From contig CALSTP010000001.1 of the NCBI GenBank assembly GCA_943789305.1, positions 844,178-908,177 on the forward strand: a DNA stretch of 64,000 bases, written 5' to 3'. Source of the stretch: an uncultured Flavobacteriaceae bacterium. GTDB lineage: Bacteria > Bacteroidota > Bacteroidia > Flavobacteriales > Flavobacteriaceae. Positions within the stretch are counted from its first letter, which is position 1, and each line of letters begins with the position of its first letter. Under the pieces are notes generated by a model, which saw nothing but the letters and a program-made list of their open reading frames with translations, had not been told where the DNA came from and searched no databases. A program made the position numbers and the translations under genes. Below are positions 1 through 64,000 of the stretch, in pieces.

Positions 1-1764
1 GGCAAAGACATTTTCTTTACTTCCTCTTTTTACCGCCATAGGTTTTAACGACCCACTTTCGGCTGCAGCATATGGTTTTATTTGAAATTCCAAGAATTTG
101 GAGCTTCCTCTTCCTTCCAACTTAACCGGCAAGCTCTTTTGGTTTATTTTCCATCCTTTGGGATGACTCAATTCGATTGCACCTTCATAACTTTCTCCAT
201 AACTGGTTACATTTAATCGGACAATTTGCGCTTCATCATTCGCAAAAAGGAATACGGGTTGATCAAATGTAACTCCTAGCTTGGGCAAAATATAAAAAGG
301 GTTGATTACCTCGCCACGAACAGGGTCTGTTTTGCGGTGTTTTACCGAGGTATTAAACGGAATCGAAACCCCGTATATGTTCAGGTAATATTCTATTGTA
401 ATGGGTCTGGGAGTTTGTGGTTTTCCAATCCAATCTTTATTTTCAATAGAAAAAGTTCCTAGGCTTCCTTTCTCTAAAAGCCAGTAGGGAGTACTGAGCG
501 AATGGTCTAGAGTTACATCAAAAGAATAACTAAAACGATTGTTAGGTTTTAGTATCTGATCTAATTTTTTGAGTCCATCAACTGTTTTTATTTTTTCTAG
601 TTTTATCGAGTGTAAACTTTGTTGTACGGCATTAAGATTAATTTTCAATTGCTCTCCACCAATTCCATATAATCGCTCTGCATTAAATTGCATTTGAACA
701 CCTAAACAATCAAGAATCAGTTGTTTGGTTTCTGCAAGTTTTCTTTTTTTCCATAGTGTGGCTGGAAGTTTTTCAATTTCTTGATGAATTTTCACTAGGG
801 CATTTACACTTTTTTCGGGTTGTTTAAAATCGAAAGTTTGAAGTGCAGTTTCAATCAATTTTCCGACAGATGAACCTCCTTTAAGTCTCGACCAAGTTGT
901 ATTGATTCCTTCAAAAGGATCATTAGATTTTGGACGTTCCCCTTCAATAATTTCGATGTATTCTGTTCTTTTTCCAAGACTTGGTGCACTGCCAAATCCC
1001 TGAGATTTGTGAGAACTACGACTAGCGGCTGCAATTGAACTATTTGAAGTACCAGTTAATGGATCATAAATACCAATTTCAAGAGCTAAAAGATTATTTT
1101 TATCAGCTTTTTCAAAATTTTCTCTACTTCCATAGAACCACCAGGAAGTATTGAAAAACAGACGTTTGGGTTGCCAAACTTTGATATTGTCCAGTTGTTC
1201 AGGATAGGATTTTGGGTCATTACTTAAGGCAAAAGCTTCTTTGCTTAACAAGGCTGAAGAGGTATGATGACCGTGGGTTCTCCCTGCTGTTCTGTGGTCG
1301 AAGCGATTAATAATGATATCTGGTTGAAAAGCACGAATACGACCTATTACTTCTCCTAAAATTTGTTCTTTATCCCATATCTTTAAAGTTTCATTGGGGT
1401 GCTTTGAATACCCAAAATCAATTGCAGAACTAAAGTATTGATTTCCATTATCAATACTTCGAGCTTTGATAAGTTCTTCCGTTCGGATAACACCCAATAA
1501 GGCTCTTAGTTCATTTCCAATTAGATTTTGACCTCCATCTCCTCGAGTCAGCGAAAGATAAGCGGTATGAGCATTAACATGATTAGACAAATAAGAAATT
1601 AATGCTGTATTTTCATCATCGGGATGAGCAGCGATGTATAATGCTGATCCCAAAAAGTTTAACTTTTCGAGCTGTTTATAAATTTCTGTACTAGGTTGTT
1701 GTCCATAATTAAGATTAAATACCAAACAAATGAAAAGAAAGGAGACAAAGGTTTTATTTTTCAT
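1..1764 (-). CDS. PIG-L family deacetylase, secreted (3' part outside window)
   Basis: I read 588 codons from an ATG at 1764 running off the left edge, so the C-terminus is missing. The product starts with a Sec signal peptide (about residues 1-21) and then shows AHPDDE at residues 46-51 and a THGHH segment near residue 145, the metal-binding features of the PIG-L/LmbE fold. Family members are zinc hydrolases that remove acetyl or other acyl groups from amino sugars and related substrates. Large secreted versions of this size are common in Bacteroidota but their substrate is not known to me. The start lies one base after the stop of the upstream secreted protein, so it is probably the last visible gene of the 4.5-1 kb operon. 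The second half (beta-rich, no motif I recognise) is probably a substrate-binding region. Confidence 0.85.
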   Translation of the reverse strand, partial: MKNKTFVSFLFICLVFNLNYGQQPSTEIYKQLEKLNFLGSALYIAAHPDDENTALISYLSNHVNAHTAYLSLTRGDGGQNLIGNELRALLGVIRTEELIKARSIDNGNQYFSSAIDFGYSKHPNETLKIWDKEQILGEVIGRIRAFQPDIIINRFDHRTAGRTHGHHTSSALLSKEAFALSNDPKSYPEQLDNIKVWQPKRLFFNTSWWFYGSRENFEKADKNNLLALEIGIYDPLTGTSNSSIAAASRSSHKSQGFGSAPSLGKRTEYIEIIEGERPKSNDPFEGINTTWSRLKGGSSVGKLIETALQTFDFKQPEKSVNALVKIHQEIEKLPATLWKKRKLAETKQLILDCLGVQMQFNAERLYGIGGEQLKINLNAVQQSLHSIKLEKIKTVDGLKKLDQILKPNNRFSYSFDVTLDHSLSTPYWLLEKGSLGTFSIENKDWIGKPQTPRPITIEYYLNIYGVSIPFNTSVKHRKTDPVRGEVINPFYILPKLGVTFDQPVFLFANDEAQIVRLNVTSYGESYEGAIELSHPKGWKINQKSLPVKLEGRGSSKFLEFQIKPYAAAESGSLKPMAVKRGSKENVFA

Positions 1765-1765
1765 A

Positions 1766-2635
1766 TTAATCGAGTTTAAATGGAACACGGAATTTTTCTG
1801 AGGCATTATTATTTTCATTCCAATATTGCCTTCTTTCTGTATGGATTCGTTTGGCTGTTGAAGTCAATTCTTTTCCATTCTTAATCGTTTGTTCAACCCA
1901 TCCCTCTATCGTATGAGGAAAATCATTTAAAAACTTAATGGCTAAATACCGTTTTAGTAGGGGATACGCTATGGTGTAGATTGTATATTTTTCGTTTATC
2001 TCTATGGATGAATTGGCTCTGTATGCCTCAATTTTTTCATGATTCATTCTACTGCTTTCTAAGCTTGGAATCAGCATTAATTTTCCTTGTGGTAGTGCTT
2101 GAGGTTTGAGGCGAATTAAATTCCAAAGCTCATCCTCGGTAAGATTCTTTTCTAAATTGAAATTTTGATCTGCTTCCCCTTCAAAATAGGAATGAGAAGT
2201 GATATTAATTTTTTCTTCATTAACATTCATTTGCAAATAGCTTTGACCACACCATTCTTGAATTGAAGCACTATTTTTGATCACAGCTTGTGGGGTCCTA
2301 AGTTGACTAAAAGAACTACTCATAATCGAGTAAGGATATATCCCTGTGAGGAATTTTTTTGTTCGGTTCAATTTTAAAACTGGCAAAGTTTCTTTTGATT
2401 TTTGATTGGCCTTTACTTGTTCTTTTTTTAAAAAATCTTCAGTAACAAAAAGCAATACAGCAGTACCCTCTCGATTTTCACCATAACGAGATTGACTTAA
2501 AGCATATGAACTAATTTCCGCATGTCCGTCAAACCAATGTGCTTTGAATTGTTCAGAAACCCTTTGTGCATTGCTGTTCATTAGGCCCCAAAAAAAGACT
2601 AGTGTGAAAAGAGTTTTGTTGTTTTGTTTTTTCAT
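1766..2635 (-). CDS. Secreted conserved flavobacterial protein next to maf
   Basis: The protein has 289 residues with a signal peptide (about residues 1-23, ending SNAQ). No enzyme motif is visible. The segment HWFDGHAEISSYALSQ and the phrase GIYPYSIM resemble a conserved flavobacterial family that is often labelled septum formation inhibitor Maf in databases only because it sits beside the true maf gene. It has none of the Maf motifs, so I would not transfer that name. It starts four bases after the maf stop and ends one base before the PIG-L start, so it is co-transcribed with both. Role unknown; location periplasm or outer membrane. Confidence 0.8.
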   Translation of the reverse strand: MKKQNNKTLFTLVFFWGLMNSNAQRVSEQFKAHWFDGHAEISSYALSQSRYGENREGTAVLLFVTEDFLKKEQVKANQKSKETLPVLKLNRTKKFLTGIYPYSIMSSSFSQLRTPQAVIKNSASIQEWCGQSYLQMNVNEEKINITSHSYFEGEADQNFNLEKNLTEDELWNLIRLKPQALPQGKLMLIPSLESSRMNHEKIEAYRANSSIEINEKYTIYTIAYPLLKRYLAIKFLNDFPHTIEGWVEQTIKNGKELTSTAKRIHTERRQYWNENNNASEKFRVPFKLD

Positions 2636-2639
2636 TTGT

Positions 2640-3239
2640 TTAATTAGAAGTGAGTTTTTCTAAGTACTGCAATACTTGTGCCATTGGTAATCCTACTATA
2701 TTGGTATAACTTCCTTTAATCTTTTCAATAGCTGTAGTTCCGATCCATTCTTGAATTCCATAGGCCCCAGCTTTATCCATAGGTTTAAACTCATTTACAT
2801 AATACTCAATTTCTGAACTCGAAAGTTTCTTGAAAGTAACCGAACTGGTTTCGTTAATTATATTTTGTTGATTTTTTTGGGTAAAACAAACTGAAGTGAT
2901 TACTTGATGACTTTTACCCGAAAGTTGAAATAACATTTTTTTGGCTTCCTCTTTGTTTTCGGGTTTCCCAAAATACTGCTCATTACCCCAAACAATGGTA
3001 TCAGCAGTAACAACAATTTGATTCGGTTCGAGATCCTCAAGAAAGGGTTCAGCTTTTAGTTTTACTAAATAATCTGATATCTCTACACCTTTTAGCTTGG
3101 GGTCGAAAATTTCATCTACTTCAAAAGTCTTTACTGAAAATGGGATACCTAACTCCTTTAAAAACTGTTTTCTTCTGGGTGAATTTGAAGCTAAAATGAT
3201 TTCATAGGATTTGAATTTATCAGCGTACATCCTAATCAT
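2640..3239 (-). CDS. maf: Maf-like nucleoside triphosphate pyrophosphatase
   Basis: The protein (199 residues) carries the Maf hallmarks: ASNSPRR near residues 17-23, VDE in the next segment, and ADTIVW. Maf proteins hydrolyse non-canonical or modified nucleotides such as dTTP/UTP analogues to monophosphates and act in the cytoplasm as house-cleaning enzymes. The first ATG overlaps the end of the KdsC gene by eight bases; a second in-frame ATG three codons on (about 3230) would also be acceptable and would almost abolish the overlap. It is the third gene of the operon that begins at 4510. Confidence 0.93.
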   Translation of the reverse strand: MIRMYADKFKSYEIILASNSPRRKQFLKELGIPFSVKTFEVDEIFDPKLKGVEISDYLVKLKAEPFLEDLEPNQIVVTADTIVWGNEQYFGKPENKEEAKKMLFQLSGKSHQVITSVCFTQKNQQNIINETSSVTFKKLSSSEIEYYVNEFKPMDKAGAYGIQEWIGTTAIEKIKGSYTNIVGLPMAQVLQYLEKLTSN

Positions 3240-3762
3240 TTTTGGCCCCTAAGTTGGTTTTCCATTTTCCTTGGACTCGAAGAACTTGTTCAATTATGTC
3301 TCGAACACAACCTTCCCCACCTTTTTTATGTGAAACATAGTCAGAAACTTCTTTTACATCAATTACAGCGTCTTGTGGGCAGCATGCTACTCCAACTTTA
3401 GTCATTACTTCGATGTCTGGAGCATCATCTCCCATGTAAACGATTTCTTCAGGATTAAGGTGATAACTGAAAATAAAATCTTCAAAAGGTTCTATTTTGT
3501 GATGTGCACCTAAGTACACACTGTCAACCCCCAAAGCTTTAAGTCTGCTTCGCACTCCTTCATTTGTTCCTCCTGAAATAATGGCAATTTTAAAATCTTG
3601 TTCCAATGCCAATTTCATGGCATATCCATCTTTGGTATTCATTTCACGATACATTTCACCAGTGGTTGTTATTAGAACATTACCGTTGGTTAAAACGCCA
3701 TCAACGTCAAAAATAAAAGCTTTAACGTGGTTCAGATTTTCTTTATAATTTGCTTTGTTCAT
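3232..3762 (-). CDS. kdsC: KdsC-type HAD phosphatase (KDO 8-phosphate phosphatase)
   Basis: This is a 176-residue C0-type HAD phosphatase without a cap domain, the usual size of KdsC. Motif I FDVDGVLTNG is at residues 18-27 (nucleophile D19, acid/base D21), motif II ISGG at 62-65, and motif IV GDDAPD near 111. The family removes phosphate from 3-deoxy-D-manno-octulosonate 8-phosphate in lipopolysaccharide core synthesis. It overlaps the DUF2520 gene by 20 bases and maf by 8, so the three are translationally coupled. Confidence 0.9.
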   Translation of the reverse strand: MNKANYKENLNHVKAFIFDVDGVLTNGNVLITTTGEMYREMNTKDGYAMKLALEQDFKIAIISGGTNEGVRSRLKALGVDSVYLGAHHKIEPFEDFIFSYHLNPEEIVYMGDDAPDIEVMTKVGVACCPQDAVIDVKEVSDYVSHKKGGEGCVRDIIEQVLRVQGKWKTNLGAKND

Positions 3763-4510
3763 TGTTTTTTTGAATGGATTCTGTAAGGTATAAATATAAG
3801 TTTTTAATGTCGGGATCAGGGAATTGATCTTGATGTTTTTGAAGGGTATTTTTATCGTTTCTTAATGCTGGTCCTGTTTGTGCATCTTTTGGGGTCATAT
3901 TTTCGATTTTTGCTGCGGTTTCTTTAATCAAGGGTTGAAGTAAATTGAAAGAAATATTTTGTTCTTTACAAATCATATCTCCCAAATGATACAAATGATT
4001 AGTGAAATTGTTGACAAAAACAGCTGCTGTATGCAAGTTCAACCTTTGTTCAGAATTAATTTTGTTGGTGTTGTTTCCAAGTGCAGAAGCCAATTCGAAA
4101 AGAGTTTGATAACTGGTTTCATTATTTGCTTCAATGCATATTGGGATGTTTTCAAAATTAACATCTCTGTTTTTTGAAAAGGTTTGTAAGGGATAAATAA
4201 CACCATAATTATCTGATTCATTTAATACTGACATGGGTACACTTCCAGCTGTATGAGCAATTACTCCTTTTAAATGTTTTAATTGTTTAGCAATCTTCGG
4301 TATTGTGTCATCGCTCAGAGCAAGAAGATACACATCAGCTTTTTTTAGCTCCTTTATTTGATTTGTAACTGGAACTTCTTTCTTGTATTGATTTATTGAA
4401 TCTAGAGAGCGATTGTACCATTGAACAACTTCAGTTTTTTTAGAGCTGTTAAAATTCCGAAACAAATGAGTACCAATATTTCCGGCACCCAGAATAATAA
4501 TTTTAATCAT
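3743..4510 (-). CDS. Rossmann-like and DUF2520 domain protein
   Basis: From the ATG at 4510 the protein begins MIKIIILGAGNIGTHLF, a dinucleotide-binding GxGxxG loop at residues 8-13, as in ProC-like reductases. A longer reading frame starting at 4528 adds six residues that do not fit the fold, so I prefer 4510. The C-terminal half has YPLQTFSK and NLHTAAVFVNNFTNHL, the conserved blocks of DUF2520. The family is predicted to be an NAD(P)-dependent oxidoreductase; the substrate is unknown. It heads the operon with kdsC and maf and is divergent from the small membrane protein at 4566. Confidence 0.85.
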   Translation of the reverse strand: MIKIIILGAGNIGTHLFRNFNSSKKTEVVQWYNRSLDSINQYKKEVPVTNQIKELKKADVYLLALSDDTIPKIAKQLKHLKGVIAHTAGSVPMSVLNESDNYGVIYPLQTFSKNRDVNFENIPICIEANNETSYQTLFELASALGNNTNKINSEQRLNLHTAAVFVNNFTNHLYHLGDMICKEQNISFNLLQPLIKETAAKIENMTPKDAQTGPALRNDKNTLQKHQDQFPDPDIKNLYLYLTESIQKNNEQSKL

Positions 4511-4565
4511 ATTATAAAAGTAAAACATTATTTGTTTAAATTTAAAGTCCTAAATCATATTAACC

Positions 4566-4856
4566 ATGTCTTTATACCTAAAATTACGCGGAATTTATTT
4601 ATCCTATTATTTACTTGCTGTTGCAGCTTCTATTATCATAATTTCTGTTGTTGGATCCATCAATGTTATGATTATTAATATGGGCGGAAATGACGGAAAA
4701 GCAATCCTCGAAATGGCTTTAGTTAGAGTAGCATCTATGGGGTTTTTATTTACTGTTCTCGCTCAAATAAAACCGGTTTATGTATTTAATTTTTTTATTT
4801 GGGGAATGCTTTTTCAAATTATTTTTTTGGTTTTAAAAATTTTCATTGAGTTTTAA
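4566..4856 (+). CDS. Small hydrophobic membrane protein of unknown function
   Basis: The product has 96 residues, begins MSLYLKLRGIYLSYYLL and contains about three hydrophobic stretches (roughly residues 10-32, 50-65 and 68-94), so it is almost certainly an inner-membrane protein. I do not recognise a family. It is divergent from the DUF2520 gene and stops 15 bases before the broken truncated haemoglobin, in the same frame as its first half. Its position just before ccsBA may hint at a respiratory role, but that is only inference. Confidence 0.65.
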   Translation: MSLYLKLRGIYLSYYLLAVAASIIIISVVGSINVMIINMGGNDGKAILEMALVRVASMGFLFTVLAQIKPVYVFNFFIWGMLFQIIFLVLKIFIEF

Positions 4857-4871
4857 AAAAAAAGTTGTTTT

Positions 4872-5259
4872 ATAAAAAAAGAAATTAAAAATAGGGCAGA
4901 TGTTTTTTTCTTAGTTGACAACTTTTATACAAAAGTTGGAACGAATTCTATTTTGGAACCAATTTTCAATGATGCAATTGATGATTGGCAACACCACTTG
5001 GAACATCTTACGAACTTTTGGGAATCGATTTTATTTTTTAAAAAAATTCAATGAAGATCCATTAAAAGTCCACCTTAGAGTTGATTTGGAAAATAACAAA
5101 TCTATTGAAGCTCGACATTTTGGAATTTGGCTGAATCTTTGGTATGATAAGTTAGATACTTATTACGAAGGAAGTTCAGTAGAATTAGCTAAGAATCGTG
5201 CACGTAAAATGGAAACTAAAATTATGATAAGCATATTTGAAGGGAGATCCAAAGTTTAA
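4872..5259 (+). pseudogene. Group III truncated haemoglobin, frameshifted
   Basis: Two overlapping frames together give one globin. The first half (from about 4872) reads KKEIKNRADVFFLVDNFYTKV followed by PIFNDAIDDWQHHLEHL and FWESILFF, which is the N-terminal pattern of group III truncated haemoglobins. The second half reads KKFNEDPLKVHLRVD, HFGIWLNLW and AKNRARKMETKI, the C-terminal pattern, but one frame over. The frames meet in a T6A7 run at 5034-5046: removing one A restores a continuous protein of about 129 residues. The first codon is ATA where an ATG is expected, and no other start is in frame. The second half could be read alone from an in-frame TTG/ATG near 4915, but that would translate the wrong frame for the first 40 residues. 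Two lesions suggest a dead gene; a sequencing slip remains possible for the frameshift only. Confidence 0.8.
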
Positions 5260-5316
5260 ATAACCTTATTAACATAGTTTTATCATCATTTGAAGGACTA
5301 TTTGAATTGCATCAAG

Positions 5317-5324
5317 TATCTTTG
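5317..5324 (+). promoter_or_regulatory. Candidate -7 box (TATCTTTG) of ccsBA
   Basis: TATCTTTG fits the Bacteroidota -7 consensus TAnnTTTG exactly. No TTG sits at the ideal 17-23 base distance upstream (a TTTG at 5289-5292 is 24 bases away). The box overlaps the GTG at 5324, so that GTG cannot be the start if the promoter is real; the ATG at 5348 is favoured. Confidence 0.45.
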
Positions 5325-5347
5325 TGCAAAATTTCAGAATCATTTTA

Positions 5348-8300
5348 ATGAAGGATAAATTACTTACCTACCTTGCTTCTAATCGTTTAATGAGTTCACT
5401 TTTTATAGCTTTTCCTACTGCGATGGGAATAGGAACTTTTTTAGAAACATGGTACTCAACTGACGCCGCCAAAATTTGGATATACAATGCATGGTGGTTT
5501 GAGTTAATGATGGGCTTGTTTGTATTCAGTTTCATAGGGAACATGTTTAAATACAAACTTTTTAGAAAAGAGAAATGGGCAGTTTTGTGTATTCACCTTT
5601 CTTTTGTTTTAATATTAGTAGGTGCTTTTATAACGCGTTACATTGGTTATGAAGGGATGATGCCCATTCGCGAAGGAGAATCAACTAATGTTTTTTTGTC
5701 TGAAAAAACTTTTTTAGAAATTTTGGTTGACGGTAAGTTCGGGGGTCGTGACTTGCGAAAGCAATTAATGAATGAGGTTCTTTTGTCGGAACACGTAGCT
5801 CATGATTTTGAGATTCAAGATGATTTTAAGGGTCAAGACTTTTCGATTCATTTTGTAGATTATCTAGAAAATGCAACTGAGGGTCTTGTTTTAGATCCTG
5901 AAGGTGAACGATATTTAAAAATTGTTGAAGCAAGCGATGGAAGTAGACACGATCATTACATCAAAGAAGGGGAGGTGGTTAATATCCACAACCTACTTTT
6001 TACCCTTAATAACCCTATAGATGGTGCAACCAATATTGAGGTCATTGATGGAGAATACTTTGTTAGTAGTCCTTTTGAAGGGACTTTTATGCGCATGGCC
6101 GATCAGTTTCAAGGGCAGTTGGTTAAAGACAGTCTTCAACCACTTCAACTTAGGTCGTTATATGCTTTACCTAATTTTCAATTTGTAATCCCCGAGCCGG
6201 TTCTGAGAGGAAAATTTGATATAGTCAAAGCCGAAGAAGACCAAGCAGTTCAGCAAGATGCTTTGCGTTTAGAAATTGAAACCCAAGATCAGGCAAAATT
6301 AATTACCGTATTGGGTGGAAAGGGTTTGACTAATGACCCTAAGAAAATTACAGTAGGTAATCTTGAGTTTTATGTAAAATATGGATCAAAATCTCTTGAA
6401 CTCCCTTTCCATATAAAATTGAAAGATTTTATTGCAGAACGCTATCCAGGGACAGAAAAAAGTTATTCTTCTTTTAAAAGTAAAATTGTAGTTGAAAACG
6501 AAGATCCTTATGATTATGATATTTACATGAATCATGTTTTGGATCAAGACGGTTATCGTTTTTTTCAATCCTCTTTTTCTCCTGATGAAAAAGGAACAGT
6601 ACTTTCAGTTAATCACGACTTTTGGGGGACTTGGGTAACTTATTCTGGTTATTTTCTTTTATACCTGAGTTTGATGGGAATTTTTTTCATTGGAAAAACT
6701 CGTTTTAAAAACTTATCCAAAAGCTTAGATAAAATTAAAGCCCAAAAAGCAAAGCTCACTTTAATATTGTTGCTAGCACTTTCATCGGGATGGTCTCAAG
6801 GTCACCAACATAATAAAAGTCAAATTAACTTTGATTCATTGGTTGTTGCCGATTCTTTTTCCAAAGAACATGCCCTTAAGTTTGGTTCTCTGGTCATACA
6901 AGACTTGGGAGGACGAATGAAACCTGCTAACACTTTTTCTTCAGAACTATTGAGAAAAGTTAGTAAATCGGATACATACAATGGAATGGATTCTAATCAG
7001 GTTTTATTATCTATTTTGAATGCACCTGCGCTTTGGTACAATATTCCAATTATTAACTTGCGAAGAGGTAACGATTCCATTCGAGCGATCACTGGTATTG
7101 ATGCTAAAGCTAAATATGCTCCTTTGGTTTCATTTTTTGATGAAACTGGGGTTTATAAACTTTCTTCTCAATTGGAAAGTGCTTATCGTGCAGCAATTCC
7201 TAACCAATTTCAAAAAGATTTCATTGAAATAGACAAACGCGTAAATCTGCTTTACGCCGCTTTAGAAGGAAAAGTTTTACGAATTTTTCCTGTCCCAGAA
7301 GACAAAAATAACAAGTGGGTTTCTTTTCCAGAATTGGAAGAAGCTAATTTTAAAGGAACAGATTCTTTATATGTTCGAAACGTATTGCCGCTTTATTTTC
7401 AATCTCTAAGAGCTGGAAAAACATCAAACGATTACAGACAAGCCGAAGAATTATTGGAAAGTCTTGTTGGGTTTCAAAAAAGATATGGAGCTGAGGTAAG
7501 ACCCTCGGAAGATAAAATCCATGCTGAAATAATGTACAACAAATACGATATTTTTAAACAGCTATTCAGCTGGTATCTTTATGTAGGCAGCTTGTTTTTT
7601 ATAGTCCTTATGGTTCAGATTTTCAAAAATTCCAAGTGGATCAACTGGAGCATTATTTTCTTCAAATCCTCAATTATATTTTTATTTTTATTGCATACGG
7701 CCGGACTCATTGCACGTTGGTTTGTATCTGGGCATGCTCCGTGGAGTGATGCTTACGAATCTATGATTTATGTAGCTTGGGCAACAATGTTTTTTGGTTT
7801 TGCTTTTGGAAGAAAATCAAATTTGACCCTAGCTGCTACAACTTTTGTAGTCTCGATGATTTTGATGATTTCTCATTGGAACTGGATGGATCCTTCAATA
7901 GCAAACTTACAACCGGTTTTAGACAGTTATTGGTTGATGATCCACGTAGCGGTAATTGTTGGAAGTTACGGACCTTTAGCTTTGAGTATGATCATTGGGG
8001 TTGTAACTTTATTTTTGATTTTATTGACTACTAAGAAAAATAAAACCCGAATTGCTTTGAACGTCAAAGAGCTTACCATCGTTAATGAGCTTTCTCTAAC
8101 GGTTGGTCTTATTATGCTTACCATAGGGAATTTTTTGGGTGGTATGTGGGCTAACGAAAGTTGGGGACGATACTGGGGTTGGGATCCCAAAGAAACATGG
8201 GCTTTAATCAGCATTATGATTTATGCTTTTGTAATCCATATGCGACTGATACCAGCTCTCAAAGGTCGTTGGTTGTTTAACCTTGCGAGTGTAGTTGCTT

Positions 8301-8467
8301 TTGGAAGTATAATGATGACTTTTTTTGGGGTTAATTTTTACCTTTCTGGATTACATTCATATGCAAGTGGAGATAAGATCATCACACCCGATTTTGTTTA
8401 TTATGCAATCCTCTTTGTAACCCTTTTGGGGGGAGCATCTTACTGGAAATTCAAAAAAATGTATTGA
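5348..8467 (+). CDS. ccsA: CcsBA fused cytochrome c biogenesis protein (ResB-CcsA)
   Basis: This is a fused System II cytochrome c synthase of about 1039 residues. The first part (residues about 1-460) has the ResB/CcsB pattern: several N-terminal membrane spans, a long periplasmic domain and a returning span near 430-455. The second part (from about 740) is CcsA, with many membrane spans and the haem-handling WWD motif WGRYWGWDPKETW near residues 940-951, plus conserved His residues in the flanking spans. The protein carries haem across the inner membrane and attaches it to apocytochrome c at CxxCH. A short hydrophobic segment ending SGWSQGHQH around residue 475 looks like a former signal peptide at the join. 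I chose the ATG at 5348 because the upstream GTG at 5324 lies inside a promoter-like box. Confidence 0.93.
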   Translation: MKDKLLTYLASNRLMSSLFIAFPTAMGIGTFLETWYSTDAAKIWIYNAWWFELMMGLFVFSFIGNMFKYKLFRKEKWAVLCIHLSFVLILVGAFITRYIGYEGMMPIREGESTNVFLSEKTFLEILVDGKFGGRDLRKQLMNEVLLSEHVAHDFEIQDDFKGQDFSIHFVDYLENATEGLVLDPEGERYLKIVEASDGSRHDHYIKEGEVVNIHNLLFTLNNPIDGATNIEVIDGEYFVSSPFEGTFMRMADQFQGQLVKDSLQPLQLRSLYALPNFQFVIPEPVLRGKFDIVKAEEDQAVQQDALRLEIETQDQAKLITVLGGKGLTNDPKKITVGNLEFYVKYGSKSLELPFHIKLKDFIAERYPGTEKSYSSFKSKIVVENEDPYDYDIYMNHVLDQDGYRFFQSSFSPDEKGTVLSVNHDFWGTWVTYSGYFLLYLSLMGIFFIGKTRFKNLSKSLDKIKAQKAKLTLILLLALSSGWSQGHQHNKSQINFDSLVVADSFSKEHALKFGSLVIQDLGGRMKPANTFSSELLRKVSKSDTYNGMDSNQVLLSILNAPALWYNIPIINLRRGNDSIRAITGIDAKAKYAPLVSFFDETGVYKLSSQLESAYRAAIPNQFQKDFIEIDKRVNLLYAALEGKVLRIFPVPEDKNNKWVSFPELEEANFKGTDSLYVRNVLPLYFQSLRAGKTSNDYRQAEELLESLVGFQKRYGAEVRPSEDKIHAEIMYNKYDIFKQLFSWYLYVGSLFFIVLMVQIFKNSKWINWSIIFFKSSIIFLFLLHTAGLIARWFVSGHAPWSDAYESMIYVAWATMFFGFAFGRKSNLTLAATTFVVSMILMISHWNWMDPSIANLQPVLDSYWLMIHVAVIVGSYGPLALSMIIGVVTLFLILLTTKKNKTRIALNVKELTIVNELSLTVGLIMLTIGNFLGGMWANESWGRYWGWDPKETWALISIMIYAFVIHMRLIPALKGRWLFNLASVVAFGSIMMTFFGVNFYLSGLHSYASGDKIITPDFVYYAILFVTLLGGASYWKFKKMY

Positions 8468-8477
8468 TAAATTAGTG

Positions 8478-9338
8478 ATGAAAGGTAATTTCAGCAAACA
8501 TTTTTTAGAGCTTACATTTGCTACACTTTTTATTAGTACCTCCGGAGTTTTAGGAAAACATATTGCATTGGATCCTCCTATTATCATTTGGTGCAGAGCT
8601 TTTCTTGCATTGTTTGTTCTTTATTTTTATTGCCACTACAAAAAAATTAACTTAAAAATCCAATCTATAAAAGATATTCCAACTTTAATGTTGAGCGGAA
8701 TATTTATGGCGGGTCATTGGATCACTTATTTTTATGCCCTAAAGTTATCTAATGTTGCACTTGGTATACTTTCTTTGTACACCTTTCCAGTAATAACGGC
8801 TTTATTAGAACCCTTTTTTGTTAAGTCTAAAATAAGTTTGATCCAAGTTTTTCTTGGCCTTTTGATTTTGATAGGACTATACGTGTTGTTACCCGAATTT
8901 GATATTGAAAATAATCAGGTATTGGGGATTTTTGTGGGTGTTTTTTCTGCATTGCTTTATGCGCTCAGAACCCTACTTTTGAAGCCACATGTAAAAAAAT
9001 ACAGTGGAACAGTTATTATTTTTCATCAAATGATCATTGTAAGTGTTCTGCTTATTCCATTCTTGTTTTTTATGGATGTTTCTGCAATACCCTCTCAGAT
9101 GCCCTATCTTTTAATGCTTGCTTTGATTACAACAGCACTTGGGCATACTCTTTTCGTGAAAAGCCTAAATTATTTTGAAGTAAGTACCGCTAGTATAATA
9201 AGTAGTTTACAGCCAATCTTTGGCATAATTTTAGCATATATTTTTTTAAACGAAATACCGTCCATGAATGTTTATTTTGGTGGTTTTATTATCCTGTTTA
9301 CCGTAGTTATAGAAAGCTTGCGTTCCAAGAAATTATAA
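8478..9338 (+). CDS. EamA/DMT family transporter
   Basis: The product (about 286 residues) consists of two repeats of five hydrophobic spans, the layout of the EamA drug/metabolite transporter superfamily. The first repeat has the typical MAGHWITYFYALKLSNVALG and the second TTALGHTLFVKSLNYF and ASIISSLQPIFGIILAY. Family members export or import metabolites across the inner membrane; the substrate cannot be told from sequence. The gene starts 10 bases after the ccsBA stop (a GTG three bases earlier is also in frame) and leads into the lipoprotein at 9342. Confidence 0.85.
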   Translation: MKGNFSKHFLELTFATLFISTSGVLGKHIALDPPIIIWCRAFLALFVLYFYCHYKKINLKIQSIKDIPTLMLSGIFMAGHWITYFYALKLSNVALGILSLYTFPVITALLEPFFVKSKISLIQVFLGLLILIGLYVLLPEFDIENNQVLGIFVGVFSALLYALRTLLLKPHVKKYSGTVIIFHQMIIVSVLLIPFLFFMDVSAIPSQMPYLLMLALITTALGHTLFVKSLNYFEVSTASIISSLQPIFGIILAYIFLNEIPSMNVYFGGFIILFTVVIESLRSKKL

Positions 9339-9341
9339 ATA

Positions 9342-9796
9342 ATGAAAATTATTAACCTTGTTTTAAGTTCGATTTTAGTATTAATTATTTCTTGTTCGAA
9401 AAAAGAATCTGAAATAAATGTTCCACCTTTAAACTTAATTCAAGCACAAGAACTTTGGCTTTCAAAAGGTATTGATTCTTATAGCTATACTCAAACACGT
9501 TCTTGTTTTTGTTTACCCGAACACTTAGGGCCAAATAAACTTATAATCGAAAATGATTTGATTGTTAGTGTTGATGGAGAATTATTTGATGTTTCTATTC
9601 ATCAAGGTTACCTTACAATAAATCAAAGTTTCAAATATATTATGAATAATCTAGAAAATGATCCTGAAGAATTTAACTTGGAATTTGATTTAACCTATGG
9701 TTTTATACGAAAATATTTTTTGATATGAGTTTAATGATCGCAGAAGAAGAAATAAGACTTGCTTTCGCTGATTTCATTCCAAGTAAAACTAATTAA
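9342..9796 (+). pseudogene. DUF6174-like lipoprotein, frameshifted near its 3' end
   Basis: The intact part (9342-9728, 128 residues) begins with a lipoprotein signal ending LIISC at residue 18 and then shows the pattern QELWLSKGIDSYSYTQTRSCFC, which I associate with DUF6174. It ends abruptly after TYGFIRKYFLI. In another frame the sequence continues FFDMSLMIAEEEIRLAFADF up to a TAA at 9794-9796; members of this family end in a similar segment with a conserved acidic pair before the last beta strand. Adding one base in the A4/T6 tract at about 9709-9721 joins both parts into a protein of about 151 residues. Either the gene has lost its last 25 residues by a one-base deletion or the base is missing from the assembly. 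Confidence 0.6.
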
Positions 9797-9800
9797 TTGT

Positions 9801-10220
9801 TTATTTGAATGCCGCTACAAAATCATCTTCATCATGCCCAGATCTTACAAGGTCAAGTGCTTTAGATACTATTGCTTGAGCATCTTGAGTATTGAATCCC
9901 AATCCGACAACCAAACGACCTAACAATTGTTTTTCTCCTTGATCAGCAATATGGTCTGCATATATCATGCGAGTAAGATCATACAAGCGCTCTAATCTGT
10001 TAGATTCTGTAGCAGGAGGATTGATAGCGTATTGATCCGCATTTTCTAAGATGGTCTGAAACTCATTTTCTTCAATTTCAAGGTTAATTGCCGTGCGATT
10101 TAAGAATGCTTTCTCTTCATCAGTTATGATTCCATCGGATAAAGCTACACGAACAATAGCAGCAAAATGGTCACGGTTTCTATTTTTAAAGCCAGAAGAA
10201 TAAATTTCAGATATAGACAT
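9801..10220 (-). CDS. TerB-like family protein
   Basis: The product has 139 residues, is all-helical and contains the TerB-type acidic pattern IVRVALSDGIITDEEKAFLNR in the first third and IYADHIADQGEKQLL in the second. TerB-fold proteins bind metal through such acidic residues and occur in tellurite resistance loci and in many proteins of unknown role. No other ter gene is nearby, so I would not infer tellurite resistance. It stands alone, convergent with the broken lipoprotein, with which it is separated by only four bases. No signal peptide; cytoplasmic. Confidence 0.75.
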   Translation of the reverse strand: MSISEIYSSGFKNRNRDHFAAIVRVALSDGIITDEEKAFLNRTAINLEIEENEFQTILENADQYAINPPATESNRLERLYDLTRMIYADHIADQGEKQLLGRLVVGLGFNTQDAQAIVSKALDLVRSGHDEDDFVAAFK

Positions 10221-10313
10221 AGTTTAAATTTTTTATAAATATAAAAAATAGAAAATACTCTGTCTCATTTGCATGGGTTCTTTTTAAGTTTTTTTATTAA
10301 AAATCACTTTGAA

Positions 10314-12659
10314 TTAATCCTCGTTACTTTGCTGAAAACAAAATTGAAAATGAGCTTTTAGTATTTTATCGGCTGCATATTTTTTAGATCTAGACCATTT
10401 GTGAATATCTTTTTTGAGCATCTTCAAGGATGCCTTAATTTCGGGTTGTAATTCATCATCATTTGTTAAACTTTTTATTTGGGCGATAAAATTCAATTGA
10501 AGCGCTCGTTCAAAAGAATCAGGTTTGCTCCGAGAAACAAAAATTTGGTCAAATAGTTTTTGTAAGAGTATATTTACTTGAAGTCCATTTCCAACAAGGG
10601 TTTGACTGGTTGACAACATTCTATTAAGAAGTTTTTTAGATAAAAGTCTATTGAGTGCAGAACGTTGGAGGTTTTGGATTGTATATAGACCTCCTTCAGC
10701 TTTGATGTTGGATATTAAAGATTTATCGATTAACCATTTTGGAGTATTCCACAATTCTTTATTTAAAAAATTTAGAGCTTTAATTTGATCTACTTTTGAT
10801 GTGTTGGTGTAGGTAAACACTTCGTTTTGGTTTGAATTATGAAATGTTGTTTCGACACCCCCTACAATTCTGTGAACATGATAAATATATCTTCTGTAAA
10901 CCCCAATCATTTCCCCATAAAGTTCCTCTAAATCATCGTAATTTGAGGATTCGGATAAGGTCCATTCGGCTAAGTTTTTAGCTACAATCTTTAGGTTTTT
11001 AATTCCATAGTTACTTGCTTTAACGGGATCATCTCCGATGTTTTCGGTTTGTGAATTTGGATCATTTCCTCTACCTCCAAACATGTAGATGGGGTTCAAA
11101 GATTTTTTGTCTATATATGCTTTTAAAATTTTTGTTTCCTCTTCTACTTTTTTATTTCCAAAATATCGATATCCCCATTCGATTGCATAGTCATCATAAG
11201 GGCCTAGTTGTCTAACAAAACGGATGTTTTGATCACCTGGTTGGGCAACATAATTGTATCGAGCATAGTCCATTATTGTGGTTGCAATCCCCATTTTTTG
11301 TGTAAATGTTCCAGAGCGTAATGAATCAACTGGATAGGCTGAGCTTGCTTTCATATTGTGTGGTAAGCCTAGAGCATGACCTACCTCATGCGATATTACT
11401 CTTCTCATCATTTCTCCAATTTCTTTTTCAGGAGTATTTAGTGTTCTAGCTTTTGGATTTGCAGCTCCCGTTTCCAATAAATATCTATTTCGGTAGGATC
11501 GAAGATGATTGTGGTACCAAATAATATCACTTTCAATAATTTCTCCAGTTCTGGGATCTGATACACTTGGTCCTACTGCATTTCGGGTTGTGGATGCAAC
11601 ATATCGAACCGTTGAATATCGAATATCTTCAGGACTAAAGTCTGGATCTTCTTCCAGAGTAGGTGGGTCTCTGGCTAGAATTGCATTTTTAAAACCTGCT
11701 TTTTCAAAGGCAGTATTCCAATCTTCAATTCCTTGTTTGAAGTATGGCCGCCATTGGAGTGGAGTTGCAGGATCCAAATAATAAATAATAGGTTTTATGG
11801 GTTCAACCAACTCCCCACGTTTGTATGCCTCTGGGTCTTTTGGTTCTAAACGCCAACGGCGAATCAATTCTATTTCGTCTGACTTAAGAGCGTTTGAGCT
11901 GTAATCAATTTTTTTTATGGAAAACCAACCAATTCTTTTGTCGCTATGACGGACCTTCATTGGATCATCGGATAGTGCTATGAATGAATGATTGATTTGA
12001 AAAGTAAACGTTTTGCTCGGATTAGCTCGAGTTACTTTTGATGCACTGAAAGTCAATGTATGAAGTATTTCTGTGTTTTGAGGAAAACTTTTTGCACTAT
12101 CAATTAGGCTCCTTTTTTTATCAACTCCTCCTATTTTATATTTTTCTTTCTGTGTTTTTCGGATGATATTAAAACCCGGTGAGTCTTTTAAATAGTGATC
12201 ACTTACATTAATCAGAAAACGATTTTTCTCAATGTTTTTTATCTCAAAAGCTGCGATAATGGGTTGAAAATTATTTTCTGCAACACTCAAACTGATGGGG
12301 TCTTTTTCCGAGGCAACATTGCTAAAAGAAACTTGTTTCCAAAGGATTTTGTTTCCTTTTTTACTGAAGCGAATAACTTGTTGAGCGGTTTTTGAACCCG
12401 CATTGGAATAAGGTGAATAGTTGGCTGGAATTTGTGCAATTCGAGTTACGACAAGAAGGTCTTTATTCAAAATTAAGCTGTCGATTTCAAAGAATAACTT
12501 ATTTTCTTCATTCAAATAAGTTGTTATCAACCCTTTGTTTTGAGTCATCTTTTTGGTTAACGAATCAATACTTTTTGATTGCTTATTTTTTGAATCTTTT
12601 TTTTGGGCACTAATTCCTGCGGTAAAAGCTATGAAGATTAATAATAAACGAAATTTCAT
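10314..12659 (-). CDS. Secreted zinc-dependent metalloprotease (DUF5117/DUF5118 type)
   Basis: From the ATG at 12659 the protein has 781 residues and starts with a signal peptide (MKFRLLLIFIAFTAGISAQ). A reading frame starting at 12698 adds 13 residues that break this signal, so I reject it. The zinc site SHEVGHALGLPHNM lies near residues 422-435, an extended HExxHxxGxxH motif, followed by a met-turn-like TTIMDYARYNY about 35 residues on. The N-terminal 280 residues match the layout of the DUF5117/5118 region and the C-terminal part DUF4953. Family members are large secreted or surface metallopeptidases of Bacteroidota with unknown substrates. It is probably a single-gene unit. Confidence 0.88.
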   Translation of the reverse strand: MKFRLLLIFIAFTAGISAQKKDSKNKQSKSIDSLTKKMTQNKGLITTYLNEENKLFFEIDSLILNKDLLVVTRIAQIPANYSPYSNAGSKTAQQVIRFSKKGNKILWKQVSFSNVASEKDPISLSVAENNFQPIIAAFEIKNIEKNRFLINVSDHYLKDSPGFNIIRKTQKEKYKIGGVDKKRSLIDSAKSFPQNTEILHTLTFSASKVTRANPSKTFTFQINHSFIALSDDPMKVRHSDKRIGWFSIKKIDYSSNALKSDEIELIRRWRLEPKDPEAYKRGELVEPIKPIIYYLDPATPLQWRPYFKQGIEDWNTAFEKAGFKNAILARDPPTLEEDPDFSPEDIRYSTVRYVASTTRNAVGPSVSDPRTGEIIESDIIWYHNHLRSYRNRYLLETGAANPKARTLNTPEKEIGEMMRRVISHEVGHALGLPHNMKASSAYPVDSLRSGTFTQKMGIATTIMDYARYNYVAQPGDQNIRFVRQLGPYDDYAIEWGYRYFGNKKVEEETKILKAYIDKKSLNPIYMFGGRGNDPNSQTENIGDDPVKASNYGIKNLKIVAKNLAEWTLSESSNYDDLEELYGEMIGVYRRYIYHVHRIVGGVETTFHNSNQNEVFTYTNTSKVDQIKALNFLNKELWNTPKWLIDKSLISNIKAEGGLYTIQNLQRSALNRLLSKKLLNRMLSTSQTLVGNGLQVNILLQKLFDQIFVSRSKPDSFERALQLNFIAQIKSLTNDDELQPEIKASLKMLKKDIHKWSRSKKYAADKILKAHFQFCFQQSNED

Positions 12660-12719
12660 AAGTAAGTTTTTAGTAAAACTACAAAAAGAGATTTGCAAGA
12701 ACTAGTAATGAATTTTGTT

Positions 12720-14585
12720 TTATTCTTGCAATGCTGATAATTCGAACCAGCGTTCTGTTTTTTGATTCAGTTCTTGTTCTAGAGTACCAAGTTTAATTGA
12801 ATACTCTTCAATTTCTTTTGGATCTAATGATTCGGTTGTAAAGCGATTTTGGATTTCTTTTTTTTGAGTTTCAATTTTTTGAATTTCTCGCTCTAATTTT
12901 TTAAACTCTTTTTGCTGCTCATAGGTTAAGGTTTTTTTAATTGATTTTTCTTTCCATTCCTTTTTGATTTTTTTTTCTTCATTTGAAGTGGATTTTTCCT
13001 GCACTTGTGAATCTTCATAAACACGATAGTCGGAGTAGTTTCCTGGAAAATCTTCTATCTCCCCATCTCCTTTAAATACAAATAAATGATCTACAACTTT
13101 ATCCATGAAATAACGATCATGAGATACAACTATCAGGCATCCAGGAAAGTCTAGTAAAAAATTTTCGAGTACGTTGAGGGTAAGAATGTCAAGGTCATTC
13201 GTAGGTTCATCAAGAATTAAAAAATTTGGATTTTGAATAAGAACTGTACATAAATAAAGACGTTTTCTTTCTCCACCACTCAATTTTTCAATAAAATCAT
13301 ATTGTTTTTTACGATCAAACAGAAAACGCTCTAAAAGTTGTTGTGCAGATATCTTTTTCCCTTTTTTTAGTGGAATATAATTCCCATATTCTCGAATGAT
13401 ATCAATTACTTTTTGGTCTTTTTTTATGGGGATACCTTTTTGGGTGTAGTAACCAAACTTCAGTGTTTCTCCCCAAACAATTTTCCCTGTGTCAGCAGTA
13501 TCGTTTGAGGTTAGGAGGTTTAAAAAAGTTGATTTTCCAGTTCCATTTTTCCCAATTATCCCAATTCTATCGTTGCGTTGAAAGATATAATCAAAATGTT
13601 CCAAAATTACTTTCTCACCAAATGATTTTCCAACTTTGTGCATTTCAATCATTTTACTGCCCAAACGCTCCATGTTGATTTCTAGTTGAATTTGATGATC
13701 ATTTCTTCTTTTGTGCGTTTTTTCTTTGATTGCTTTAAAATCATCAATTCTAGATTTGGACTTTGTGGTTCTTGCCTTGGGTTGTTTTCGCATCCACTCT
13801 AATTCCTTTTTAAAATGTAATTTTATTTTGTGCGCCTCAATGTTTTCTAGAGCCAATCTAGCATCTCTTTTTTCTAGATAATATGAATAGTTGCCCTTGT
13901 AGGTGTATAGTTTTCCTTCGTCTAATTCTAAAATTTCATTACATACGCGTTCCAAAAAATACCGATCATGAGTGACCATCAAAAGGGTTGTTTTTTCTTT
14001 TGTAAAATATTCTTCTAGCCATTCAATCATTTCAAGATCTAAATGGTTCGTAGGTTCATCCAAAATAATTAAGTCTGGTTTTTTGAGTAGCGCAATGCAA
14101 AGTGCTATTCTCTTTTTTTGGCCACCCGACAAGCTTCCTACCAGTGCAGACAAGTCATCCAATTTTAATTTGAATAAAATTTGCTTGTATTGTGATTCAA
14201 AATCCCAAGCTTGATTTTGATCCATTGCTTCAAATGCCTTTTGGTAGCCTTCTTGATCTTCAGGATTTTCTAATGCTCGCTCATAATTTGCAATTATTTT
14301 TAGTGTGGGGTTATCCGCTTTTAAAATACTTTGTTCAACAGTAAGTTTTGAATCTAGATTAGGTTCTTGAGCCAAATAGGCTATCTGCGTCCCTTTTCTG
14401 AAAACTACATTTCCTTGGTCAGGATTATCTTTTCCTGAAATAATATTTAAGATTGATGTCTTACCGCTTCCGTTTTTGGCAATCAAAGCAATTTTTTGTC
14501 CTTTGTTTATTCCAAAAGATAGAGGTTCGAAAATTACTTTTTCACCATATGATTTTGAAATGCCCTCAACAGAAAGTAAATTCAT
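12720..14585 (-). CDS. ABC-F family ATPase (Uup-like)
   Basis: From the ATG at 14585 the protein has 621 residues and two ABC domains without membrane spans. The first has Walker A AKNGSGKTS at 36-44, signature LSGGQKKR and Walker B LIILDEPTNHLD; the second has GKNGTGKST near residue 350, LSGGERKR and FLILDEPTNDLD. A lysine-rich linker joins them and a C-terminal coiled coil (about residues 545-620, rich in E, K and Q) resembles that of Uup. ABC-F proteins act on the ribosome or, for Uup, in DNA/ribosome maintenance. The longer frame starting at 14615 overlaps a promoter-like box (14603-14610), so I prefer 14585. Confidence 0.92.
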   Translation of the reverse strand: MNLLSVEGISKSYGEKVIFEPLSFGINKGQKIALIAKNGSGKTSILNIISGKDNPDQGNVVFRKGTQIAYLAQEPNLDSKLTVEQSILKADNPTLKIIANYERALENPEDQEGYQKAFEAMDQNQAWDFESQYKQILFKLKLDDLSALVGSLSGGQKKRIALCIALLKKPDLIILDEPTNHLDLEMIEWLEEYFTKEKTTLLMVTHDRYFLERVCNEILELDEGKLYTYKGNYSYYLEKRDARLALENIEAHKIKLHFKKELEWMRKQPKARTTKSKSRIDDFKAIKEKTHKRRNDHQIQLEINMERLGSKMIEMHKVGKSFGEKVILEHFDYIFQRNDRIGIIGKNGTGKSTFLNLLTSNDTADTGKIVWGETLKFGYYTQKGIPIKKDQKVIDIIREYGNYIPLKKGKKISAQQLLERFLFDRKKQYDFIEKLSGGERKRLYLCTVLIQNPNFLILDEPTNDLDILTLNVLENFLLDFPGCLIVVSHDRYFMDKVVDHLFVFKGDGEIEDFPGNYSDYRVYEDSQVQEKSTSNEEKKIKKEWKEKSIKKTLTYEQQKEFKKLEREIQKIETQKKEIQNRFTTESLDPKEIEEYSIKLGTLEQELNQKTERWFELSALQE

Positions 14586-14602
14586 GATTTTTTTTTGAAA
14601 TA

Positions 14603-14610
14603 CAAAAGTA
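14603..14610 (-). promoter_or_regulatory. Candidate -7 box (TACTTTTG) of the ABC-F gene
   Basis: On the minus strand TACTTTTG matches TAnnTTTG and lies 18 bases before the ATG at 14585. No clear -33 TTG is visible at the usual distance. Its position supports the shorter start of the ABC-F gene. Confidence 0.42.
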
Positions 14611-14799
14611 AACAAACAGTGTTAGTTTTGATTTTCGTGTGACATTTATATTTTTCTCTCTAACAAAAGATCACTTTTTTATTTTTTGAAAATATTTTTT
14701 TTGTTAATAATTATTTTTTTTATCAACAATTTTTATTATTGTTTTGAAATAACGAATTTCATTTGCTACATTGTTGTAATTTTAAAAAAAACTACCTCA

Positions 14800-15246
14800 A
14801 TGAAACATAGATCCGGTTGCCCAATTGCAAATTTAGTTGATTTGGTCGGAGATAAATGGTCTCTTTTGATAATAAGAGATTTTTTTCTTGAACGAAATAC
14901 ATTCAAACAATTTATTGACTCACCAGAAAAAATAGCTACAAATATTTTGACAGACAGACTCAAGTCGCTCTTGTCTAAAGGAATTATTGATTATACCTAT
15001 GCTCCCAATAATAAGAAAACTAAATATTACTATTTGACAGATATGGGAATTGATTTGTATCCTGTAATTTTTGAAATGGCGATGTGGAGTCGAAGAAATT
15101 TAGATGTTGAGTTTAATGACATCGCAAATAATTGGTTTTCAGAGAACCAAGATTTAGATGATTTTGTAGTAATCGAAAACGACATTAGAGACTACAAATT
15201 AATGCGACAAGATCTGTTTAAATTAGCGAATATAGATACTAAATAG
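14800..15246 (+). CDS. HxlR family winged-helix transcriptional regulator
   Basis: From the ATG at 14800 the protein has 148 residues and begins MKHRSGCPIANLVDLVGDKWSLLIIRD, the classic HxlR opening: a Cys near the N-terminus, then GDKWSLLI. The wing region ISTNILTDRLK-like segment (here IATNILTDRLKSLLSKGII) and YYLTDMG follow. HxlR proteins are dimeric repressors or activators, often responding to aldehydes, quinones or oxidation through the N-terminal Cys (C7 here). The open frame extends upstream to 14686, but that stretch is AT-rich and hydrophobic only by base composition. Its target is unknown; it is convergent with the SulP gene, 26 bases away. Confidence 0.88.
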   Translation: MKHRSGCPIANLVDLVGDKWSLLIIRDFFLERNTFKQFIDSPEKIATNILTDRLKSLLSKGIIDYTYAPNNKKTKYYYLTDMGIDLYPVIFEMAMWSRRNLDVEFNDIANNWFSENQDLDDFVVIENDIRDYKLMRQDLFKLANIDTK

Positions 15247-15271
15247 GTCCAAACGATTTCTTCATTTAAAT

Positions 15272-17113
15272 TTATGAAATCTCCTCTTTTTTGAGCCATT
15301 CAAAACATTGTTCAAATTCATCAAATAGTTGTGAGTCTGGAATTAAATCAGGAATAATATCAATACGTCCCATCATATATTTTGGTTGTTTTGCAGCTCC
15401 TACCAAGAGTGTTTTTTTCCCTTGTTGAGTTAGTTCCAGTATTACAGATTCAAGTGCATAAAGACCTGATTGATCTAGATAGGGAACCTTATCCAACCGA
15501 ATTATTAATGTAGATACTGTTTTTGGAATTTGTTTTGCTGTTTCTGTAAATTTAGATGTAGAACCAAAGAATAAAGGTCCATCAATATGTTTGATGAAAA
15601 TTTTATTCGCAAGTATTTTTTGAATATCTTTTTCATCCTCCCATGCCTCCTCTGGGTTAAATGGTGTTACATTCAAACTTTCGCTCGTTAAATCCCCTAT
15701 CTTCTTCATAAACATCAAAGAAGCAATTACTAAACCTATTCCTACTGCATATACTAAGTTCCAAAAAGTTGAAAGAACAAGTACAATTATTAAAATAATA
15801 ACTTCACCTCTTGGCATTGCTGGCATTGCTTTCAATCCTTTATAATCCATTACTCCAACACCAACTGTTATTAGAATTCCAGCTAAAACAGCTGCTGGAA
15901 TTTTAGATGCGATTGGTCCTAAGGCAAGCAATATGATAAGTAATAGTAGACCTGCAATCATTCCTGATAATCGGGTTTTACCACCTGCATTGATGTTTAC
16001 AACAGTTCTTATTGTAGCACCAGCACCGGGTATTCCTCCAAATATTGCTCCGATACTGTTACCAATTCCTTGACCTATCAATTCTTTGTTGGGTTTATGC
16101 ATTGTTTTGGTCATATTGTCCGAAACTACTGAAGTCAATAAAGAATCAATAGCACCCAAGAAGGCAAGAGTTATGGCTGTGAAAATATATTTTGTAAATG
16201 TATCAAAGCCAAAAGTACTGAATAGTGAAAGTTTTGGAAGAGGAAGCCCAGAGGGAATTGCTGAAATTGGTCGATAATCTATACCAAATCCAATTGCTAA
16301 TCCAGAAACTATAAAAAGGGCTACAAGCGTACTAGGCACTACAGTAGTTATTCGTTTAAATCCGTATATAATAAAGATTGTAAAAAATGCTAAACCTACT
16401 TCTATTAAGTTAATTCCAGCAAATATTTTTGGAAGTGTTCTTACAGTACCCATTACCCCAGAAGCATTTTTACCTGCTAAAGTTTGTGCTTCAGTTAATA
16501 TTTCATCTTCAGTGATTTGACCTGCTCGCTCAATGGTTGTTTTAAAATCTTCTAACACCAATGTACCTTCATTCATTTCGTCTTTGAGGATGTTTTCTAA
16601 AATGATTTCTTCGGCTTGAGGTTTGAACTGTTCAACATAGTTGGTATCTTCTTTGGGATAGTAGCCAAATGAAGGAGGTATTTGAGTCACCAAAATTATA
16701 ACCCCTATTGCCGTCATAAAACCGGAAACTACTGGGTAGGGGATGTAACGTATGTATTTCCCAAGACCTATGATTCCGATACCAACTTGTAAAATTCCCG
16801 ACAATAAAAAAACAGAAAGAATTGTTGGTAAAGCTTTCTCAATATTCCCATTAAAATTTGAAATAATTTCTGCAATAAATACCATACTCACCGCAGTCAT
16901 AGGTGCAGTTGGCCCTGATATCTGGGTAGATGTGCCTCCGAATAGTGCAGCAAAAAAGCTTAAAAAGATTGCACCATATAGTCCTGCACTGGGACCTAAA
17001 CCAGAGCTAACTCCAAAAGCAAGGGCAAGAGGTAAAGCTACAATACCAGCAGTTAAACCCCCAAAAAGGTCTCCTCTCAAATGTTTTAAATCAAAATTGA
17101 AAAATTCTTTCAT
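15272..17113 (-). CDS. SulP family inorganic anion transporter with STAS domain
   Basis: The 613-residue protein has the SulP layout: an N-terminal permease of many spans (DLFGGLTAGIVALPLALAFG at the start; GTSTQISGPTAPMTAV, the conserved anion-site loop, near residue 60), a domain containing AIDSLLTSVVSD and GQGIGNSIGAIFGGIPGAGAT, and a C-terminal STAS domain (about residues 500-605, with LDQSGLYALE). SulP carriers move sulfate, bicarbonate or related anions with H+ or Na+. A hydrophilic insert of about 75 residues (from YYPKEDTNY to GKNASG) between early spans is common in the bacterial bicarbonate/sulfate branch. Substrate not decidable. No neighbour suggests sulfur or carbonic anhydrase coupling. 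Confidence 0.9.
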   Translation of the reverse strand: MKEFFNFDLKHLRGDLFGGLTAGIVALPLALAFGVSSGLGPSAGLYGAIFLSFFAALFGGTSTQISGPTAPMTAVSMVFIAEIISNFNGNIEKALPTILSVFLLSGILQVGIGIIGLGKYIRYIPYPVVSGFMTAIGVIILVTQIPPSFGYYPKEDTNYVEQFKPQAEEIILENILKDEMNEGTLVLEDFKTTIERAGQITEDEILTEAQTLAGKNASGVMGTVRTLPKIFAGINLIEVGLAFFTIFIIYGFKRITTVVPSTLVALFIVSGLAIGFGIDYRPISAIPSGLPLPKLSLFSTFGFDTFTKYIFTAITLAFLGAIDSLLTSVVSDNMTKTMHKPNKELIGQGIGNSIGAIFGGIPGAGATIRTVVNINAGGKTRLSGMIAGLLLLIILLALGPIASKIPAAVLAGILITVGVGVMDYKGLKAMPAMPRGEVIILIIVLVLSTFWNLVYAVGIGLVIASLMFMKKIGDLTSESLNVTPFNPEEAWEDEKDIQKILANKIFIKHIDGPLFFGSTSKFTETAKQIPKTVSTLIIRLDKVPYLDQSGLYALESVILELTQQGKKTLLVGAAKQPKYMMGRIDIIPDLIPDSQLFDEFEQCFEWLKKEEIS

Positions 17114-17175
17114 AATAAAAGTTCAATGATGTTAATTATGATTATTTAAAAATATACGTTGTGATAATTTTTTTG

Positions 17176-18990
17176 TTAGTTGATATACTCAAATTCTTTT
17201 TTTATTGTAACTGTAGAAGGGTTCAATAAGGTTTCTGCTTGGCCTAGGGTTTTCGGGAGTTCATAAGCATAGAAATATTCTAACGTTTCTATTTTTCCAA
17301 GATAAAAGTCATCGGAAAATTTTGAAGTATTATTGTTTAAACCTTCTTGTGCCTTTGTACCTATTTCGAGCCATGTCCATGCAACGATAATGAGGCTAAA
17401 GAATTCCATAAAAATACTTGCATCCGCCAAATATCTTTCAAAATCACCTTTCATTGCGTGGGGCATTAATTCTTCAAGTACTTTTTGAGTTAGCTGTATT
17501 TTTTCTTCTAAAATTTCAGCATATGGAATCAAATCTTCGTGTTTCTTTGCTTCTGCTATAGCATTTGTAATTTCAGTCACTAAGAGCTGGAGACCCGATC
17601 CATTGCCCATGGTTATTTTTCTACCCAAAAGGTCTTGAGATTGAATTCCAGTAGTGCCCTCATAAATAGAATTTATCCGAATATCTCTGTAGTATTGTTG
17701 AAGAATAAAATCCGAACAAAAACCATAACCACCGAGTACTTGTAAACCATTGTTAACAGCATAGCTTCCAGCTTCAGATGGATAGGTTTTCACTACAGGG
17801 ATAATCATTTCAAGTAAAGTATTGTATTTATTCTTTTCTTTGTCTGATGTTGCTGTAAGTTCTAAGTCGTAATATTTTGCTGCTAAGTGAACTAGACTCA
17901 TAGATCCCTCTACTACTGCTTTTTGAAGCAATAACATTCTACGAACATCAGGGTGTTCTATGATTAAGTTCTGATTGTCCTCCATATTTTTCTTTCCATC
18001 ACTGGATAATTTTCTTCCTTGTGGACGCTCATTGGCATATTGTAATGAAGCGTAATACGCTGCAGAGGCAATTGCTGAACCCCCTCTTCCTACAGCAATT
18101 CTTGCAGCATTCATCATCAGAAACATATAGTTTAGTCCTTGGTTTTCCTCTCCAACCAACCAGCCGTGACAATCATCTGCATCTCCAAACCCAAGATGAG
18201 TTGTACAATAACCGCGTTGTCCTAACTTTTGAAAGTCTGCTACAGTCGTTACATCATTCGGTGTAAGTGAACCATCTGCTTTAGGTCTGTTCTTTGGAAC
18301 AACAAACAAAGAGATTCCTTTTGTACCCATAGGAGCTCCCTCTATTCGTGCAAGTACGAGATGAATGATATTATCTGTAAATTGATTATCACCTCCTGAA
18401 ATAAAAATCTTTTGACCACTGATTCTGAAAGATCCTTCTTCCGTTCTTTTTGCTTTGGTTACAATATCAGACAATGAGCTTCCCGCTTGGGGCTCTGTCA
18501 AACACATGGTGCCTCCCCATTCACCGGACAACATTTTTGGAACGTAAATTTCTTTAAGTTTTTCGTTTGCAAAGTGAATTATAAGTTCAGCTGCTCCTTG
18601 GGTAAGTCCAGCATAACCTGGCAAATGATTGTTGGCAGCATCCAAGATATAGGTTGCTGCAGTTTGGACAACTAGTGGAATTTGCATCCCGCCATCTTCA
18701 TAATCAAATGGAGCAGATATAATTCCTAATTCGCCCCCTTCGCGCATCATTGTTTTTACTTGATCGTGGACATAAACCTTTCCATCTTTATGGTAAGCAG
18801 GTTGTTCATCCATTTCTTTGAAATAGGGATAAAGTTCCTTGTCTGCAAAATCTTTTGATGACTCTAAAAACAAATTTAAAGATTCCTTATCATGATCTTC
18901 AAAACGTTCTCTTTTTAATATATCCTCTAAATTATGTACGTCATAAAGAACAAACTTTAGAGTGTCCATGTCTACATATTTTTTCATCAT
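17176..18990 (-). CDS. Acyl-CoA dehydrogenase family protein
   Basis: The protein has 604 residues, as in the long acyl-CoA dehydrogenases with an additional C-terminal domain. The middle domain has CLTEPQAGSSLSDI near residues 163-176; the catalytic Glu is in NSIYEGTTGIQSQDLLGRK near residue 445; the helical domain holds RRMLLLQKAVVEG. These enzymes use FAD to make the trans-2 double bond of acyl-CoA in beta-oxidation or in branched-chain degradation and pass electrons to ETF. A second ATG directly follows the first, so the start could be 18987. It is downstream of aconitase in the same orientation with a gap of 23 bases, possibly co-transcribed. Confidence 0.92.
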   Translation of the reverse strand: MMKKYVDMDTLKFVLYDVHNLEDILKRERFEDHDKESLNLFLESSKDFADKELYPYFKEMDEQPAYHKDGKVYVHDQVKTMMREGGELGIISAPFDYEDGGMQIPLVVQTAATYILDAANNHLPGYAGLTQGAAELIIHFANEKLKEIYVPKMLSGEWGGTMCLTEPQAGSSLSDIVTKAKRTEEGSFRISGQKIFISGGDNQFTDNIIHLVLARIEGAPMGTKGISLFVVPKNRPKADGSLTPNDVTTVADFQKLGQRGYCTTHLGFGDADDCHGWLVGEENQGLNYMFLMMNAARIAVGRGGSAIASAAYYASLQYANERPQGRKLSSDGKKNMEDNQNLIIEHPDVRRMLLLQKAVVEGSMSLVHLAAKYYDLELTATSDKEKNKYNTLLEMIIPVVKTYPSEAGSYAVNNGLQVLGGYGFCSDFILQQYYRDIRINSIYEGTTGIQSQDLLGRKITMGNGSGLQLLVTEITNAIAEAKKHEDLIPYAEILEEKIQLTQKVLEELMPHAMKGDFERYLADASIFMEFFSLIIVAWTWLEIGTKAQEGLNNNTSKFSDDFYLGKIETLEYFYAYELPKTLGQAETLLNPSTVTIKKEFEYIN

Positions 18991-19013
18991 CTTCAGCGTT
19001 CTTTATAAAAGTT

Positions 19014-21281
19014 TTAAGCTTTGTTTTGTTTTTTGATTAAATTCAATGCAGAACCTTCTTTAAACCATTCGATTTGTTGTTCATTGTATGTGTGATTTGC
19101 CTTAATCATATCTTTTGATCCATCTGCATGAATTATTTCAACAGAAATTAGCTTTCCAGCTGAGAAATCTTTTAAATCAATAAAGTTGAAAGTATCGTCT
19201 TCTTGAATTAAATCATAATCAGCTTCATTATCAAAAGTAATCCCTAACATCCCTTGCTTCTTAAGGTTGGTTTCATGAATTCTTGCAAATGATTTTACCA
19301 AAACAACTTTAACCCCAAGATGACGAGGTTCCATAGCTGCATGCTCTCGTGAGGACCCTTCCCCATAGTTGTGATCTCCAACAACTACGGTTTCGATTCC
19401 AGCAGCTTTGTATTCACGTTGTACACTTGGTACTCCAGCAAATTTGCCTGTCAATTGATTTTTTACAAAATTTGTTTTTTCATTAAAAGAATTCACTGCA
19501 CCAATCAAACAATTGTTTGAAATATTATCTAAATGTCCTCGGAAGCGTAACCATGGACCAGCCATAGAGATATGGTCAGTTGTACATTTTCCCTGTGCTT
19601 TGATTAATAGTTTTACCCCTATTAAATTTGAGCCATTCCAAGGTTTGAAAGGTGTTAATATTTGTAAGCGTTCTGAATCATCAGCTACAACAACATTTAC
19701 ATTTGAACCATCCTCTTGCGGTGCCAAATAGCCATTGTCCTCCACATCAAATCCTTTGGGAGGTAATTCTTTTCCAGACGGTGGATCTAATTTAACCTCA
19801 TCACCATCTTGGTTGATTAAGGTATCATTTACTGGATCAAAATCTAATCGACCTGAAATCGCAATTGCTGCAACCATCTCTGGAGAGGCAACAAATGCAT
19901 GCGTGTTTGGGTTTCCATCTGCACGCTTAGAGAAGTTTCTGTTGAAAGAGTGGATGATGGAGTTTTTTTCTTCTTTATCTGCACCTTCACGTGCCCATTG
20001 ACCAATACATGGTCCACAAGCGTTAGTAAAAATCTTAGCATTTAGTTCCTCAAAAGGCACTAGTAAACCATCACGTTCAGCAGTATATCGAACTTGTTCA
20101 GATCCAGGATTGATTCCAAATTCAGCTTTGGTAACTAGTTTTTTGTCAACAGCTTGCCGAGCAATTGAAGCAGCTCGATCTAAGTCTTCATATGAAGAGT
20201 TTGTACAAGACCCGATTAATCCCCATTCAACTTGTAATGGCCAATCGTTTTCTTTCGCTACTTTGCTCATATCACTTACTTGCGTTGCTAAGTCTGGCGT
20301 AAATGGTCCATTGATATGTGGCTTTAAAGTATCTAAGTCAAGCTCGATTACTTCGTCAAAATATTGTTCTGGGTTAGCATATACTTCTGCATCAGCTGTT
20401 AAGTGTTCTCTGACAGCATTGGCAGCATCAGCGACATCATCACGACCTGTAGAACGCAAATAACGTTCCATTGATTCGTCATAACCAAAGGTAGAGGTTG
20501 TCGCTCCAACTTCTGCTCCCATATTACAGATGGTTCCTTTTCCAGTACACGACATGGCTTCAGCACCTTCTCCAAAATATTCTATGATTGCGCCGGTACC
20601 TCCTTTAACAGTTAGGATACCCGCTACTTTTAAAATAACATCTTTTGGCGCAGTCCAACCGTTTAATTTCCCAGTTAGTTTTACCCCAATTAGTTTTGGG
20701 AATTTTAATTCCCATGGCATATCTGCCATAACGTCCACAGCATCTGCACCTCCAACACCAATGGCTAGCATTCCCAGTCCACCTGCATTTACAGTATGGG
20801 AATCTGTTCCTATCATCATTCCTCCTGGGAAAGCATAATTTTCTAAAACTACTTGGTGGATAATTCCAGCACCTGGCTTCCAAAATCCAAGTCCATATTT
20901 ATTAGAAACAGACTCTAAAAAATCAAATACTTCTGAAGAGGTAGAATTTGCCGACTTTAAATCTTTCGAAGCTCCCTCTTTCGCTTGAATCAAGTGATCA
21001 CAGTGAGTAGTTGTAGGAACAGCCACTTTTGCTTTTCCAGCTTGCATAAATTGTAACAAAGCCATTTGGGCAGTCGCATCTTGAAGTGCAATTCTATCTG
21101 GAGCAAAATCTACATAATCTGCCCCTCGAGTATAAGGAAGATCTGATTTTACATCCCATAAGTGTGAATATAATATTTTTTCTGATGCTGTTAAAGGTTT
21201 TCCTGTTAACTGACGCGCATTTGATACGCTTTTATCTAGTCTAGCGTAAACCTGTTTTATCATTTCAATGTCAAATGCCAT
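19014..21281 (-). CDS. acn: Aconitate hydratase (mitochondrial-type)
   Basis: The protein has 755 residues, the length of the mitochondrial-type aconitases found in Bacteroidota. [19 protein letters not shown] is the substrate-binding block; the 4Fe-4S ligands are the Cys in [11 protein letters not shown] (about residue 357) and the two in ACGPCIGQW (about 421 and 424). The swivel domain has [14 protein letters not shown]. The enzyme converts citrate to isocitrate in the TCA cycle. A -7 like box precedes the start (21309-21316). Confidence 0.96.
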
Positions 21282-21308
21282 ATTTTTTTTTAATTGACCG
21301 TAAAACTA

Positions 21309-21316
21309 CAAAATTA
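21309..21316 (-). promoter_or_regulatory. Candidate -7 box (TAATTTTG) of aconitase
   Basis: On the minus strand TAATTTTG matches TAnnTTTG and is 27 bases before the aconitase ATG at 21281. No convincing -33 element is visible. Confidence 0.42.
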
Positions 21317-21663
21317 AGGTCATAGATTTTACTATTAAATAATAGATTTTATCAATAATAGATGAAACTTTTATATATAGTGCCTTTCACTTATTATTTT
21401 GCACTTAGTATTCTCAATAAAGCTCCTAATTCATATGAGTTGATTTACAGAAAAGTATTTTTTTAGGATGACAGTATCAAAAAATTAGATGATATCATAA
21501 CCAATAAAATTTAAATAGATATTATTTATCTTTTCGATTGTTGATTAAATACATCAAATTAAAAGAATAACTATTCGTATTTAGAACAGAATTAGTTTTA
21601 GTATATTTACAGGAGAGAGGGGTATGTTTTTTTAATAAATTCATATTCTTTTTATATTTTATA

Positions 21664-22007
21664 ATGATAAAAAACAAAGGAGCAGCTCTTGATAAAATGT
21701 AATTAGAATGACCTTATACAATTTCAAAACCATTAAAAATTAAAAAAGCAGAACTTGATAATTCGGGTCTAAATGAAGTTGTTTTAAAAATTTGAGATGC
21801 TGGGTTATTTCATTATGATTTATCAGTAATTGATGGTAGTCGACTTCGACAATTACCTCATGCTTTGGAATTGGAAATCATTAATAAATTACTCTTATTG
21901 TCAAACAAGCAGAGCTTTACTTTGCGAACCTGGAGCTTATGCTAATGTAAAAGAAACTCTTTTGGGGGATAAAATAAATCATGAAAGAAATTAAAAAAAT
22001 CAATAGA
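21664..22007 (+). pseudogene. Remains of a zinc-dependent alcohol dehydrogenase
   Basis: Reading from ATG 21664 gives MIKNKGAALDKM, stop, LE, stop, PYTISKPLKIKKAELD, then LNEVVLKI, stop, DAGLFHYDLSVIDGSRLRQLP and ALELEI. This follows the opening of class III-like zinc alcohol dehydrogenases (consensus KMGLPRPY, KIKAAGLCHSDLSVI, ALGHE). The stops fit single changes from Gly/Arg codons to TGA or TAA, and the catalytic Cys of LCHSD has become Phe. After a deletion of about 40 residues a second frame gives RALLCEPGAYANVKETLLGD, the usual GRPALCEPG segment. The rest is gone, and the frame runs into the start of the thioesterase at 21981. The gene is clearly dead. In 21317-21660 I see only AT-rich sequence with no feature. 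Confidence 0.75.
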
Positions 22008-22415
22008 GAGGATTATAAATATTTTCATTCTATAACGACACGGTGGATGGATAACGACATCTATGGACATTTAAATAACGTAGCTTATTATTCTTATTTC
22101 GATACAACGGTAAATCATTATCTCATTGATTGTGCTGGTCTGGATATAAATAAAGCTGATGTTTTAGGCTATGTTGTAAACTCACAATGTGAATACCTTT
22201 TTGCAATTTCTTATCCAGATCAAATTGAAGTAGGCCTTCGTGTTAATAAACTCGGTAATAGTTCTGTAACCTATGGTTTAGCGGTATTTAAAAAAGGAGA
22301 AACTTTGCCTTGTGCATACGGATCATTTGTTCACGTATTTGTAAATAGAATAGAGAACAAATCGGTTTCTATTCCAAAAAAAATTAGAGAGTTTTTAGAA
22401 TTGTTAGTTTTATAA
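21981..22415 (+). CDS. Acyl-CoA thioesterase (4HBT hot-dog family)
   Basis: The protein has 144 residues and the 4-hydroxybenzoyl-CoA thioesterase pattern RWMDNDIYGHLNNVAYYSYFDT near residues 21-42, where the Asp before the glycine-His-Leu-Asn-Asn stretch is the usual catalytic acid. Such enzymes hydrolyse short or medium acyl-CoA in the cytoplasm. The start overlaps the end of the alcohol dehydrogenase remains; it may once have formed an operon with that gene. The GntP permease begins 54 bases downstream in the same direction, so it may be transcribed with the D-amino-acid cluster, although I see no metabolic link. Confidence 0.85.
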   Translation: MKEIKKINREDYKYFHSITTRWMDNDIYGHLNNVAYYSYFDTTVNHYLIDCAGLDINKADVLGYVVNSQCEYLFAISYPDQIEVGLRVNKLGNSSVTYGLAVFKKGETLPCAYGSFVHVFVNRIENKSVSIPKKIREFLELLVL

Positions 22416-22469
22416 AGCCTATTTTGGATTCAGCTAATTTAAATTTAATAAAAAGAACTCACTAGACAT

Positions 22470-23786
22470 ATGCCTTTATTAATTGTCATTCTCGGAATAT
22501 TATTGTTATTCGTTTTAATAGCAAAATTTAAACTAAATGCATTTATAGCATTTATCATTAGCTGCATTTTTGTAGGAGTTTTTCAGGGTATGGAGTTAGA
22601 AACCATTATCAAATCAATTCAAACTGGGATGGGAAATACACTCGGTTTTTTGGTTATGATTTTAGGGTTTGGAGCAATGCTTGGAAAACTTGTTGCCGAT
22701 AGTGGCGCTGCACAAAGAATTACTTCAAGATTAGTTTCAAGTTTTGGAATAAAAAACATACAATGGGCAGTTGTTGTAGCGGGTTTTATTGTTGGTATTC
22801 CCATGTTTTATTCAGTAGGTTTTGTAATCTTAATCCCCTTGGTTTTTACCGTTGCAGCTTCAACAGGATTACCTTTGATTTATGTAGGCTTACCCATGCT
22901 TGCTTCTTTGTCGGTTACCCATGGTTTTTTACCTCCTCATCCAGCACCCACAGCTATTGCAGATATGTTTAGTGCTGATATTGGTAAAACCTTATTGTAC
23001 GGAATTATCATTGCCATTCCTGCAATCATTGTTGCAGGTCCATTATTTTCAAGAACCATTAAAAATATTAATGCCACTCCCTTAAAAGAATTTTATAATC
23101 CAATCGTTCTAAAAGATGAAGAAATGCCTAGTATGGGCATTAGTGTATTTACTGCATTACTTCCTGTCATATTAATTATTCTTTCAACATTATTAACCCT
23201 TTTTATAGCTAAAGACTCTATTTTTAGCGATGCTGTTATTTTTCTGGGTAATCCTGTAGTAGCAATGCTAATTTCTGTTATGGTAGCAATCTATACCCTT
23301 GGTATTTTGCGTGGAAAAAAGATGACAGTCTTGATGAATTCGATATCGAGTTCCGTTTCAAGCATAACAATGGTTTTATTAATTATTGCAGGAGCAGGTG
23401 CTTTAAAAGAAATTTTAATAGATAGTGGGGTTAGCGACTATATAGGAGAATTATTAAAAGGTTCTCACATATCTCCTTTATTTTTAGCTTGGCTAATTGC
23501 AACCATTATTAGGGTATGTGTAGGATCGGCAACTGTTGCGGGTTTAACAGCTGCAGGGATAGTACTCCCACTAGTTTCAAGCTCCGAAGTTAGCCCTGAG
23601 CTGATGGTTTTAGCTATAGGCTCTGGAAGTCTGATGTTATCTCACGTAAATGATGGGGGCTTTTGGATGTTCAAAGAATACTTCAATCTTTCTGTTAAAG
23701 AAACACTTTCGACCTGGACCGTTATGGAAACTACCATTGGAATTATGGGATTAATAGGCGTTTTAATACTAAACATATTTATATAA
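22470..23786 (+). CDS. GntP family permease
   Basis: The product has 438 residues with about 12-14 hydrophobic spans. GFGAMLGKLVADSGAAQRI near residues 66-84 and THGFLPPHPAPTAIA near 150-164 are the signature segments of the GntP (gluconate/H+ symporter) family, and the HVNDGGFWMFKEYF segment near the C-terminus is also typical. The family moves gluconate and other hydroxy acids but also includes the D-serine permease DsdX. Because it is followed directly by RidA, a D-serine dehydratase/D-threonine aldolase-like enzyme and a dipeptidase, I infer a D-hydroxy-amino-acid substrate rather than a sugar acid. No gluconate kinase is nearby. Confidence 0.88.
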   Translation: MPLLIVILGILLLFVLIAKFKLNAFIAFIISCIFVGVFQGMELETIIKSIQTGMGNTLGFLVMILGFGAMLGKLVADSGAAQRITSRLVSSFGIKNIQWAVVVAGFIVGIPMFYSVGFVILIPLVFTVAASTGLPLIYVGLPMLASLSVTHGFLPPHPAPTAIADMFSADIGKTLLYGIIIAIPAIIVAGPLFSRTIKNINATPLKEFYNPIVLKDEEMPSMGISVFTALLPVILIILSTLLTLFIAKDSIFSDAVIFLGNPVVAMLISVMVAIYTLGILRGKKMTVLMNSISSSVSSITMVLLIIAGAGALKEILIDSGVSDYIGELLKGSHISPLFLAWLIATIIRVCVGSATVAGLTAAGIVLPLVSSSEVSPELMVLAIGSGSLMLSHVNDGGFWMFKEYFNLSVKETLSTWTVMETTIGIMGLIGVLILNIFI

Positions 23787-23795
23787 AATTAAGAA

Positions 23796-24260
23796 ATGAA
23801 TAATTTACCCTCACAAAAAGTAAAAGAATTAAACTTAGTGTTTCCCCCAGCTCCCAAACCTGCTGGTGTATATAGACCCGTATTAGTTGTAGATAAATTT
23901 TTATATGTTTCGGGACAGGGCCCAATGCAAAATGACGGAACATTAATGCAAGGACGCTTGGGAGATAATTTAGATTTAGAGGAAGGAAAATTAGCAGCAC
24001 GCCAAGTAGGTTTGACTATGCTATCGAGTATTCAAACACATTTTGGAAGTTTAGATAAAATTAAAAGAGTAGTCAAGGTATTGGGTATGGTTAATTCTTC
24101 ACAAGATTTTGAAAAACAACCTTATGTTATGAATGGATTTAGCGAATTAATGGCAGATGTGTTTGGAAAAGAGCAGGGGATTGGTGTAAGAAGTGCTGTA
24201 GGTATGTTTTTACCAGATGGTATTCCAGTAGAGGTAGAAGCAATGTTTGAGTTACATTAA
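23796..24260 (+). CDS. RidA family protein
   Basis: The product has 154 residues, matching the RidA/YjgF/UK114 fold in the longer subfamily (RidA family 7-like lengths). It shows AGVYRPVLVVDKFLYVSGQGP, then LTMLSSIQTHFGSLDKIKRVVKVLGMV and a C-terminal GIGVRSAVGMFLPDGIPVEVEAMFE. The Arg of VRSAVG aligns with the catalytic Arg of RidA, which hydrolyses 2-aminoacrylate and other enamines/imines released by PLP dehydratases. Its stop is immediately followed by the ATG of a PLP enzyme of the D-serine dehydratase fold, which fits a role in finishing that reaction. Confidence 0.9.
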   Translation: MNNLPSQKVKELNLVFPPAPKPAGVYRPVLVVDKFLYVSGQGPMQNDGTLMQGRLGDNLDLEEGKLAARQVGLTMLSSIQTHFGSLDKIKRVVKVLGMVNSSQDFEKQPYVMNGFSELMADVFGKEQGIGVRSAVGMFLPDGIPVEVEAMFELH

Positions 24261-25379
24261 ATGAGTAAAGGGAGTAATTGGTATGAGGTAGATAATATTG
24301 AAGAGGTAATCTCTCCAGCCCTTTTGGTGTATCCAGATAGAATTGTTGAGAATATTAAAATGATGATTAAAATCTCAGGAGGAGCCAATTCCTTGAGACC
24401 TCATATAAAAACACATAAAATTGCAGAGATTATAGACCTGCAATTAAAATATGGAATTACAAAATTTAAATGTGCAACCCTTGCTGAAGCTGAATTACTT
24501 GCTCAATGTGGAGTTCAAGATATTCTTCTGGCCATGCAACCTGCGGGTATCCATATCAAAAGGTTTTTTGAATTGACAATCAAGTATCCAAATTCAACAA
24601 TAGCAACAATTATAGATGATGAAGAAATAAGGCTGAAGATCAACACCATAGCCTGCAAAAAGCAGTTGCAAATCCCGATTTGGATGGACATCAACAATGG
24701 GATGAATAGAACTGGGATAAAACCCAATAATGAAGCGGTATTGTTGTATCAAAAAATAGAAAAGTCTACAAATTTAGTTGCCAAAGGACTACATGTTTAT
24801 GATGGGCATATTCATGAATCGGATTTTAATTTACGGAAGGAAATTTGTGATAAAGATTTTGATTTGGTTCTAAAACTAAAAAATCAGATAGAACTTCTCG
24901 GAATAAAAATCAAAACCATTGTCGCTGGAGGAACTCCTACTTTTCCTATTCATGTAAAACGAAACAATGTGGAGGTAAGTCCAGGAACATCTTTATTGTG
25001 GGATCAAGGATATGCCGATTTATACAAAGATTTAAAATTTCATAGGGCTGCTGTTTTAGTTGGTAATATCGTAAGTAAACCTGATCCTAATTTGATTTGT
25101 TTAAACCTAGGGCATAAGTCTGTTGCAGCAGAAATGAAATTTCCTAGATTAAAACTTCTCAATTTTAAGAATTACAAACCAGTAAGTCATAGTGAAGAAC
25201 ATTTTGTTGTTGAGTGTGATGAATCTGAAAAATATCCAATCGGTGAAGTTTGTTACTCCATACCTACCCACATTTGCCCAACGGTTACCAGATATAATCA
25301 AGTGTTAACGGTAATTGGGGGAGAAATAATAGGGAGTTGGAAGATAGCAGCAAGGGACCACTCAATTGAGACCTCATGA
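24261..25379 (+). CDS. D-serine dehydratase / D-threonine aldolase-like PLP enzyme
   Basis: The protein has 372 residues and fold-type III (alanine-racemase-like) features: RPHIKTHK at residues 46-53, where K50 is the expected PLP lysine, TCKCATLAEAE-like segment (here FKCATLAEAELL), and GGTPTFP. The C-terminal domain has PTHICPTV with His337 and Cys339 two residues apart, which I recall as the zinc pair of eukaryotic-type D-serine dehydratase; the well-studied D-threonine aldolase has His and Asp. The enzyme would convert D-serine to pyruvate and ammonia through 2-aminoacrylate, or cleave D-threonine to glycine and acetaldehyde. Zero spacing to RidA favours the dehydratase reaction. Exact substrate remains an inference. 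Confidence 0.85.
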   Translation: MSKGSNWYEVDNIEEVISPALLVYPDRIVENIKMMIKISGGANSLRPHIKTHKIAEIIDLQLKYGITKFKCATLAEAELLAQCGVQDILLAMQPAGIHIKRFFELTIKYPNSTIATIIDDEEIRLKINTIACKKQLQIPIWMDINNGMNRTGIKPNNEAVLLYQKIEKSTNLVAKGLHVYDGHIHESDFNLRKEICDKDFDLVLKLKNQIELLGIKIKTIVAGGTPTFPIHVKRNNVEVSPGTSLLWDQGYADLYKDLKFHRAAVLVGNIVSKPDPNLICLNLGHKSVAAEMKFPRLKLLNFKNYKPVSHSEEHFVVECDESEKYPIGEVCYSIPTHICPTVTRYNQVLTVIGGEIIGSWKIAARDHSIETS

Positions 25380-25395
25380 AAATTAAATAGATAAT

Positions 25396-26463
25396 ATGTT
25401 TATACTCGATGCACACCTTGACCTTGCCATGAATGCCATGGAATGGAACAGAGATTTAACTTGGAAGGTTGAGGATATAAGAAAAAGTGAAATCGGAATG
25501 ACCGATAAACCAGACAGAGAAAAAAATACTGTTTCTCTAGATGCTATGCGGAAAGGAAATATAGGCATTTGCGTAGCCACTCAGATTGCTCGTTACGTAA
25601 AAAAAGAAAGTGAATTACCAGGCTGGAGCTCACCACAACAGGCGTGGGCCCAGACTCAAGGACAGCTGGCTTGGTACAAGGCTATGGAGGATTTAGGCGA
25701 AATGGTTAAGATTACAAATATTAAAGAACTAAATGAGCATTTAACCCTTTGGAAAAACGATGACGTTTCTAAAAAACCAATTGGATATATTCTAAGTTTA
25801 GAGGGTGCTGATTCAATTTTGAATATGGATCATCTAGAAAAATCTTACAATCAAGGATTAAGAGCAATTGGTCCAGCTCATTATGGACCAGGAATTTATG
25901 CGCATGGAACTGATTCTGTCGGTGGAATAGGAGTCAAAGGAAAAGCTTTGTTAAAAAAAATAGAAGAGTTAAATTTAATTCTTGATGCTACCCATTTATG
26001 TGATGTAAGTTTCTGGGAAACCATGAAAGTTTATGAGGGCCCTGTTTGGGCGAGTCACAATAACTGTAGAAAATTTGTAAACCATAATCGTCAATTCTCT
26101 GATGAACAAATTAAAGAATTGATCGGAAGAGATGCGGTTATTGGAATAGCATTGGATGCTTGGATGATGGTGCCCAATTGGATTAGAGGAAAATCTACAC
26201 CAAAGAGTATGGGAGTAACTTTAGACCAAATGATTGATAACATCGATCATATCTGTCAATTATCTGGAAATTCATCTCATGTTGGAATTGGAACGGATTT
26301 AGATGGAGCGTTTGGGAAAGAACAATCTCCTCTTGATATAGACACCATAGCCGATCTTCAAAAGATACCATCAATGCTTTCTAAAAAAGGATATTCCAAA
26401 AAAGATATTGAGAATATAATGAGTCAAAATTTTATAAAATTTCTTTGTAGGGTATGGAGATAA
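25396..26463 (+). CDS. M19 family (renal-type) dipeptidase
   Basis: The product has 355 residues. Zinc ligands of peptidase family M19 are visible: LDAHLDLAM near residues 4-12 (HxD), the Glu in ILSLEGADS, His in DATHLCDVSFW, His in WASHNNCR and Asp in GIGTDLDGAFG. There is no signal peptide, so the enzyme is cytoplasmic. M19 enzymes cleave dipeptides and tolerate a D-residue at the C-terminal side, so it could free D-serine or D-alanine from dipeptides imported by the cell. It is the last gene of the four-gene cluster starting with GntP, 16 bases after the PLP enzyme. Confidence 0.9.
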   Translation: MFILDAHLDLAMNAMEWNRDLTWKVEDIRKSEIGMTDKPDREKNTVSLDAMRKGNIGICVATQIARYVKKESELPGWSSPQQAWAQTQGQLAWYKAMEDLGEMVKITNIKELNEHLTLWKNDDVSKKPIGYILSLEGADSILNMDHLEKSYNQGLRAIGPAHYGPGIYAHGTDSVGGIGVKGKALLKKIEELNLILDATHLCDVSFWETMKVYEGPVWASHNNCRKFVNHNRQFSDEQIKELIGRDAVIGIALDAWMMVPNWIRGKSTPKSMGVTLDQMIDNIDHICQLSGNSSHVGIGTDLDGAFGKEQSPLDIDTIADLQKIPSMLSKKGYSKKDIENIMSQNFIKFLCRVWR

Positions 26464-26505
26464 TTTTTGATTTGATCTAAAGTATATTTTTTTCGATCAG
26501 AATTC

Positions 26506-26625
26506 TTAAACTGTTGATGTTTGATTAGTAAACTCTGGTAACCAATTACCAAATGTTTCTTGAAACTCAGTTTCTGGTTCTTCAGTTGAACAGCTCAAAA
26601 GAAACAGAAATGAAAAAATTAGTAA
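26506..26625 (-). pseudogene. Fragment of a lipoprotein gene without start codon
   Basis: On the minus strand the frame reads LLIFSFLFLLSCSTEEPETEF and then QETFGNWLPEFTNQTSTV before a TAA at 26508-26506. This is a typical lipoprotein signal with a lipobox (LLSC) and a short acidic tail, but the codons just upstream are ACC and TAG and there is no ATG, GTG or TTG. It is either the decayed beginning of a lipoprotein gene or a chance pattern. Nothing else is seen in 26464-26680. Confidence 0.35.
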
Positions 26626-26689
26626 GGTCTATTAATAATATTATAGTTGTATATTCAAAAATGCACTAAATCTTTAGCTCAAATAAAAC

Positions 26690-26721
26690 AATCAGCAAAA
26701 AAATATTATTTTTAGCTGATT
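26690..26721. repeat. Inverted repeat with AATCAGC / GCTGATT arms
   Basis: AATCAGC at 26690-26696 and GCTGATT at 26715-26721 are perfect inverted copies, and the A-rich and T-rich bases between them can pair further. The hairpin lies 21 bases before the TTG start of the esterase. It might be a terminator for the dipeptidase cluster, or an operator; the T tract is inside rather than after the arms. Confidence 0.4.
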
Positions 26722-26741
26722 TGAAATCATTATTTTGAAAA

Positions 26742-27644
26742 TTGAAAAAAATAGCTCTCTTCTCATTTTGCTTTATCTTATTTTTTTGCTCAAAAAATAA
26801 CGACCCCAATATATTTACAAAACAAAATTTAGCCCAGCAAACATATAAAGAAACACCATCTGCTAACCCCTCGGGAAGTTATAATTTTTATCATGGTGGA
26901 CAAAATAGATTGTATCACTATTATCAGCCATTATACATGCCTAAGAATGCTCCTCTGCTATTCGTTTTACACGGTTACAATGCAAATGCTGATGATTTCA
27001 TGGATTGGTTTGAAATGAGCGAATTGGCTAATGAACACGGATTTGCATTGGTTTATCCTCAGGGACTAAAAGATAGTTCGAGAAGAACACATTGGAATGC
27101 TGGGCTTACATTAAGCAATGTTGATGACGTAGATTTTCTAAGTGAACTAGCACTTTACCTACAAGAGACTTACCAACTTAATCCTGCCCGAACCTTTACA
27201 AGTGGATATTCAAACGGTGGATTTATGAGTTATGAATTAATAGTGAAGAAACCTGAAATATTCAGAGCAGCAGCAAGTATATCGGGAACCATGAGCTTAA
27301 AAACGTGGAGTGACCGATCTCTTGCACAAGCTGTACCGGTTTTACAGCTTTCTGGAGGGCTCGATCGAGTGGTTCCTCCGAATGGATTAACCAATCTTTA
27401 TGGAGGTTGGGGTGGAGCTCCGAAAATATCTGATATTATGCTGTTTTGGGCAGAATTGAATGCATACGATGTGCAAGAATATATTGAACAGGATCAAACT
27501 AAAATTACGAAATACCTCAATTCAAATAGTAATAACGAGGTTTGGTATTACTTGATTGAAGATTTAGATCATAGTGTTCCTATGGGAAGAAACAACACCC
27601 TCCATACACCTTCTTTAATTTGGGATTTTTTTAGTAAATATTAG
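26742..27644 (+). CDS. Lipoprotein esterase of the PHB depolymerase/LpqC type
   Basis: The protein has 300 residues and starts at a TTG; the opening KKIALFSFCFILFFCSKNN is a lipoprotein signal with lipobox LFFC, which supports this start. LFVLHGYNANADDFMDWF is the oxyanion-hole loop, the nucleophile Ser is in SGYSNGGFMSYE near residue 153, the acid is probably the Asp of GGLDRVVPP, and the His is in EDLDHSVPM. The family contains PHB depolymerase-like and feruloyl-esterase-like alpha/beta hydrolases. The lipid anchor suggests action at the cell surface or periplasm on a polymeric ester. Probably a single-gene unit, followed by an AT-rich hairpin. Confidence 0.82.
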   Translation: MKKIALFSFCFILFFCSKNNDPNIFTKQNLAQQTYKETPSANPSGSYNFYHGGQNRLYHYYQPLYMPKNAPLLFVLHGYNANADDFMDWFEMSELANEHGFALVYPQGLKDSSRRTHWNAGLTLSNVDDVDFLSELALYLQETYQLNPARTFTSGYSNGGFMSYELIVKKPEIFRAAASISGTMSLKTWSDRSLAQAVPVLQLSGGLDRVVPPNGLTNLYGGWGGAPKISDIMLFWAELNAYDVQEYIEQDQTKITKYLNSNSNNEVWYYLIEDLDHSVPMGRNNTLHTPSLIWDFFSKY

Positions 27645-27663
27645 CAGAAAGAACAGCTAATAT
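27638..27663 (+). terminator. Weak hairpin after the esterase
   Basis: ATATTAGC and GCTAATAT can form an 8-base-pair stem around a 10-base loop at the stop codon of the esterase, followed by GTTTATTTAAAGTTTTTT. It is AT-rich, so it is a modest candidate for an intrinsic terminator. Confidence 0.35.
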
Positions 27664-27750
27664 GTTTATTTAAAGTTTTTTAATTTAAATATAGAAATAC
27701 TATGATGAGTTAAAACACCTGGGGGAATATTGATAAAAAATGAAATTTAA

Positions 27751-28275
27751 TTAGAAATTTATGAAGGGGGACAAAGTTTCTTCCATAGAAAAATTAGTAT
27801 GCTCCACAGAGTAAAGAATTTTGTTCTTAAAATCTCGAACAACTATTTTGGTCAATTTAGTTTCGGGAGGATCATTTTTAGAACCATTTGATCTGTAATA
27901 TTCAAGATATAAATACTTTGGATTATGAATATTTTTTAGAAACTCACGATCGTAAATCGCTTTTTTTTCATCAACATCAAAAGGGTTTAAAATTTTTAAT
28001 GGAGAAGCTGAAAGGCGTTCTTGATAAATACCATACCAGCCTTTACTTGAGGAGTTTAAATTTTTTATTGTAACCAAAGCAACATGAGAATAGTTATTAA
28101 AATTAACTGTTATTGGTTTGATAACTTTTGTTGAGGCCTTTAGGCGGGTCTTTTGTTTTTTTAACTTCTTAGATTTGCTTATCTCTACGGGAGCCTGATT
28201 TTGATTTTGCCCAAGAGAAACCTGTGGAACAAAAAGTAAAATAATAACTAAATTTTTTACAAAAGAATTTGACAT
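27751..28275 (-). CDS. Small secreted protein of unknown function
   Basis: The product has 174 residues with a signal peptide (about 1-22, ending SLGQ) and then a lysine-rich, charged stretch before a beta-rich domain (VNFNNYSHVALVTI, LYLEYYRSNG, TKLTKIVVRDFKNKILY). I do not recognise the family. The basic linker suggests it may bind an acidic surface or polymer, which is only inference. It stands alone between the esterase (convergent) and the larger secreted protein at 28368 (same strand, 92 bases upstream). Confidence 0.7.
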   Translation of the reverse strand: MSNSFVKNLVIILLFVPQVSLGQNQNQAPVEISKSKKLKKQKTRLKASTKVIKPITVNFNNYSHVALVTIKNLNSSSKGWYGIYQERLSASPLKILNPFDVDEKKAIYDREFLKNIHNPKYLYLEYYRSNGSKNDPPETKLTKIVVRDFKNKILYSVEHTNFSMEETLSPFINF

Positions 28276-28367
28276 AGTTACAAAGTTGGAAATTATTAAT
28301 GATTTTTTTCGTTAAAACGGTTTTATCTAGATTCCGTATTTTCAGTTTATTTTAATATCGTTTAATA

Positions 28368-29678
28368 CTAATTACAATTATAAATAGCCACAATTTCACC
28401 ATCTGATTTTTTAACTTCAATGATTTTGTTAAAATCGCGAAGTTTCATGTAGGCAAAACCTTCATTTTCAAATAATAAGCCATGTGGAGTGGGGTAGTTG
28501 TTATTGTAAATGAGGTTGTCTCCAACGATGGGCTCAGCTGAAGCTCCAGTGTGATAAGCAATATTATAATAATTAGGATCAGTTGATGAGCATAAAAATG
28601 TTTCATTAGCGATTTCAATACTATTAGAAACTGTAGTAGTTTTGTAATTATTACCTACATAAATAGACCATGGACATCCATTTAAAACAGACACACCAGC
28701 AGCATATGGACAACTATCATTTGGATCTAACAAGCCATCACCATCTGTATCTACAATACAAGTTGGACAACTAGATATAGCAACATCTGTAACAACATCA
28801 TTTAGTTGGTCTAAAGGTGCGGCTGCATAATACCATATAAAAGAATCGGATTCGCCAACTGCTATATCTTGCATACGAACATACAAACTGTATGATCCGT
28901 CATTTTCAGTTGAAATTTGAACTGTAGATGGAGTTACAGTCTCCGAAACATTATAATTAAAATCAAAATCTGCAACAGAGGTATTTGCATTCGTTGATTT
29001 AGTAAAAAATAAAATTCCTTCGTCAAGGGTTAAGATCCTCAGTGCTGATGATTGTTGAGTAATTGAAGATAATTTTTGAAAAGATCCGTTAACCAAGTTG
29101 CCTCTTTCTTTTATTGGTTCGTCTGTACCGCCAACGTAGTCATCTCGGGTACCAACCCAATATCTTAGATTAGTAACAGCTGCTGATCCAATATTTTTAA
29201 TTGTTGTTGTTACCTTAATAAAATTATCTCCAGCTCCAATGCTGTAGTCATTAATTACTTCTAATTGTGAAGTTCCGATTGTGACTTCTCCTTTAACCTT
29301 AATATTTCCTGTTCCAAAACTCCCAGAAATATTGAAACTATCTGAATCAAAAGTAGCTGATTCAAATAGAGGATTTGATTTGACAACACCATTAATATTC
29401 CATTCATTAGTTCCATCTCCACCAACACCAAACGAACAATCCAAAGGGTATTTATTTGAAGGTAACACCCTAATATCAGTATATGTTAATTGCCTCCACC
29501 CATTATCATCACTAAGGTAAAATGGCTGTTTTAATGTTCCAGATACGGTTATGGATACTTCAGTGCCATCTCCAAATCGCATATTCCCATTATTTATTAT
29601 CTGATTTGTTCCAGTAAATTGAGAAAAAGCATTTAAAAAGTATGAAAGTGATATTATAAGAAGTAAATATTTTTTCAT
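28368..29678 (-). CDS. Secreted protein with one thrombospondin type 3-like repeat
   Basis: The protein has 436 residues, a signal peptide (about 1-19) and a beta-rich N-terminal region of about 300 residues. A calcium-binding DTDGDGLLDPNDSCP repeat sits near residue 312, between cysteines (SCPTC and NGCPW). No type 9 secretion C-terminal domain and no catalytic motif are visible. The N-terminal part resembles the surface-exposed modules of flavobacterial adhesins with such repeats, but I cannot name a domain. Probably exported to the periplasm or surface. Confidence 0.75.
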   Translation of the reverse strand: MKKYLLLIISLSYFLNAFSQFTGTNQIINNGNMRFGDGTEVSITVSGTLKQPFYLSDDNGWRQLTYTDIRVLPSNKYPLDCSFGVGGDGTNEWNINGVVKSNPLFESATFDSDSFNISGSFGTGNIKVKGEVTIGTSQLEVINDYSIGAGDNFIKVTTTIKNIGSAAVTNLRYWVGTRDDYVGGTDEPIKERGNLVNGSFQKLSSITQQSSALRILTLDEGILFFTKSTNANTSVADFDFNYNVSETVTPSTVQISTENDGSYSLYVRMQDIAVGESDSFIWYYAAAPLDQLNDVVTDVAISSCPTCIVDTDGDGLLDPNDSCPYAAGVSVLNGCPWSIYVGNNYKTTTVSNSIEIANETFLCSSTDPNYYNIAYHTGASAEPIVGDNLIYNNNYPTPHGLLFENEGFAYMKLRDFNKIIEVKKSDGEIVAIYNCN

Positions 29679-29794
29679 GGATATTGAAACAAGCTAGTAT
29701 TAATTATTACGTGGAGTTTTTAGCACTAATTTTATATTTATTTACAAGATATAAAAACTCTAGGAATACTGATTTATTGAATTCTTGAAACCTT

Positions 29795-29802
29795 TATATT
29801 TG
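29795..29802 (+). promoter_or_regulatory. Orphan -7 box (TATATTTG) in the 29.7-29.97 kb gap
   Basis: TATATTTG matches TAnnTTTG on the plus strand, with a TTG 15 bases upstream. No plus-strand gene follows before the hairpin at 29933-29958, so if active it would drive a short RNA of about 150 bases. The rest of 29679-29932 contains no feature I can support. Confidence 0.25.
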
Positions 29803-29930
29803 CCTATTTAGGAAGTCCTGAAAATGTAGGAGGATAAGCTTATTATACCTGTAAAAAAACTCTGTTTTTTTTAGTAAACTTTACTAAGCTATTAAAGGCA
29901 AGTTTAAGCTGTCAAATAAAACTCTTATGC

Positions 29931-29958
29931 AAAAAACCCCAGTAAATAAAGGGGTTTT
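29931..29958 (-). terminator. Intrinsic terminator of tRNA-Ser
   Basis: AAAACCCC (29933-29940) and GGGGTTTT (29951-29958) form a perfect 8-base-pair stem around a 10-base loop. Read on the minus strand it ends in a run of T and lies 13 bases after the tRNA, so it is a good terminator for it. It is symmetric and could also stop a plus-strand transcript. Confidence 0.75.
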
Positions 29959-29970
29959 AAATTGATAAAG

Positions 29971-30055
29971 CGGAGAAAGAGGGATTCGAACCCCCGGAGG
30001 TGTGACCCTCGCTAGTTTTCAAGACTAGTGCATTCGACCACTCTGCCATTTCTCC
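29971..30055 (-). tRNA. tRNA-Ser (anticodon UGA)
   Basis: On the minus strand the sequence from 30055 starts GGAGAAATGGCAGAGTGGTC and ends with GGGTTCGAATCCC and TTTCTCC plus a G discriminator. The acceptor arms pair, the anticodon stem ACTAG/CTAGC-type arms enclose CTTGAAA (anticodon TGA), and there is a long variable arm as in serine tRNAs. The CCA end is not encoded. Length 85 bases. Confidence 0.95.
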
Positions 30056-30162
30056 AATGCGGTTGCAAATATACATTCCTTTTCCAACTAATGAAATATT
30101 TTAAAACGATAAATTCATTTTTTTTATTTTTAAAATAGATATCTTCATTTAAAAGATAATTT

Positions 30163-30915
30163 ATGAGTGATTTAATTCAATATGGATTCTTAATAATTGT
30201 TGGAATATTAGCTGGGGCAATCAACACTTTAGCTGGTGGTGGATCTTTATTGACCCTTCCCATTTTGATTTTTATTGGTCTTCCGCCAAACGTAGCCAAT
30301 GCCACCAACCGAATAGGGATTGTTTTTCAAGCTTTTGTAGGAACCGCAGGATATCGTTCTAAGGGAGTTTCTAATTTTCCTTTCAATCTGTATTTAGGAA
30401 TTTCTGCCTTAATTGGCTCGCTAATAGGAGCTCAAATTGCTGTTGACATAAGTGGAGCTATTTTCAATAAAGTTTTGGCAATAATAATGCTAATTGTTGT
30501 TGCAATTATTGTTTTTAAACCCAAAACAAAGTCCCTGAATTTACCAGAACGTATGACAGGGAAATATCTTTTTTATGCCATTGTTGGATTTTTCTTCATA
30601 GGTATTTATGGAGGATTTATTAATGCCGGTATTGGTTTTGTAATCATTCTTTTTTTGAATAATTTGAATCGCTTGTCATTAATTAAAACAAATGCAACAA
30701 AAGTTTCAATTGTCTTTATTTATACTGCCGGAGCTTTGGCTCTATTTGCCTATAACGGTACTGTTGATTGGGTGATGGGTTTGGTATTGGGGCTTGGCAC
30801 TTCTTTGGGAGCATGGTGGTCAAGCCGTTGGTCTGTGGATAAAGGGGAAGGGGTTATCAAAATTGCAATGATTATTATGGTAAGTTTGATGTCAGTAAAA
30901 CTTTGGTTTTTTTAG
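30163..30915 (+). CDS. TauE/SafE (TSUP) family permease
   Basis: The product has 250 residues and about eight hydrophobic spans in two halves. The opening GILAGAINTLAGGGSLLTLPIL and the second-half GIYGGFINAGIGFVIIL are the paired signature segments of the TSUP (sulfite exporter TauE/SafE) family. Members export sulfite, sulfoacetate or similar organosulfur anions; some have other substrates. It ends two bases before the end of the convergent ribB gene. No sulfur-metabolism gene is adjacent. Confidence 0.88.
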   Translation: MSDLIQYGFLIIVGILAGAINTLAGGGSLLTLPILIFIGLPPNVANATNRIGIVFQAFVGTAGYRSKGVSNFPFNLYLGISALIGSLIGAQIAVDISGAIFNKVLAIIMLIVVAIIVFKPKTKSLNLPERMTGKYLFYAIVGFFFIGIYGGFINAGIGFVIILFLNNLNRLSLIKTNATKVSIVFIYTAGALALFAYNGTVDWVMGLVLGLGTSLGAWWSSRWSVDKGEGVIKIAMIIMVSLMSVKLWFF

Positions 30916-30916
30916 A

Positions 30917-32068
30917 TTAATACTTTACATACTCAACAATTTCTAGTCCATAACCTGTGATACCTACTCGGGGTCCTTGATTTGAATTGCTGATGACTTT
31001 TAGTTTATTGATTCTTAAATCATGAAGTATTTGAGCTCCAATTCCAAAATCTTTGTAATCCATCTTCATAGGGGGAACTTTATGAAGCTCACCTTTTAGT
31101 TGTAGTGAAGTCAATTCATTTATCCGAGCCAATAAGTTTTCGGATTGTTGAGCTTGATTTATAAATATTACTGCTCCTTTACCCTCTGAATTGATTAAAT
31201 TGAAAATATCATCTAAATAGGATTGTAAGTAGTTCTTTCCTTTTTCGTTCGAACCGGCTAACATACTTAAAATATCATTGTTTATTTGTGAAGAGTTGAT
31301 CCGTGTCAAAACAGAATCCTTTTCATCCCAACTCCCTTTGGTTAAGGCTACATGAACTTGACTGTTTGTAGTTTGCTGATATGCTCTTAAACGAAATTCT
31401 CCAAAACGAGTTTGAATTTCTGTATCCGCACGTTTTAGAATAAGACTGTCATGTTGCATTCGATAAGACACCAAATCTTCAATGGAAACTAACTTGAGAT
31501 TAAACTTTTCTGCAACTTTGAGCAACTGTGGAAGTCGAGCCATAGTTCCATCTTCATTCATAATTTCAGCAATAACTCCAGCCGGTTTCATTCCAGCAAG
31601 CCGGGCAAAGTCTATTGCAGCTTCTGTATGTCCTGTTCTTCTTAGTACACCACCTTCTTTCGCTATTAATGGGAAAACGTGTCCAGGTCTTGAAAGTTGA
31701 TGGGCTTGTATAGAATCATCTACCAATGCTGTAACCGTTTTAGCTCGGTCGCTTGCAGAAATACCAGTAGTAACACCATTTCCTTTTAAATCAATAGAAA
31801 CCGTAAAAGCAGTTTCCATTGGGTCAGTATTGTTATCAACCATACGATGCAATTTCAATTCGTCGCAACGTTTTTCTGTTAAGGGAGCGCAAATCAAACC
31901 TCTGCCATGGGTTGCCATAAAGTTTATCATTTCGGGAGTAATTTTTTCTGAGGCAGCTAAAAAGTCTCCTTCGTTTTCTCGGTTATCATCATCAACAACA
32001 ATAATGATTTCCCCATTTTTAATGGCTTGAATAGCATCTGATATTTTATCTAATCTATCTTTTGGCAT
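30917..32068 (-). CDS. ribB: 3,4-dihydroxy-2-butanone-4-phosphate synthase with degenerate GTP cyclohydrolase II domain
   Basis: The N-terminal domain (residues 1 to about 205) has the RibB blocks [34 protein letters not shown] and [16 protein letters not shown], so it should convert ribulose 5-phosphate to the four-carbon precursor of riboflavin. The C-terminal domain (about 206-383) has the GTP cyclohydrolase II fold pattern ending [12 protein letters not shown] and GYGLEIVE, but contains no cysteine at all. The zinc-binding CDCG block of active RibA is replaced by RINSSQINN, so this half is very probably inactive. The start overlaps the LptF/G stop by 14 bases. Confidence 0.9.
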
Positions 32069-33527
32069 AAGTAGCTTTATTTATTAAATTCTTTAATTGC
32101 TCGTTTATTTTTTTCAAAGGAATAATGATTCGATCTAAGTCAACAATTCCTCTATCTCTTGAAGCTCGTTTTGTTAAATAAAGTGCAAATAGCCCAATAA
32201 TCAGAACAGAGGTCCAACTTCCAATAAAAGGACTAATACTACTATCCTCAGCTGCATTTTTTCCAAACAAACCAATGTAGTGATAGGACAGAAAAATTAA
32301 AATTGCCAATACTACAGGTAAACCTAAGCCTCCTTTCCTGATGATCGCTCCCAAAGCAGCTCCAACCAAGAACAAAAAAAACACTCCAAAACCCAAAGTG
32401 AATTTATCGTGGAATGAACTTTTGTGGAGGTTAATCAGCTTTTGTTGAATAAAAAAATTCTTTTTCTTTCCTTCAATATTCCTGAGAATTCCTCTAGCAT
32501 TCATTAGGGCTGTGTGAATTACTTGTTTGTGTCTGTAATGACGTTCATTGGTAATGAAACTCAAAGGATTTCTTAATTCATTGAAGATTGAATCATTTAA
32601 AACAACTCCTTCTTCAGCGCTTTTGAGAACATCAGATCCATTTATTTTTCTAAAATTTTTGGCGAATAGCTCTCGAATTCTGTTGTACTTTATTTCTAAG
32701 GAATCAATACTTTCATCTAATTGATCCACTTTTTGCATTCGAAAAGTACTTTTATAATTTTCTTCAGAAAGATCTACATTATTGAATTGCGTTAAATCAA
32801 TATTCATGATGTATTTCTCAAACTTTACTTTACTGTGTGGAATCTTTTTTTTGTCTTCAGATTTTTCAGGAGTAATTTCTTCGTATCGATTTCCATCAAA
32901 AAGCAACAATTGAAGTTGATCACCAATTTCAGCACTTTTCAACTCTCCAGTAGCTGCTTTTATTACAATGTTATTTTTTTGATTTGGGATTTTTTCATGA
33001 ATGATTATGTTCCTCAATAAACGATTTTCATCTCCATATTTTTCATTTACCTTGATGTTCATTTGTCCTAAATCATTGAACACACCTTCGGTTATGGCAA
33101 GTGCAGGTTTTAGTTTAGCAAGGTTTCTTCTTAGATTAAATGATTTTACTTCGGCAAAAGGCATGATATAGTTTGTAAAATAAAAACTTCCAATCCCTAA
33201 AAAAAAGTGAAAAAGAACAAGACTCAACATGGCTCTTTGCAAGGAAATTCCGGTTGATTTCATTGCTGCAAACTCATAATTCTCAGCGAAGGTTCCATAG
33301 GTCATTATTGAGGCCAACAAAACAGATAAGGGAAGAACTAAAGGAACAAGTTTAGGGGAATAGTAAAGTAAAAACTTTAAAATGGTTCCAATGTCAATAC
33401 CTTTTCCAGCAAATTCATCAATAAACAACCAAATCGTTTGAATAATAAAAATCAGCATCAAGATTATAAAAACACTTAACAATCGTTGAATGTAGGAAAC
33501 CAAGATATAGCGATCCAGAATTTTCAT
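32055..33527 (-). CDS. LptF/LptG family permease
   Basis: The protein has 490 residues, with membrane spans in the first 120 residues (MKILDRYILVSYIQRLLSVFI at the start) and another group after about residue 370 (GFGVFFLFLVGAALGAIIRKGGLG), separated by a large periplasmic domain. This is the layout of the LptF/LptG permeases that lift lipopolysaccharide out of the inner membrane with LptB. Whether it is LptF or LptG cannot be told here. It sits between lolA (upstream, three bases) and ribB (overlapping), so lipoprotein and LPS export genes are co-transcribed. Confidence 0.9.
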   Translation of the reverse strand: MKILDRYILVSYIQRLLSVFIILMLIFIIQTIWLFIDEFAGKGIDIGTILKFLLYYSPKLVPLVLPLSVLLASIMTYGTFAENYEFAAMKSTGISLQRAMLSLVLFHFFLGIGSFYFTNYIMPFAEVKSFNLRRNLAKLKPALAITEGVFNDLGQMNIKVNEKYGDENRLLRNIIIHEKIPNQKNNIVIKAATGELKSAEIGDQLQLLLFDGNRYEEITPEKSEDKKKIPHSKVKFEKYIMNIDLTQFNNVDLSEENYKSTFRMQKVDQLDESIDSLEIKYNRIRELFAKNFRKINGSDVLKSAEEGVVLNDSIFNELRNPLSFITNERHYRHKQVIHTALMNARGILRNIEGKKKNFFIQQKLINLHKSSFHDKFTLGFGVFFLFLVGAALGAIIRKGGLGLPVVLAILIFLSYHYIGLFGKNAAEDSSISPFIGSWTSVLIIGLFALYLTKRASRDRGIVDLDRIIIPLKKINEQLKNLINKATYAKR

Positions 33528-33530
33528 TAA

Positions 33531-34184
33531 TTAGTTATTCATGTAGTAGTTTGGATAATCACCCACGTTAAATTCAAAAAAATTAGGAGGGAGCGTAATG
33601 TTTTCCTCTTGATTTTTTATGGTCAGTGTTGTTGTTGTTTTACCATTTCCAATTTCAATTAATCTGTAAATGGAATTTTGATCAACATCAATTCCCAATA
33701 AAAGATATTTGATATCGGTATTTTCTTCAGAAGGGATTAGTTTTATAAATTGAATATTTCGTCCCATAACCCGTTGAGAAATATCCCATTGATAGTCATA
33801 GCCTTCTTTGTAAAAATTTAAAATCTGGGAGGGGTTTACATTAATTTCCTCACTATCTTGTGGAATACTCACAGTAATTTCCTCATTTTCTGGGACGATT
33901 GTGTAGATTTTCTCTCCATCAAAAAGCTGAATGATTTCTAAAAATTCTAATTTGTAGCGATCGCCCGCTAGGGTAACCTTACCTTCTGTTTCTTGACGAA
34001 TTTGTTCTTCTTTATTTTCTAATACATACTTAAACTCAAAACGCATGTTTTTTTGCTTTTCAATTTTGTTCGATACTTGTTCAAGTAAATATCTGGCTTG
34101 TTCAGGCCCTTGAGCAAAAAGAAGCGAAGATGATCCAATTAAAATTATTAATAAGCGCATGAGCTGATGTTTTAGATTATTCAT
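33531..34184 (-). CDS. lolA: LolA-like outer-membrane lipoprotein carrier
   Basis: The product has 217 residues, a signal peptide (cleavage after about residue 25, LLFAQ) and the beta-rich pattern of the LolA family (MRFEFKYVLENKEEQIRQETEGKVTL; GDRYKLEFLEIIQLFDGEKIYTIVPEN). LolA carries lipoproteins through the periplasm from LolCDE to the outer membrane. A second in-frame ATG at residue 9 could be the real start. The reading frame overlaps the end of ftsK by eight bases. Confidence 0.88.
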   Translation of the reverse strand: MNNLKHQLMRLLIILIGSSSLLFAQGPEQARYLLEQVSNKIEKQKNMRFEFKYVLENKEEQIRQETEGKVTLAGDRYKLEFLEIIQLFDGEKIYTIVPENEEITVSIPQDSEEINVNPSQILNFYKEGYDYQWDISQRVMGRNIQFIKLIPSEENTDIKYLLLGIDVDQNSIYRLIEIGNGKTTTTLTIKNQEENITLPPNFFEFNVGDYPNYYMNN

Positions 34185-36507
34185 TATTCAATAACTGTTC
34201 CAAAGAAGTTAAATCGGGAATCAAAACCTGTCGAGCTTTACTACCTTCAAAGGGGCCAACAATTCCTGCGGCCTCCATTTGATCGATTATCCTACCAGCT
34301 CTATTATAGCCTAATTTTAATTTTCGTTGAAGTAATGAGGCTGACCCTTGCTGAGCATTCACAATGACTTCTGCTGCATCTCTAAAAAGGGCATCACGAT
34401 CATTGATATCGATGTCTAGTGTAGATGTCTCTTCTCCTACAAATTCTGGTAGTAAGTGTGCCTGTGCATAAGCTTTTTGTCCACCAATAAAATCTACTAT
34501 CTTTTCTACCTCAGGAGTATCAACAAAAGCACATTGAATTCGAGTGAGGTCATTTCCTTGGGTGTAAAGCATATCTCCGCGCCCGATAAGTTGATCAGCT
34601 CCACCATTATCTAAGATTGTTCTCGAATCAATTCTAGAGGTTACTCTAAAGGCAATTCGAGCCGGAAAGTTTGCTTTTATAATACCTGTAATAACATTTA
34701 CAGAGGGACGTTGGGTAGCAATAATCAAATGAATTCCTATGGCACGAGCTAACTGTGCTAGCCGAGCAATTGGTGTTTCTACTTCTTTTCCTGCTGTCAT
34801 TATTAAATCTGCAAATTCATCAACTACCAAAACAATGTAGGGTAAAAAAGAATGTCCATCATCTGGATTCAATTTACGAGCTTTAAATTTTGTATTGTAT
34901 TCTTTTAAATTCCTACACATACCGTTTTTGAGTAGTTCGTAGCGATTGTCCATTTCTATACACAACGAATTCAGGGTATGAATTACTTTGGTGTTGTCAG
35001 TAATTATGGCATCTTCAGAATCAGGGAGTTTAGCCAAATAATGACGTTCTATTTTGTTGTAAATATTGAGTTCAACTTTCTTTGGATCAACCAAAACAAA
35101 CTTTACTTCAGCAGGATGTTTTTTGTATAGAAGGGATGTCAAAACGGCATTCAATCCAACAGATTTCCCTTGCCCTGTAGCACCAGCCATAAGTAGATGG
35201 GGCATTTTAGCTAAGTCTACTACAAAAGTTTCGTTACTAATGGTTTTCCCCAAAGCAATAGGAAGCTCCATTTGTGCATTTTGAAATTTTTGTGAGGCAA
35301 TAACAGATCGCATAGAAACTATACTGGGTTTCTGATTTGGAACTTCAATTCCGATAGTCCCTTTACCCGGGATTGGAGCGATAATTCGAATTCCTAAGGC
35401 TGAAAGCGAAAGAGCAATATCATCTTCTAAGTTTTTAATTTTCGAAATACGAATACCGGCAGCAGGGACAATCTCATATAAGGTTACTGTAGGACCAATA
35501 TTTGCCTTAATTTGAGCAATCTCAATTTTATAATTTTTTAAGGTTTCAACAATTTTACTTTTGTTAGCCTCCAATTCTTCTTGGTTGATGGTTATACTTC
35601 CATCTCCATAGTCTTTTAATAAATCTAGTGTTGGAAATACATATTTGCTCAGTTCCAAAGTTGGATCATAGGAACCATACTTTTCTACTAACTGTTGGGA
35701 TATATTGTTTTCCAAGAGTTCTTCCTTTGTGGTATTGATTTCAATTTCCAATTCTTCCTCTGGTTCAATAGTTTTTTCAACTTCTAAAACCGGGATTTCC
35801 AATGGAATTTCATTTTTTTCAACTTTTTCAGGAATACTTTCAGGGGTTATGTTTTCACTTTTATCAAATGCTGTTTCTTCAAACGATTTGGATTTCTGTT
35901 TTTCTTCCTGGTCATCTTTTTCAAAAAGAGACTTTAAGCGGTTTAATATCACTTCAGGAGTAATGTTCCAATGCAGAACGATGAAAATTAAACTTCCAAA
36001 AGCCAAAAGTGATCCAACACCAATTTCTCCAATATAATCATATAAAAAATCAGTCATTTCAAATCCCATTACTCCACTTAGTAATGGAAAGGAGCTAGAA
36101 TAAAAACCAAACAAAAGAGAAAACCAAAGCGTATAATATAGGCCCCATGTCCATTGCTGCAGTAGTTTTTCTTTGTGGGTATTAAAAAAATAAGTAAATC
36201 CAGTAAAACCTATTAAATAAGCAATGATATAGGCTGCTAGCCCAAAAAGTTTATAAATAAAAAAATGGCTGATGCTTGCTCCTAATTTAGAAAGTAAATT
36301 TTTACTTAGGACAGATCGGTCACTCAAGGCGTTTAAACTACTTTGATCTTCTTCCCAAGTAAAAAAATAAGATGTAAAAGCAATAAAAAAGAGTAAACCA
36401 ACTAGAACTAAAAATCCTCCAATTAAAATCTCGCGGGTACGCTTATTCTTTTCAGAGGTAGCGAAGAATTTAGGTACTTTGGATGATGAAGATTTTTTTG
36501 CAGTCAT
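34177..36507 (-). CDS. ftsK: FtsK/SpoIIIE family DNA translocase
   Basis: The protein has 776 residues. Membrane spans lie in the first 185 residues, a charged linker rich in E and K follows (about 195-290), then the motor domain with Walker A MAGATGQGKSVGLN near residue 437 and Walker B IVLVVDEFADLI, and a C-terminal gamma winged-helix domain ending LLQRKLKLGYNRAGRIIDQME. It pumps chromosome DNA through the septum and activates dimer resolution at dif. It heads an operon with lolA, lptF/G and ribB; a -7-like box is at 36527-36534. Confidence 0.96.
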   Translation of the reverse strand: MTAKKSSSSKVPKFFATSEKNKRTREILIGGFLVLVGLLFFIAFTSYFFTWEEDQSSLNALSDRSVLSKNLLSKLGASISHFFIYKLFGLAAYIIAYLIGFTGFTYFFNTHKEKLLQQWTWGLYYTLWFSLLFGFYSSSFPLLSGVMGFEMTDFLYDYIGEIGVGSLLAFGSLIFIVLHWNITPEVILNRLKSLFEKDDQEEKQKSKSFEETAFDKSENITPESIPEKVEKNEIPLEIPVLEVEKTIEPEEELEIEINTTKEELLENNISQQLVEKYGSYDPTLELSKYVFPTLDLLKDYGDGSITINQEELEANKSKIVETLKNYKIEIAQIKANIGPTVTLYEIVPAAGIRISKIKNLEDDIALSLSALGIRIIAPIPGKGTIGIEVPNQKPSIVSMRSVIASQKFQNAQMELPIALGKTISNETFVVDLAKMPHLLMAGATGQGKSVGLNAVLTSLLYKKHPAEVKFVLVDPKKVELNIYNKIERHYLAKLPDSEDAIITDNTKVIHTLNSLCIEMDNRYELLKNGMCRNLKEYNTKFKARKLNPDDGHSFLPYIVLVVDEFADLIMTAGKEVETPIARLAQLARAIGIHLIIATQRPSVNVITGIIKANFPARIAFRVTSRIDSRTILDNGGADQLIGRGDMLYTQGNDLTRIQCAFVDTPEVEKIVDFIGGQKAYAQAHLLPEFVGEETSTLDIDINDRDALFRDAAEVIVNAQQGSASLLQRKLKLGYNRAGRIIDQMEAAGIVGPFEGSKARQVLIPDLTSLEQLLNNE

Positions 36508-36526
36508 TCCGGTTTTGCATTCCTAA

Positions 36527-36534
36527 CAAAAATA
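36527..36534 (-). promoter_or_regulatory. Candidate -7 box (TATTTTTG) of ftsK
   Basis: On the minus strand TATTTTTG matches TAnnTTTG and lies 19 bases before the ftsK ATG, just after the terminator of the preceding operon. Confidence 0.42.
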
Positions 36535-36557
36535 CAAATAATGATTGAATTAAAACT

Positions 36558-36582
36558 AAAAAAGCCCCCATTAAAGGAGGCT
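36558..36582 (-). terminator. Intrinsic terminator of the peroxiredoxin-thioredoxin operon
   Basis: On the minus strand AGCCTCC and GGGGGCT (36582-36563) form a 7-base-pair stem with one G-U pair around the loop TTTAAT, followed at once by six T. This is a textbook intrinsic terminator and separates the small operon above from ftsK. Confidence 0.85.
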
Positions 36583-36587
36583 AATTA

Positions 36588-36845
36588 TTAGTTGTCAATA
36601 CTTCTTTGGACTCGTTTTATAAAAGCATTTAATGCTTCTTTTTGACTCTTACCAGCCTTTATGTCTTTCTGTACTTCTAAAGTTCCATAGAGGTTAGATA
36701 TCAATTCACCCAATACATCAATCTCTTCATCTTTTATTCCTGAATGCTCTGAAATATGTTCCAAAACCTCCAGCGTTTCGATTAAATAATCCTCATCATT
36801 GTCAAAAACAAAATTCGATAGGTGTTTAATTAATGGTAGCCTCAT
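36588..36845 (-). CDS. DUF6952-like small protein
   Basis: The product has 85 residues, acidic and helical, with LEVLEHISEHSGIKDEEIDVLGELISNLYG, a pattern I associate with the flavobacterial family DUF6952. Function unknown. It overlaps the upstream thioredoxin gene by 20 bases, so the two are translationally coupled, and it always seems to travel with the thioredoxin/peroxiredoxin pair in this group (from memory). A role in redox stress is an inference from context. Confidence 0.8.
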   Translation of the reverse strand: MRLPLIKHLSNFVFDNDEDYLIETLEVLEHISEHSGIKDEEIDVLGELISNLYGTLEVQKDIKAGKSQKEALNAFIKRVQRSIDN

Positions 36846-37140
36846 GGACGAATGTATTTAATAAATCAGTTTTGTTGGTCTGAATTTGATTAACTAATTT
36901 TCCATTTCTAAACGATGCAAAGGTTGGTAAATTACTAACGTCTGCAAGTTTTCTTGAGTTTGGATTTTTTTCAGCATCGATTATTACAAAGGGTATGCTT
37001 TGGTTTTCTGAAGCCATTTTTTTGAATTTTGGCTTCATAATTCTACAATTGCCACACCATCCAGCAGAGTATTGTACCAATACCCTGTCATTTGTATCAA
37101 TCAATTGCTGAAGCGAATCATCTGTTATTTCTTGAAACAT
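36826..37140 (-). CDS. Thioredoxin family protein
   Basis: The protein has 104 residues and one thioredoxin domain with the active site GWCGNCR (Cys29 and Cys32) and the cis-Pro in SNLPTFASF. CGNC instead of CGPC makes it a divergent thioredoxin. It is placed seven bases after the peroxiredoxin stop, so it probably reduces that enzyme in the cytoplasm. Confidence 0.9.
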   Translation of the reverse strand: MFQEITDDSLQQLIDTNDRVLVQYSAGWCGNCRIMKPKFKKMASENQSIPFVIIDAEKNPNSRKLADVSNLPTFASFRNGKLVNQIQTNKTDLLNTFVHEATIN

Positions 37141-37146
37141 ATAAAA

Positions 37147-37785
37147 TTAATGAGAGCTTAAATATTCTTGTACACCTTCACGGTTAGCATTCATTGCATC
37201 TTTTCCATCTTCCCAATTTGCTGGGCAAACTTCACCTTTTTCTTGAACATAAGTATATGCATCAATTAAACGGATGTACTCATTTACGTTTCTACCAATA
37301 GGCATGTGATTAATTCCTTCGTGGAAAACCATTCCTTCTTCATTAATAAGGTAGGTAGCTCTAAAGGATACATTATCTCCATCCATCAAAAGAACTCCAG
37401 TGTTTTCATCATAGCGTTCGTTGGTACTGTCAAGTATATCCAAAGTACTTGCAAGGTTTCGATTACTGTCAGCCAAGAGATTATATGTAACACCCTCAAT
37501 ACCACCGTTGTCTTTAGAGGTGTTGAGCCATGCAAAATGAACTTCTGGAGTATCACAAGAAGCACCAATTACAATTGTGTTTCTTTTCTCAAATTCTGAA
37601 AGTGCTTCTTGAAATGCATGTAATTCTGTAGGGCACACAAAAGTAAAATCTTTTGGATACCAAAACAAAAGGACTTTTTTCTTGTTGTTCTTTGCTTCTT
37701 CTAATACATTAATATTTATGGTATCACCCATTTCGTTCATTGCATTTACACTTAAATCGGGGAATTGTTTTCCTACTGTTGACAT
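37147..37785 (-). CDS. 2-Cys peroxiredoxin (AhpC/TSA family)
   Basis: The protein has 212 residues. The peroxidatic Cys is C51 in DFTFVCPTEL and the resolving Cys is C187 in GEVCPANW, the typical 2-Cys (AhpC-like) arrangement. It reduces H2O2 and alkyl peroxides in the cytoplasm and needs a thioredoxin-like partner, which is the next gene. A -7-like box lies at 37809-37816. Confidence 0.95.
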   Translation of the reverse strand: MSTVGKQFPDLSVNAMNEMGDTININVLEEAKNNKKKVLLFWYPKDFTFVCPTELHAFQEALSEFEKRNTIVIGASCDTPEVHFAWLNTSKDNGGIEGVTYNLLADSNRNLASTLDILDSTNERYDENTGVLLMDGDNVSFRATYLINEEGMVFHEGINHMPIGRNVNEYIRLIDAYTYVQEKGEVCPANWEDGKDAMNANREGVQEYLSSH

Positions 37786-37808
37786 TTAATTATGTTTAAA
37801 AATTTCGA

Positions 37809-37816
37809 CAAAATTA
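37809..37816 (-). promoter_or_regulatory. Candidate -7 box (TAATTTTG) of the peroxiredoxin operon
   Basis: On the minus strand TAATTTTG matches TAnnTTTG and lies 23 bases before the peroxiredoxin start. No OxyR-like or other operator is obvious by eye. Confidence 0.42.
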
Positions 37817-37959
37817 GCTTTAAATTACTCGTTTAAAAAAGAAAACAAATTGGATAAATTTACTTTAAAATAAGTTTTTTTGATGATCGAATTTTAACCT
37901 CCTTTGGTATTGATTTAAACATCTAAGAACAAAGGAAATAATTTTTTACTCGAAAATTT

Positions 37960-39396
37960 CTAGGGGATAATTTTTTTGATTTTAATCCCGAAATATGCAT
38001 AAATAAGGGTCATGAAAGGACTTATCCAATTGAAGATTGCATAAACAAAATACTCACCAACTCCGACTCCTAAAACCCCAGATTGATATGCTCCACAAGT
38101 GTTCCAAGGAATAAGGACAGAAGTAACAGTCCCAGAATCTTCAAGCGTTCTGCTCAAATTTTCAGGAGCTAAATTTTTATTTTCAAAAGCTTTGTCAAAC
38201 ATTTTACCAGGCAAAACAATGGAAAGGTATTGATCAGAAGCTGTTAAATTTATTACTACACAAGAAGCAGTTGTGCTGGCAAACAATTGAAAAGTAGATT
38301 TAGCCATACTGAGCAAGGCATTACTTATTCTTTTTAGAGCGCCAATAGCATCCATAATTCCTCCAAAAACCATTGCACAAATAATCAACCAAATGGTTCC
38401 GAGCATACCCTTCATTCCACCAGAACTAAATAAATCATTCAGTAAATCACTGGATGTTGTTACCGAGATGTCACTGATGATTGCATTCATAACACCTCTG
38501 TAGGCACTAATGAATGTCAAAGAAGTAGCTCCAGCAATTTCAGTAACTATATGAGGTTGAAAAATTAATGCAAAAACACCTCCGAAAATTGTTCCTGCCA
38601 ATAAAGCTGCCAAAGGTGGTGTTTTTTTAATAATCAAAACAACAACCAATAACGGAACAATAAATAAGCCTAAATTGATCGTAAAACTATCTTGAATACT
38701 GTTCAATAAAACGTTCGTATCTGTTGTTCCCGAAGTATTCTGAAAAAAACCTAAGATTAAAAATACGATTAAGGTTATAATAATGCTTGGTATTGTGGTA
38801 TGGGTCATGTACCGAATGTGGGTAAATAAATCGGTGCCAGCCATAGCTGGAGCAAGGTTAGTAGTATCGCTCAAAGGTGAAAGCTTATCACCAAAGTAAG
38901 CTCCTGAAATCAAAGCTCCTGCAACCATTCCTGCTGGAATATCCAACACCCTACCAATACCAATTAAAGCAATCCCAACTGTCGCAGAAGTTGTCCAACT
39001 ACTCCCAGTAGCAATCGATATGATAGCACAAATGATTATACAAGCTGGTAAAAAGATACTTGGGTGTAAAATCTTAAGTCCATAGTAGATCATGGCAGGA
39101 ATGATTCCACTCAAAAGCCACGTTCCTGCTAATGCTCCAACAAAAAGTAAAATTAATAGTGCGCCTGTAGTAGATTTTAAATTCGTTCCCACCGTTTCAA
39201 TCATTAGATTATAAGACACCTTGTTTTTAAAACCTACAACTGCCGCAACAGCAGCTCCAATGAGTAAAATAAATTGGTTCGATCCCCCCAATGCATCATC
39301 ACCGTATACAGTTACGTTGAAGGATAGTAAGAGAACGAGTATTACTACTGGCAGGAGTGCCTGTGAAATAGATAGGGCTTCAGTCTTTTCTGACAT
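37960..39396 (-). CDS. nhaC: NhaC family Na+/H+ antiporter
   Basis: The product has 478 residues and about 11-12 membrane spans. It carries the NhaC family pattern: ATGSSWTTSATVGIALIGIG, ALISGAYFGDKLSPLSDTTNLAPAM and a C-terminal VLIPWNTCGAYQSGVLGVG. NhaC exchanges Na+ (or other organic cations/malate-lactate in the related MleN) for protons across the inner membrane. A Na+ antiporter fits a marine lifestyle. It is a single-gene unit between the peroxiredoxin operon and the broken K+ channel. Confidence 0.9.
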   Translation of the reverse strand: MSEKTEALSISQALLPVVILVLLLSFNVTVYGDDALGGSNQFILLIGAAVAAVVGFKNKVSYNLMIETVGTNLKSTTGALLILLFVGALAGTWLLSGIIPAMIYYGLKILHPSIFLPACIIICAIISIATGSSWTTSATVGIALIGIGRVLDIPAGMVAGALISGAYFGDKLSPLSDTTNLAPAMAGTDLFTHIRYMTHTTIPSIIITLIVFLILGFFQNTSGTTDTNVLLNSIQDSFTINLGLFIVPLLVVVLIIKKTPPLAALLAGTIFGGVFALIFQPHIVTEIAGATSLTFISAYRGVMNAIISDISVTTSSDLLNDLFSSGGMKGMLGTIWLIICAMVFGGIMDAIGALKRISNALLSMAKSTFQLFASTTASCVVINLTASDQYLSIVLPGKMFDKAFENKNLAPENLSRTLEDSGTVTSVLIPWNTCGAYQSGVLGVGVGEYFVYAIFNWISPFMTLIYAYFGIKIKKIIP

Positions 39397-39438
39397 ATCA
39401 ATAACTTTGATGTAATGATACGATTTTTAATTGTTATT

Positions 39439-39739
39439 TTATTTTTTGTTTTGATATTTATAATGATGGTAAACCGCATTGATAAATCCTAAAATAACAC
39501 CTACACCAGAGATTATATAACCAATAGTAAAGAGTTTTCCGAGGTCTGTAGCTGGAGAATAATCTCCAAAACCTATTTAGTTAGAGTTATCGCCGAAAAA
39601 TAAGTAGCATCAATCCAAGACCATTTTCAACATAATGATAAAATACTGTGCCGATACTGATAATAAAAACAGTAATGCCCAGAAGATTACGATATTCTTT
39701 GTCGCCTAAAAATGAGATTATAATTTTTATGAGTTGCAT
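39439..39739 (-). pseudogene. Two-span K+ channel, broken by two frameshifts
   Basis: On the minus strand the frame from ATG 39739 reads MQLIKIIISFLGDKEYRNLL and then ITVFIISIGTVFYHYVEN. After one missing base near 39623 the next frame gives WSWIDATYFSAITLT, and after another missing base near 39576 the third gives IGFGDYSPATDLGKLFT, then IGYIISGVGVILGF and a stop at 39439. Together they make a 100-residue protein with two spans, a pore helix and the selectivity filter T-I-G-F-G-D, as in small Ion_trans_2 channels. With two one-base deletions it cannot be made as one protein. The remainder of 39397-39847 holds only the lpd promoter box. Confidence 0.85.
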
Positions 39740-39816
39740 GGTTTCAATTTGGTTATACCAATTTATAAAAAAAACTGAAAATCAAATATTTTCTTCACTC
39801 TAGTTAGAAACATTTG

Positions 39817-39824
39817 TATTTTTG
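39817..39824 (+). promoter_or_regulatory. Candidate -7 box (TATTTTTG) of lpdA
   Basis: TATTTTTG matches TAnnTTTG and lies 23 bases before the dihydrolipoyl dehydrogenase start. No -33 TTG is found at the usual distance. Confidence 0.42.
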
Positions 39825-39847
39825 TATTACAATCTTTAAAAAAAGTA

Positions 39848-41251
39848 ATGATGAGTAAATATGATGTTGCTGTAATTGGATCGGGTCCTGGAGGTTATGT
39901 TGCCGCTATCCGATGTGCACAATTAGGAATGAAGACAGCCTTGATAGAAAAGTACAGTACTTTAGGTGGAACCTGTTTGAATGTTGGATGTATTCCTTCT
40001 AAAACCCTGCTCGATTCTTCACATCATTACGAGGATGCGATCAAGCATTTTGATACGCATGGAATTGAAATTCCTGGTGAAATAAAAATCAACTTTGAAA
40101 AAATGATTGGGCGCAAACGCGCAGTTGTAGAACAAACCACAAAAGGCATTGAGTTTTTGATGGATAAAAATAACATTACCGTTTATCATGGCTTAGGAAG
40201 TTTTGTGGACTCAACTCATATTAAAATTGATGGAACAAAAAAAGAAACCATTGAAGCAAAGTACAGTATCATAGCTACGGGATCCAAACCTGCTACGTTG
40301 ACTTTTATTTCTTTGGATAAAGAACGCATCATAACTTCTACAGAGGCCCTTGAGTTGAAAGAAATCCCCAAACATCTTATTGTAATAGGAGGTGGGGTTA
40401 TTGGTTTAGAACTTGGTCAAGTTTATCGAAGACTAGGAGCAGAGGTTTCTGTAATAGAATATGCAAATCGAATAACTCCTGCAATGGATAGTGCATGCTC
40501 TCGTGAATTGACAAAAGTTTTGAAAAAGCAAGGAATAAAATTTTATTTGTCACACGGCGTAAACAAAGTAAATAGAAAAGGTTCTACTGTACAAGTAACT
40601 GCAACCGACAAAAAAGGATCTGAAGTTACTTTTGATGGGGATTATTGTTTAGTTTCTGTGGGTCGAAAACCCTATACTGCTGGTTTAAATGCTGATGCAG
40701 CGGGTGTGCAACTGAACGAAAGGGGACAAGTTGAAGTAAACGATCATCTACAAACTACTACGACCAATATTTATGCAATAGGAGATGTGGTTCGTGGGAC
40801 GATGTTAGCACATAAGGCAGAGGAAGAAGGAGTAATGGTTGCGGAGTTTTTAGCAGGTCAAAAACCTCATATTGATTATAATTTGATACCCAATGTTATT
40901 TATACTTGGCCAGAAGTTGCTTCGGTTGGTAAAACAGAAGAACAACTTAAAGAAGCAGGTGTAAACTATAAGAGTGGTCAATTTCCCATGAGGGCTCTGG
41001 GGCGTGCTCGTGCAAGTATGGATACCGATGGTTTTGTCAAAATTCTAGCCGATGCTACTACAGATGAAGTGCTTGGAGTCCATATGGTTGGAGCTCGAGT
41101 TGCAGATTTAATAGCCGAAGCAGTAACAGCAATGGAATTTAGAGCCTCAGCAGAGGATATTTCGAGAATGAGTCATTCGCATCCTACTTATGCTGAAGCA
41201 ATAAAAGAAGCTGCATTGGCTGCAACTGAAAACCGACCACTTCACATTTAA
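39848..41251 (+). CDS. lpdA: Dihydrolipoyl dehydrogenase
   Basis: The protein has 467 residues. The FAD loop GSGPGGYVAA is at 11-20, the redox disulfide in GGTCLNVGCIPSK (C43, C48), the NAD loop GGGVIGLELG near 180, and the C-terminal catalytic His in SHSHPTYAE near residue 445. It reoxidises the lipoamide arm of pyruvate and 2-oxoglutarate dehydrogenases and the glycine cleavage system. Two ATG codons stand in a row; either may be used. No E1/E2 genes are next to it. Its stop overlaps the end of the convergent Kazal pseudogene by four bases. Confidence 0.96.
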   Translation: MMSKYDVAVIGSGPGGYVAAIRCAQLGMKTALIEKYSTLGGTCLNVGCIPSKTLLDSSHHYEDAIKHFDTHGIEIPGEIKINFEKMIGRKRAVVEQTTKGIEFLMDKNNITVYHGLGSFVDSTHIKIDGTKKETIEAKYSIIATGSKPATLTFISLDKERIITSTEALELKEIPKHLIVIGGGVIGLELGQVYRRLGAEVSVIEYANRITPAMDSACSRELTKVLKKQGIKFYLSHGVNKVNRKGSTVQVTATDKKGSEVTFDGDYCLVSVGRKPYTAGLNADAAGVQLNERGQVEVNDHLQTTTTNIYAIGDVVRGTMLAHKAEEEGVMVAEFLAGQKPHIDYNLIPNVIYTWPEVASVGKTEEQLKEAGVNYKSGQFPMRALGRARASMDTDGFVKILADATTDEVLGVHMVGARVADLIAEAVTAMEFRASAEDISRMSHSHPTYAEAIKEAALAATENRPLHI

Positions 41252-41746
41252 TTACATTCACCAAGAGTCCAAGTTGTTACCCCGCTAACCGCAGCTGCAC
41301 ACGCCTTTCCGTATGTTAAGTCATTACAACCACAGACTGGTGCATACTCCAAAGTACAAATTTAATTTTTTTGAGGCTTACTTAAGCATGGATCTTGTAC
41401 TTCTGTTTTCGAGCTAATTTGAATCAGTTTATATAGATTCTCCGGACAATCATCGGCACAATTACTGTTATCAATAGGTGTTACTTCGACGACTATGCCA
41501 TACACATAACCATAAATAAAATCGAAACCCTCGATTACAAAGAATTGTGTTTTCCATTGATCACTTCCTATTTCGTCATCAAGTTGAAAATTGAAACATT
41601 CAAAAGAAAAAAAAAGCTCCTGAGCAAGTACTTGTTTAATAATTAATTCTCATTTTTCCTATTCTTTCATCTGTTGATGAACTTGACTTTTCACTTGAAA
41701 AAAACAATAAAAGCAGAAAAATTAAGAGGAATCTATTTAAAAACAT
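41248..41746 (-). pseudogene. Kazal-domain lipoprotein, broken
   Basis: From ATG 41746 on the minus strand the frame gives MFLNRFLLIFLLLLFFSSEK, a lipoprotein-like signal whose lipobox Cys appears as Ser (FFSS for FFSC), and stops after 36 residues. A shift near 41642 gives a long second part (KQVLAQELFFSFECFNFQL to EVQDPCLSKPQKN) ending in TAA. The same frame continues after that stop as CTLEYAPVCGCNDLTYG, ACAAAVSGVTTW and GEC, a complete Kazal-type serine protease inhibitor domain, ending at 41248. Frameshift, stop and lost lipobox together show a dead gene. Related flavobacterial lipoproteins have this order of a variable domain followed by one Kazal domain. Confidence 0.8.
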
Positions 41747-41837
41747 AAGCAAGTAGGTATTTTTTTGACGGGAAACCAAATATATGCTTTTTGTTCATTA
41801 TAATTAATTGGTTTTAAATATTTTAACACATAAAAAA

Positions 41838-42737
41838 TTAAATTATTTTATTTTTTTGATAAAATGAAACCATTAATTCAGCAATTTCAGGCCCTGCATC
41901 TTCTTGCAAAAAATGACCTGCTGAAATTGTTTTATGGTCCATGCCTTTTGTTCCAGGAATTAATTTTTTAAAAACTTGATCTCCACCCCTAGTAATAGGA
42001 TCTTGATCGCTAAATAAGTTTAAAAAGGGTTTATTCCATTGAACTAGAATTTTCCAAGCCTTTTTGTTGTTGTCGCTTTCTGGATTCTCTTCTGAAGTAG
42101 GAACTAAAGCAGGGAATACACGAGCTCCAGCTTTGTATTCATCGCTTGGAAATGGTGCATTGTAGGCTTTGATAATTTCATCGGACAAAGTTGTAGTGGT
42201 TGCATTCTGAAGAACGGTAGCAACGTCAAATTTAGGACTGGTTGCTGCAAAGTTTTGCCAATCTAAAAAAGCTTGAGGAGGTTTTGCACTTCCTGTGGGT
42301 AACATGGTATTTCCAGCGACAACTGACTTAAAATTTTCAGGATTAGCAGTTAGTAAACGCAATCCAATCAATCCACCCCAATCTTGAATAAACATGTTGA
42401 TGTTTTTTAAACCCAAATGATCCAATAAGTTTTGGATCCAATTGATGTGCTTGGCATAAGTATAATCCGATTGCTTTGCTGGTTTGTCTGATTTACCAAA
42501 CCCAATAAGATCAGGTGCAATAACTCGCATACCTTCGTTAATTAGAATTGGAATCATCTTCCGATAAAGATACGACCAACTCGGTTCTCCGTGAAGGAGT
42601 AACACCACAAGACCTTTTGGATCACCTTCATCGAGATAGTGCAGACGTAAATTACCTTCAACAGAACAATACTTCTCTTGAAAAGAATAATCTTCTAGGT
42701 TTTGAAATGCAGAATTTGGTGTCCTTAGTATTTTCAT
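41838..42737 (-). CDS. Haloalkane dehalogenase-like alpha/beta hydrolase
   Basis: The protein has 299 residues. HGEPSWSYLYRK (49-60) is the oxyanion loop, and the nucleophile is Asp119 in FIQDWGG with Trp120 beside it, the arrangement of haloalkane dehalogenases of subfamily I (DhlA-like). The likely acid is Asp246 in SDQDP and the His is H275 in AGHFLQED. Such enzymes replace halogen on alkyl halides with hydroxyl, and the Trp beside the nucleophile binds the halide. No signal peptide; cytoplasmic. Its ATG overlaps the stop of the ThuA-like gene by four bases, so they are coupled. Substrate unknown. Confidence 0.85.
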   Translation of the reverse strand: MKILRTPNSAFQNLEDYSFQEKYCSVEGNLRLHYLDEGDPKGLVVLLLHGEPSWSYLYRKMIPILINEGMRVIAPDLIGFGKSDKPAKQSDYTYAKHINWIQNLLDHLGLKNINMFIQDWGGLIGLRLLTANPENFKSVVAGNTMLPTGSAKPPQAFLDWQNFAATSPKFDVATVLQNATTTTLSDEIIKAYNAPFPSDEYKAGARVFPALVPTSEENPESDNNKKAWKILVQWNKPFLNLFSDQDPITRGGDQVFKKLIPGTKGMDHKTISAGHFLQEDAGPEIAELMVSFYQKNKII

Positions 42738-43612
42738 AATTCACAATTTAATTCAGGATTTCCAGCCCAGTTTACAGCTTCTGTCAATAAGAGTTGGTAA
42801 TCGGGTTCCTCATAATAGCTTGCTTTGTGTCCCAGTGCGCTGTAAAAAGATTTTCCTTTCCCCACACAATTGTACCAAACAACAGGATGATCGTCTCCCA
42901 TACCAAAATCCTTACTTTTCAATAAACCATTTTCGAGTGTCCCACTCATAATCATATCGGTTTCATCGAGGGTGTATAAAACATGAGCCCCTTTATCTCT
43001 CGGGCTTTCAAAAAACACATACCATTCATCTTCGCGTTCCCAAGTCAAAGGAAGTTTATCACTGGCTGGAAAGCTCTTTGGAGACTCTCTGTTCATCGTT
43101 CCTGTTTGAAACTGCGGTACCATTGAATGATGAGAAAATACAGCACGAATCAATTCATCGTAATACCAGTCCCATTGGTGCGAATCGTCTCCAGTTCCAT
43201 GAAAACCGACAAAACCACCGCCACCTTTGATATAATTTTTGAAAGCGATTCGTTGGTTTTTATTTAAAGTCTGACCTGTAACATTATTCCAAACAACAAC
43301 ATCAAAAAGAGATAGTTGCTCTTGGTTATGAATTGCACCATTATCAGAAATAGTAAGTTTCCAGTTGTTTTCTAAAGCTAATTTTTTGAAGGTGCTTTTG
43401 GCGGCTGGAATTGCTTCTTCATGAACCCAGGCATTTGCTTTGGAATACAATAAAACATTGAAATTGTTCCCATCAAGATTTAGTTCAGGTGGAATAGTTT
43501 CAAAGGTTTTCCATCCAATTTTTGCTTTGTAAACCATCAAACCAATCTCTCCAACTTTAAAAAGAAGTAAAACAACAATGATTCCAACAACAGATAAAAT
43601 TATTTTTTTCAT
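42734..43612 (-). CDS. ThuA-like domain protein, membrane anchored
   Basis: The product has 292 residues. An N-terminal hydrophobic segment (about 3-20) is an anchor or uncleaved signal. The rest follows the ThuA (trehalose utilisation, class I glutamine amidotransferase-like) pattern: FNVLLYSKANAWVHE, LSLFDVVVWNNVTG, FKNYIKGGGGFVGFHGTGD, PVVWYNCVGKGKSFYSALGH. ThuA-fold proteins in Bacteroidota are linked to sugar polymer use, but no catalytic activity is assigned to most. It lies five bases after the DUF1624 protein and overlaps the dehalogenase-like gene. Confidence 0.85.
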   Translation of the reverse strand: MKKIILSVVGIIVVLLLFKVGEIGLMVYKAKIGWKTFETIPPELNLDGNNFNVLLYSKANAWVHEEAIPAAKSTFKKLALENNWKLTISDNGAIHNQEQLSLFDVVVWNNVTGQTLNKNQRIAFKNYIKGGGGFVGFHGTGDDSHQWDWYYDELIRAVFSHHSMVPQFQTGTMNRESPKSFPASDKLPLTWEREDEWYVFFESPRDKGAHVLYTLDETDMIMSGTLENGLLKSKDFGMGDDHPVVWYNCVGKGKSFYSALGHKASYYEEPDYQLLLTEAVNWAGNPELNCEL

Positions 43613-43617
43613 AAAAA

Positions 43618-44712
43618 CTAATTATAGGGTGGTGTTTGTTTGAATTTTAATTTTCTCCAAAGTATTAAAAATAATTCACTTCTGTAATGATGAATAAGCA
43701 TAATAAGCAATAAACATATAATAACAAAGAAGAACGCTCCAACGCTGCTTTGAATTAATGAGCCAGAATATTTAAAGTATTTGTAAACCCCAATTCCACT
43801 TAGGCTTCCATAAAAAATAAAGTAATGAATGATGTAAATACTCAAAGTTTTTTGCCCCATCCAAACCCAAAAACTTCTTGAGAAAAGGCGATTCATAATT
43901 ATGAATACTCCCAGTAAAACAAAAACATCTCCCAGTCTAATGAACAAGAAGTTATTATAAGCAACTTGTCGAAAAAGATACCAATCGGTTTGATTATAAA
44001 TCCAAATAAAAAGTGCGGATGATTTAAAAATCAAAAGGATTCCCAATAGAGTAAATCCTACACTTTTTAAAATAAGTTTTTTCGTCTTGGAACCAAAAGT
44101 TATTGCAATACTTGCACCCATACTGATATATCCAATCCAAGGGAAAATATAAAAAACACCTCCATTGGCTTTCGTCAAATAAGCGCTCAAAAAATAGGGG
44201 AGTGTGGAGAAGGTTTTATTTGCATAAATAGGTTCACACAGAAAAACAAGGCAACCAAACCCAAGGAAAACGAGGAGCAACCCTTTTTTTAAAAAACTTA
44301 AGAGAGTATAAATTCCAACAACAAAAATCAATCCCAGACCGATGATTTGAAGTACATCGGGCTTAAAAAATGAAGTATTTATCTCTCCATTGAAAAGCAA
44401 AGGAAGGTTTAAACGCAATACATACCCCCAAATAATTAATTCCAAACCACGGCGAATCCCTTTTTTTATTCTTGGATTTTTAAACCCTTGTACCTTATTT
44501 CTGAGAAGTAAAAACATCACTACCCATCCAGTTACTACAAAAAAAACTGGAGCTGTAAATCCTCTGCAATAGAGCCAAAAATCATAAAATAAGTTTTCTT
44601 CAAGCTTAAACTCAGGAGCTAATATTCCGCTGATGAAATGTCCTTGAAGCATCATTAAAATTGCAAAGGCTCGAAGTGCATCTAAAAAATACAAGCGTTC
44701 TTTTGAACTCAT
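43618..44712 (-). CDS. DUF1624/HGSNAT-like membrane acyltransferase
   Basis: From the ATG at 44712 the product has 364 residues and about 10 membrane spans. The start RLYFLDALRAFAILMMLQGHF, with the His at the end of the first span, matches the heparan-alpha-glucosaminide N-acetyltransferase/DUF1624 family, which moves acyl groups across the membrane onto sugars. The reading frame extends seven codons upstream, but the shorter start places the charged SSKER just before the first span. It heads the three-gene operon with ThuA-like and dehalogenase-like genes, so a sugar-related substrate is possible. Confidence 0.78.
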   Translation of the reverse strand: MSSKERLYFLDALRAFAILMMLQGHFISGILAPEFKLEENLFYDFWLYCRGFTAPVFFVVTGWVVMFLLLRNKVQGFKNPRIKKGIRRGLELIIWGYVLRLNLPLLFNGEINTSFFKPDVLQIIGLGLIFVVGIYTLLSFLKKGLLLVFLGFGCLVFLCEPIYANKTFSTLPYFLSAYLTKANGGVFYIFPWIGYISMGASIAITFGSKTKKLILKSVGFTLLGILLIFKSSALFIWIYNQTDWYLFRQVAYNNFLFIRLGDVFVLLGVFIIMNRLFSRSFWVWMGQKTLSIYIIHYFIFYGSLSGIGVYKYFKYSGSLIQSSVGAFFFVIICLLLIMLIHHYRSELFLILWRKLKFKQTPPYN

Positions 44713-44863
44713 AAACTTCAAACATTTTGGCAAAAGATAAGAAATGAATTGTTTCTAACAGTTACCCATTTCAAATAAATAAAATTGATGAATCTGTTAA
44801 AAATTTTTAGAGATTACAGAAGTTGTTTACAAATTTATTCAGAACAACTACCACATATTCAAA

Positions 44864-46144
44864 CTATTTGATTTGCTCCATTTTCTTACGAATTTCTTTA
44901 AGCCCCAAGTTGCCTATACTACCGATATGTGTGTGTTCTACAGACCGATTGGGTTGATAGTTTCCTTTTTCAATAGCTTCTCCAAGTTCACGATAGGCAT
45001 CTCTAAAAGGTTTTCCAGATTGTACTTCAGCATTTAGTATATCAACGCTAAATAGGTAATCGTATTTTTTTTGATCGGTAATATTATAACTAATCTCGAT
45101 GTTAGGAAGACTAAAAAGAAGCATCTCTAAACATGCTTTGATTTCTTGAATCCCATCAATGATTGGTGCTTTAGCTAATTGTAATTCTCTATGATAACCA
45201 CTAGGCAAATTCGTTGTTAACAACGATAGTTGATTGGGTAAACCTTGCAATGCATTACATTTTCCACGGATTAATTCAAAAACATCCGGATTCTTTTTAT
45301 GAGGCATAATACTTGAGCCTGTAGTTAGGTCATCTGGGAAGGAAATAAAATTCAAATCTTGGCTCATATATAAACAGATGTCCATAGAAAATTTTGCTAA
45401 AGTACTACCTATCATACTCAAAGCTATTGCTGATGTTTTTTCTACTCTCCCACGACTCATTTGTGCAGCAACTGCATTGTATTTTAGGGTGCTGAAATTG
45501 AGTAATTCGGTGGTAAATTCTCGATCAATTGGAAAAGAACTTCCGAAGCCTGCAGCACTTCCTAATGGATTTTGATCTGCTAAAGAATATGCGGTGTTTA
45601 GAAATTGCACATCATCAATTAGATTTTCGGCATAGGCTGAAAACCACATCCCAAAAGAGGAGGGCATTGCAACTTGAAGATGAGTATATCCAGGCAGTAA
45701 AGCTTTTTGATGTTGTTCAGCTAATTGCATTAAAAGATCAAAAAGTTCAATTACAGTTTTTTTAATTATACTGATTTCTTCTTTAAGATAGAGATGAGTG
45801 GCAACCAAAACTTGATCGTTTCGGGATCGGGCTGTATGAATTTTTTTACCTAAATCTCCCAACTCTTCAGTTAATACATGTTCAATTTTGGAATGCATAT
45901 CTTCGAATTCATCTTCGATGATAAATGTTCCAGCTTCTGCTTTTTGCTTGAGTTTATCAAGCATTTCCGAAAGTTGATCTGCTTCTTTCTGTTCGAGGAG
46001 TCCAATTTTTGCAAGCATTTGAGCATGAGCACTTGATGCAATGCAATCGTATGCTGCTAATGCTAAATCATAACTTCGATCATTACCTACGGTAAAATGA
46101 TCTACTTTTTGATGGGCAGCCTTTCCTTTTTGCCAAAGTTTCAT
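44864..46144 (-). CDS. argH: Argininosuccinate lyase
   Basis: The protein has 426 residues and the fumarase/aspartase superfamily signature GSSIMPHKKNPDVFE near residue 280; HTARSRNDQV near 110 and LLPGYTHLQVAMPSS are substrate-binding blocks specific to ArgH. It splits argininosuccinate into arginine and fumarate, the last step of arginine synthesis. It is the last gene of the operon; its start overlaps the deacetylase stop by four bases. Confidence 0.95.
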   Translation of the reverse strand: MKLWQKGKAAHQKVDHFTVGNDRSYDLALAAYDCIASSAHAQMLAKIGLLEQKEADQLSEMLDKLKQKAEAGTFIIEDEFEDMHSKIEHVLTEELGDLGKKIHTARSRNDQVLVATHLYLKEEISIIKKTVIELFDLLMQLAEQHQKALLPGYTHLQVAMPSSFGMWFSAYAENLIDDVQFLNTAYSLADQNPLGSAAGFGSSFPIDREFTTELLNFSTLKYNAVAAQMSRGRVEKTSAIALSMIGSTLAKFSMDICLYMSQDLNFISFPDDLTTGSSIMPHKKNPDVFELIRGKCNALQGLPNQLSLLTTNLPSGYHRELQLAKAPIIDGIQEIKACLEMLLFSLPNIEISYNITDQKKYDYLFSVDILNAEVQSGKPFRDAYRELGEAIEKGNYQPNRSVEHTHIGSIGNLGLKEIRKKMEQIK

Positions 46145-47199
46145 AAGATTTCGTTTAAAAGTTTAATGTACAATGCGATTCCTTCTTCTATTTCATGCAC
46201 ATGAATAAATTCATTTGCTGTGTGCGATCGAGTAGAGTCTCCTGGACCTAATTTTAAAGATGGACAACTTAGTTTTGCTTGATCTGAAAGTGTGGGTGAT
46301 CCATAGGGTTTTCTTCCCAGTTCAATTCCTGCAGTAACCAGTTTATGAGTTAGTGGTATGGAGGAAGAATTTAAATCAGTCGAACGAGGAGTTAATTTAC
46401 AAGGTGCTTCTTTTTGGAGTAACTCAATAATTTCAGCATTAGAATAACGGTCATTAACCCGAACATCAATGACTAAGTTAACTCCTGAAGGGACTACATT
46501 GTGTTGCTTTCCTGCATTTACTTGCGTTACGGTCATCTTAACAGGCCCAAGTACTTCAGATTCTTTTTTAAAAGAGAATTCTTTGAACCAATTCAAAACT
46601 TTTGGAAGTTTCATGATTGGGTTCTCTTCATTGGGATGGGCTGCGTGACTTGCAGTTCCTTCAATTAGTCCATCAAAAACTACCAACCCTTTTTCGGCAA
46701 TGGCCAATTGCATTAGTGTAGGTTCTCCAACGATAGCAACATCAATTGGAGGAAGTGTTTTTAGAAGAGAATTTAAACCCAATGGACCCGAACTTTCTTC
46801 CTCTGCTGTTGCCGTAATTATCAGATTATATTTTGGATTGGGATGATTGTAGTAAAAAGTAAACAAAGCCAATAAAGAAACCAAAGCCCCTCCAGCATCA
46901 TTACTTCCTAATCCATAAAGTTTTCCATCCTCGATATGAGGATCAAAAGGATTTTTAGTATATGCACCGTTTGGTTTCACGGTATCGTGGTGAGAATTTA
47001 AAAGTAAATTAGGTTTCTTTTTATCATAAAAATGATTGAAGGCATATACATTGTTATTTTCTCTAAAAAAAGGAATTCCATGGTCCATAAACCATTGTTC
47101 TAAACGAGCAGCAGTTTCATTTTCTTCACTTGAAAAAGACTCTATGGCAATTAAATCTTTCAATAGTTCTAGTGCTTCTTTGGTAAGTTCTTTTTGCAT
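46141..47199 (-). CDS. argE: M20 family N-acyl-ornithine/citrulline deacylase
   Basis: The product has 352 residues and M20 metallopeptidase features: LLNSHHDTVKPNG (metal His and Asp), GSNDAGGALVS, the catalytic-Glu block TATAEEESSGPLGL, and ADVGEP-like IVGEPT. In this operon, where the carbamoyltransferase acts on acylated ornithine, the enzyme is expected to remove the acyl group from N-acetyl- or N-succinyl-citrulline rather than from ornithine. It lies one base after argB. Confidence 0.9.
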   Translation of the reverse strand: MQKELTKEALELLKDLIAIESFSSEENETAARLEQWFMDHGIPFFRENNNVYAFNHFYDKKKPNLLLNSHHDTVKPNGAYTKNPFDPHIEDGKLYGLGSNDAGGALVSLLALFTFYYNHPNPKYNLIITATAEEESSGPLGLNSLLKTLPPIDVAIVGEPTLMQLAIAEKGLVVFDGLIEGTASHAAHPNEENPIMKLPKVLNWFKEFSFKKESEVLGPVKMTVTQVNAGKQHNVVPSGVNLVIDVRVNDRYSNAEIIELLQKEAPCKLTPRSTDLNSSSIPLTHKLVTAGIELGRKPYGSPTLSDQAKLSCPSLKLGPGDSTRSHTANEFIHVHEIEEGIALYIKLLNEIL

Positions 47200-47200
47200 A

Positions 47201-47974
47201 TTACAGGGTAATAGTGGTATGTTTTATTATTTCTTTAATCATTTCAGGTTTTCCTATATGAACTTTTGAAACCCCATTTTGAAGTGCATCAAATGCATTT
47301 TTCATCTTTGGAAGCATTCCTTCGGTAATTATATGTTCTTCTTTCAATTCTTTGTAAATCCGAGAATCAATGTGCTCAATTAATGAATTCTGATCTTTTA
47401 ATGATTTCATAACTCCACTCTGTTCAAAACAATAATACAAATTTACTTCGAAATCTTTTCCCAAAGCAACCGCAATACTTGAGGCAATTGTATCTGCGTT
47501 AGTATTTAAAATTTGCCCATTGGCATCATGGGTCAAGGCACAGCAAATGGGACTCAATGCATTATTTAGGAGAAGTTTAAAAAAAGAAGTATTTACATAA
47601 GTAATATCACCAACCCACCCGAAATCTGTATTTTCAACAGGTCGTTTTATGGCCTGAATTGCATTTGCGTCGGCACCAGACAATCCAATCGCATTACAAT
47701 TATATCCCTGTAAGGAAGCAACGATATTTTTATTGACTTGACCTCCGTAAATTCCTGTAATTAACTCAAGAGTTTCTGTATTGGTAATTCTTCTTCCATC
47801 TTTCATTTCAACTGGTATACCCAGCCGTTCTGCCCATTGACTTGCTTTTTTTCCACCTCCATGAACCAGTATTTTTGGACCGGTAATTGATGCAAAATCC
47901 TTAAGAAAATTATCTAAATCCATAGGATTTTCAATAATATTTCCTCCTACTTTTATAATGCTAACTTTGGTCAT
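47201..47974 (-). CDS. argB: N-acetylglutamate kinase
   Basis: The protein has 257 residues and amino-acid kinase motifs: VSIIKVGGNII at the start, ILVHGGGKKASQWAERLG, and GLSGADANAI. It phosphorylates the acylated glutamate in the second step of arginine synthesis. It overlaps the carbamoyltransferase gene by 14 bases. I do not see the long N-terminal helix that marks arginine-inhibited hexameric forms, so feedback by arginine may be absent here, in line with transcript-level control (inference). Confidence 0.93.
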   Translation of the reverse strand: MTKVSIIKVGGNIIENPMDLDNFLKDFASITGPKILVHGGGKKASQWAERLGIPVEMKDGRRITNTETLELITGIYGGQVNKNIVASLQGYNCNAIGLSGADANAIQAIKRPVENTDFGWVGDITYVNTSFFKLLLNNALSPICCALTHDANGQILNTNADTIASSIAVALGKDFEVNLYYCFEQSGVMKSLKDQNSLIEHIDSRIYKELKEEHIITEGMLPKMKNAFDALQNGVSKVHIGKPEMIKEIIKHTTITL

Positions 47975-48914
47975 TGTCGAGAAGGGTTTTTAGTACTGCT
48001 TGTGCGGCAAAAGTTCTGTTGTTGGCTTGATCAATAACCAATGAATTTGGATGATCAAGTACTCCATCTGCAACTACAATATTTCTTCGTACCGGAAGAC
48101 AATGCATAAACTTTCCGCTATTGGTTTGTTTCATTTTATCTTCAGTAAGGGTCCATTCGTTATCGGTTCTCAAAATTGAGCCATAACTGGAGTATGAACA
48201 CCAGTTTTTTGCATAGACAAAATCAGCATCTTTTAAAGCTTCTTCTTGGTTGTGAATTACAGGAACATCTTTAGTAATTCTTGGATCCAACTCATATCCT
48301 TCAGGTTGTGCAATTATAAAATCTGCTTCTCTAAACTCCATCATTTTTGTGAAAGAATTTGCTACAGCATGAGGAAGTGCCTTGGGATGAGGTGCCCAGG
48401 TAAGCACTACTTTGGGTTTGTGTTGAGTAGGATACTCATCAAGGGTAATTGCATCAGCTAATGCTTGAAGCGGATGTCCAACTGCACTCTCCATATTAAT
48501 AACAGGTATGCTTGCATATTTTGCAAAGCTTTTTAGAACAATTTCTGCTTCATCTCGAACTTTATCTGTTAGAGAAGCAAAAGCTCGAATTGCTACCATA
48601 TCACAATATTGTGATACTACTGCAGCTGCTTCTCGAATGTGTTCTGATCGAATACCTCTCATTTCTGTACCATCCTCAAATTCCAATGCCCAAGCTTCGT
48701 TTGAAAAATTCATAATCATGGTATTGAACCCTAAATTTTGACCTGCTTTTTGAGTACTTAAACGGGTTCTCAAACTGGGATTGAAAAATAAGAGACCCAA
48801 AGTTTTTTGTTTTGCATGTTTTTTAAAAGCAAAAGGATCTTTTTTTAACGATTTGGCTAAAGACAATGCTTCGTCAAAATCAGGGAGATCATTCAAAGAA
48901 ATAAAGTTTTTCAT
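47961..48914 (-). CDS. argF: N-acetyl/succinylornithine carbamoyltransferase
   Basis: From the ATG at 48914 the protein has 317 residues. The carbamoyl-phosphate site LLFFNPSLRTRLSTQKA and the C-terminal MHCLPVRRN are clear. The sequence follows the Bacteroidota/Xanthomonas type that acts on N-acylated ornithine, not free ornithine (WALEFEDGTEMRGIRSEHIREA in the loop where ordinary OTCases differ). As I recall, Bacteroides uses succinylornithine with a Pro in this loop and Xanthomonas acetylornithine with a Glu; here a Ser (in GIRSEH) seems to take that place, so the acyl group cannot be told. A frame starting at 48935 is open but would overlap argD. Confidence 0.88.
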   Translation of the reverse strand: MKNFISLNDLPDFDEALSLAKSLKKDPFAFKKHAKQKTLGLLFFNPSLRTRLSTQKAGQNLGFNTMIMNFSNEAWALEFEDGTEMRGIRSEHIREAAAVVSQYCDMVAIRAFASLTDKVRDEAEIVLKSFAKYASIPVINMESAVGHPLQALADAITLDEYPTQHKPKVVLTWAPHPKALPHAVANSFTKMMEFREADFIIAQPEGYELDPRITKDVPVIHNQEEALKDADFVYAKNWCSYSSYGSILRTDNEWTLTEDKMKQTNSGKFMHCLPVRRNIVVADGVLDHPNSLVIDQANNRTFAAQAVLKTLLDNDQS

Positions 48915-48915
48915 A

Positions 48916-50058
48916 CTACTGATTTTTGTGTTCATTTAGAGCTTCTTTTAATCCTTTAAAAAAAAGATCAATATGTGTTTTTTGAACAGTTAATGGAGGA
49001 AGAATTCTCAAAAGTTTTTTATTACTACTTCCTCCAGTAAATATTTTTTTATCATAAATTAAAGTTTTGCGAAGAGCTCCAACTTCAAAATCAAATTCAA
49101 TCCCCAGCATTAGCCCTCTTCCTTTAATCTTTTTCACTCCATTAATTTTTTGAGCTTGTTCTTTGAAGAAAACACCCATTTTATAAGCATGGTTTTGTAA
49201 CCTTTCATCTTCCAAAACCCTTAGGACTGCTAGAGATGCCGAACAGGCTAAATGGTTTCCTCCAAAAGTTGTTCCTAACATTCCGTACTTAGCTTTGATA
49301 CTCGGGTGAACTAGAATTCCACCAATAGGAAATCCATTTCCCATACCTTTTGCCATGGTTACAATTTGTGGTTCAATTTTGTATTTTTGATAAGCAAAAA
49401 AGGTTCCTGTTCTTCCAAAGCCAGATTGGACCTCATCTGCAATCAGACACACCTTATTTTCTTTACATAGACGATCCATGTCGTAGATAAATTCCTCTGA
49501 AGGTTCGTCTAAACCTCCAACACCTTGAATCGCCTCAAAGATAACCGCGCAAACATCTTCTTTTTTAAGTTCTTTCTCTAAGGATGCAGAATCGTTAAAC
49601 TCCAAAAAGGTGACTTCTTGTTGTTTGTTTAAAGGGGCATTGATGTTAGGATTATCGGTTACAGCTAATGCTGCGCTTGTTCTACCATGAAAGGAGTTTT
49701 TAAATGCAATAACCCTTTTTTTATTTGTTTGAAATGAAGCTAATTTTAAACCGTTTTCAATTGCTTCAGCACCTGAACTGCACAAAAATAATTGATAATC
49801 TGAACAACAAGATTGATGACCAATCGCAGCTGCCAATTCGTGTTGCAATGGATTATGAATCGCATTGGAATAAAAACCAATTTGATCCAATTGATTTTTG
49901 AGTTTCTTTACATAATGCGGATGCCCATGCCCAATTGAAATTACTGCATGCCCTCCATAGAGGTCTAAATATTCTGTTCCTTTTTCGTCATAAACATAAA
50001 CATCATCAGCCCTTACTGGAGTTACATCATACAAAGGATAAACATCAAATAATTTCAT
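48916..50058 (-). CDS. argD: Acylornithine aminotransferase
   Basis: The product has 380 residues and belongs to class III aminotransferases: SSGAEAIENGLKLAS, FHGRTSAALAVT, ADEVQSGFGRTGTFFAY and the PLP lysine in TMAKGMGNGFPIG. It makes N-acyl-ornithine from the semialdehyde with glutamate as donor. It starts three bases after proC and ends one base before argF. Confidence 0.94.
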   Translation of the reverse strand: MKLFDVYPLYDVTPVRADDVYVYDEKGTEYLDLYGGHAVISIGHGHPHYVKKLKNQLDQIGFYSNAIHNPLQHELAAAIGHQSCCSDYQLFLCSSGAEAIENGLKLASFQTNKKRVIAFKNSFHGRTSAALAVTDNPNINAPLNKQQEVTFLEFNDSASLEKELKKEDVCAVIFEAIQGVGGLDEPSEEFIYDMDRLCKENKVCLIADEVQSGFGRTGTFFAYQKYKIEPQIVTMAKGMGNGFPIGGILVHPSIKAKYGMLGTTFGGNHLACSASLAVLRVLEDERLQNHAYKMGVFFKEQAQKINGVKKIKGRGLMLGIEFDFEVGALRKTLIYDKKIFTGGSSNKKLLRILPPLTVQKTHIDLFFKGLKEALNEHKNQ

Positions 50059-50061
50059 AAG

Positions 50062-50856
50062 TTATTGATTTGAGATGTCGTTTATTTTATTGAAAGAAGC
50101 CGCTAAACCTTGAATTAATGAAGAACTTAATCCTTGATGTTCCATTTCATTGAGTCCTGTAATGGTACATCCTCTGGGGGTGGTGACCTTATCGATCTCC
50201 TCTTCAGGGTGGGATTTATTCTCCATCAAAAGGGTGGCTGCCCCCAAAGCTGTGAATACAGACATATCCATCGCTTCTTTAGCTTCAAACCCCAATTGAA
50301 CTCCACCTTGGGTCATTGCTCGAATCAAACGCATCCAAAATGCAATTCCACTAGCACAAATTACAGTTGCGGCTTGCATATGTTCTTCTGCAATAGTTAT
50401 TGATGTTCCCAATCCATTAAAAATTGCACTGGCAATATCAATCCGTTTTTCACCAACTTTGTTTGAGCAAATACAAGTCATTGATTTTCGGACTGATATT
50501 GCTGTATTTGGCATGCTTCTTATAATAGGGAATTGAGTTCCAATGATGGATTCAATACGTTCAATTTTAAAGCCTGTGATTACCGAAATCAAAACATGTT
50601 TATCGGTTAATACATTTTTAATAGACTTTAAAATTTCTTCAAATTGTCCCGGTTGAACAGCAAAAATTATGATATCAGATTTGTGTATTGCTTCCAAATT
50701 ATCTGAGGTTACATTAACGTTTTTATGCGATTCCCAATCGGAAAGAGAAGTTACATCTCTTTTGGTTAAATAAAGGGTTGTTATCGTATTGTTGATGACC
50801 AACCCCTGAGCGATGCTTAAACCGAGATTTCCAGTTCCTATGATTGCTATTTTCAT
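50062..50856 (-). CDS. proC: Pyrroline-5-carboxylate reductase
   Basis: The protein has 264 residues with an N-terminal GTGNLG Rossmann loop (residues 7-12), the ProC blocks IIFAVQPGQFEEIL and FPIIRSMPNTAISV, and the C-terminal VTTPRGCTITGLNEMEHQG. It makes proline from pyrroline-5-carboxylate. Its place inside the arginine operon links proline to arginine/ornithine metabolism, a typical arrangement in flavobacteria. Confidence 0.94.
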   Translation of the reverse strand: MKIAIIGTGNLGLSIAQGLVINNTITTLYLTKRDVTSLSDWESHKNVNVTSDNLEAIHKSDIIIFAVQPGQFEEILKSIKNVLTDKHVLISVITGFKIERIESIIGTQFPIIRSMPNTAISVRKSMTCICSNKVGEKRIDIASAIFNGLGTSITIAEEHMQAATVICASGIAFWMRLIRAMTQGGVQLGFEAKEAMDMSVFTALGAATLLMENKSHPEEEIDKVTTPRGCTITGLNEMEHQGLSSSLIQGLAASFNKINDISNQ

Positions 50857-50867
50857 GTTTTATTTTT

Positions 50868-51842
50868 TTAAAAAATATTTGTTTTCAATTCAAGTCCTAA
50901 GCGCTCTTCCCAACCCATAATTAAGTTCAAATTTTGTAAGGCTTGACCCGAGGCGCCTTTAATCAAGTTGTCAATTACAGAGGTAATCAAAAGAATACCT
51001 TGGTGAAGATGCAGATGAATAAAACAATTATTTGAATTGATTACTTGTTTCAAAGCGATTTCTTGGGTCGAAATATGAGTGAAGGGATGCTCATTAAAAT
51101 AATTTGTATAAAGACTTAAGGCATCTTCAATGCTCCCATCAAAGGAAGTGTATGCTGTTGCAAAAATACCACGCGTGAAGTCTCCACGTTGCGGTAAAAA
51201 AATCACTTCAGTATCGTCTCCTTGTACTGTGTTTAATGATTCACGAATTTCACCCAAATGTTGATGTGTAAAGGGTTTGTACCATGACAAGTTGTTATTT
51301 CTCCAAGTAAAATGTGAGGTATATGAAAGCCCAACTCCCGCACCAGTACTTCCTGTAGTTGCATTTATGTGTACAGTGTTTTTTAGTTTTTTTGAATCAG
51401 CCAAGGGCAAAAGAGCCAACTGAATTGCGGTAGCAAAACAACCCGGATTGGCTATGGATTTAGCATTTTTGATTTCATTTTTTTGAAGTTCGGGTAAACC
51501 ATAAACGAAGGTCCTATCCCGAAAATTTCTATCTGCACTCAATCTAAAATCATTACTCAGATCAATAATAACTGTTTCTTTTGAAAACTCATGTTGTTCA
51601 ATAAACAGGGATGAGTTCCCATGCCCCAAACAAAGAAAAACAATATCTACATCTAAATTAATTTGATCTGTAAAGTTCAAAGTTGTTGTTCCTAATAAAT
51701 CTTGATGGGTGTCACTCAGAGGAGTTTTGGGCCGGGTTGTGCTGTAAACAAACTCCAAAACTAAATTTGGGTGTTGAAGAACCAATCTTAGAAGTTCACC
51801 TCCCGTGTAACCAGATCCACCTATTATTCCTACTGTTTTCAT
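50868..51842 (-). CDS. argC: N-acetyl-gamma-glutamyl-phosphate reductase
   Basis: The protein has 324 residues. GIIGGSGYTGGELLRLVLQHPN is the opening, with the NADP loop at 6-13; the catalytic Cys is in SIANPGCFATAIQ near residue 135; the substrate His lies in THQHLGEI. It reduces the acylglutamyl phosphate to the semialdehyde. It overlaps the argG stop by four bases (ATGA). Confidence 0.95.
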   Translation of the reverse strand: MKTVGIIGGSGYTGGELLRLVLQHPNLVLEFVYSTTRPKTPLSDTHQDLLGTTTLNFTDQINLDVDIVFLCLGHGNSSLFIEQHEFSKETVIIDLSNDFRLSADRNFRDRTFVYGLPELQKNEIKNAKSIANPGCFATAIQLALLPLADSKKLKNTVHINATTGSTGAGVGLSYTSHFTWRNNNLSWYKPFTHQHLGEIRESLNTVQGDDTEVIFLPQRGDFTRGIFATAYTSFDGSIEDALSLYTNYFNEHPFTHISTQEIALKQVINSNNCFIHLHLHQGILLITSVIDNLIKGASGQALQNLNLIMGWEERLGLELKTNIF

Positions 51843-53029
51843 TTTGTTTCTTCTTTATTAATACTTTTGTAAATGGTATGGGCATTTGCAGTGATTTTGA
51901 TGAATCCTTTTGCATCTGCTGCAGTCCAACCTTTACTCATTTCACCATAACTTCCAAAGGATGCATTCATCAAATCATTCGGTGATTCGATACCCTCTAA
52001 TTCAAAACGATAGGGGTGAAGTGTTATAAAAACTTCCCCGTTAACTGTTTTTTGACTGTTTTCCAAAAAAGCCTCAATGTCCCTCATCACTGGATCCAAA
52101 TAATTTCCTTCATGTAATTGCATACCATAAAAACTCCCTAATTGTTCTTTTTGAAATTGTTGCCATTTGGAGAGAGTGTGTTTCTCTAAGAGGTGATGTG
52201 CTTTAATGATGATTAGAGGAGCCGCTGCCTCAAAACCAACCCTGCCTTTGATTCCAATAATGGTATCGCCAACATGAATATCCCTTCCAATTGCGTAAGT
52301 TTTAGCCAAATCTTGAAGTTCTTGAATAAGCATTACAGCATCAGCCTTTTTGCCATTGAGTTCGATGAGCTCTCCGCCTTCAAACTTCAATCTGATCTTT
52401 GTAGGATTTGTTTCCAATAATGGACTGGGGTAAGCCTCGTTTGGTAATGCTTTTCGAGAAGTTAAGGTTTCACTTCCTCCAACACTGGTTCCCCATAGGC
52501 CTTGGTTAATTGAATACTGGGCTTTTTCCCAAGACATTTCAATTCCTTGATTCTTTAAATACTCAATTTCATCCTCACGAGAAAGTTGTTGATCTCTTAT
52601 AGGAGTAATGATTTCAATGGTTGGAGCCAATACCTGAAAAATCAGATCAAATCGTACTTGATCGTTCCCGGCACCTGTACTTCCGTGAGCAATAAATTTA
52701 GCATCAGTTTTTTTGGCATACTCAATGATTTCAACTGCTTGAACAATTCGCTCGGCACTCACAGAAAGCGGATAACTGTTGTTTTTTAGAACATTCCCGA
52801 AGACTAAGTATTTTACAATTTTCTGGTAAAATGATTCAAGAGCATTTATTGACTTGTAGCTATGAGCACCCATAAGCATTGCTTTGGATTCTTGTTCTTC
52901 AATTTCTTTTGGGATAAAACCACCAGTGTTCACACTGACGGCATGAACCTCGTAGCCCTCTTGAGAAAGGGTTTTAAGGCAGTAAGAAGTATCCAGACCA
53001 CCACTGTAAGCTAGCACAAGTTTTTTCAT
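51839..53029 (-). CDS. argG: Argininosuccinate synthase
   Basis: The protein has 396 residues and the PP-loop AYSGGLDTSYCL at residues 8-19, then HGSTGAGNDQVRFD and the late block IHVGDTIIGIKGRVGFEAAAP. It joins citrulline and aspartate with ATP. It follows the GNAT gene with a four-base overlap and precedes argC with another. Confidence 0.95.
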   Translation of the reverse strand: MKKLVLAYSGGLDTSYCLKTLSQEGYEVHAVSVNTGGFIPKEIEEQESKAMLMGAHSYKSINALESFYQKIVKYLVFGNVLKNNSYPLSVSAERIVQAVEIIEYAKKTDAKFIAHGSTGAGNDQVRFDLIFQVLAPTIEIITPIRDQQLSREDEIEYLKNQGIEMSWEKAQYSINQGLWGTSVGGSETLTSRKALPNEAYPSPLLETNPTKIRLKFEGGELIELNGKKADAVMLIQELQDLAKTYAIGRDIHVGDTIIGIKGRVGFEAAAPLIIIKAHHLLEKHTLSKWQQFQKEQLGSFYGMQLHEGNYLDPVMRDIEAFLENSQKTVNGEVFITLHPYRFELEGIESPNDLMNASFGSYGEMSKGWTAADAKGFIKITANAHTIYKSINKEETK

Positions 53030-53613
53030 TTTGATTTTTTTTTGAAAAGACCACTCAGAAAAGCAGTAGTCTTAGATTTTGTTTTGTTTTTATCATTGGG
53101 ATCGTGTAGCATTCCTGTACACAAGCACATGCTACGATCGGTTCGGGTAAGAACGTCATAGTTTTTACAAGTCTGACATCCTTTCCAAAATTCTGGATCG
53201 TCAGTCAATTCAGAAAAATGTACGGGTTTGTAACCGAGTTCGTAGTTAATTTTCATCACAGCTTGGCCTGTAGTGATTCCAAAAATTTTAGCTCCAGGGT
53301 ATTTTTCAAGGGACAATTCAAAAACTTTTTTCTTAATAGCTTTTGCTAGTCCTTTACCCCTGTATTGAGGTGAAACGATCAAACCCGAATGGGCAACATA
53401 CTTTCCGTGTTGCCATACTTCGATGTAGCAAAACCCAGCAAACTGATCACCATCAAGTGCAATTACAGCATTACCATTTTGTAATTTTTTGATAATGTAT
53501 TCTGGAGTCCTTCGTGCAATTCCTGTTCCACGATCTTTAGCTGACTCGTCTATGCATTGGCTAATGGTCTTTGCAAACTGAATATGTGAAGCGTTACCAA
53601 TAACGATTTTCAT
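53026..53613 (-). CDS. GNAT N-acetyltransferase, first gene of the arginine operon, with Cys cluster
   Basis: The protein has 195 residues. The acetyl-CoA loop VSPQYRGKGLAKAIKKK (near 85-101) marks it as a GNAT enzyme. After the fold comes a Cys-rich tail: CQTC and then SMCLC about 14 residues on (four Cys in two pairs), followed by a basic C-terminus. As first gene of the arg operon and in the absence of argJ or a classical argA here, it is the best candidate for the N-acetylglutamate synthase step (inference). The Cys pairs could bind a metal or sense redox state. Confidence 0.85.
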   Translation of the reverse strand: MKIVIGNASHIQFAKTISQCIDESAKDRGTGIARRTPEYIIKKLQNGNAVIALDGDQFAGFCYIEVWQHGKYVAHSGLIVSPQYRGKGLAKAIKKKVFELSLEKYPGAKIFGITTGQAVMKINYELGYKPVHFSELTDDPEFWKGCQTCKNYDVLTRTDRSMCLCTGMLHDPNDKNKTKSKTTAFLSGLFKKKSK

Positions 53614-53660
53614 TATTGAAATATTTGATTAAAATTTAAAATTGAGTTTTGATTGAAAAT

Positions 53661-53682
53661 GAATCCGGACACACCGAGATTC
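53661..53682 (-). promoter_or_regulatory. Hairpin in the arg leader, possible attenuator
   Basis: On the minus strand arms GAATC-CGG and CCG-GATTC pair (8 base pairs with one bulged T after GAATC) around the loop TGTGT. It lies 17 bases after the leader-peptide stop and 48 bases before the GNAT start, and is followed by ATTTTCAAT. The T tract is short, so termination strength is uncertain. Confidence 0.45.
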
Positions 53683-53698
53683 TGAAAAAAATACACCC

Positions 53699-53782
53699 CT
53701 AGGGGCGACGACGGAATACACACGGGAAATTTCTGTTTGTTGAAACAGCAGGATTGTTTGACTGTGTAAAATTTTCTTTCAT
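53699..53782 (-). CDS. Candidate arginine-operon leader peptide (27 residues)
   Basis: On the minus strand an ATG at 53782 opens 27 codons that begin MKENFTQSNN and end NFPCVFRRRP before TAG. Residues 24-26 are three consecutive Arg codons (CGT CGT CGC), and a fourth Arg (AGA) is at residue 17. The frame starts about ten bases after a good promoter (53792-53823) and stands in the 5' leader of the arginine operon, just before a hairpin. The Arg codons and stop sit in the unusually GC-rich segment that contains the palindrome CCCCTAGGGG (53696-53705). This is the layout of a ribosome-stalling attenuator: with little charged tRNA-Arg the ribosome would wait at codons 24-26. The frame is too short to be certain without comparison. 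Confidence 0.55.
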   Translation of the reverse strand: MKENFTQSNNPAVSTNRNFPCVFRRRP

Positions 53783-53791
53783 AATAATCCA

Positions 53792-53823
53792 CAAAGTTGA
53801 TGCATTCTAATTTAAATACCAAA
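53792..53823 (-). promoter_or_regulatory. Promoter of the arginine operon
   Basis: On the minus strand TTTG (53823-53820) is followed after exactly 20 bases by CAACTTTG (53799-53792). The spacing fits the Bacteroidota consensus TTTG-N19/20-TAnnTTTG, with one mismatch (C for the first T). It puts the start of the transcript about 170 bases before the GNAT gene, leaving room for the leader peptide and hairpin. Confidence 0.55.
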
Positions 53824-53876
53824 CTTGTCTCGATTTTTTTGAATTTCATAAAAAATATTCATTTTGTTTTAGTTTC

Positions 53877-55181
53877 ATGTATTTTTGTGGTGTGATAGAT
53901 CGTTTTAAATTAAATATTAATAAAAAATTTAAAGAATTCAGAACCCAAAAATTACTGTTAGCAATCAGTGGGGGACTGGATAGCAGGGTATTACTTCACT
54001 TATTGAGCCAATGTAAACTGAGTTTTGGAGTAGCTCATTGCAATTTTGGATTGCGTGCAAAAGAAAGCGATTCGGATGCCAAATTTGTAGAAGAAATTTG
54101 CACAAAAAATCAAATACCTTTTGAAATCAAAAAATTTGAAACCAAAGCTTATTCACAAAAACATAAAATTTCCACACAAATGGCTGCCCGAGAATTGCGG
54201 TATTCCTGGTTTGAAGAACTCCTAGAAATAAAGGATTACGATAAAATTGTAACAGCCCATCACTTAGACGATCAATTGGAAACTTTTATGATCAATACAG
54301 GTCGCGGATCTGGTTTATCTGGATTAACTGGAATTCCCGAAAACACTTCAAGAGTTGCACGCCCGATGCTGCCCTTTACTCGAAAAGAAATTTTGGAATA
54401 TGCCCAAGCAGAAAATCTAGAGTGGAGAGAGGACGCCTCAAATTCTTCAGATGTATATCTGAGAAATGCACTTCGAAATCAAGTAATTTCCAAATGGAAA
54501 ACCTATGCTCCTCACTTGATGTCTAATTTTGAGGACACTCTGAGCTACATCAAACAAAGTCAGTATGCTCTGGATTTTATTGTGAATCAATGGAAGGAAC
54601 AACACTTCATTCATAAAGGGGCTCATATTCACATTGATTTGAAAGACTTTAAAAAATTAACCCCAGTCGAATACTATCTCAATGCTTTATTTTCTCCCTA
54701 TGGCTTTCACACAAGAGATTTAAAAGATTTGTTGAATGCTCAAAGCGGGAAGTACTTGAAATCTAGTTCTCACCGCCTGTTGGTCAATCGAGGTGAATGG
54801 ATTTTGGAAGAAAACAGTTTTACCCAGATTTCTGAGGTCCTTTGGGATATAAAAAAGCCCCTTCTACAGCCCATAAAACTACATGTGGATTCGACTTTTG
54901 AAAATAATAATTCTTGTGTATCTCTTGATAAATCTCGTTTAATTTATCCTCTAAAGTTGCGTAAATTTGAAGAAGGTGATTATTTTTATCCTACAGGAAT
55001 GCAAGGAAAGAAAAAACTAAGTAAGTACTTTAAAGATGAAAAGTATTCTCAAATTGATAAAGAAAATCAATGGTTATTGTGTTCCGGGCATACCATTGTT
55101 TGGGTAATTAATAGAAGAGCTGATCGCAGATTTACCATTGAACCAACAAACAGCAATTGTTTAATACTGAAAACAAAATGA
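53877..55181 (+). CDS. tilS: tRNA(Ile)-lysidine synthase
   Basis: The protein has 434 residues with the PP-loop LLAISGGLDSRVL (residues 27-39), HCNFGLRAKESD, TAHHLDDQLETFMINTGRGSGLSGL and the TilS C-terminal domain ending FYPTGMQGKKKLSKYFKDEK. It modifies C34 of tRNA-Ile(CAU) with lysine. A TATTTTTG box overlaps the first codons (53880-53887), so the true start might be the in-frame GTG at 53892, which gives VIDRFKLN as start; the ATG at 53877 remains possible. It is divergent from the arginine operon and overlaps dsbD by four bases. Confidence 0.92.
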   Translation: MYFCGVIDRFKLNINKKFKEFRTQKLLLAISGGLDSRVLLHLLSQCKLSFGVAHCNFGLRAKESDSDAKFVEEICTKNQIPFEIKKFETKAYSQKHKISTQMAARELRYSWFEELLEIKDYDKIVTAHHLDDQLETFMINTGRGSGLSGLTGIPENTSRVARPMLPFTRKEILEYAQAENLEWREDASNSSDVYLRNALRNQVISKWKTYAPHLMSNFEDTLSYIKQSQYALDFIVNQWKEQHFIHKGAHIHIDLKDFKKLTPVEYYLNALFSPYGFHTRDLKDLLNAQSGKYLKSSSHRLLVNRGEWILEENSFTQISEVLWDIKKPLLQPIKLHVDSTFENNNSCVSLDKSRLIYPLKLRKFEEGDYFYPTGMQGKKKLSKYFKDEKYSQIDKENQWLLCSGHTIVWVINRRADRRFTIEPTNSNCLILKTK

Positions 55182-57127
55182 AAAAACACCTACTAATTCT
55201 ATTTGTATTTTTTTGTATGGGCATCTATGCTCAAACCGATGATGAGCCTGTAGTATGGGACTATTCTTGGGAACGTCGCTCAGACACAAAAATTGAGATT
55301 CAATTTAAGGCTACTGTTTTCGAAAAATGGCATTTGTACGGGATCGAATTACCCGAGGATGGGCCTCTACCTACCGAATTTATTTTTGAGATAGATTCTA
55401 CAAAATTTGCACTAAACGAACCCATAAAACAAAGTATTCCTAAGTTCGAATATGATCCAATTTTTGAAATTGATCTTTCTTTTTTTGATGGTGAAGCCAT
55501 TTTCACTCAAGTAGTTGATTTAATTGATTCGAGTTTAGATCTAATTGCAGGCGAAATCGTGTATCAAGCTTGTGACGATCGAGTATGTATTTTTAGGTCA
55601 GAAAATTTTGCAATTGCCCTGAAGAAGGGAGCGACAATTTCTTCACTTGAATTGGACCAGAAAAGTTTGGAGCGTTCAAAAGCATTAACCTTAAATCTAA
55701 AGAACAAAGAATATTTAAAAAGCAGCCTCAACGATTCCGAGAAGGAATACCCTTTTTTAAATTTATTTTTACTTGGATTTTTTGGGGGGATTATTGCTCT
55801 TTTGACTCCTTGCGTTTTTCCCATGATACCCCTCACGGTTTCCTTTTTCTTAAAGCAAGCTAAAAGTTTGCGTAAAGGAGTTTCAAATGCTTTACTCTAC
55901 GGTTTTTTTATAGTTTTGATCTATGTAATTTTGAGTTTGCCCTTTCATTTTATTGATTCGATCAACCCAGAGATACTGAATTCTATTGCAACCAATGTCT
56001 CTTTAAATCTTTTGTTTTTTGCGGTCTTTATTTTATTTGCTTTTTCTTTTTTTGGATACTATGAATTGTCATTGCCCAGCAGTTGGGGAAATTCTTCAGA
56101 TTCTGGATCTGAAATGCAAGGAGGATTGGGAATATTTTTTATGGCACTCACTTTAGCAATCGTTTCATTTTCTTGTACGGGTCCAATTTTGGGATCCCTT
56201 TTGGCTGGAAGTTTAACAACTGATGGTGGTGCTTTTCAGCTCACTGCAGGGATGACAGGTTTTGGTTTTGCTCTGGCATTACCCTTCGCTCTTTTTGCCC
56301 TATTTCCCAATGCACTCAATGCCTTTCCCAAATCGGGGGGTTGGATGACCACTGTGAAAGTAGCTCTAGGATTTTTGGAACTTGCACTGGCACTGAAATT
56401 TTTATCCAATGCAGATTTGGTTTCTCACTGGGGACTTTTAAAGCGCGAAGTGTTTTTGGGAATATGGCTGCTTTTAGCTTTGGGACTAACTCTATATCTC
56501 TTTGGAGTTTATGGGTTTCCACACGATCAAAAAGCTAAGCTTTCAAAAACTAGAATTGCAATAGGGGGGCTCAGTTTAATTTTTACGGTTTACTTATCCA
56601 TCGGATTAGTTTCCAAAGAAAACACCCTAAAGTTATTGAGTGGTTTTCCTCCACCTGAATTTTACAGCATTTATTCTACTGAAAATGATTGCCCCTTAGG
56701 TCTCGATTGTTACAAAGATTTTGAGGAGGGTATGGCAGTTGCCCGCGAATCACAAAAGCCTATCCTCTTGGATTTCACAGGTTGGGCTTGTGTAAATTGT
56801 AGAAAGGTTGAAGAAAATATTTGGTCTCAGAAAGATGTTTATCAAATCTTAAAAAATGAGGTTGTTTTGATTTCTTTGTACGTAGATGATCGAAAAAAAT
56901 TGGATGAAGCTTCCCAATTTAATTTTCAATTTCCTGATGGAAGAATTCAGAAAATAAATACAGTTGGAGAACAATGGGCAGCATTTCAGAGCCTCAACTT
57001 TAATACTGCATCACAACCCTTTTATGTGTTGATGAAAGCAGACGGAACCCTCCTGAACAGCCCAATACAGTATACCGATTCAAAGTCTTATTATCAGTGG
57101 TTATTGGCTGGAGTTGTTAGAGAATAA
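55178..57127 (+). CDS. dsbD: DsbD-like thiol:disulfide interchange protein
   Basis: From the ATG at 55178 (overlapping the tilS stop) the product has 649 residues and a signal peptide (MKKHLLILFVFFCMGIYAQ). An N-terminal periplasmic domain (about 25-160) has ACDDRVCIFRSENF with the DsbD-alpha-type Cys pair; about eight membrane spans follow with TPCVFPMIPLTVSFFL and SFSCTGPILGSLLAG, holding the two transfer cysteines; the C-terminal thioredoxin domain has GWACVNCRKVEENIW near residue 540. It brings reducing power to the periplasm for disulfide repair and cytochrome c maturation, so it complements CcsBA at 5.3 kb. Confidence 0.94.
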   Translation: MKKHLLILFVFFCMGIYAQTDDEPVVWDYSWERRSDTKIEIQFKATVFEKWHLYGIELPEDGPLPTEFIFEIDSTKFALNEPIKQSIPKFEYDPIFEIDLSFFDGEAIFTQVVDLIDSSLDLIAGEIVYQACDDRVCIFRSENFAIALKKGATISSLELDQKSLERSKALTLNLKNKEYLKSSLNDSEKEYPFLNLFLLGFFGGIIALLTPCVFPMIPLTVSFFLKQAKSLRKGVSNALLYGFFIVLIYVILSLPFHFIDSINPEILNSIATNVSLNLLFFAVFILFAFSFFGYYELSLPSSWGNSSDSGSEMQGGLGIFFMALTLAIVSFSCTGPILGSLLAGSLTTDGGAFQLTAGMTGFGFALALPFALFALFPNALNAFPKSGGWMTTVKVALGFLELALALKFLSNADLVSHWGLLKREVFLGIWLLLALGLTLYLFGVYGFPHDQKAKLSKTRIAIGGLSLIFTVYLSIGLVSKENTLKLLSGFPPPEFYSIYSTENDCPLGLDCYKDFEEGMAVARESQKPILLDFTGWACVNCRKVEENIWSQKDVYQILKNEVVLISLYVDDRKKLDEASQFNFQFPDGRIQKINTVGEQWAAFQSLNFNTASQPFYVLMKADGTLLNSPIQYTDSKSYYQWLLAGVVRE

Positions 57128-57213
57128 AAATTCAAGCTAAGTTTTGTTTTGACTATTAAATTATTGTTTTTCTAAAACAATAGCAGTACATTGGAATTCC
57201 AAATCTTATGCTT

Positions 57214-57659
57214 ATGTTCGTTCAAATATTTGGGAGCGTAGTCTACGGGATAGATGCTCACCCCATTACTATCCAAGTAAATATTGATAACGTTATTGGT
57301 TATCATCTTGTCGGTTTGCCTGATAATGTCATCAAGTAAAGTAATTTTCGAATTGCAGCAGCACTTCAAAATTCATGATACCGACTTACAGTAAAAAAAT
57401 CAACATCAATATGGCTCCTGCCAATTTACGAAAAGAAGGTTTTGCCTATGATTTGTCTCTAGCTCCAGGTATTTTAGCAGTTTCTAGTCAAATCAAAACA
57501 AACTTATTAAGCGATTATGTGGTCATGGGAGAGATTGCTTTTGATGGTGCTTCGACCGATTAAAGATGCTTTATCCATCGCTATTCAAGTATTAAAAGAT
57601 AAGTTTAAAGTGTTTTTAATATGGGTAGCACTCTTTTTAGGCTTTCCAGCTAAAATTTG
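57214..57659 (+). pseudogene. Remains of comM/yifB (Mg chelatase-like ATPase)
   Basis: From ATG 57214 the frame reads MFVQIFGSVVYGIDAHPITI and QVNIDNVIGYHLVGLPDNVIK, then stop, SNFRIAAALQNS, stop. A shift gives INMAPANLRKEGFAYDLSLA and VVMGEIAFDG, then another shift gives RPIKDALSIAIQVLKD. These are the first 140 residues of the ComM/YifB family (consensus VYGIDA, HLVGLPDNAIKES, RIAAAL, INLAPADLRKEG, GELSLDG). The Walker A part and the rest of the gene are absent. A short open frame at 57375-57563 is only a surviving piece. The rest of 57128-57750 contains no other feature. Confidence 0.85.
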
Positions 57660-57750
57660 AATATCACAAACGATAACACAATAGTTTTTTTAAATACTGT
57701 AATTGGGGAAAGGATTTACACCAATTTTAAAGTATGTCATATTCTTTACA

Positions 57751-58224
57751 TTATTGCTCCAGCTTTTGAGCAATATTATCATAATTCTCTTGGATTAGGA
57801 CTTCAGTCCATATGGTAGGTTTTTTACCACCATACAATGCAAGATAAGTTACATCACTATGCTTTGAAGACGAATGCCAGTGTTCCGTGTTTTTTTCACA
57901 TTTAATAATGTCACCAGTTTTCATTTTCACAGCTTCCTTTCCTTTTTCCTGATAATAACCCTCCCCAGCAACTACAATTAACACCTGTACAGAGGTGTGT
58001 TTATGCCAATCTAAAGTGGAATTTGCTTTAAAGGTTGCTTTGGTAATATTGTATGCTAAATCATCATCAGCTTGTAACAATCTATTAAGCCATGCTTCAC
58101 CTATGTAATGTGTGTTTGGGGCTTTAAACCCTTCGTTTAGGTATGAAGACATCACATAATCAGAATCTTGAGCATAAATACTAACAGAGATAAAAAACAC
58201 TAAAATGTAAGATGCACTTTTCAT
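57751..58224 (-). CDS. Secreted cupin-domain protein
   Basis: The product has 157 residues with a signal peptide (about 1-18, ending IYAQ) and one cupin domain: LDWHKHTSVQVLIVVAGEGYYQEKGKE is the first motif with its two His and Glu metal ligands, and KCEKNTEHWHSSSKHSDVTYLAL the second with its His. This is a DUF/ChrR-like small cupin; function unknown. It lies 21 bases after the DUF5916 gene on the same strand, so it may be co-transcribed. Unusual is the export of a single-domain cupin. Confidence 0.85.
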   Translation of the reverse strand: MKSASYILVFFISVSIYAQDSDYVMSSYLNEGFKAPNTHYIGEAWLNRLLQADDDLAYNITKATFKANSTLDWHKHTSVQVLIVVAGEGYYQEKGKEAVKMKTGDIIKCEKNTEHWHSSSKHSDVTYLALYGGKKPTIWTEVLIQENYDNIAQKLEQ

Positions 58225-58245
58225 AGAATCGATTTTTAATTAATA

Positions 58246-60477
58246 TTACAAATTTAACCAATAGGTCATTTTTAAGTTAATCGACCGAAATCGAGGAGAA
58301 AATCCAGTAGTATAATAATTATCGTTGTACACCAAAAACAAATCCGATAACGGTGCAAAACGCCATTGAAGACGGGCATTAATTCCAAAATTTTGACGCT
58401 GATTACTGTATTGTATCAAAGCGGTAAGAAATAATGATTTGTTAAATGTCACATCCATACGAGGTGTAATCAACCAATAATTTGCACTTTCATAAGGTTC
58501 AGGCAATTTGATACCATCATAATTCACATTTATACTAAGTTGTCCCCTAGGTTGCAATCGATAACTTATAGTTCCACCAACAGAATATCTATTTCCATTA
58601 AAGAATTGACCCAGTGTTGTATTCAGTGCATAGGTAAATAACTTTGTGTTGTTCGTAGTAAATTCAATATTTGCATAATTGAACGAATACCTTTTGTTTC
58701 CTGGCAATGGAGTACCACCATCGGTTCGGGTGGGATCAAAATCATTTGTCAAAAATATGTATTGATTGAATACATTAGCCGTAATTTTAGCATTGCTTGT
58801 AAACTCTGTTTCCCAAGTAGCTCGCAATGAGTAATCAGTGAGTTTAAAATCGACTTTGGTTCTAAAGTAGTTGATGAATAGTAATTGTACATTATTTCTA
58901 TTTACAATTTCCCTGTTTTTTGGAAAAAAAAAACGTTGTGCAAAATTTCCCATCTTAAAAATATCTGTTCTAGGAACAAACCCCAAATCCGCAGTAAAGT
59001 CATTGTCCACATAGACCCAATCATTGATAAAGACCCAGTTGTTTTTATTGTAGGTGGTGATTGCCTCCGCTGAAAAATTACCTTCTTTATCATCAGGATT
59101 GACAGACTTATGAAGGTAATAACGACCCGACCAGGTGTTATCCTCAGACGCTAGGTTGTAATCCACACCAAAGACTCTATTGTATTTGTCATTTACTTCT
59201 GAAAAGTCATACTCCTTGAAGCGTTCTCTATTAACCATAAACGCGCTAATATTTGAACGTTTCCCTATTTTTTTTTGTAGGGCAATCATGGTGTTATTAT
59301 TGGATGCAATTTCATTTGCTTCGTCAGCAGCAGTTTGAATATTCAAAATTCCTAATCGCCAATCTTCATTGAGTTTGCCACTTAACCTCGCTCCAGCGAT
59401 AATGTCGTTTTGAATGAGATTATCATTAGCGTCAAGTGCTAATCCAATTCGTCTAGAGAAAAATGGTCGAGCCTCTCTAAAAAAGTTTCCGAAAGAACCA
59501 AATAAATCACTGTTATCAATAAAGAATTGTCGTCGTTCGGGTAAACGTATTTCAAAACGTGTAAGATTGGTAAAAATTTCATCCACTTCCACATTAGAAA
59601 AATCGGGATTAAAGGTTAAATCTAAATTTAGACCATCACCAATAGCAATTTTGGCATCGCCACCAACTGTAATTGAATTATCGCGAACATTTTTTACAAA
59701 ATCCTTTTGAGCCAATCCGTTAGCATAAGGAATTAAAGTTAAAGGGGTTCTTGATTTCCCTAGCGGTTTTTCAAAAATAAGATTATCGGCAAATGCTAAC
59801 GTTCCTAATAATTGTGTTTGGGGCACCCTAGCCAAAGTACTCGTTTCATTGGATTGAATATTGAACCGATACGGACGTACACGCCATTTGGTTGCACCTT
59901 CTTCAAACTTTAGTGAAGTAAAAGGAATCATCATTTCAGCTGTATAATAGGTGTCATGTATTTTACTTTCCCCTTGCCATTTGACATCCCAAGCAAAATT
60001 GTAATTTTCGCGAGCTGCACCACCAGAGTACACCAAAAACTCTCTCCGGACCCCATATGGGGTGATGCCAAAACCAAAAGCATTTGTACCGTCATTAAAG
60101 GTATCCAACAGAATAGTTACATTATCATTACGAATTCCGCTAAAGTCGCGTCGTAATGAAGTTATTACAAAATCATTGTTTATTGCTTCTGCTTTAATAC
60201 CAACATACAAAGCGGTATCATCGTATGCAATTTGGACAGTGGTTTGATATTTGGCAGCAATACTGTCTGAGGGGAAATACTGCCAAAAGTCGGTAGTTTT
60301 TTGAGCTGTTTTCCAAATTGGTTCACTCAATTCTCCATCTAGTTCAATGGCTTGAGTCGTGTATTTTGCATGAAGTCCTTTTGATACTTCTTGTGCAGTT
60401 ATGTTTTGAAAAATTAAGGTAACTAAACCCAAAAGTATAGGCTTTTGAATTAGTCTCAAGTTTTGGAGTCTTCCCAT
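58246..60477 (-). CDS. DUF5916 outer-membrane protein with CBM9-like N-terminal domain
   Basis: The protein has 743 residues and a signal peptide (about 1-28). The first 200 residues have the carbohydrate-binding family 9-like pattern (AIELDGELSEPIWKTA, QIAYDDTALYVGIKAEA, NDNVTILLDTFNDGTNAFGFGITPYG). The remainder is rich in alternating beta strands with aromatic ends and stops with LKMTYWLNL, like a beta-barrel membrane protein (DUF5916). The exact role is unknown; family members are frequent in marine Bacteroidota. No SusC/D pair or glycosidase is near. Confidence 0.85.
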   Translation of the reverse strand: MGRLQNLRLIQKPILLGLVTLIFQNITAQEVSKGLHAKYTTQAIELDGELSEPIWKTAQKTTDFWQYFPSDSIAAKYQTTVQIAYDDTALYVGIKAEAINNDFVITSLRRDFSGIRNDNVTILLDTFNDGTNAFGFGITPYGVRREFLVYSGGAARENYNFAWDVKWQGESKIHDTYYTAEMMIPFTSLKFEEGATKWRVRPYRFNIQSNETSTLARVPQTQLLGTLAFADNLIFEKPLGKSRTPLTLIPYANGLAQKDFVKNVRDNSITVGGDAKIAIGDGLNLDLTFNPDFSNVEVDEIFTNLTRFEIRLPERRQFFIDNSDLFGSFGNFFREARPFFSRRIGLALDANDNLIQNDIIAGARLSGKLNEDWRLGILNIQTAADEANEIASNNNTMIALQKKIGKRSNISAFMVNRERFKEYDFSEVNDKYNRVFGVDYNLASEDNTWSGRYYLHKSVNPDDKEGNFSAEAITTYNKNNWVFINDWVYVDNDFTADLGFVPRTDIFKMGNFAQRFFFPKNREIVNRNNVQLLFINYFRTKVDFKLTDYSLRATWETEFTSNAKITANVFNQYIFLTNDFDPTRTDGGTPLPGNKRYSFNYANIEFTTNNTKLFTYALNTTLGQFFNGNRYSVGGTISYRLQPRGQLSINVNYDGIKLPEPYESANYWLITPRMDVTFNKSLFLTALIQYSNQRQNFGINARLQWRFAPLSDLFLVYNDNYYTTGFSPRFRSINLKMTYWLNL

Positions 60478-60479
60478 AA

Positions 60480-60773
60480 AAATTTCGATTTTCGGACGTA
60501 AATCAACTGTTTCTCATCTTGTTTAAGGTAGTCGTCATCATATCGAATACCATAAGTTGTCATTATTTTTTGGTTTCCATTACTAAACTATGTTACGCTA
60601 GCATCTTTTGTAAACTGAAGCACTTGTTTAGCAACATTCTTGGTATCTATTAGATTACTAAAGGTGTTTACCAATGTTTTTAAAGCGAGCTGGTCTTTGA
60701 TTATTATAGTATTCTCTTATTTACAAGCTGTTATTGTTAACAAGAATTCAAAAAGTAAGCCATAATATTTCAT
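60480..60773 (-). pseudogene. Remains of a SnoaL/NTF2-like secreted protein
   Basis: On the minus strand from ATG 60773 the frame reads MKYYGLLFEFLLTITACK, stop, ENTIIIKDQLALKTLVNTFSN, then VAKQVLQFTKDASVT, stop, FSNGNQKI, and ends TTYGIRYDDDYLKQDEKQ followed by VRKSKFL. The two ends match the start (signal with lipobox TAC) and the end (RYDD-YLK-DGKW) of the nuclear-transport-factor-2/SnoaL-like family, with the central part missing. The two stops and the deletion show a dead gene. The rest of 60774-60926 is featureless. Confidence 0.65.
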
Positions 60774-60926
60774 AGGTTAACTATCAAAAACAAATTTACA
60801 TCAAAAATAGACTTTATTAGAAGTACTGACTTACCACAATTACAGATACGCTTACCATTATTACTGATGGCATCATTATCCTAATTTTAGATGTATTACA
60901 TTTACGTTAATAATTGATGTGAATTT

Positions 60927-61835
60927 ATGGAAAATTACATAACCATTGATAGTGTTGGCACCTATTTCAAATTGCGAAATTATGAGCTATTACATCCTTT
61001 GATAGGTATTTTAAATTTCGATAATTTTAAGCCAGAACCTAATGTAGTCCCCGAACACAATGGATTCAACTTTGCTTGTTATGCAATTTTCTTGAAGGAT
61101 AATAAATCTTGTAAAATGAAATATGGTGGTAAGTCATATGATTATGATGATGGTACCATGGTATTTATTGCTCCACAGCAATCTGTTGGTTTTAGTTATG
61201 ACAAAAATTATGTCCCAAAAGGTTATGCTTTATTATTTCATCCTGATTTACTTTTGGGAACAGATTTTGGAAAAAAAATAAATAGCTATTCGTTTTTCTC
61301 TTATGCTGTAAATGAAGCTTTACATCTTTCATCCAAAGAACGAAAACTCGTTCTTGGTGTGCTGAAAAATATTCAATTTGAATTGGAACAGAATTTAGAC
61401 GAACACAGTAAACAGTTAATTGCTTCCAATCTTGAATTATTGCTCAACTATTGTTCACGATTTTATGACCGACAATTTCTTACAAGACAAACCACACATA
61501 ACAACGTATTAATAAAGTTCGATGTTCTTTTAAGTGCTTACTTAACCTCAGATCAGCCTCAAAGATTAGGATTACCATCAGTTAGTCATTTTGCAAATCA
61601 ATTACATTTATCTTCTAATTATTTTGGGGATCTAATAAAAAAGGAAACGGGTAAATCAGCACGAGAATACATTCAATCCAAGCTTATTGAAATCGCTAAA
61701 GAAAAGGTTTTCGACCGAAACAAATCTGTAAGTGAAATTGCCTATGAACTGGGGTTTAAATATCCGCAACATTTCAGCAGATTGTTTAAGTCAAAGGTTG
61801 GGTATTCTCCTAACGAATTTCGATTTTTAAATTAA
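60927..61835 (+). CDS. AraC family transcriptional regulator
   Basis: The product has 302 residues. Residues 1-190 form a cupin-like sensor domain (NFACYAIFLKDNKSCKMKYGG; DDGTMVFIAPQQ) and the C-terminal 100 residues hold two helix-turn-helix units: HFANQLHLSSNYFGDLIKKETG and SVSEIAYELGFKYPQHFSRLFK, the AraC signature. It probably acts on a neighbouring gene; candidates are the DUF5916/cupin pair, which is divergent, or the permease-5-oxoprolinase genes downstream. The inducer is unknown. Confidence 0.92.
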   Translation: MENYITIDSVGTYFKLRNYELLHPLIGILNFDNFKPEPNVVPEHNGFNFACYAIFLKDNKSCKMKYGGKSYDYDDGTMVFIAPQQSVGFSYDKNYVPKGYALLFHPDLLLGTDFGKKINSYSFFSYAVNEALHLSSKERKLVLGVLKNIQFELEQNLDEHSKQLIASNLELLLNYCSRFYDRQFLTRQTTHNNVLIKFDVLLSAYLTSDQPQRLGLPSVSHFANQLHLSSNYFGDLIKKETGKSAREYIQSKLIEIAKEKVFDRNKSVSEIAYELGFKYPQHFSRLFKSKVGYSPNEFRFLN

Positions 61836-61917
61836 AGTTTTTATTTGATTAGTTCTATTACTAAAAAAAGGATTGTCTTGTTGGCTATCCTAAAATGATT
61901 AACTTCACTGGAAAAAT

Positions 61918-63111
61918 ATGTTTCCAAAGTTTAATGGAGGTCCAGCAATAATAATTACGGCTGCTTTTATTGGTCCAGGAACAATAACGCTTTGTGTTTT
62001 AGCGGGAGTTCAAAATGGGTTTTCGTTGCTATGGGCAATGTTGTTGTCTATTTTTATTACAATTTTTATTCAGAATACAACCGCCCGAATTAGTTACACT
62101 ACCCGGAAAGGATTGGCAGAGAGTTTGCTGCTTCAAACATCAAATCCATTTTTTAAGCTTCTTTTGGCTTTACTACTCATTAGTGCTATTTTTATTGGAA
62201 ATGCTGCTTATGAAGCGGGGAATTTGTCTGGTGCTTTGATTGGATTCCAATCGATCATTTCTGATGTTAATTTTCATTTTGGAACTCGTTTTGACTTCCT
62301 TCCTGTTTTTATCGGAATCTTAGTTGCTGGATTAATCTTGTTGGGTTCCAATAAGCTTCTAAAAAATGTATTGGTCAGCATTGTTCTTTTGATGAGTGTA
62401 TCTTTTTTTATTACCGCCCTATTGACAAAACCCAATCTGCAAGACCTTTTATACGGTCTTTTTATGCCCACTTTTAATTCAAAAGATACGCTTACTATTG
62501 TTGGTTTATTGGGAACAACAGTAGTGCCTTACAATTTATTTTTACATGCTGCATTGGTAAAAGACGAACATTTTTCACTGGAGTCTCTTAGGCGGGATAC
62601 GGTGTTTGCTGTTGGTCTAGGAGGTTTGGTATCCTTGTGCATAATAATTTCTGCCGCTGCACTGGAGGGTCAATCGGTTGAGTCCGCTTCAGATTTAGGG
62701 CAAGCTTTGGCACCTTTGTATGGAGATTTTGCAACCACATTGATGTCTTTGGGTTTGTTTGCTGCAGGGATTACCTCGGCTATTACTGCACCTATGGCAG
62801 CTGCATTTGTAGTTTGTGAATGTTTTGGATGGCGAACAAATTCAAAGGGATACAAGAGTATTGCACTTTTGGTTCTCGCAACTGGGGTTATTCTTTCTTC
62901 TATGCAGATTCGACCCATTGAAGTGGTGCGATTTGCACAAATCACCAATGGGATTTTACTTCCAGTAGTGGGATTGTTTTTAGTATTTTTGGTTAATAAT
63001 TCCAAACTGATGCAAGGGAAAACAGCCTCTGTTACTTCCAATATAATTTTATCATTTATTGAATTATTTCTTCTTTTTTTAGGTGTAAAAAGTTTGGGTT
63101 TAATTTTTTAA
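61918..63111 (+). CDS. Nramp-related permease lacking the metal ligands (YcsG-like)
   Basis: The protein has 397 residues and about 11 spans, with the Nramp fold pattern. The first-span site, DPGN in true Nramp metal carriers, is GPGT here (residues 19-22), and the sixth-span MPHN is VPYN (in TTVVPYNLFLHAALV, near residue 203). Three of the four metal-binding positions are therefore changed, so Mn2+/Fe2+ transport is unlikely. It starts only two bases before pxpA and resembles the Bacillus arrangement where ycsG is next to ycsF (pxpA). I infer it imports 5-oxoproline or a related compound. Confidence 0.85.
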   Translation: MFPKFNGGPAIIITAAFIGPGTITLCVLAGVQNGFSLLWAMLLSIFITIFIQNTTARISYTTRKGLAESLLLQTSNPFFKLLLALLLISAIFIGNAAYEAGNLSGALIGFQSIISDVNFHFGTRFDFLPVFIGILVAGLILLGSNKLLKNVLVSIVLLMSVSFFITALLTKPNLQDLLYGLFMPTFNSKDTLTIVGLLGTTVVPYNLFLHAALVKDEHFSLESLRRDTVFAVGLGGLVSLCIIISAAALEGQSVESASDLGQALAPLYGDFATTLMSLGLFAAGITSAITAPMAAAFVVCECFGWRTNSKGYKSIALLVLATGVILSSMQIRPIEVVRFAQITNGILLPVVGLFLVFLVNNSKLMQGKTASVTSNIILSFIELFLLFLGVKSLGLIF

Positions 63112-63112
63112 T

Positions 63113-63841
63113 ATGTCAACAATCGATCTCAATTGCGATATGGGCGAAGGAATTGGAAACGACTCCTTGATAATGCCTTACATAAGTTCTTGTAGCATTG
63201 CTTGTGGGGGTCATTTCGGTAATCGAAACTCAATTTTAGAAACTTTGATTTTGGCAAAAAAGCACAAGGTGAAAGTTGGGGCTCATCCCGCATATCCAGA
63301 TCCTGAAAATTTTGGCAGAAAATCAATGTCTTTGTCCATACATGAACTAAAACAACATTTGAAACAACAATTAAAACGATTTATGGAATGTTGTGCCCTA
63401 ACAAAAAGCAGCATTCATCACATAAAACCACATGGGGCTTTATACAACGATATGTTTCTCTATAAAATTCCTACAGAAGTTTTTATTGAACTCATTGAAG
63501 AGCTTATTCCCGATGCTTATATTTATTGTTCCCCAGGCAGTTTATTAGAAAAAGAATGTCGAAAAGTTGGTTTGAAGGTAAAGTTGGAAGGATTTATGGA
63601 TCGAGTTTACAACCCCGATGCTACTCTTCGTTCACGTTCCCTAGAAGGAGCAGTTTTAAATGATTTAGATCAAATTGAAAAGCAGCTTATGTTGATGGTT
63701 ACCGAAAAAAAAGTTCCAATTGGAGCTGACGAAACCATAGACTTGAATGTTCAAACCGTATGTTTACATGGAGATAACCCCAAAGCAGTAGAAATAATCA
63801 AGCATGTTAATCAGCTTTTAAAAATAAAGGGAATTAATTGA
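63113..63841 (+). CDS. pxpA: 5-oxoprolinase subunit A (LamB/YcsF family)
   Basis: The protein has 242 residues and the LamB/YcsF blocks: IDLNCDMGEG at the start, SCSIACGGHFGN, GAHPAYPDPENFGRK, HIKPHGALYND and VCLHGDNP at the end. PxpA works with PxpB and PxpC to open the 5-oxoproline ring to glutamate with ATP. Its stop overlaps the ATG of the following gene by one base. Confidence 0.94.
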   Translation: MSTIDLNCDMGEGIGNDSLIMPYISSCSIACGGHFGNRNSILETLILAKKHKVKVGAHPAYPDPENFGRKSMSLSIHELKQHLKQQLKRFMECCALTKSSIHHIKPHGALYNDMFLYKIPTEVFIELIEELIPDAYIYCSPGSLLEKECRKVGLKVKLEGFMDRVYNPDATLRSRSLEGAVLNDLDQIEKQLMLMVTEKKVPIGADETIDLNVQTVCLHGDNPKAVEIIKHVNQLLKIKGIN

Positions 63842-64000
63842 TGTACACTAAAACAGATTTTAGCTTCAGCAAGTTGGGAAACACCCTAATATTAAATTTT
63901 CCTTACCGTACTGGCGACAAAGCATTACAATTTATTCTGCAGCTGAGGACAGATTTAGGAAAAACATTTGGAAATCAACTGGAAGATATTAGCCTTTCGT
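63841..64000 (+). CDS. pxpB: 5-oxoprolinase subunit B (KipI/PxpB family), 5' end
   Basis: The gene runs off the right edge; 53 codons are visible. They begin MYTKTDFSFSKLGNTLILNF and continue with TGDKALQFILQLRTDLGK, which fits the KipI/PxpB opening in a general way (small strand, then helix containing the variable acidic residues). The assignment rests mainly on the one-base overlap with pxpA and the usual order pxpA-pxpB-pxpC. Confidence 0.75.
   Translation, partial: MYTKTDFSFSKLGNTLILNFPYRTGDKALQFILQLRTDLGKTFGNQLEDISLS

Follow-up and report, generated by a model that had tools for sequence, protein, structure and literature searches.

A widely conserved arginine leader-peptide element upstream of the arginine operon in Flavobacteriaceae, probably a variant of leader-peptide attenuation

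The region upstream of the nine-gene arginine operon in an uncultured Flavobacteriaceae bacterium is a real, widely conserved arginine leader-peptide element. Judged from the sequences of relatives, arginine sensing by the leader appears well supported, and we give a probability of roughly 65% to reading the element as a leader-peptide attenuator responsive to charged tRNA-Arg(acg), with a stalled ribosome blocking a hairpin, H1, at the end of the leader frame. The sequences themselves show the conserved frame, its Arg codons, the choice among those codons, the hairpins and the location of the element, and a search for the ArgR domain found none.

The window, the whole stretch of DNA that we analysed, is 64,000 nucleotides long. 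The leader region lies in it between a tilS-like gene on the plus strand and the arginine operon on the minus strand, and along the minus strand the sequence gives, in this order, a promoter-like pair, a 27-codon frame, H1 with a T-rich tract, a second hairpin (H2) and the first gene, which begins at 53613. The promoter elements and the T-rich tract were read from the sequence, the frame and its Arg codons from the sequence and its relatives, and the operon genes were named from Pfam matches. The features are the following.

53877-55181, plus strand: tilS-like gene, the neighbour on the other side of the leader region
53820-53823, minus strand: upstream promoter element TTTG, 20 nt before the -7 box
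53792-53799, minus strand: -7 box CAACTTTG, with CA here in place of the consensus TA
53699-53782, minus strand: leader ORF of 27 codons, MKENFTQSNNPAVSTNRNFPCVFRRRP
53733-53748, minus strand: hairpin H0, CTGTTT-CAAC-AAACAG, inside the leader frame, a possible RNA polymerase pause hairpin
53705-53713, minus strand: Arg codons CGT CGT CGC, the proposed sensor
53694-53707, minus strand: hairpin H1, CGCCC-CTAG-GGGTG, overlapping the last Arg codon, the Pro codon and the stop
53685-53693, minus strand: T-rich tract after H1, TATTTTTTT
53661-53682, minus strand: hairpin H2, GAATC-T-CGG-TGTGT-CCG-GATTC, with a conserved GG-TGNGY-CC top and a varying lower stem
53026-53613, minus strand: GNAT acetyltransferase, first gene of the operon
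51839-53029, minus strand: argG, argininosuccinate synthase
50868-51842, minus strand: argC
50062-50856, minus strand: proC, pyrroline-5-carboxylate reductase
48916-50058, minus strand: argD, class III aminotransferase
47961-48935, minus strand: argF-type carbamoyltransferase
47201-47974, minus strand: argB, amino acid kinase
46141-47199, minus strand: argE-type M20 peptidase
44864-46144, minus strand: argH, lyase

An earlier sequence-only reading of this DNA had described a nine-gene arginine operon preceded by a promoter-like pair, a 27-codon frame ending Arg-Arg-Arg-Pro and a hairpin at 53682-53661. The Pfam matches fit the order GNAT-argG-argC-proC-argD-argF-argB-argE-argH, and the other elements can all be read directly in the sequence; the GC contrast that it reported is seen on the downstream side, with 40% GC in the frame against 13% between H2 and the first gene. 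All nine genes were found by tblastn in 10 of 12 relatives (11 kb each), while proC was not found in L226 and argH was not found in the fetched stretch of L223. The GNAT protein carries a C-terminal Cys motif (CQTC...MCLCTG); our guess is that it might catalyse the opening step of the pathway.

The leader ATG (53782-53780) lies 9 nt after the TTTG of the -7 box, for which the accessible text of PMC9723704 reports the consensus TAnnTTTG, and the frame ends with CGT CGT CGC CCC TAG, the stop occupying 53701-53699. To compare this region among relatives we fetched 110 loci via GNAT homologues, 99 of them with distinct upstream regions once 11 exact duplicates had been dropped. Including later loci, 123 were anchored on the H1-H2 pattern, 122 with a frame, of which 120 were distinct; eight of the 32 later loci (L124-L126 and L133-L137) had no match to the anchor pattern and were left out of the frame counts. 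A TTTG and an in-frame start are at most 16 nt apart at 94 of the 122 loci, the distance being 7 nt in 52. The leader usually ends in RRRP-stop or in RRP plus three residues and a stop, the exceptions being L123, L051 and L017, whose peptide ends RRLVRV; RRP is kept in L029 and L048 despite a shifted hairpin register.

The codons of the frame were compared in 28 independent pairs, leaving out the last two codons. We counted 70 synonymous against 181 non-synonymous changes, and since this synonymous share of 28% is near the random expectation of 24.5%, the body of the peptide appears nearly free to drift. Changes were more frequent at third codon positions (146, vs 106 and 109 at the others; p 0.016), and at Arg positions 13 of the 101 compared codons had changed to or from another amino acid. 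With 181 of the 251 codon changes non-synonymous, a conserved peptide of the arrest type was not seen, only the Arg-Pro end being largely kept. Such drift is what would be expected if the codons, not the peptide, were sensed, and the frame with its conserved in-frame Arg codons is putatively translated.

A short frame with clustered Arg codons was, in the main, kept in relatives, as the earlier reading had asked. We found at least two Arg codons in 118 of the 120 distinct frames, the others being L047, which is cut by a contig end, and L051, which has one Arg. In these 118 leaders the Arg codons before the last one, counted over the last 14 codons (n = 339), vary at the third position, again as proposed, and do so almost entirely between CGT (191) and CGC (135), with 13 others (AGA 4, AGG 4, CGA 3, CGG 2), whereas the last Arg codon is CGC in 115 leaders and CGT in three. 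The share of CGT and CGC before the last codon, 326 of 339, compares with 162 of 546 Arg codons in the ORFs of the window, a background that comes from one genome while the leaders come from many species. As an internal control, leader codons for Ala, Val, Thr, Ser and Leu stayed near background, A-ending ones included; those for Pro and Gly depart from it, which fits the arms of H1. Running ARAGORN at the places of 34 tRNA matches, we found three tRNA-Arg, with anticodons acg, tcg and tct, in an assembly that is 90% complete and could therefore lack a further tRNA. We take wobble reading to be CGU/CGC by acg, CGA/CGG by tcg and AGA/AGG by tct. The preference for CGT and CGC together with these three tRNA-Arg is why the leader seems to read a single isoacceptor, tRNA-Arg(acg).

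We then considered the hairpins. The one named by the earlier reading, H2, is present, but it is H1, which had been missed, and not H2 that overlaps the Arg codons. In a consensus scan, H1 was one of three terminator-like sites in 1501 bases, shuffled sequences giving 0.9 (sd 1.1). Of 117 loci, 101 have arms of the CGCCC/GGGTG type as their best hairpin and 50 have a GTAA loop; the stop codon lies within the H1 loop or at its edge in 76 of the 117 and further downstream in 40. The pairs of H1 hardly vary, the outermost being missing in 21 of 53 sequences, so the case for H1 rests on conservation, not on covariation. Intrinsic termination is favoured by the T-rich spacer, a tract following H1 in 69 of 117 loci where shuffled spacers give 32% and positions far upstream 20%, and by the clear T run in the window; against it stand the short stem (4-6 pairs in 115 of 117 loci, mean -6.5 kcal/mol), the 48 loci that have no tract, and composition, by which 37% of random positions in the stretch immediately ahead of GNAT come up to the same T threshold.

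H2 looks unlike a terminator, a T-rich tract following it in only 12 of 99 loci and missing in 87. As a structure it is conserved, in agreement with what had been proposed: its four lower pairs are paired in 98.6% of cases and all four show changes on both sides. The pattern GG[TC]GNG[TC]CC fits H2 in 89 of 99 loci and a looser form fits the other 10; as the anchor pattern requires the GG and the CC, the choice of loci accounts for part of their constancy, with 0 of 99 loci lost for lack of them. The variable loop base of GGTGNG is A in 59, T in 24 and C in 16 of the 99 loci. We discarded H2 as a coding frame (MEIGES/MEYGEP), where the variable base would be a middle codon letter and the window has no ATG at that place, and as a ribosome-binding-like sequence, in which only GGUG is nearly constant.

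Covariation was scored on 53 of the 99 located regions, retained after thinning at 85% identity. For H1 plus H2, none of 500 shuffles came up to the observed covariation score, to the observed share of paired cells or to the observed number of cells with changes on both sides; two stricter measures were reached more often, pairs changed on both sides in 46 and further pair types in 243 of 500. When the pairing was slid by 1-3 columns it scored lower on all five measures. Among 13 folded leaders, H1 formed in 11 without a stalled-ribosome mask and in none with it, a loss that is partly by construction. H2 was in the minimum-energy fold of the same seven leaders with and without the mask; at the GNAT start the mask changed pairing little, by 0.14 at most. 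In a crude test of long-range pairing (60 of 85 loci used, values down to -4.2) we found no mutually exclusive antiterminator, since no region pair of 45 exceeded t = 2.22 except one, which holds H0 and overlaps itself. H0 scored above codon-shuffled copies in 116 leaders (mean 11.25 vs 8.90, standard error ~0.33), 26% of which were in the top 5% of their own shuffles.

To map the distribution of the element we built a covariance model of H1 plus H2, R1, from the 53 thinned sequences. It matched 187 of 299 Flavobacteriaceae genomes, and the GNAT protein matched 197; both were present in 184, GNAT only in 13, R1 only in three and neither in 99. The distance to GNAT was measured in the 50 highest-listed genomes with coordinates in both tables, and in every one R1 stands on the strand of GNAT, 40-92 nt ahead of it. 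We inspected two of the three R1-only genomes, and both have R1, then a first gene unmatched by the GNAT query, then argG. Zobellia species (L081, L101, L106) are among the carriers of the element. The genome of the window has one clear match (E 7e-12), the next best having E 0.9. We also searched 196 genomes sampled from the order and 247 sampled from the phylum, family members being among both; outside the family this gave four weak matches (L127-L130, E 0.004-0.009), which we counted as chance because tblastn found no arginine-operon gene within their 3 kb. Against Rfam, the window gave only a tRNA at gathering scores, and six loci gave none at E up to 1. The recurrence of frame, Arg codons, H1 and H2 across the family is more than chance would give.

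The ArgR C-terminal domain (PF02863) was found neither in the genome of the window nor in any of the 299 family genomes, while the same search was positive in eight of 14 control genomes, a Bacteroides included. Where the sequence-only reading left control "in place of or beside" ArgR, the first option is thus favoured, and a ribosome waiting for arginine probably does ArgR's usual job where the leader is present.

Some loci negative for R1 have frames of their own. L190, L205 and L207 keep an Arg-containing frame upstream; the Arg-run frames of L190 and L205, upstream of GNAT, end in CFRRRRCRE and FRRRLLA and are possibly diverged versions of the element. Apparent remnants are seen in L133, L135 and L137, and others show none. 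In L132, L149 (~131 nt upstream of H1) and L134 there is a second, distal promoter-like box with an Arg-rich frame (MKTLKYIRCSTPGLSARNRRSF and relatives), which L134 keeps though its genome has no R1 match. In the genus labelled g127, presumably Flavobacterium, 13 of the 16 loci next to argG (L191-L203) share a different conserved leader. Its frame lies roughly 250-330 nt ahead of GNAT, one example being MNKISLHITSLSRTNSPITSPEVRTLSL; it carries the motif TSPEVR, its Arg codons are CGG, and the leader includes a hairpin ACTTC-TCCC-GAAGT, whose arms read ACCTC/GAGGT in L203. This leader is not present in L206, L208 and L209.

Taken as an attenuator, the element would work as follows. Transcription would start a few nucleotides before the leader ATG, so that the leading ribosome would enter at the RNA's 5' end, and H0 may pause RNA polymerase until this ribosome has caught up. 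A shortage of charged tRNA-Arg(acg) would stall the ribosome on the terminal Arg codons. A ribosome with a codon in its A site covers ~13 nt downstream; the stalled footprint would thus cover the 5' arm of H1, H1 could not form and polymerase would continue into the operon. With arginine plentiful, the ribosome would reach the stop in or just after H1 and leave, H1 would form and expression would fall, most simply because H1 terminates or halts polymerase in the T-rich spacer. Four parts of this scheme are inferred, namely stalling, where transcription starts, which way control runs, and termination at H1. Direct blocking of H1 is the simplest switch, the stalled ribosome itself perhaps replacing an antiterminator, and since no mutually exclusive antiterminator was found we file the element as a variant of the trp/his type. 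In Flavobacteriaceae the device would stand in for ArgR.

The His and Trp leader peptides of the same genome count in favour of the attenuator reading. Against it count H2, which has no place in the model, the 13 GNAT-bearing genomes without R1, the 13 of 101 Arg codons changed to or from another amino acid, and the small change of pairing at the GNAT start under the mask. A bolder version, possible but doubtful, would make the element a new attenuator architecture, with a start near the 5' end, tuned to tRNA-Arg(acg), with H1 blocked by the ribosome and with H2, not a U-tract terminator, carrying the decision via some partner, RNA polymerase or a protein, and replacing ArgR across much of Flavobacteriaceae. 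It might also sense proline, as the operon carries proC and the Arg-Pro end is common.

The closest rival keeps the Arg-codon sensing leader and replaces the intrinsic terminator by Rho-dependent termination or RNA decay, an explanation that we find unlikely though deserving of real weight. In its Rho version the frame and the G-poor RNA after H2 would be Rho loading sites shielded by the stalled ribosome, and H2 a pause or processing site. The leaders are rich in C and poor in G (A 27, C 28, G 16, T 30%, with 5% G from H2 to GNAT) and the T tract is absent after H2 in 87 of 99 and after H1 in 48 of 117 loci, but T is enriched after H1 in the 69 others, and an A/T-rich, G-poor composition may be usual for 5' regions across the phylum. 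Salmonella speF offers a precedent of consecutive Arg codons used with Rho and RNase G, according to the accessible text of PMC6386406. The 37% T control and the two unsupportive shuffle measures slightly lowered the weight that we assign to the attenuator and raised that of this explanation.

The remaining explanations are much less probable. An arrest peptide, sensing arginine via the ribosome tunnel and stalling at the stop when arginine is high, would resemble fungal AAP and SpeFL, which are arginine-sensing arrest peptides. It would explain why Arg-Pro next to the stop is the rule, L017 differing, and why RRP survives the shifted register of L029 and L048; yet the remainder of the peptide is not conserved, the stop position varies by about three codons between types and a choice of CGY over AGA/CGA would be irrelevant to a peptide sensor, which makes it very improbable. 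Marginally less credible still is an arginine-binding or protein-binding RNA made of H1 and H2, with the frame incidental. H2 keeps its GG, CC and TGNGY loop (89 of 99) and its lower stem varies with pairing kept, as such an RNA might, but H2 is small, Rfam gave no match in the searches above, and the Arg codons extend upstream of the structured part, in frame and isoacceptor-specific. Finally, a DNA-level operator for a repressor, with H1 as its palindrome, could account for the CCCCTAGGGG symmetry in the window and its close relatives; we consider it scarcely tenable with an ArgR C-terminal domain in 0 of 299 genomes and with 50 of 117 loci having their symmetry broken by a GTAA loop, the way an RNA hairpin would.

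The attenuator reading suggests a way for a large bacterial family to regulate arginine synthesis in the absence of ArgR. It also provides a natural example in which codon choice follows a single tRNA isoacceptor, in a defined, testable RNA of ~170 nt.

The his, trp and leu attenuators of proteobacteria have a leader frame with clustered codons for the regulated amino acid, hairpins and a biosynthetic operon downstream, and in all three respects the arginine element is alike. It differs from them in its amino acid, arginine, in a hairpin that overlaps the sensor codons and the stop, in that no alternative antiterminator was found, in the want of a clear terminator in many relatives, in the extra conserved H2 and in a start codon very near the promoter. 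In the E. coli pyrBI attenuator the translating ribosome directly prevents a hairpin in or next to the leader frame; this direct interference would be shared, but pyrBI senses UTP via polymerase speed and not tRNA charging.

In the literature that we searched, mostly open and without supplements, no arginine leader-peptide attenuator of Bacteroidota was found, and the supplement of PMC9723704 may list one. Arg-codon leaders as such are already known, as far as the accessible texts go, from Salmonella speF (PMC6386406) and Staphylococcus aureus rbfL (PMC13009471). In speF, consecutive Arg codons of the leader frame orf34 sense arginine, but they control ornithine decarboxylase instead of arginine biosynthesis, and rare or frequent Arg codons work alike, unlike the CGY choice of the arginine leader. 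The rbfL leader peptide senses arginine shortage with AGA/AGG codons and represses rbf translation by covering its ribosome site. Within the same family, the accessible part of PMC9723704 describes strong signs that leader-peptide attenuation occurs ahead of amino-acid operons in Flavobacterium psychrophilum, arginine not being among those named there. The Bacteroid-trp RNA (RF01692), a motif named in a table row of PMC2864571, is from the same phylum and, unlike the arginine element, is represented in Rfam.

The nearest comparison comes from the same genome, which carries a His leader peptide (MQQILIHNHHHFTNSNEL; L184 1230-1350) whose ATG lies 7 nt after TTTG, with a hairpin and nine T before hisG, and a Trp leader peptide (MKFFISTIAWWNE; L185 1335-1445) whose ATG lies 5 nt after TTTG, with a hairpin and six T before trpE. 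Their frames, His-rich and Trp-Trp, likewise start close to the TTTG box, and they end in long hairpins followed by these T runs, whereas the arginine leader has no clear terminator in many relatives. It is because one organism has such textbook-like his and trp leaders that the arginine leader, with its H1 and H2, can be seen to depart from them as what appears to be a variant of leader-peptide attenuation, and this contrast makes H2 a concrete target.
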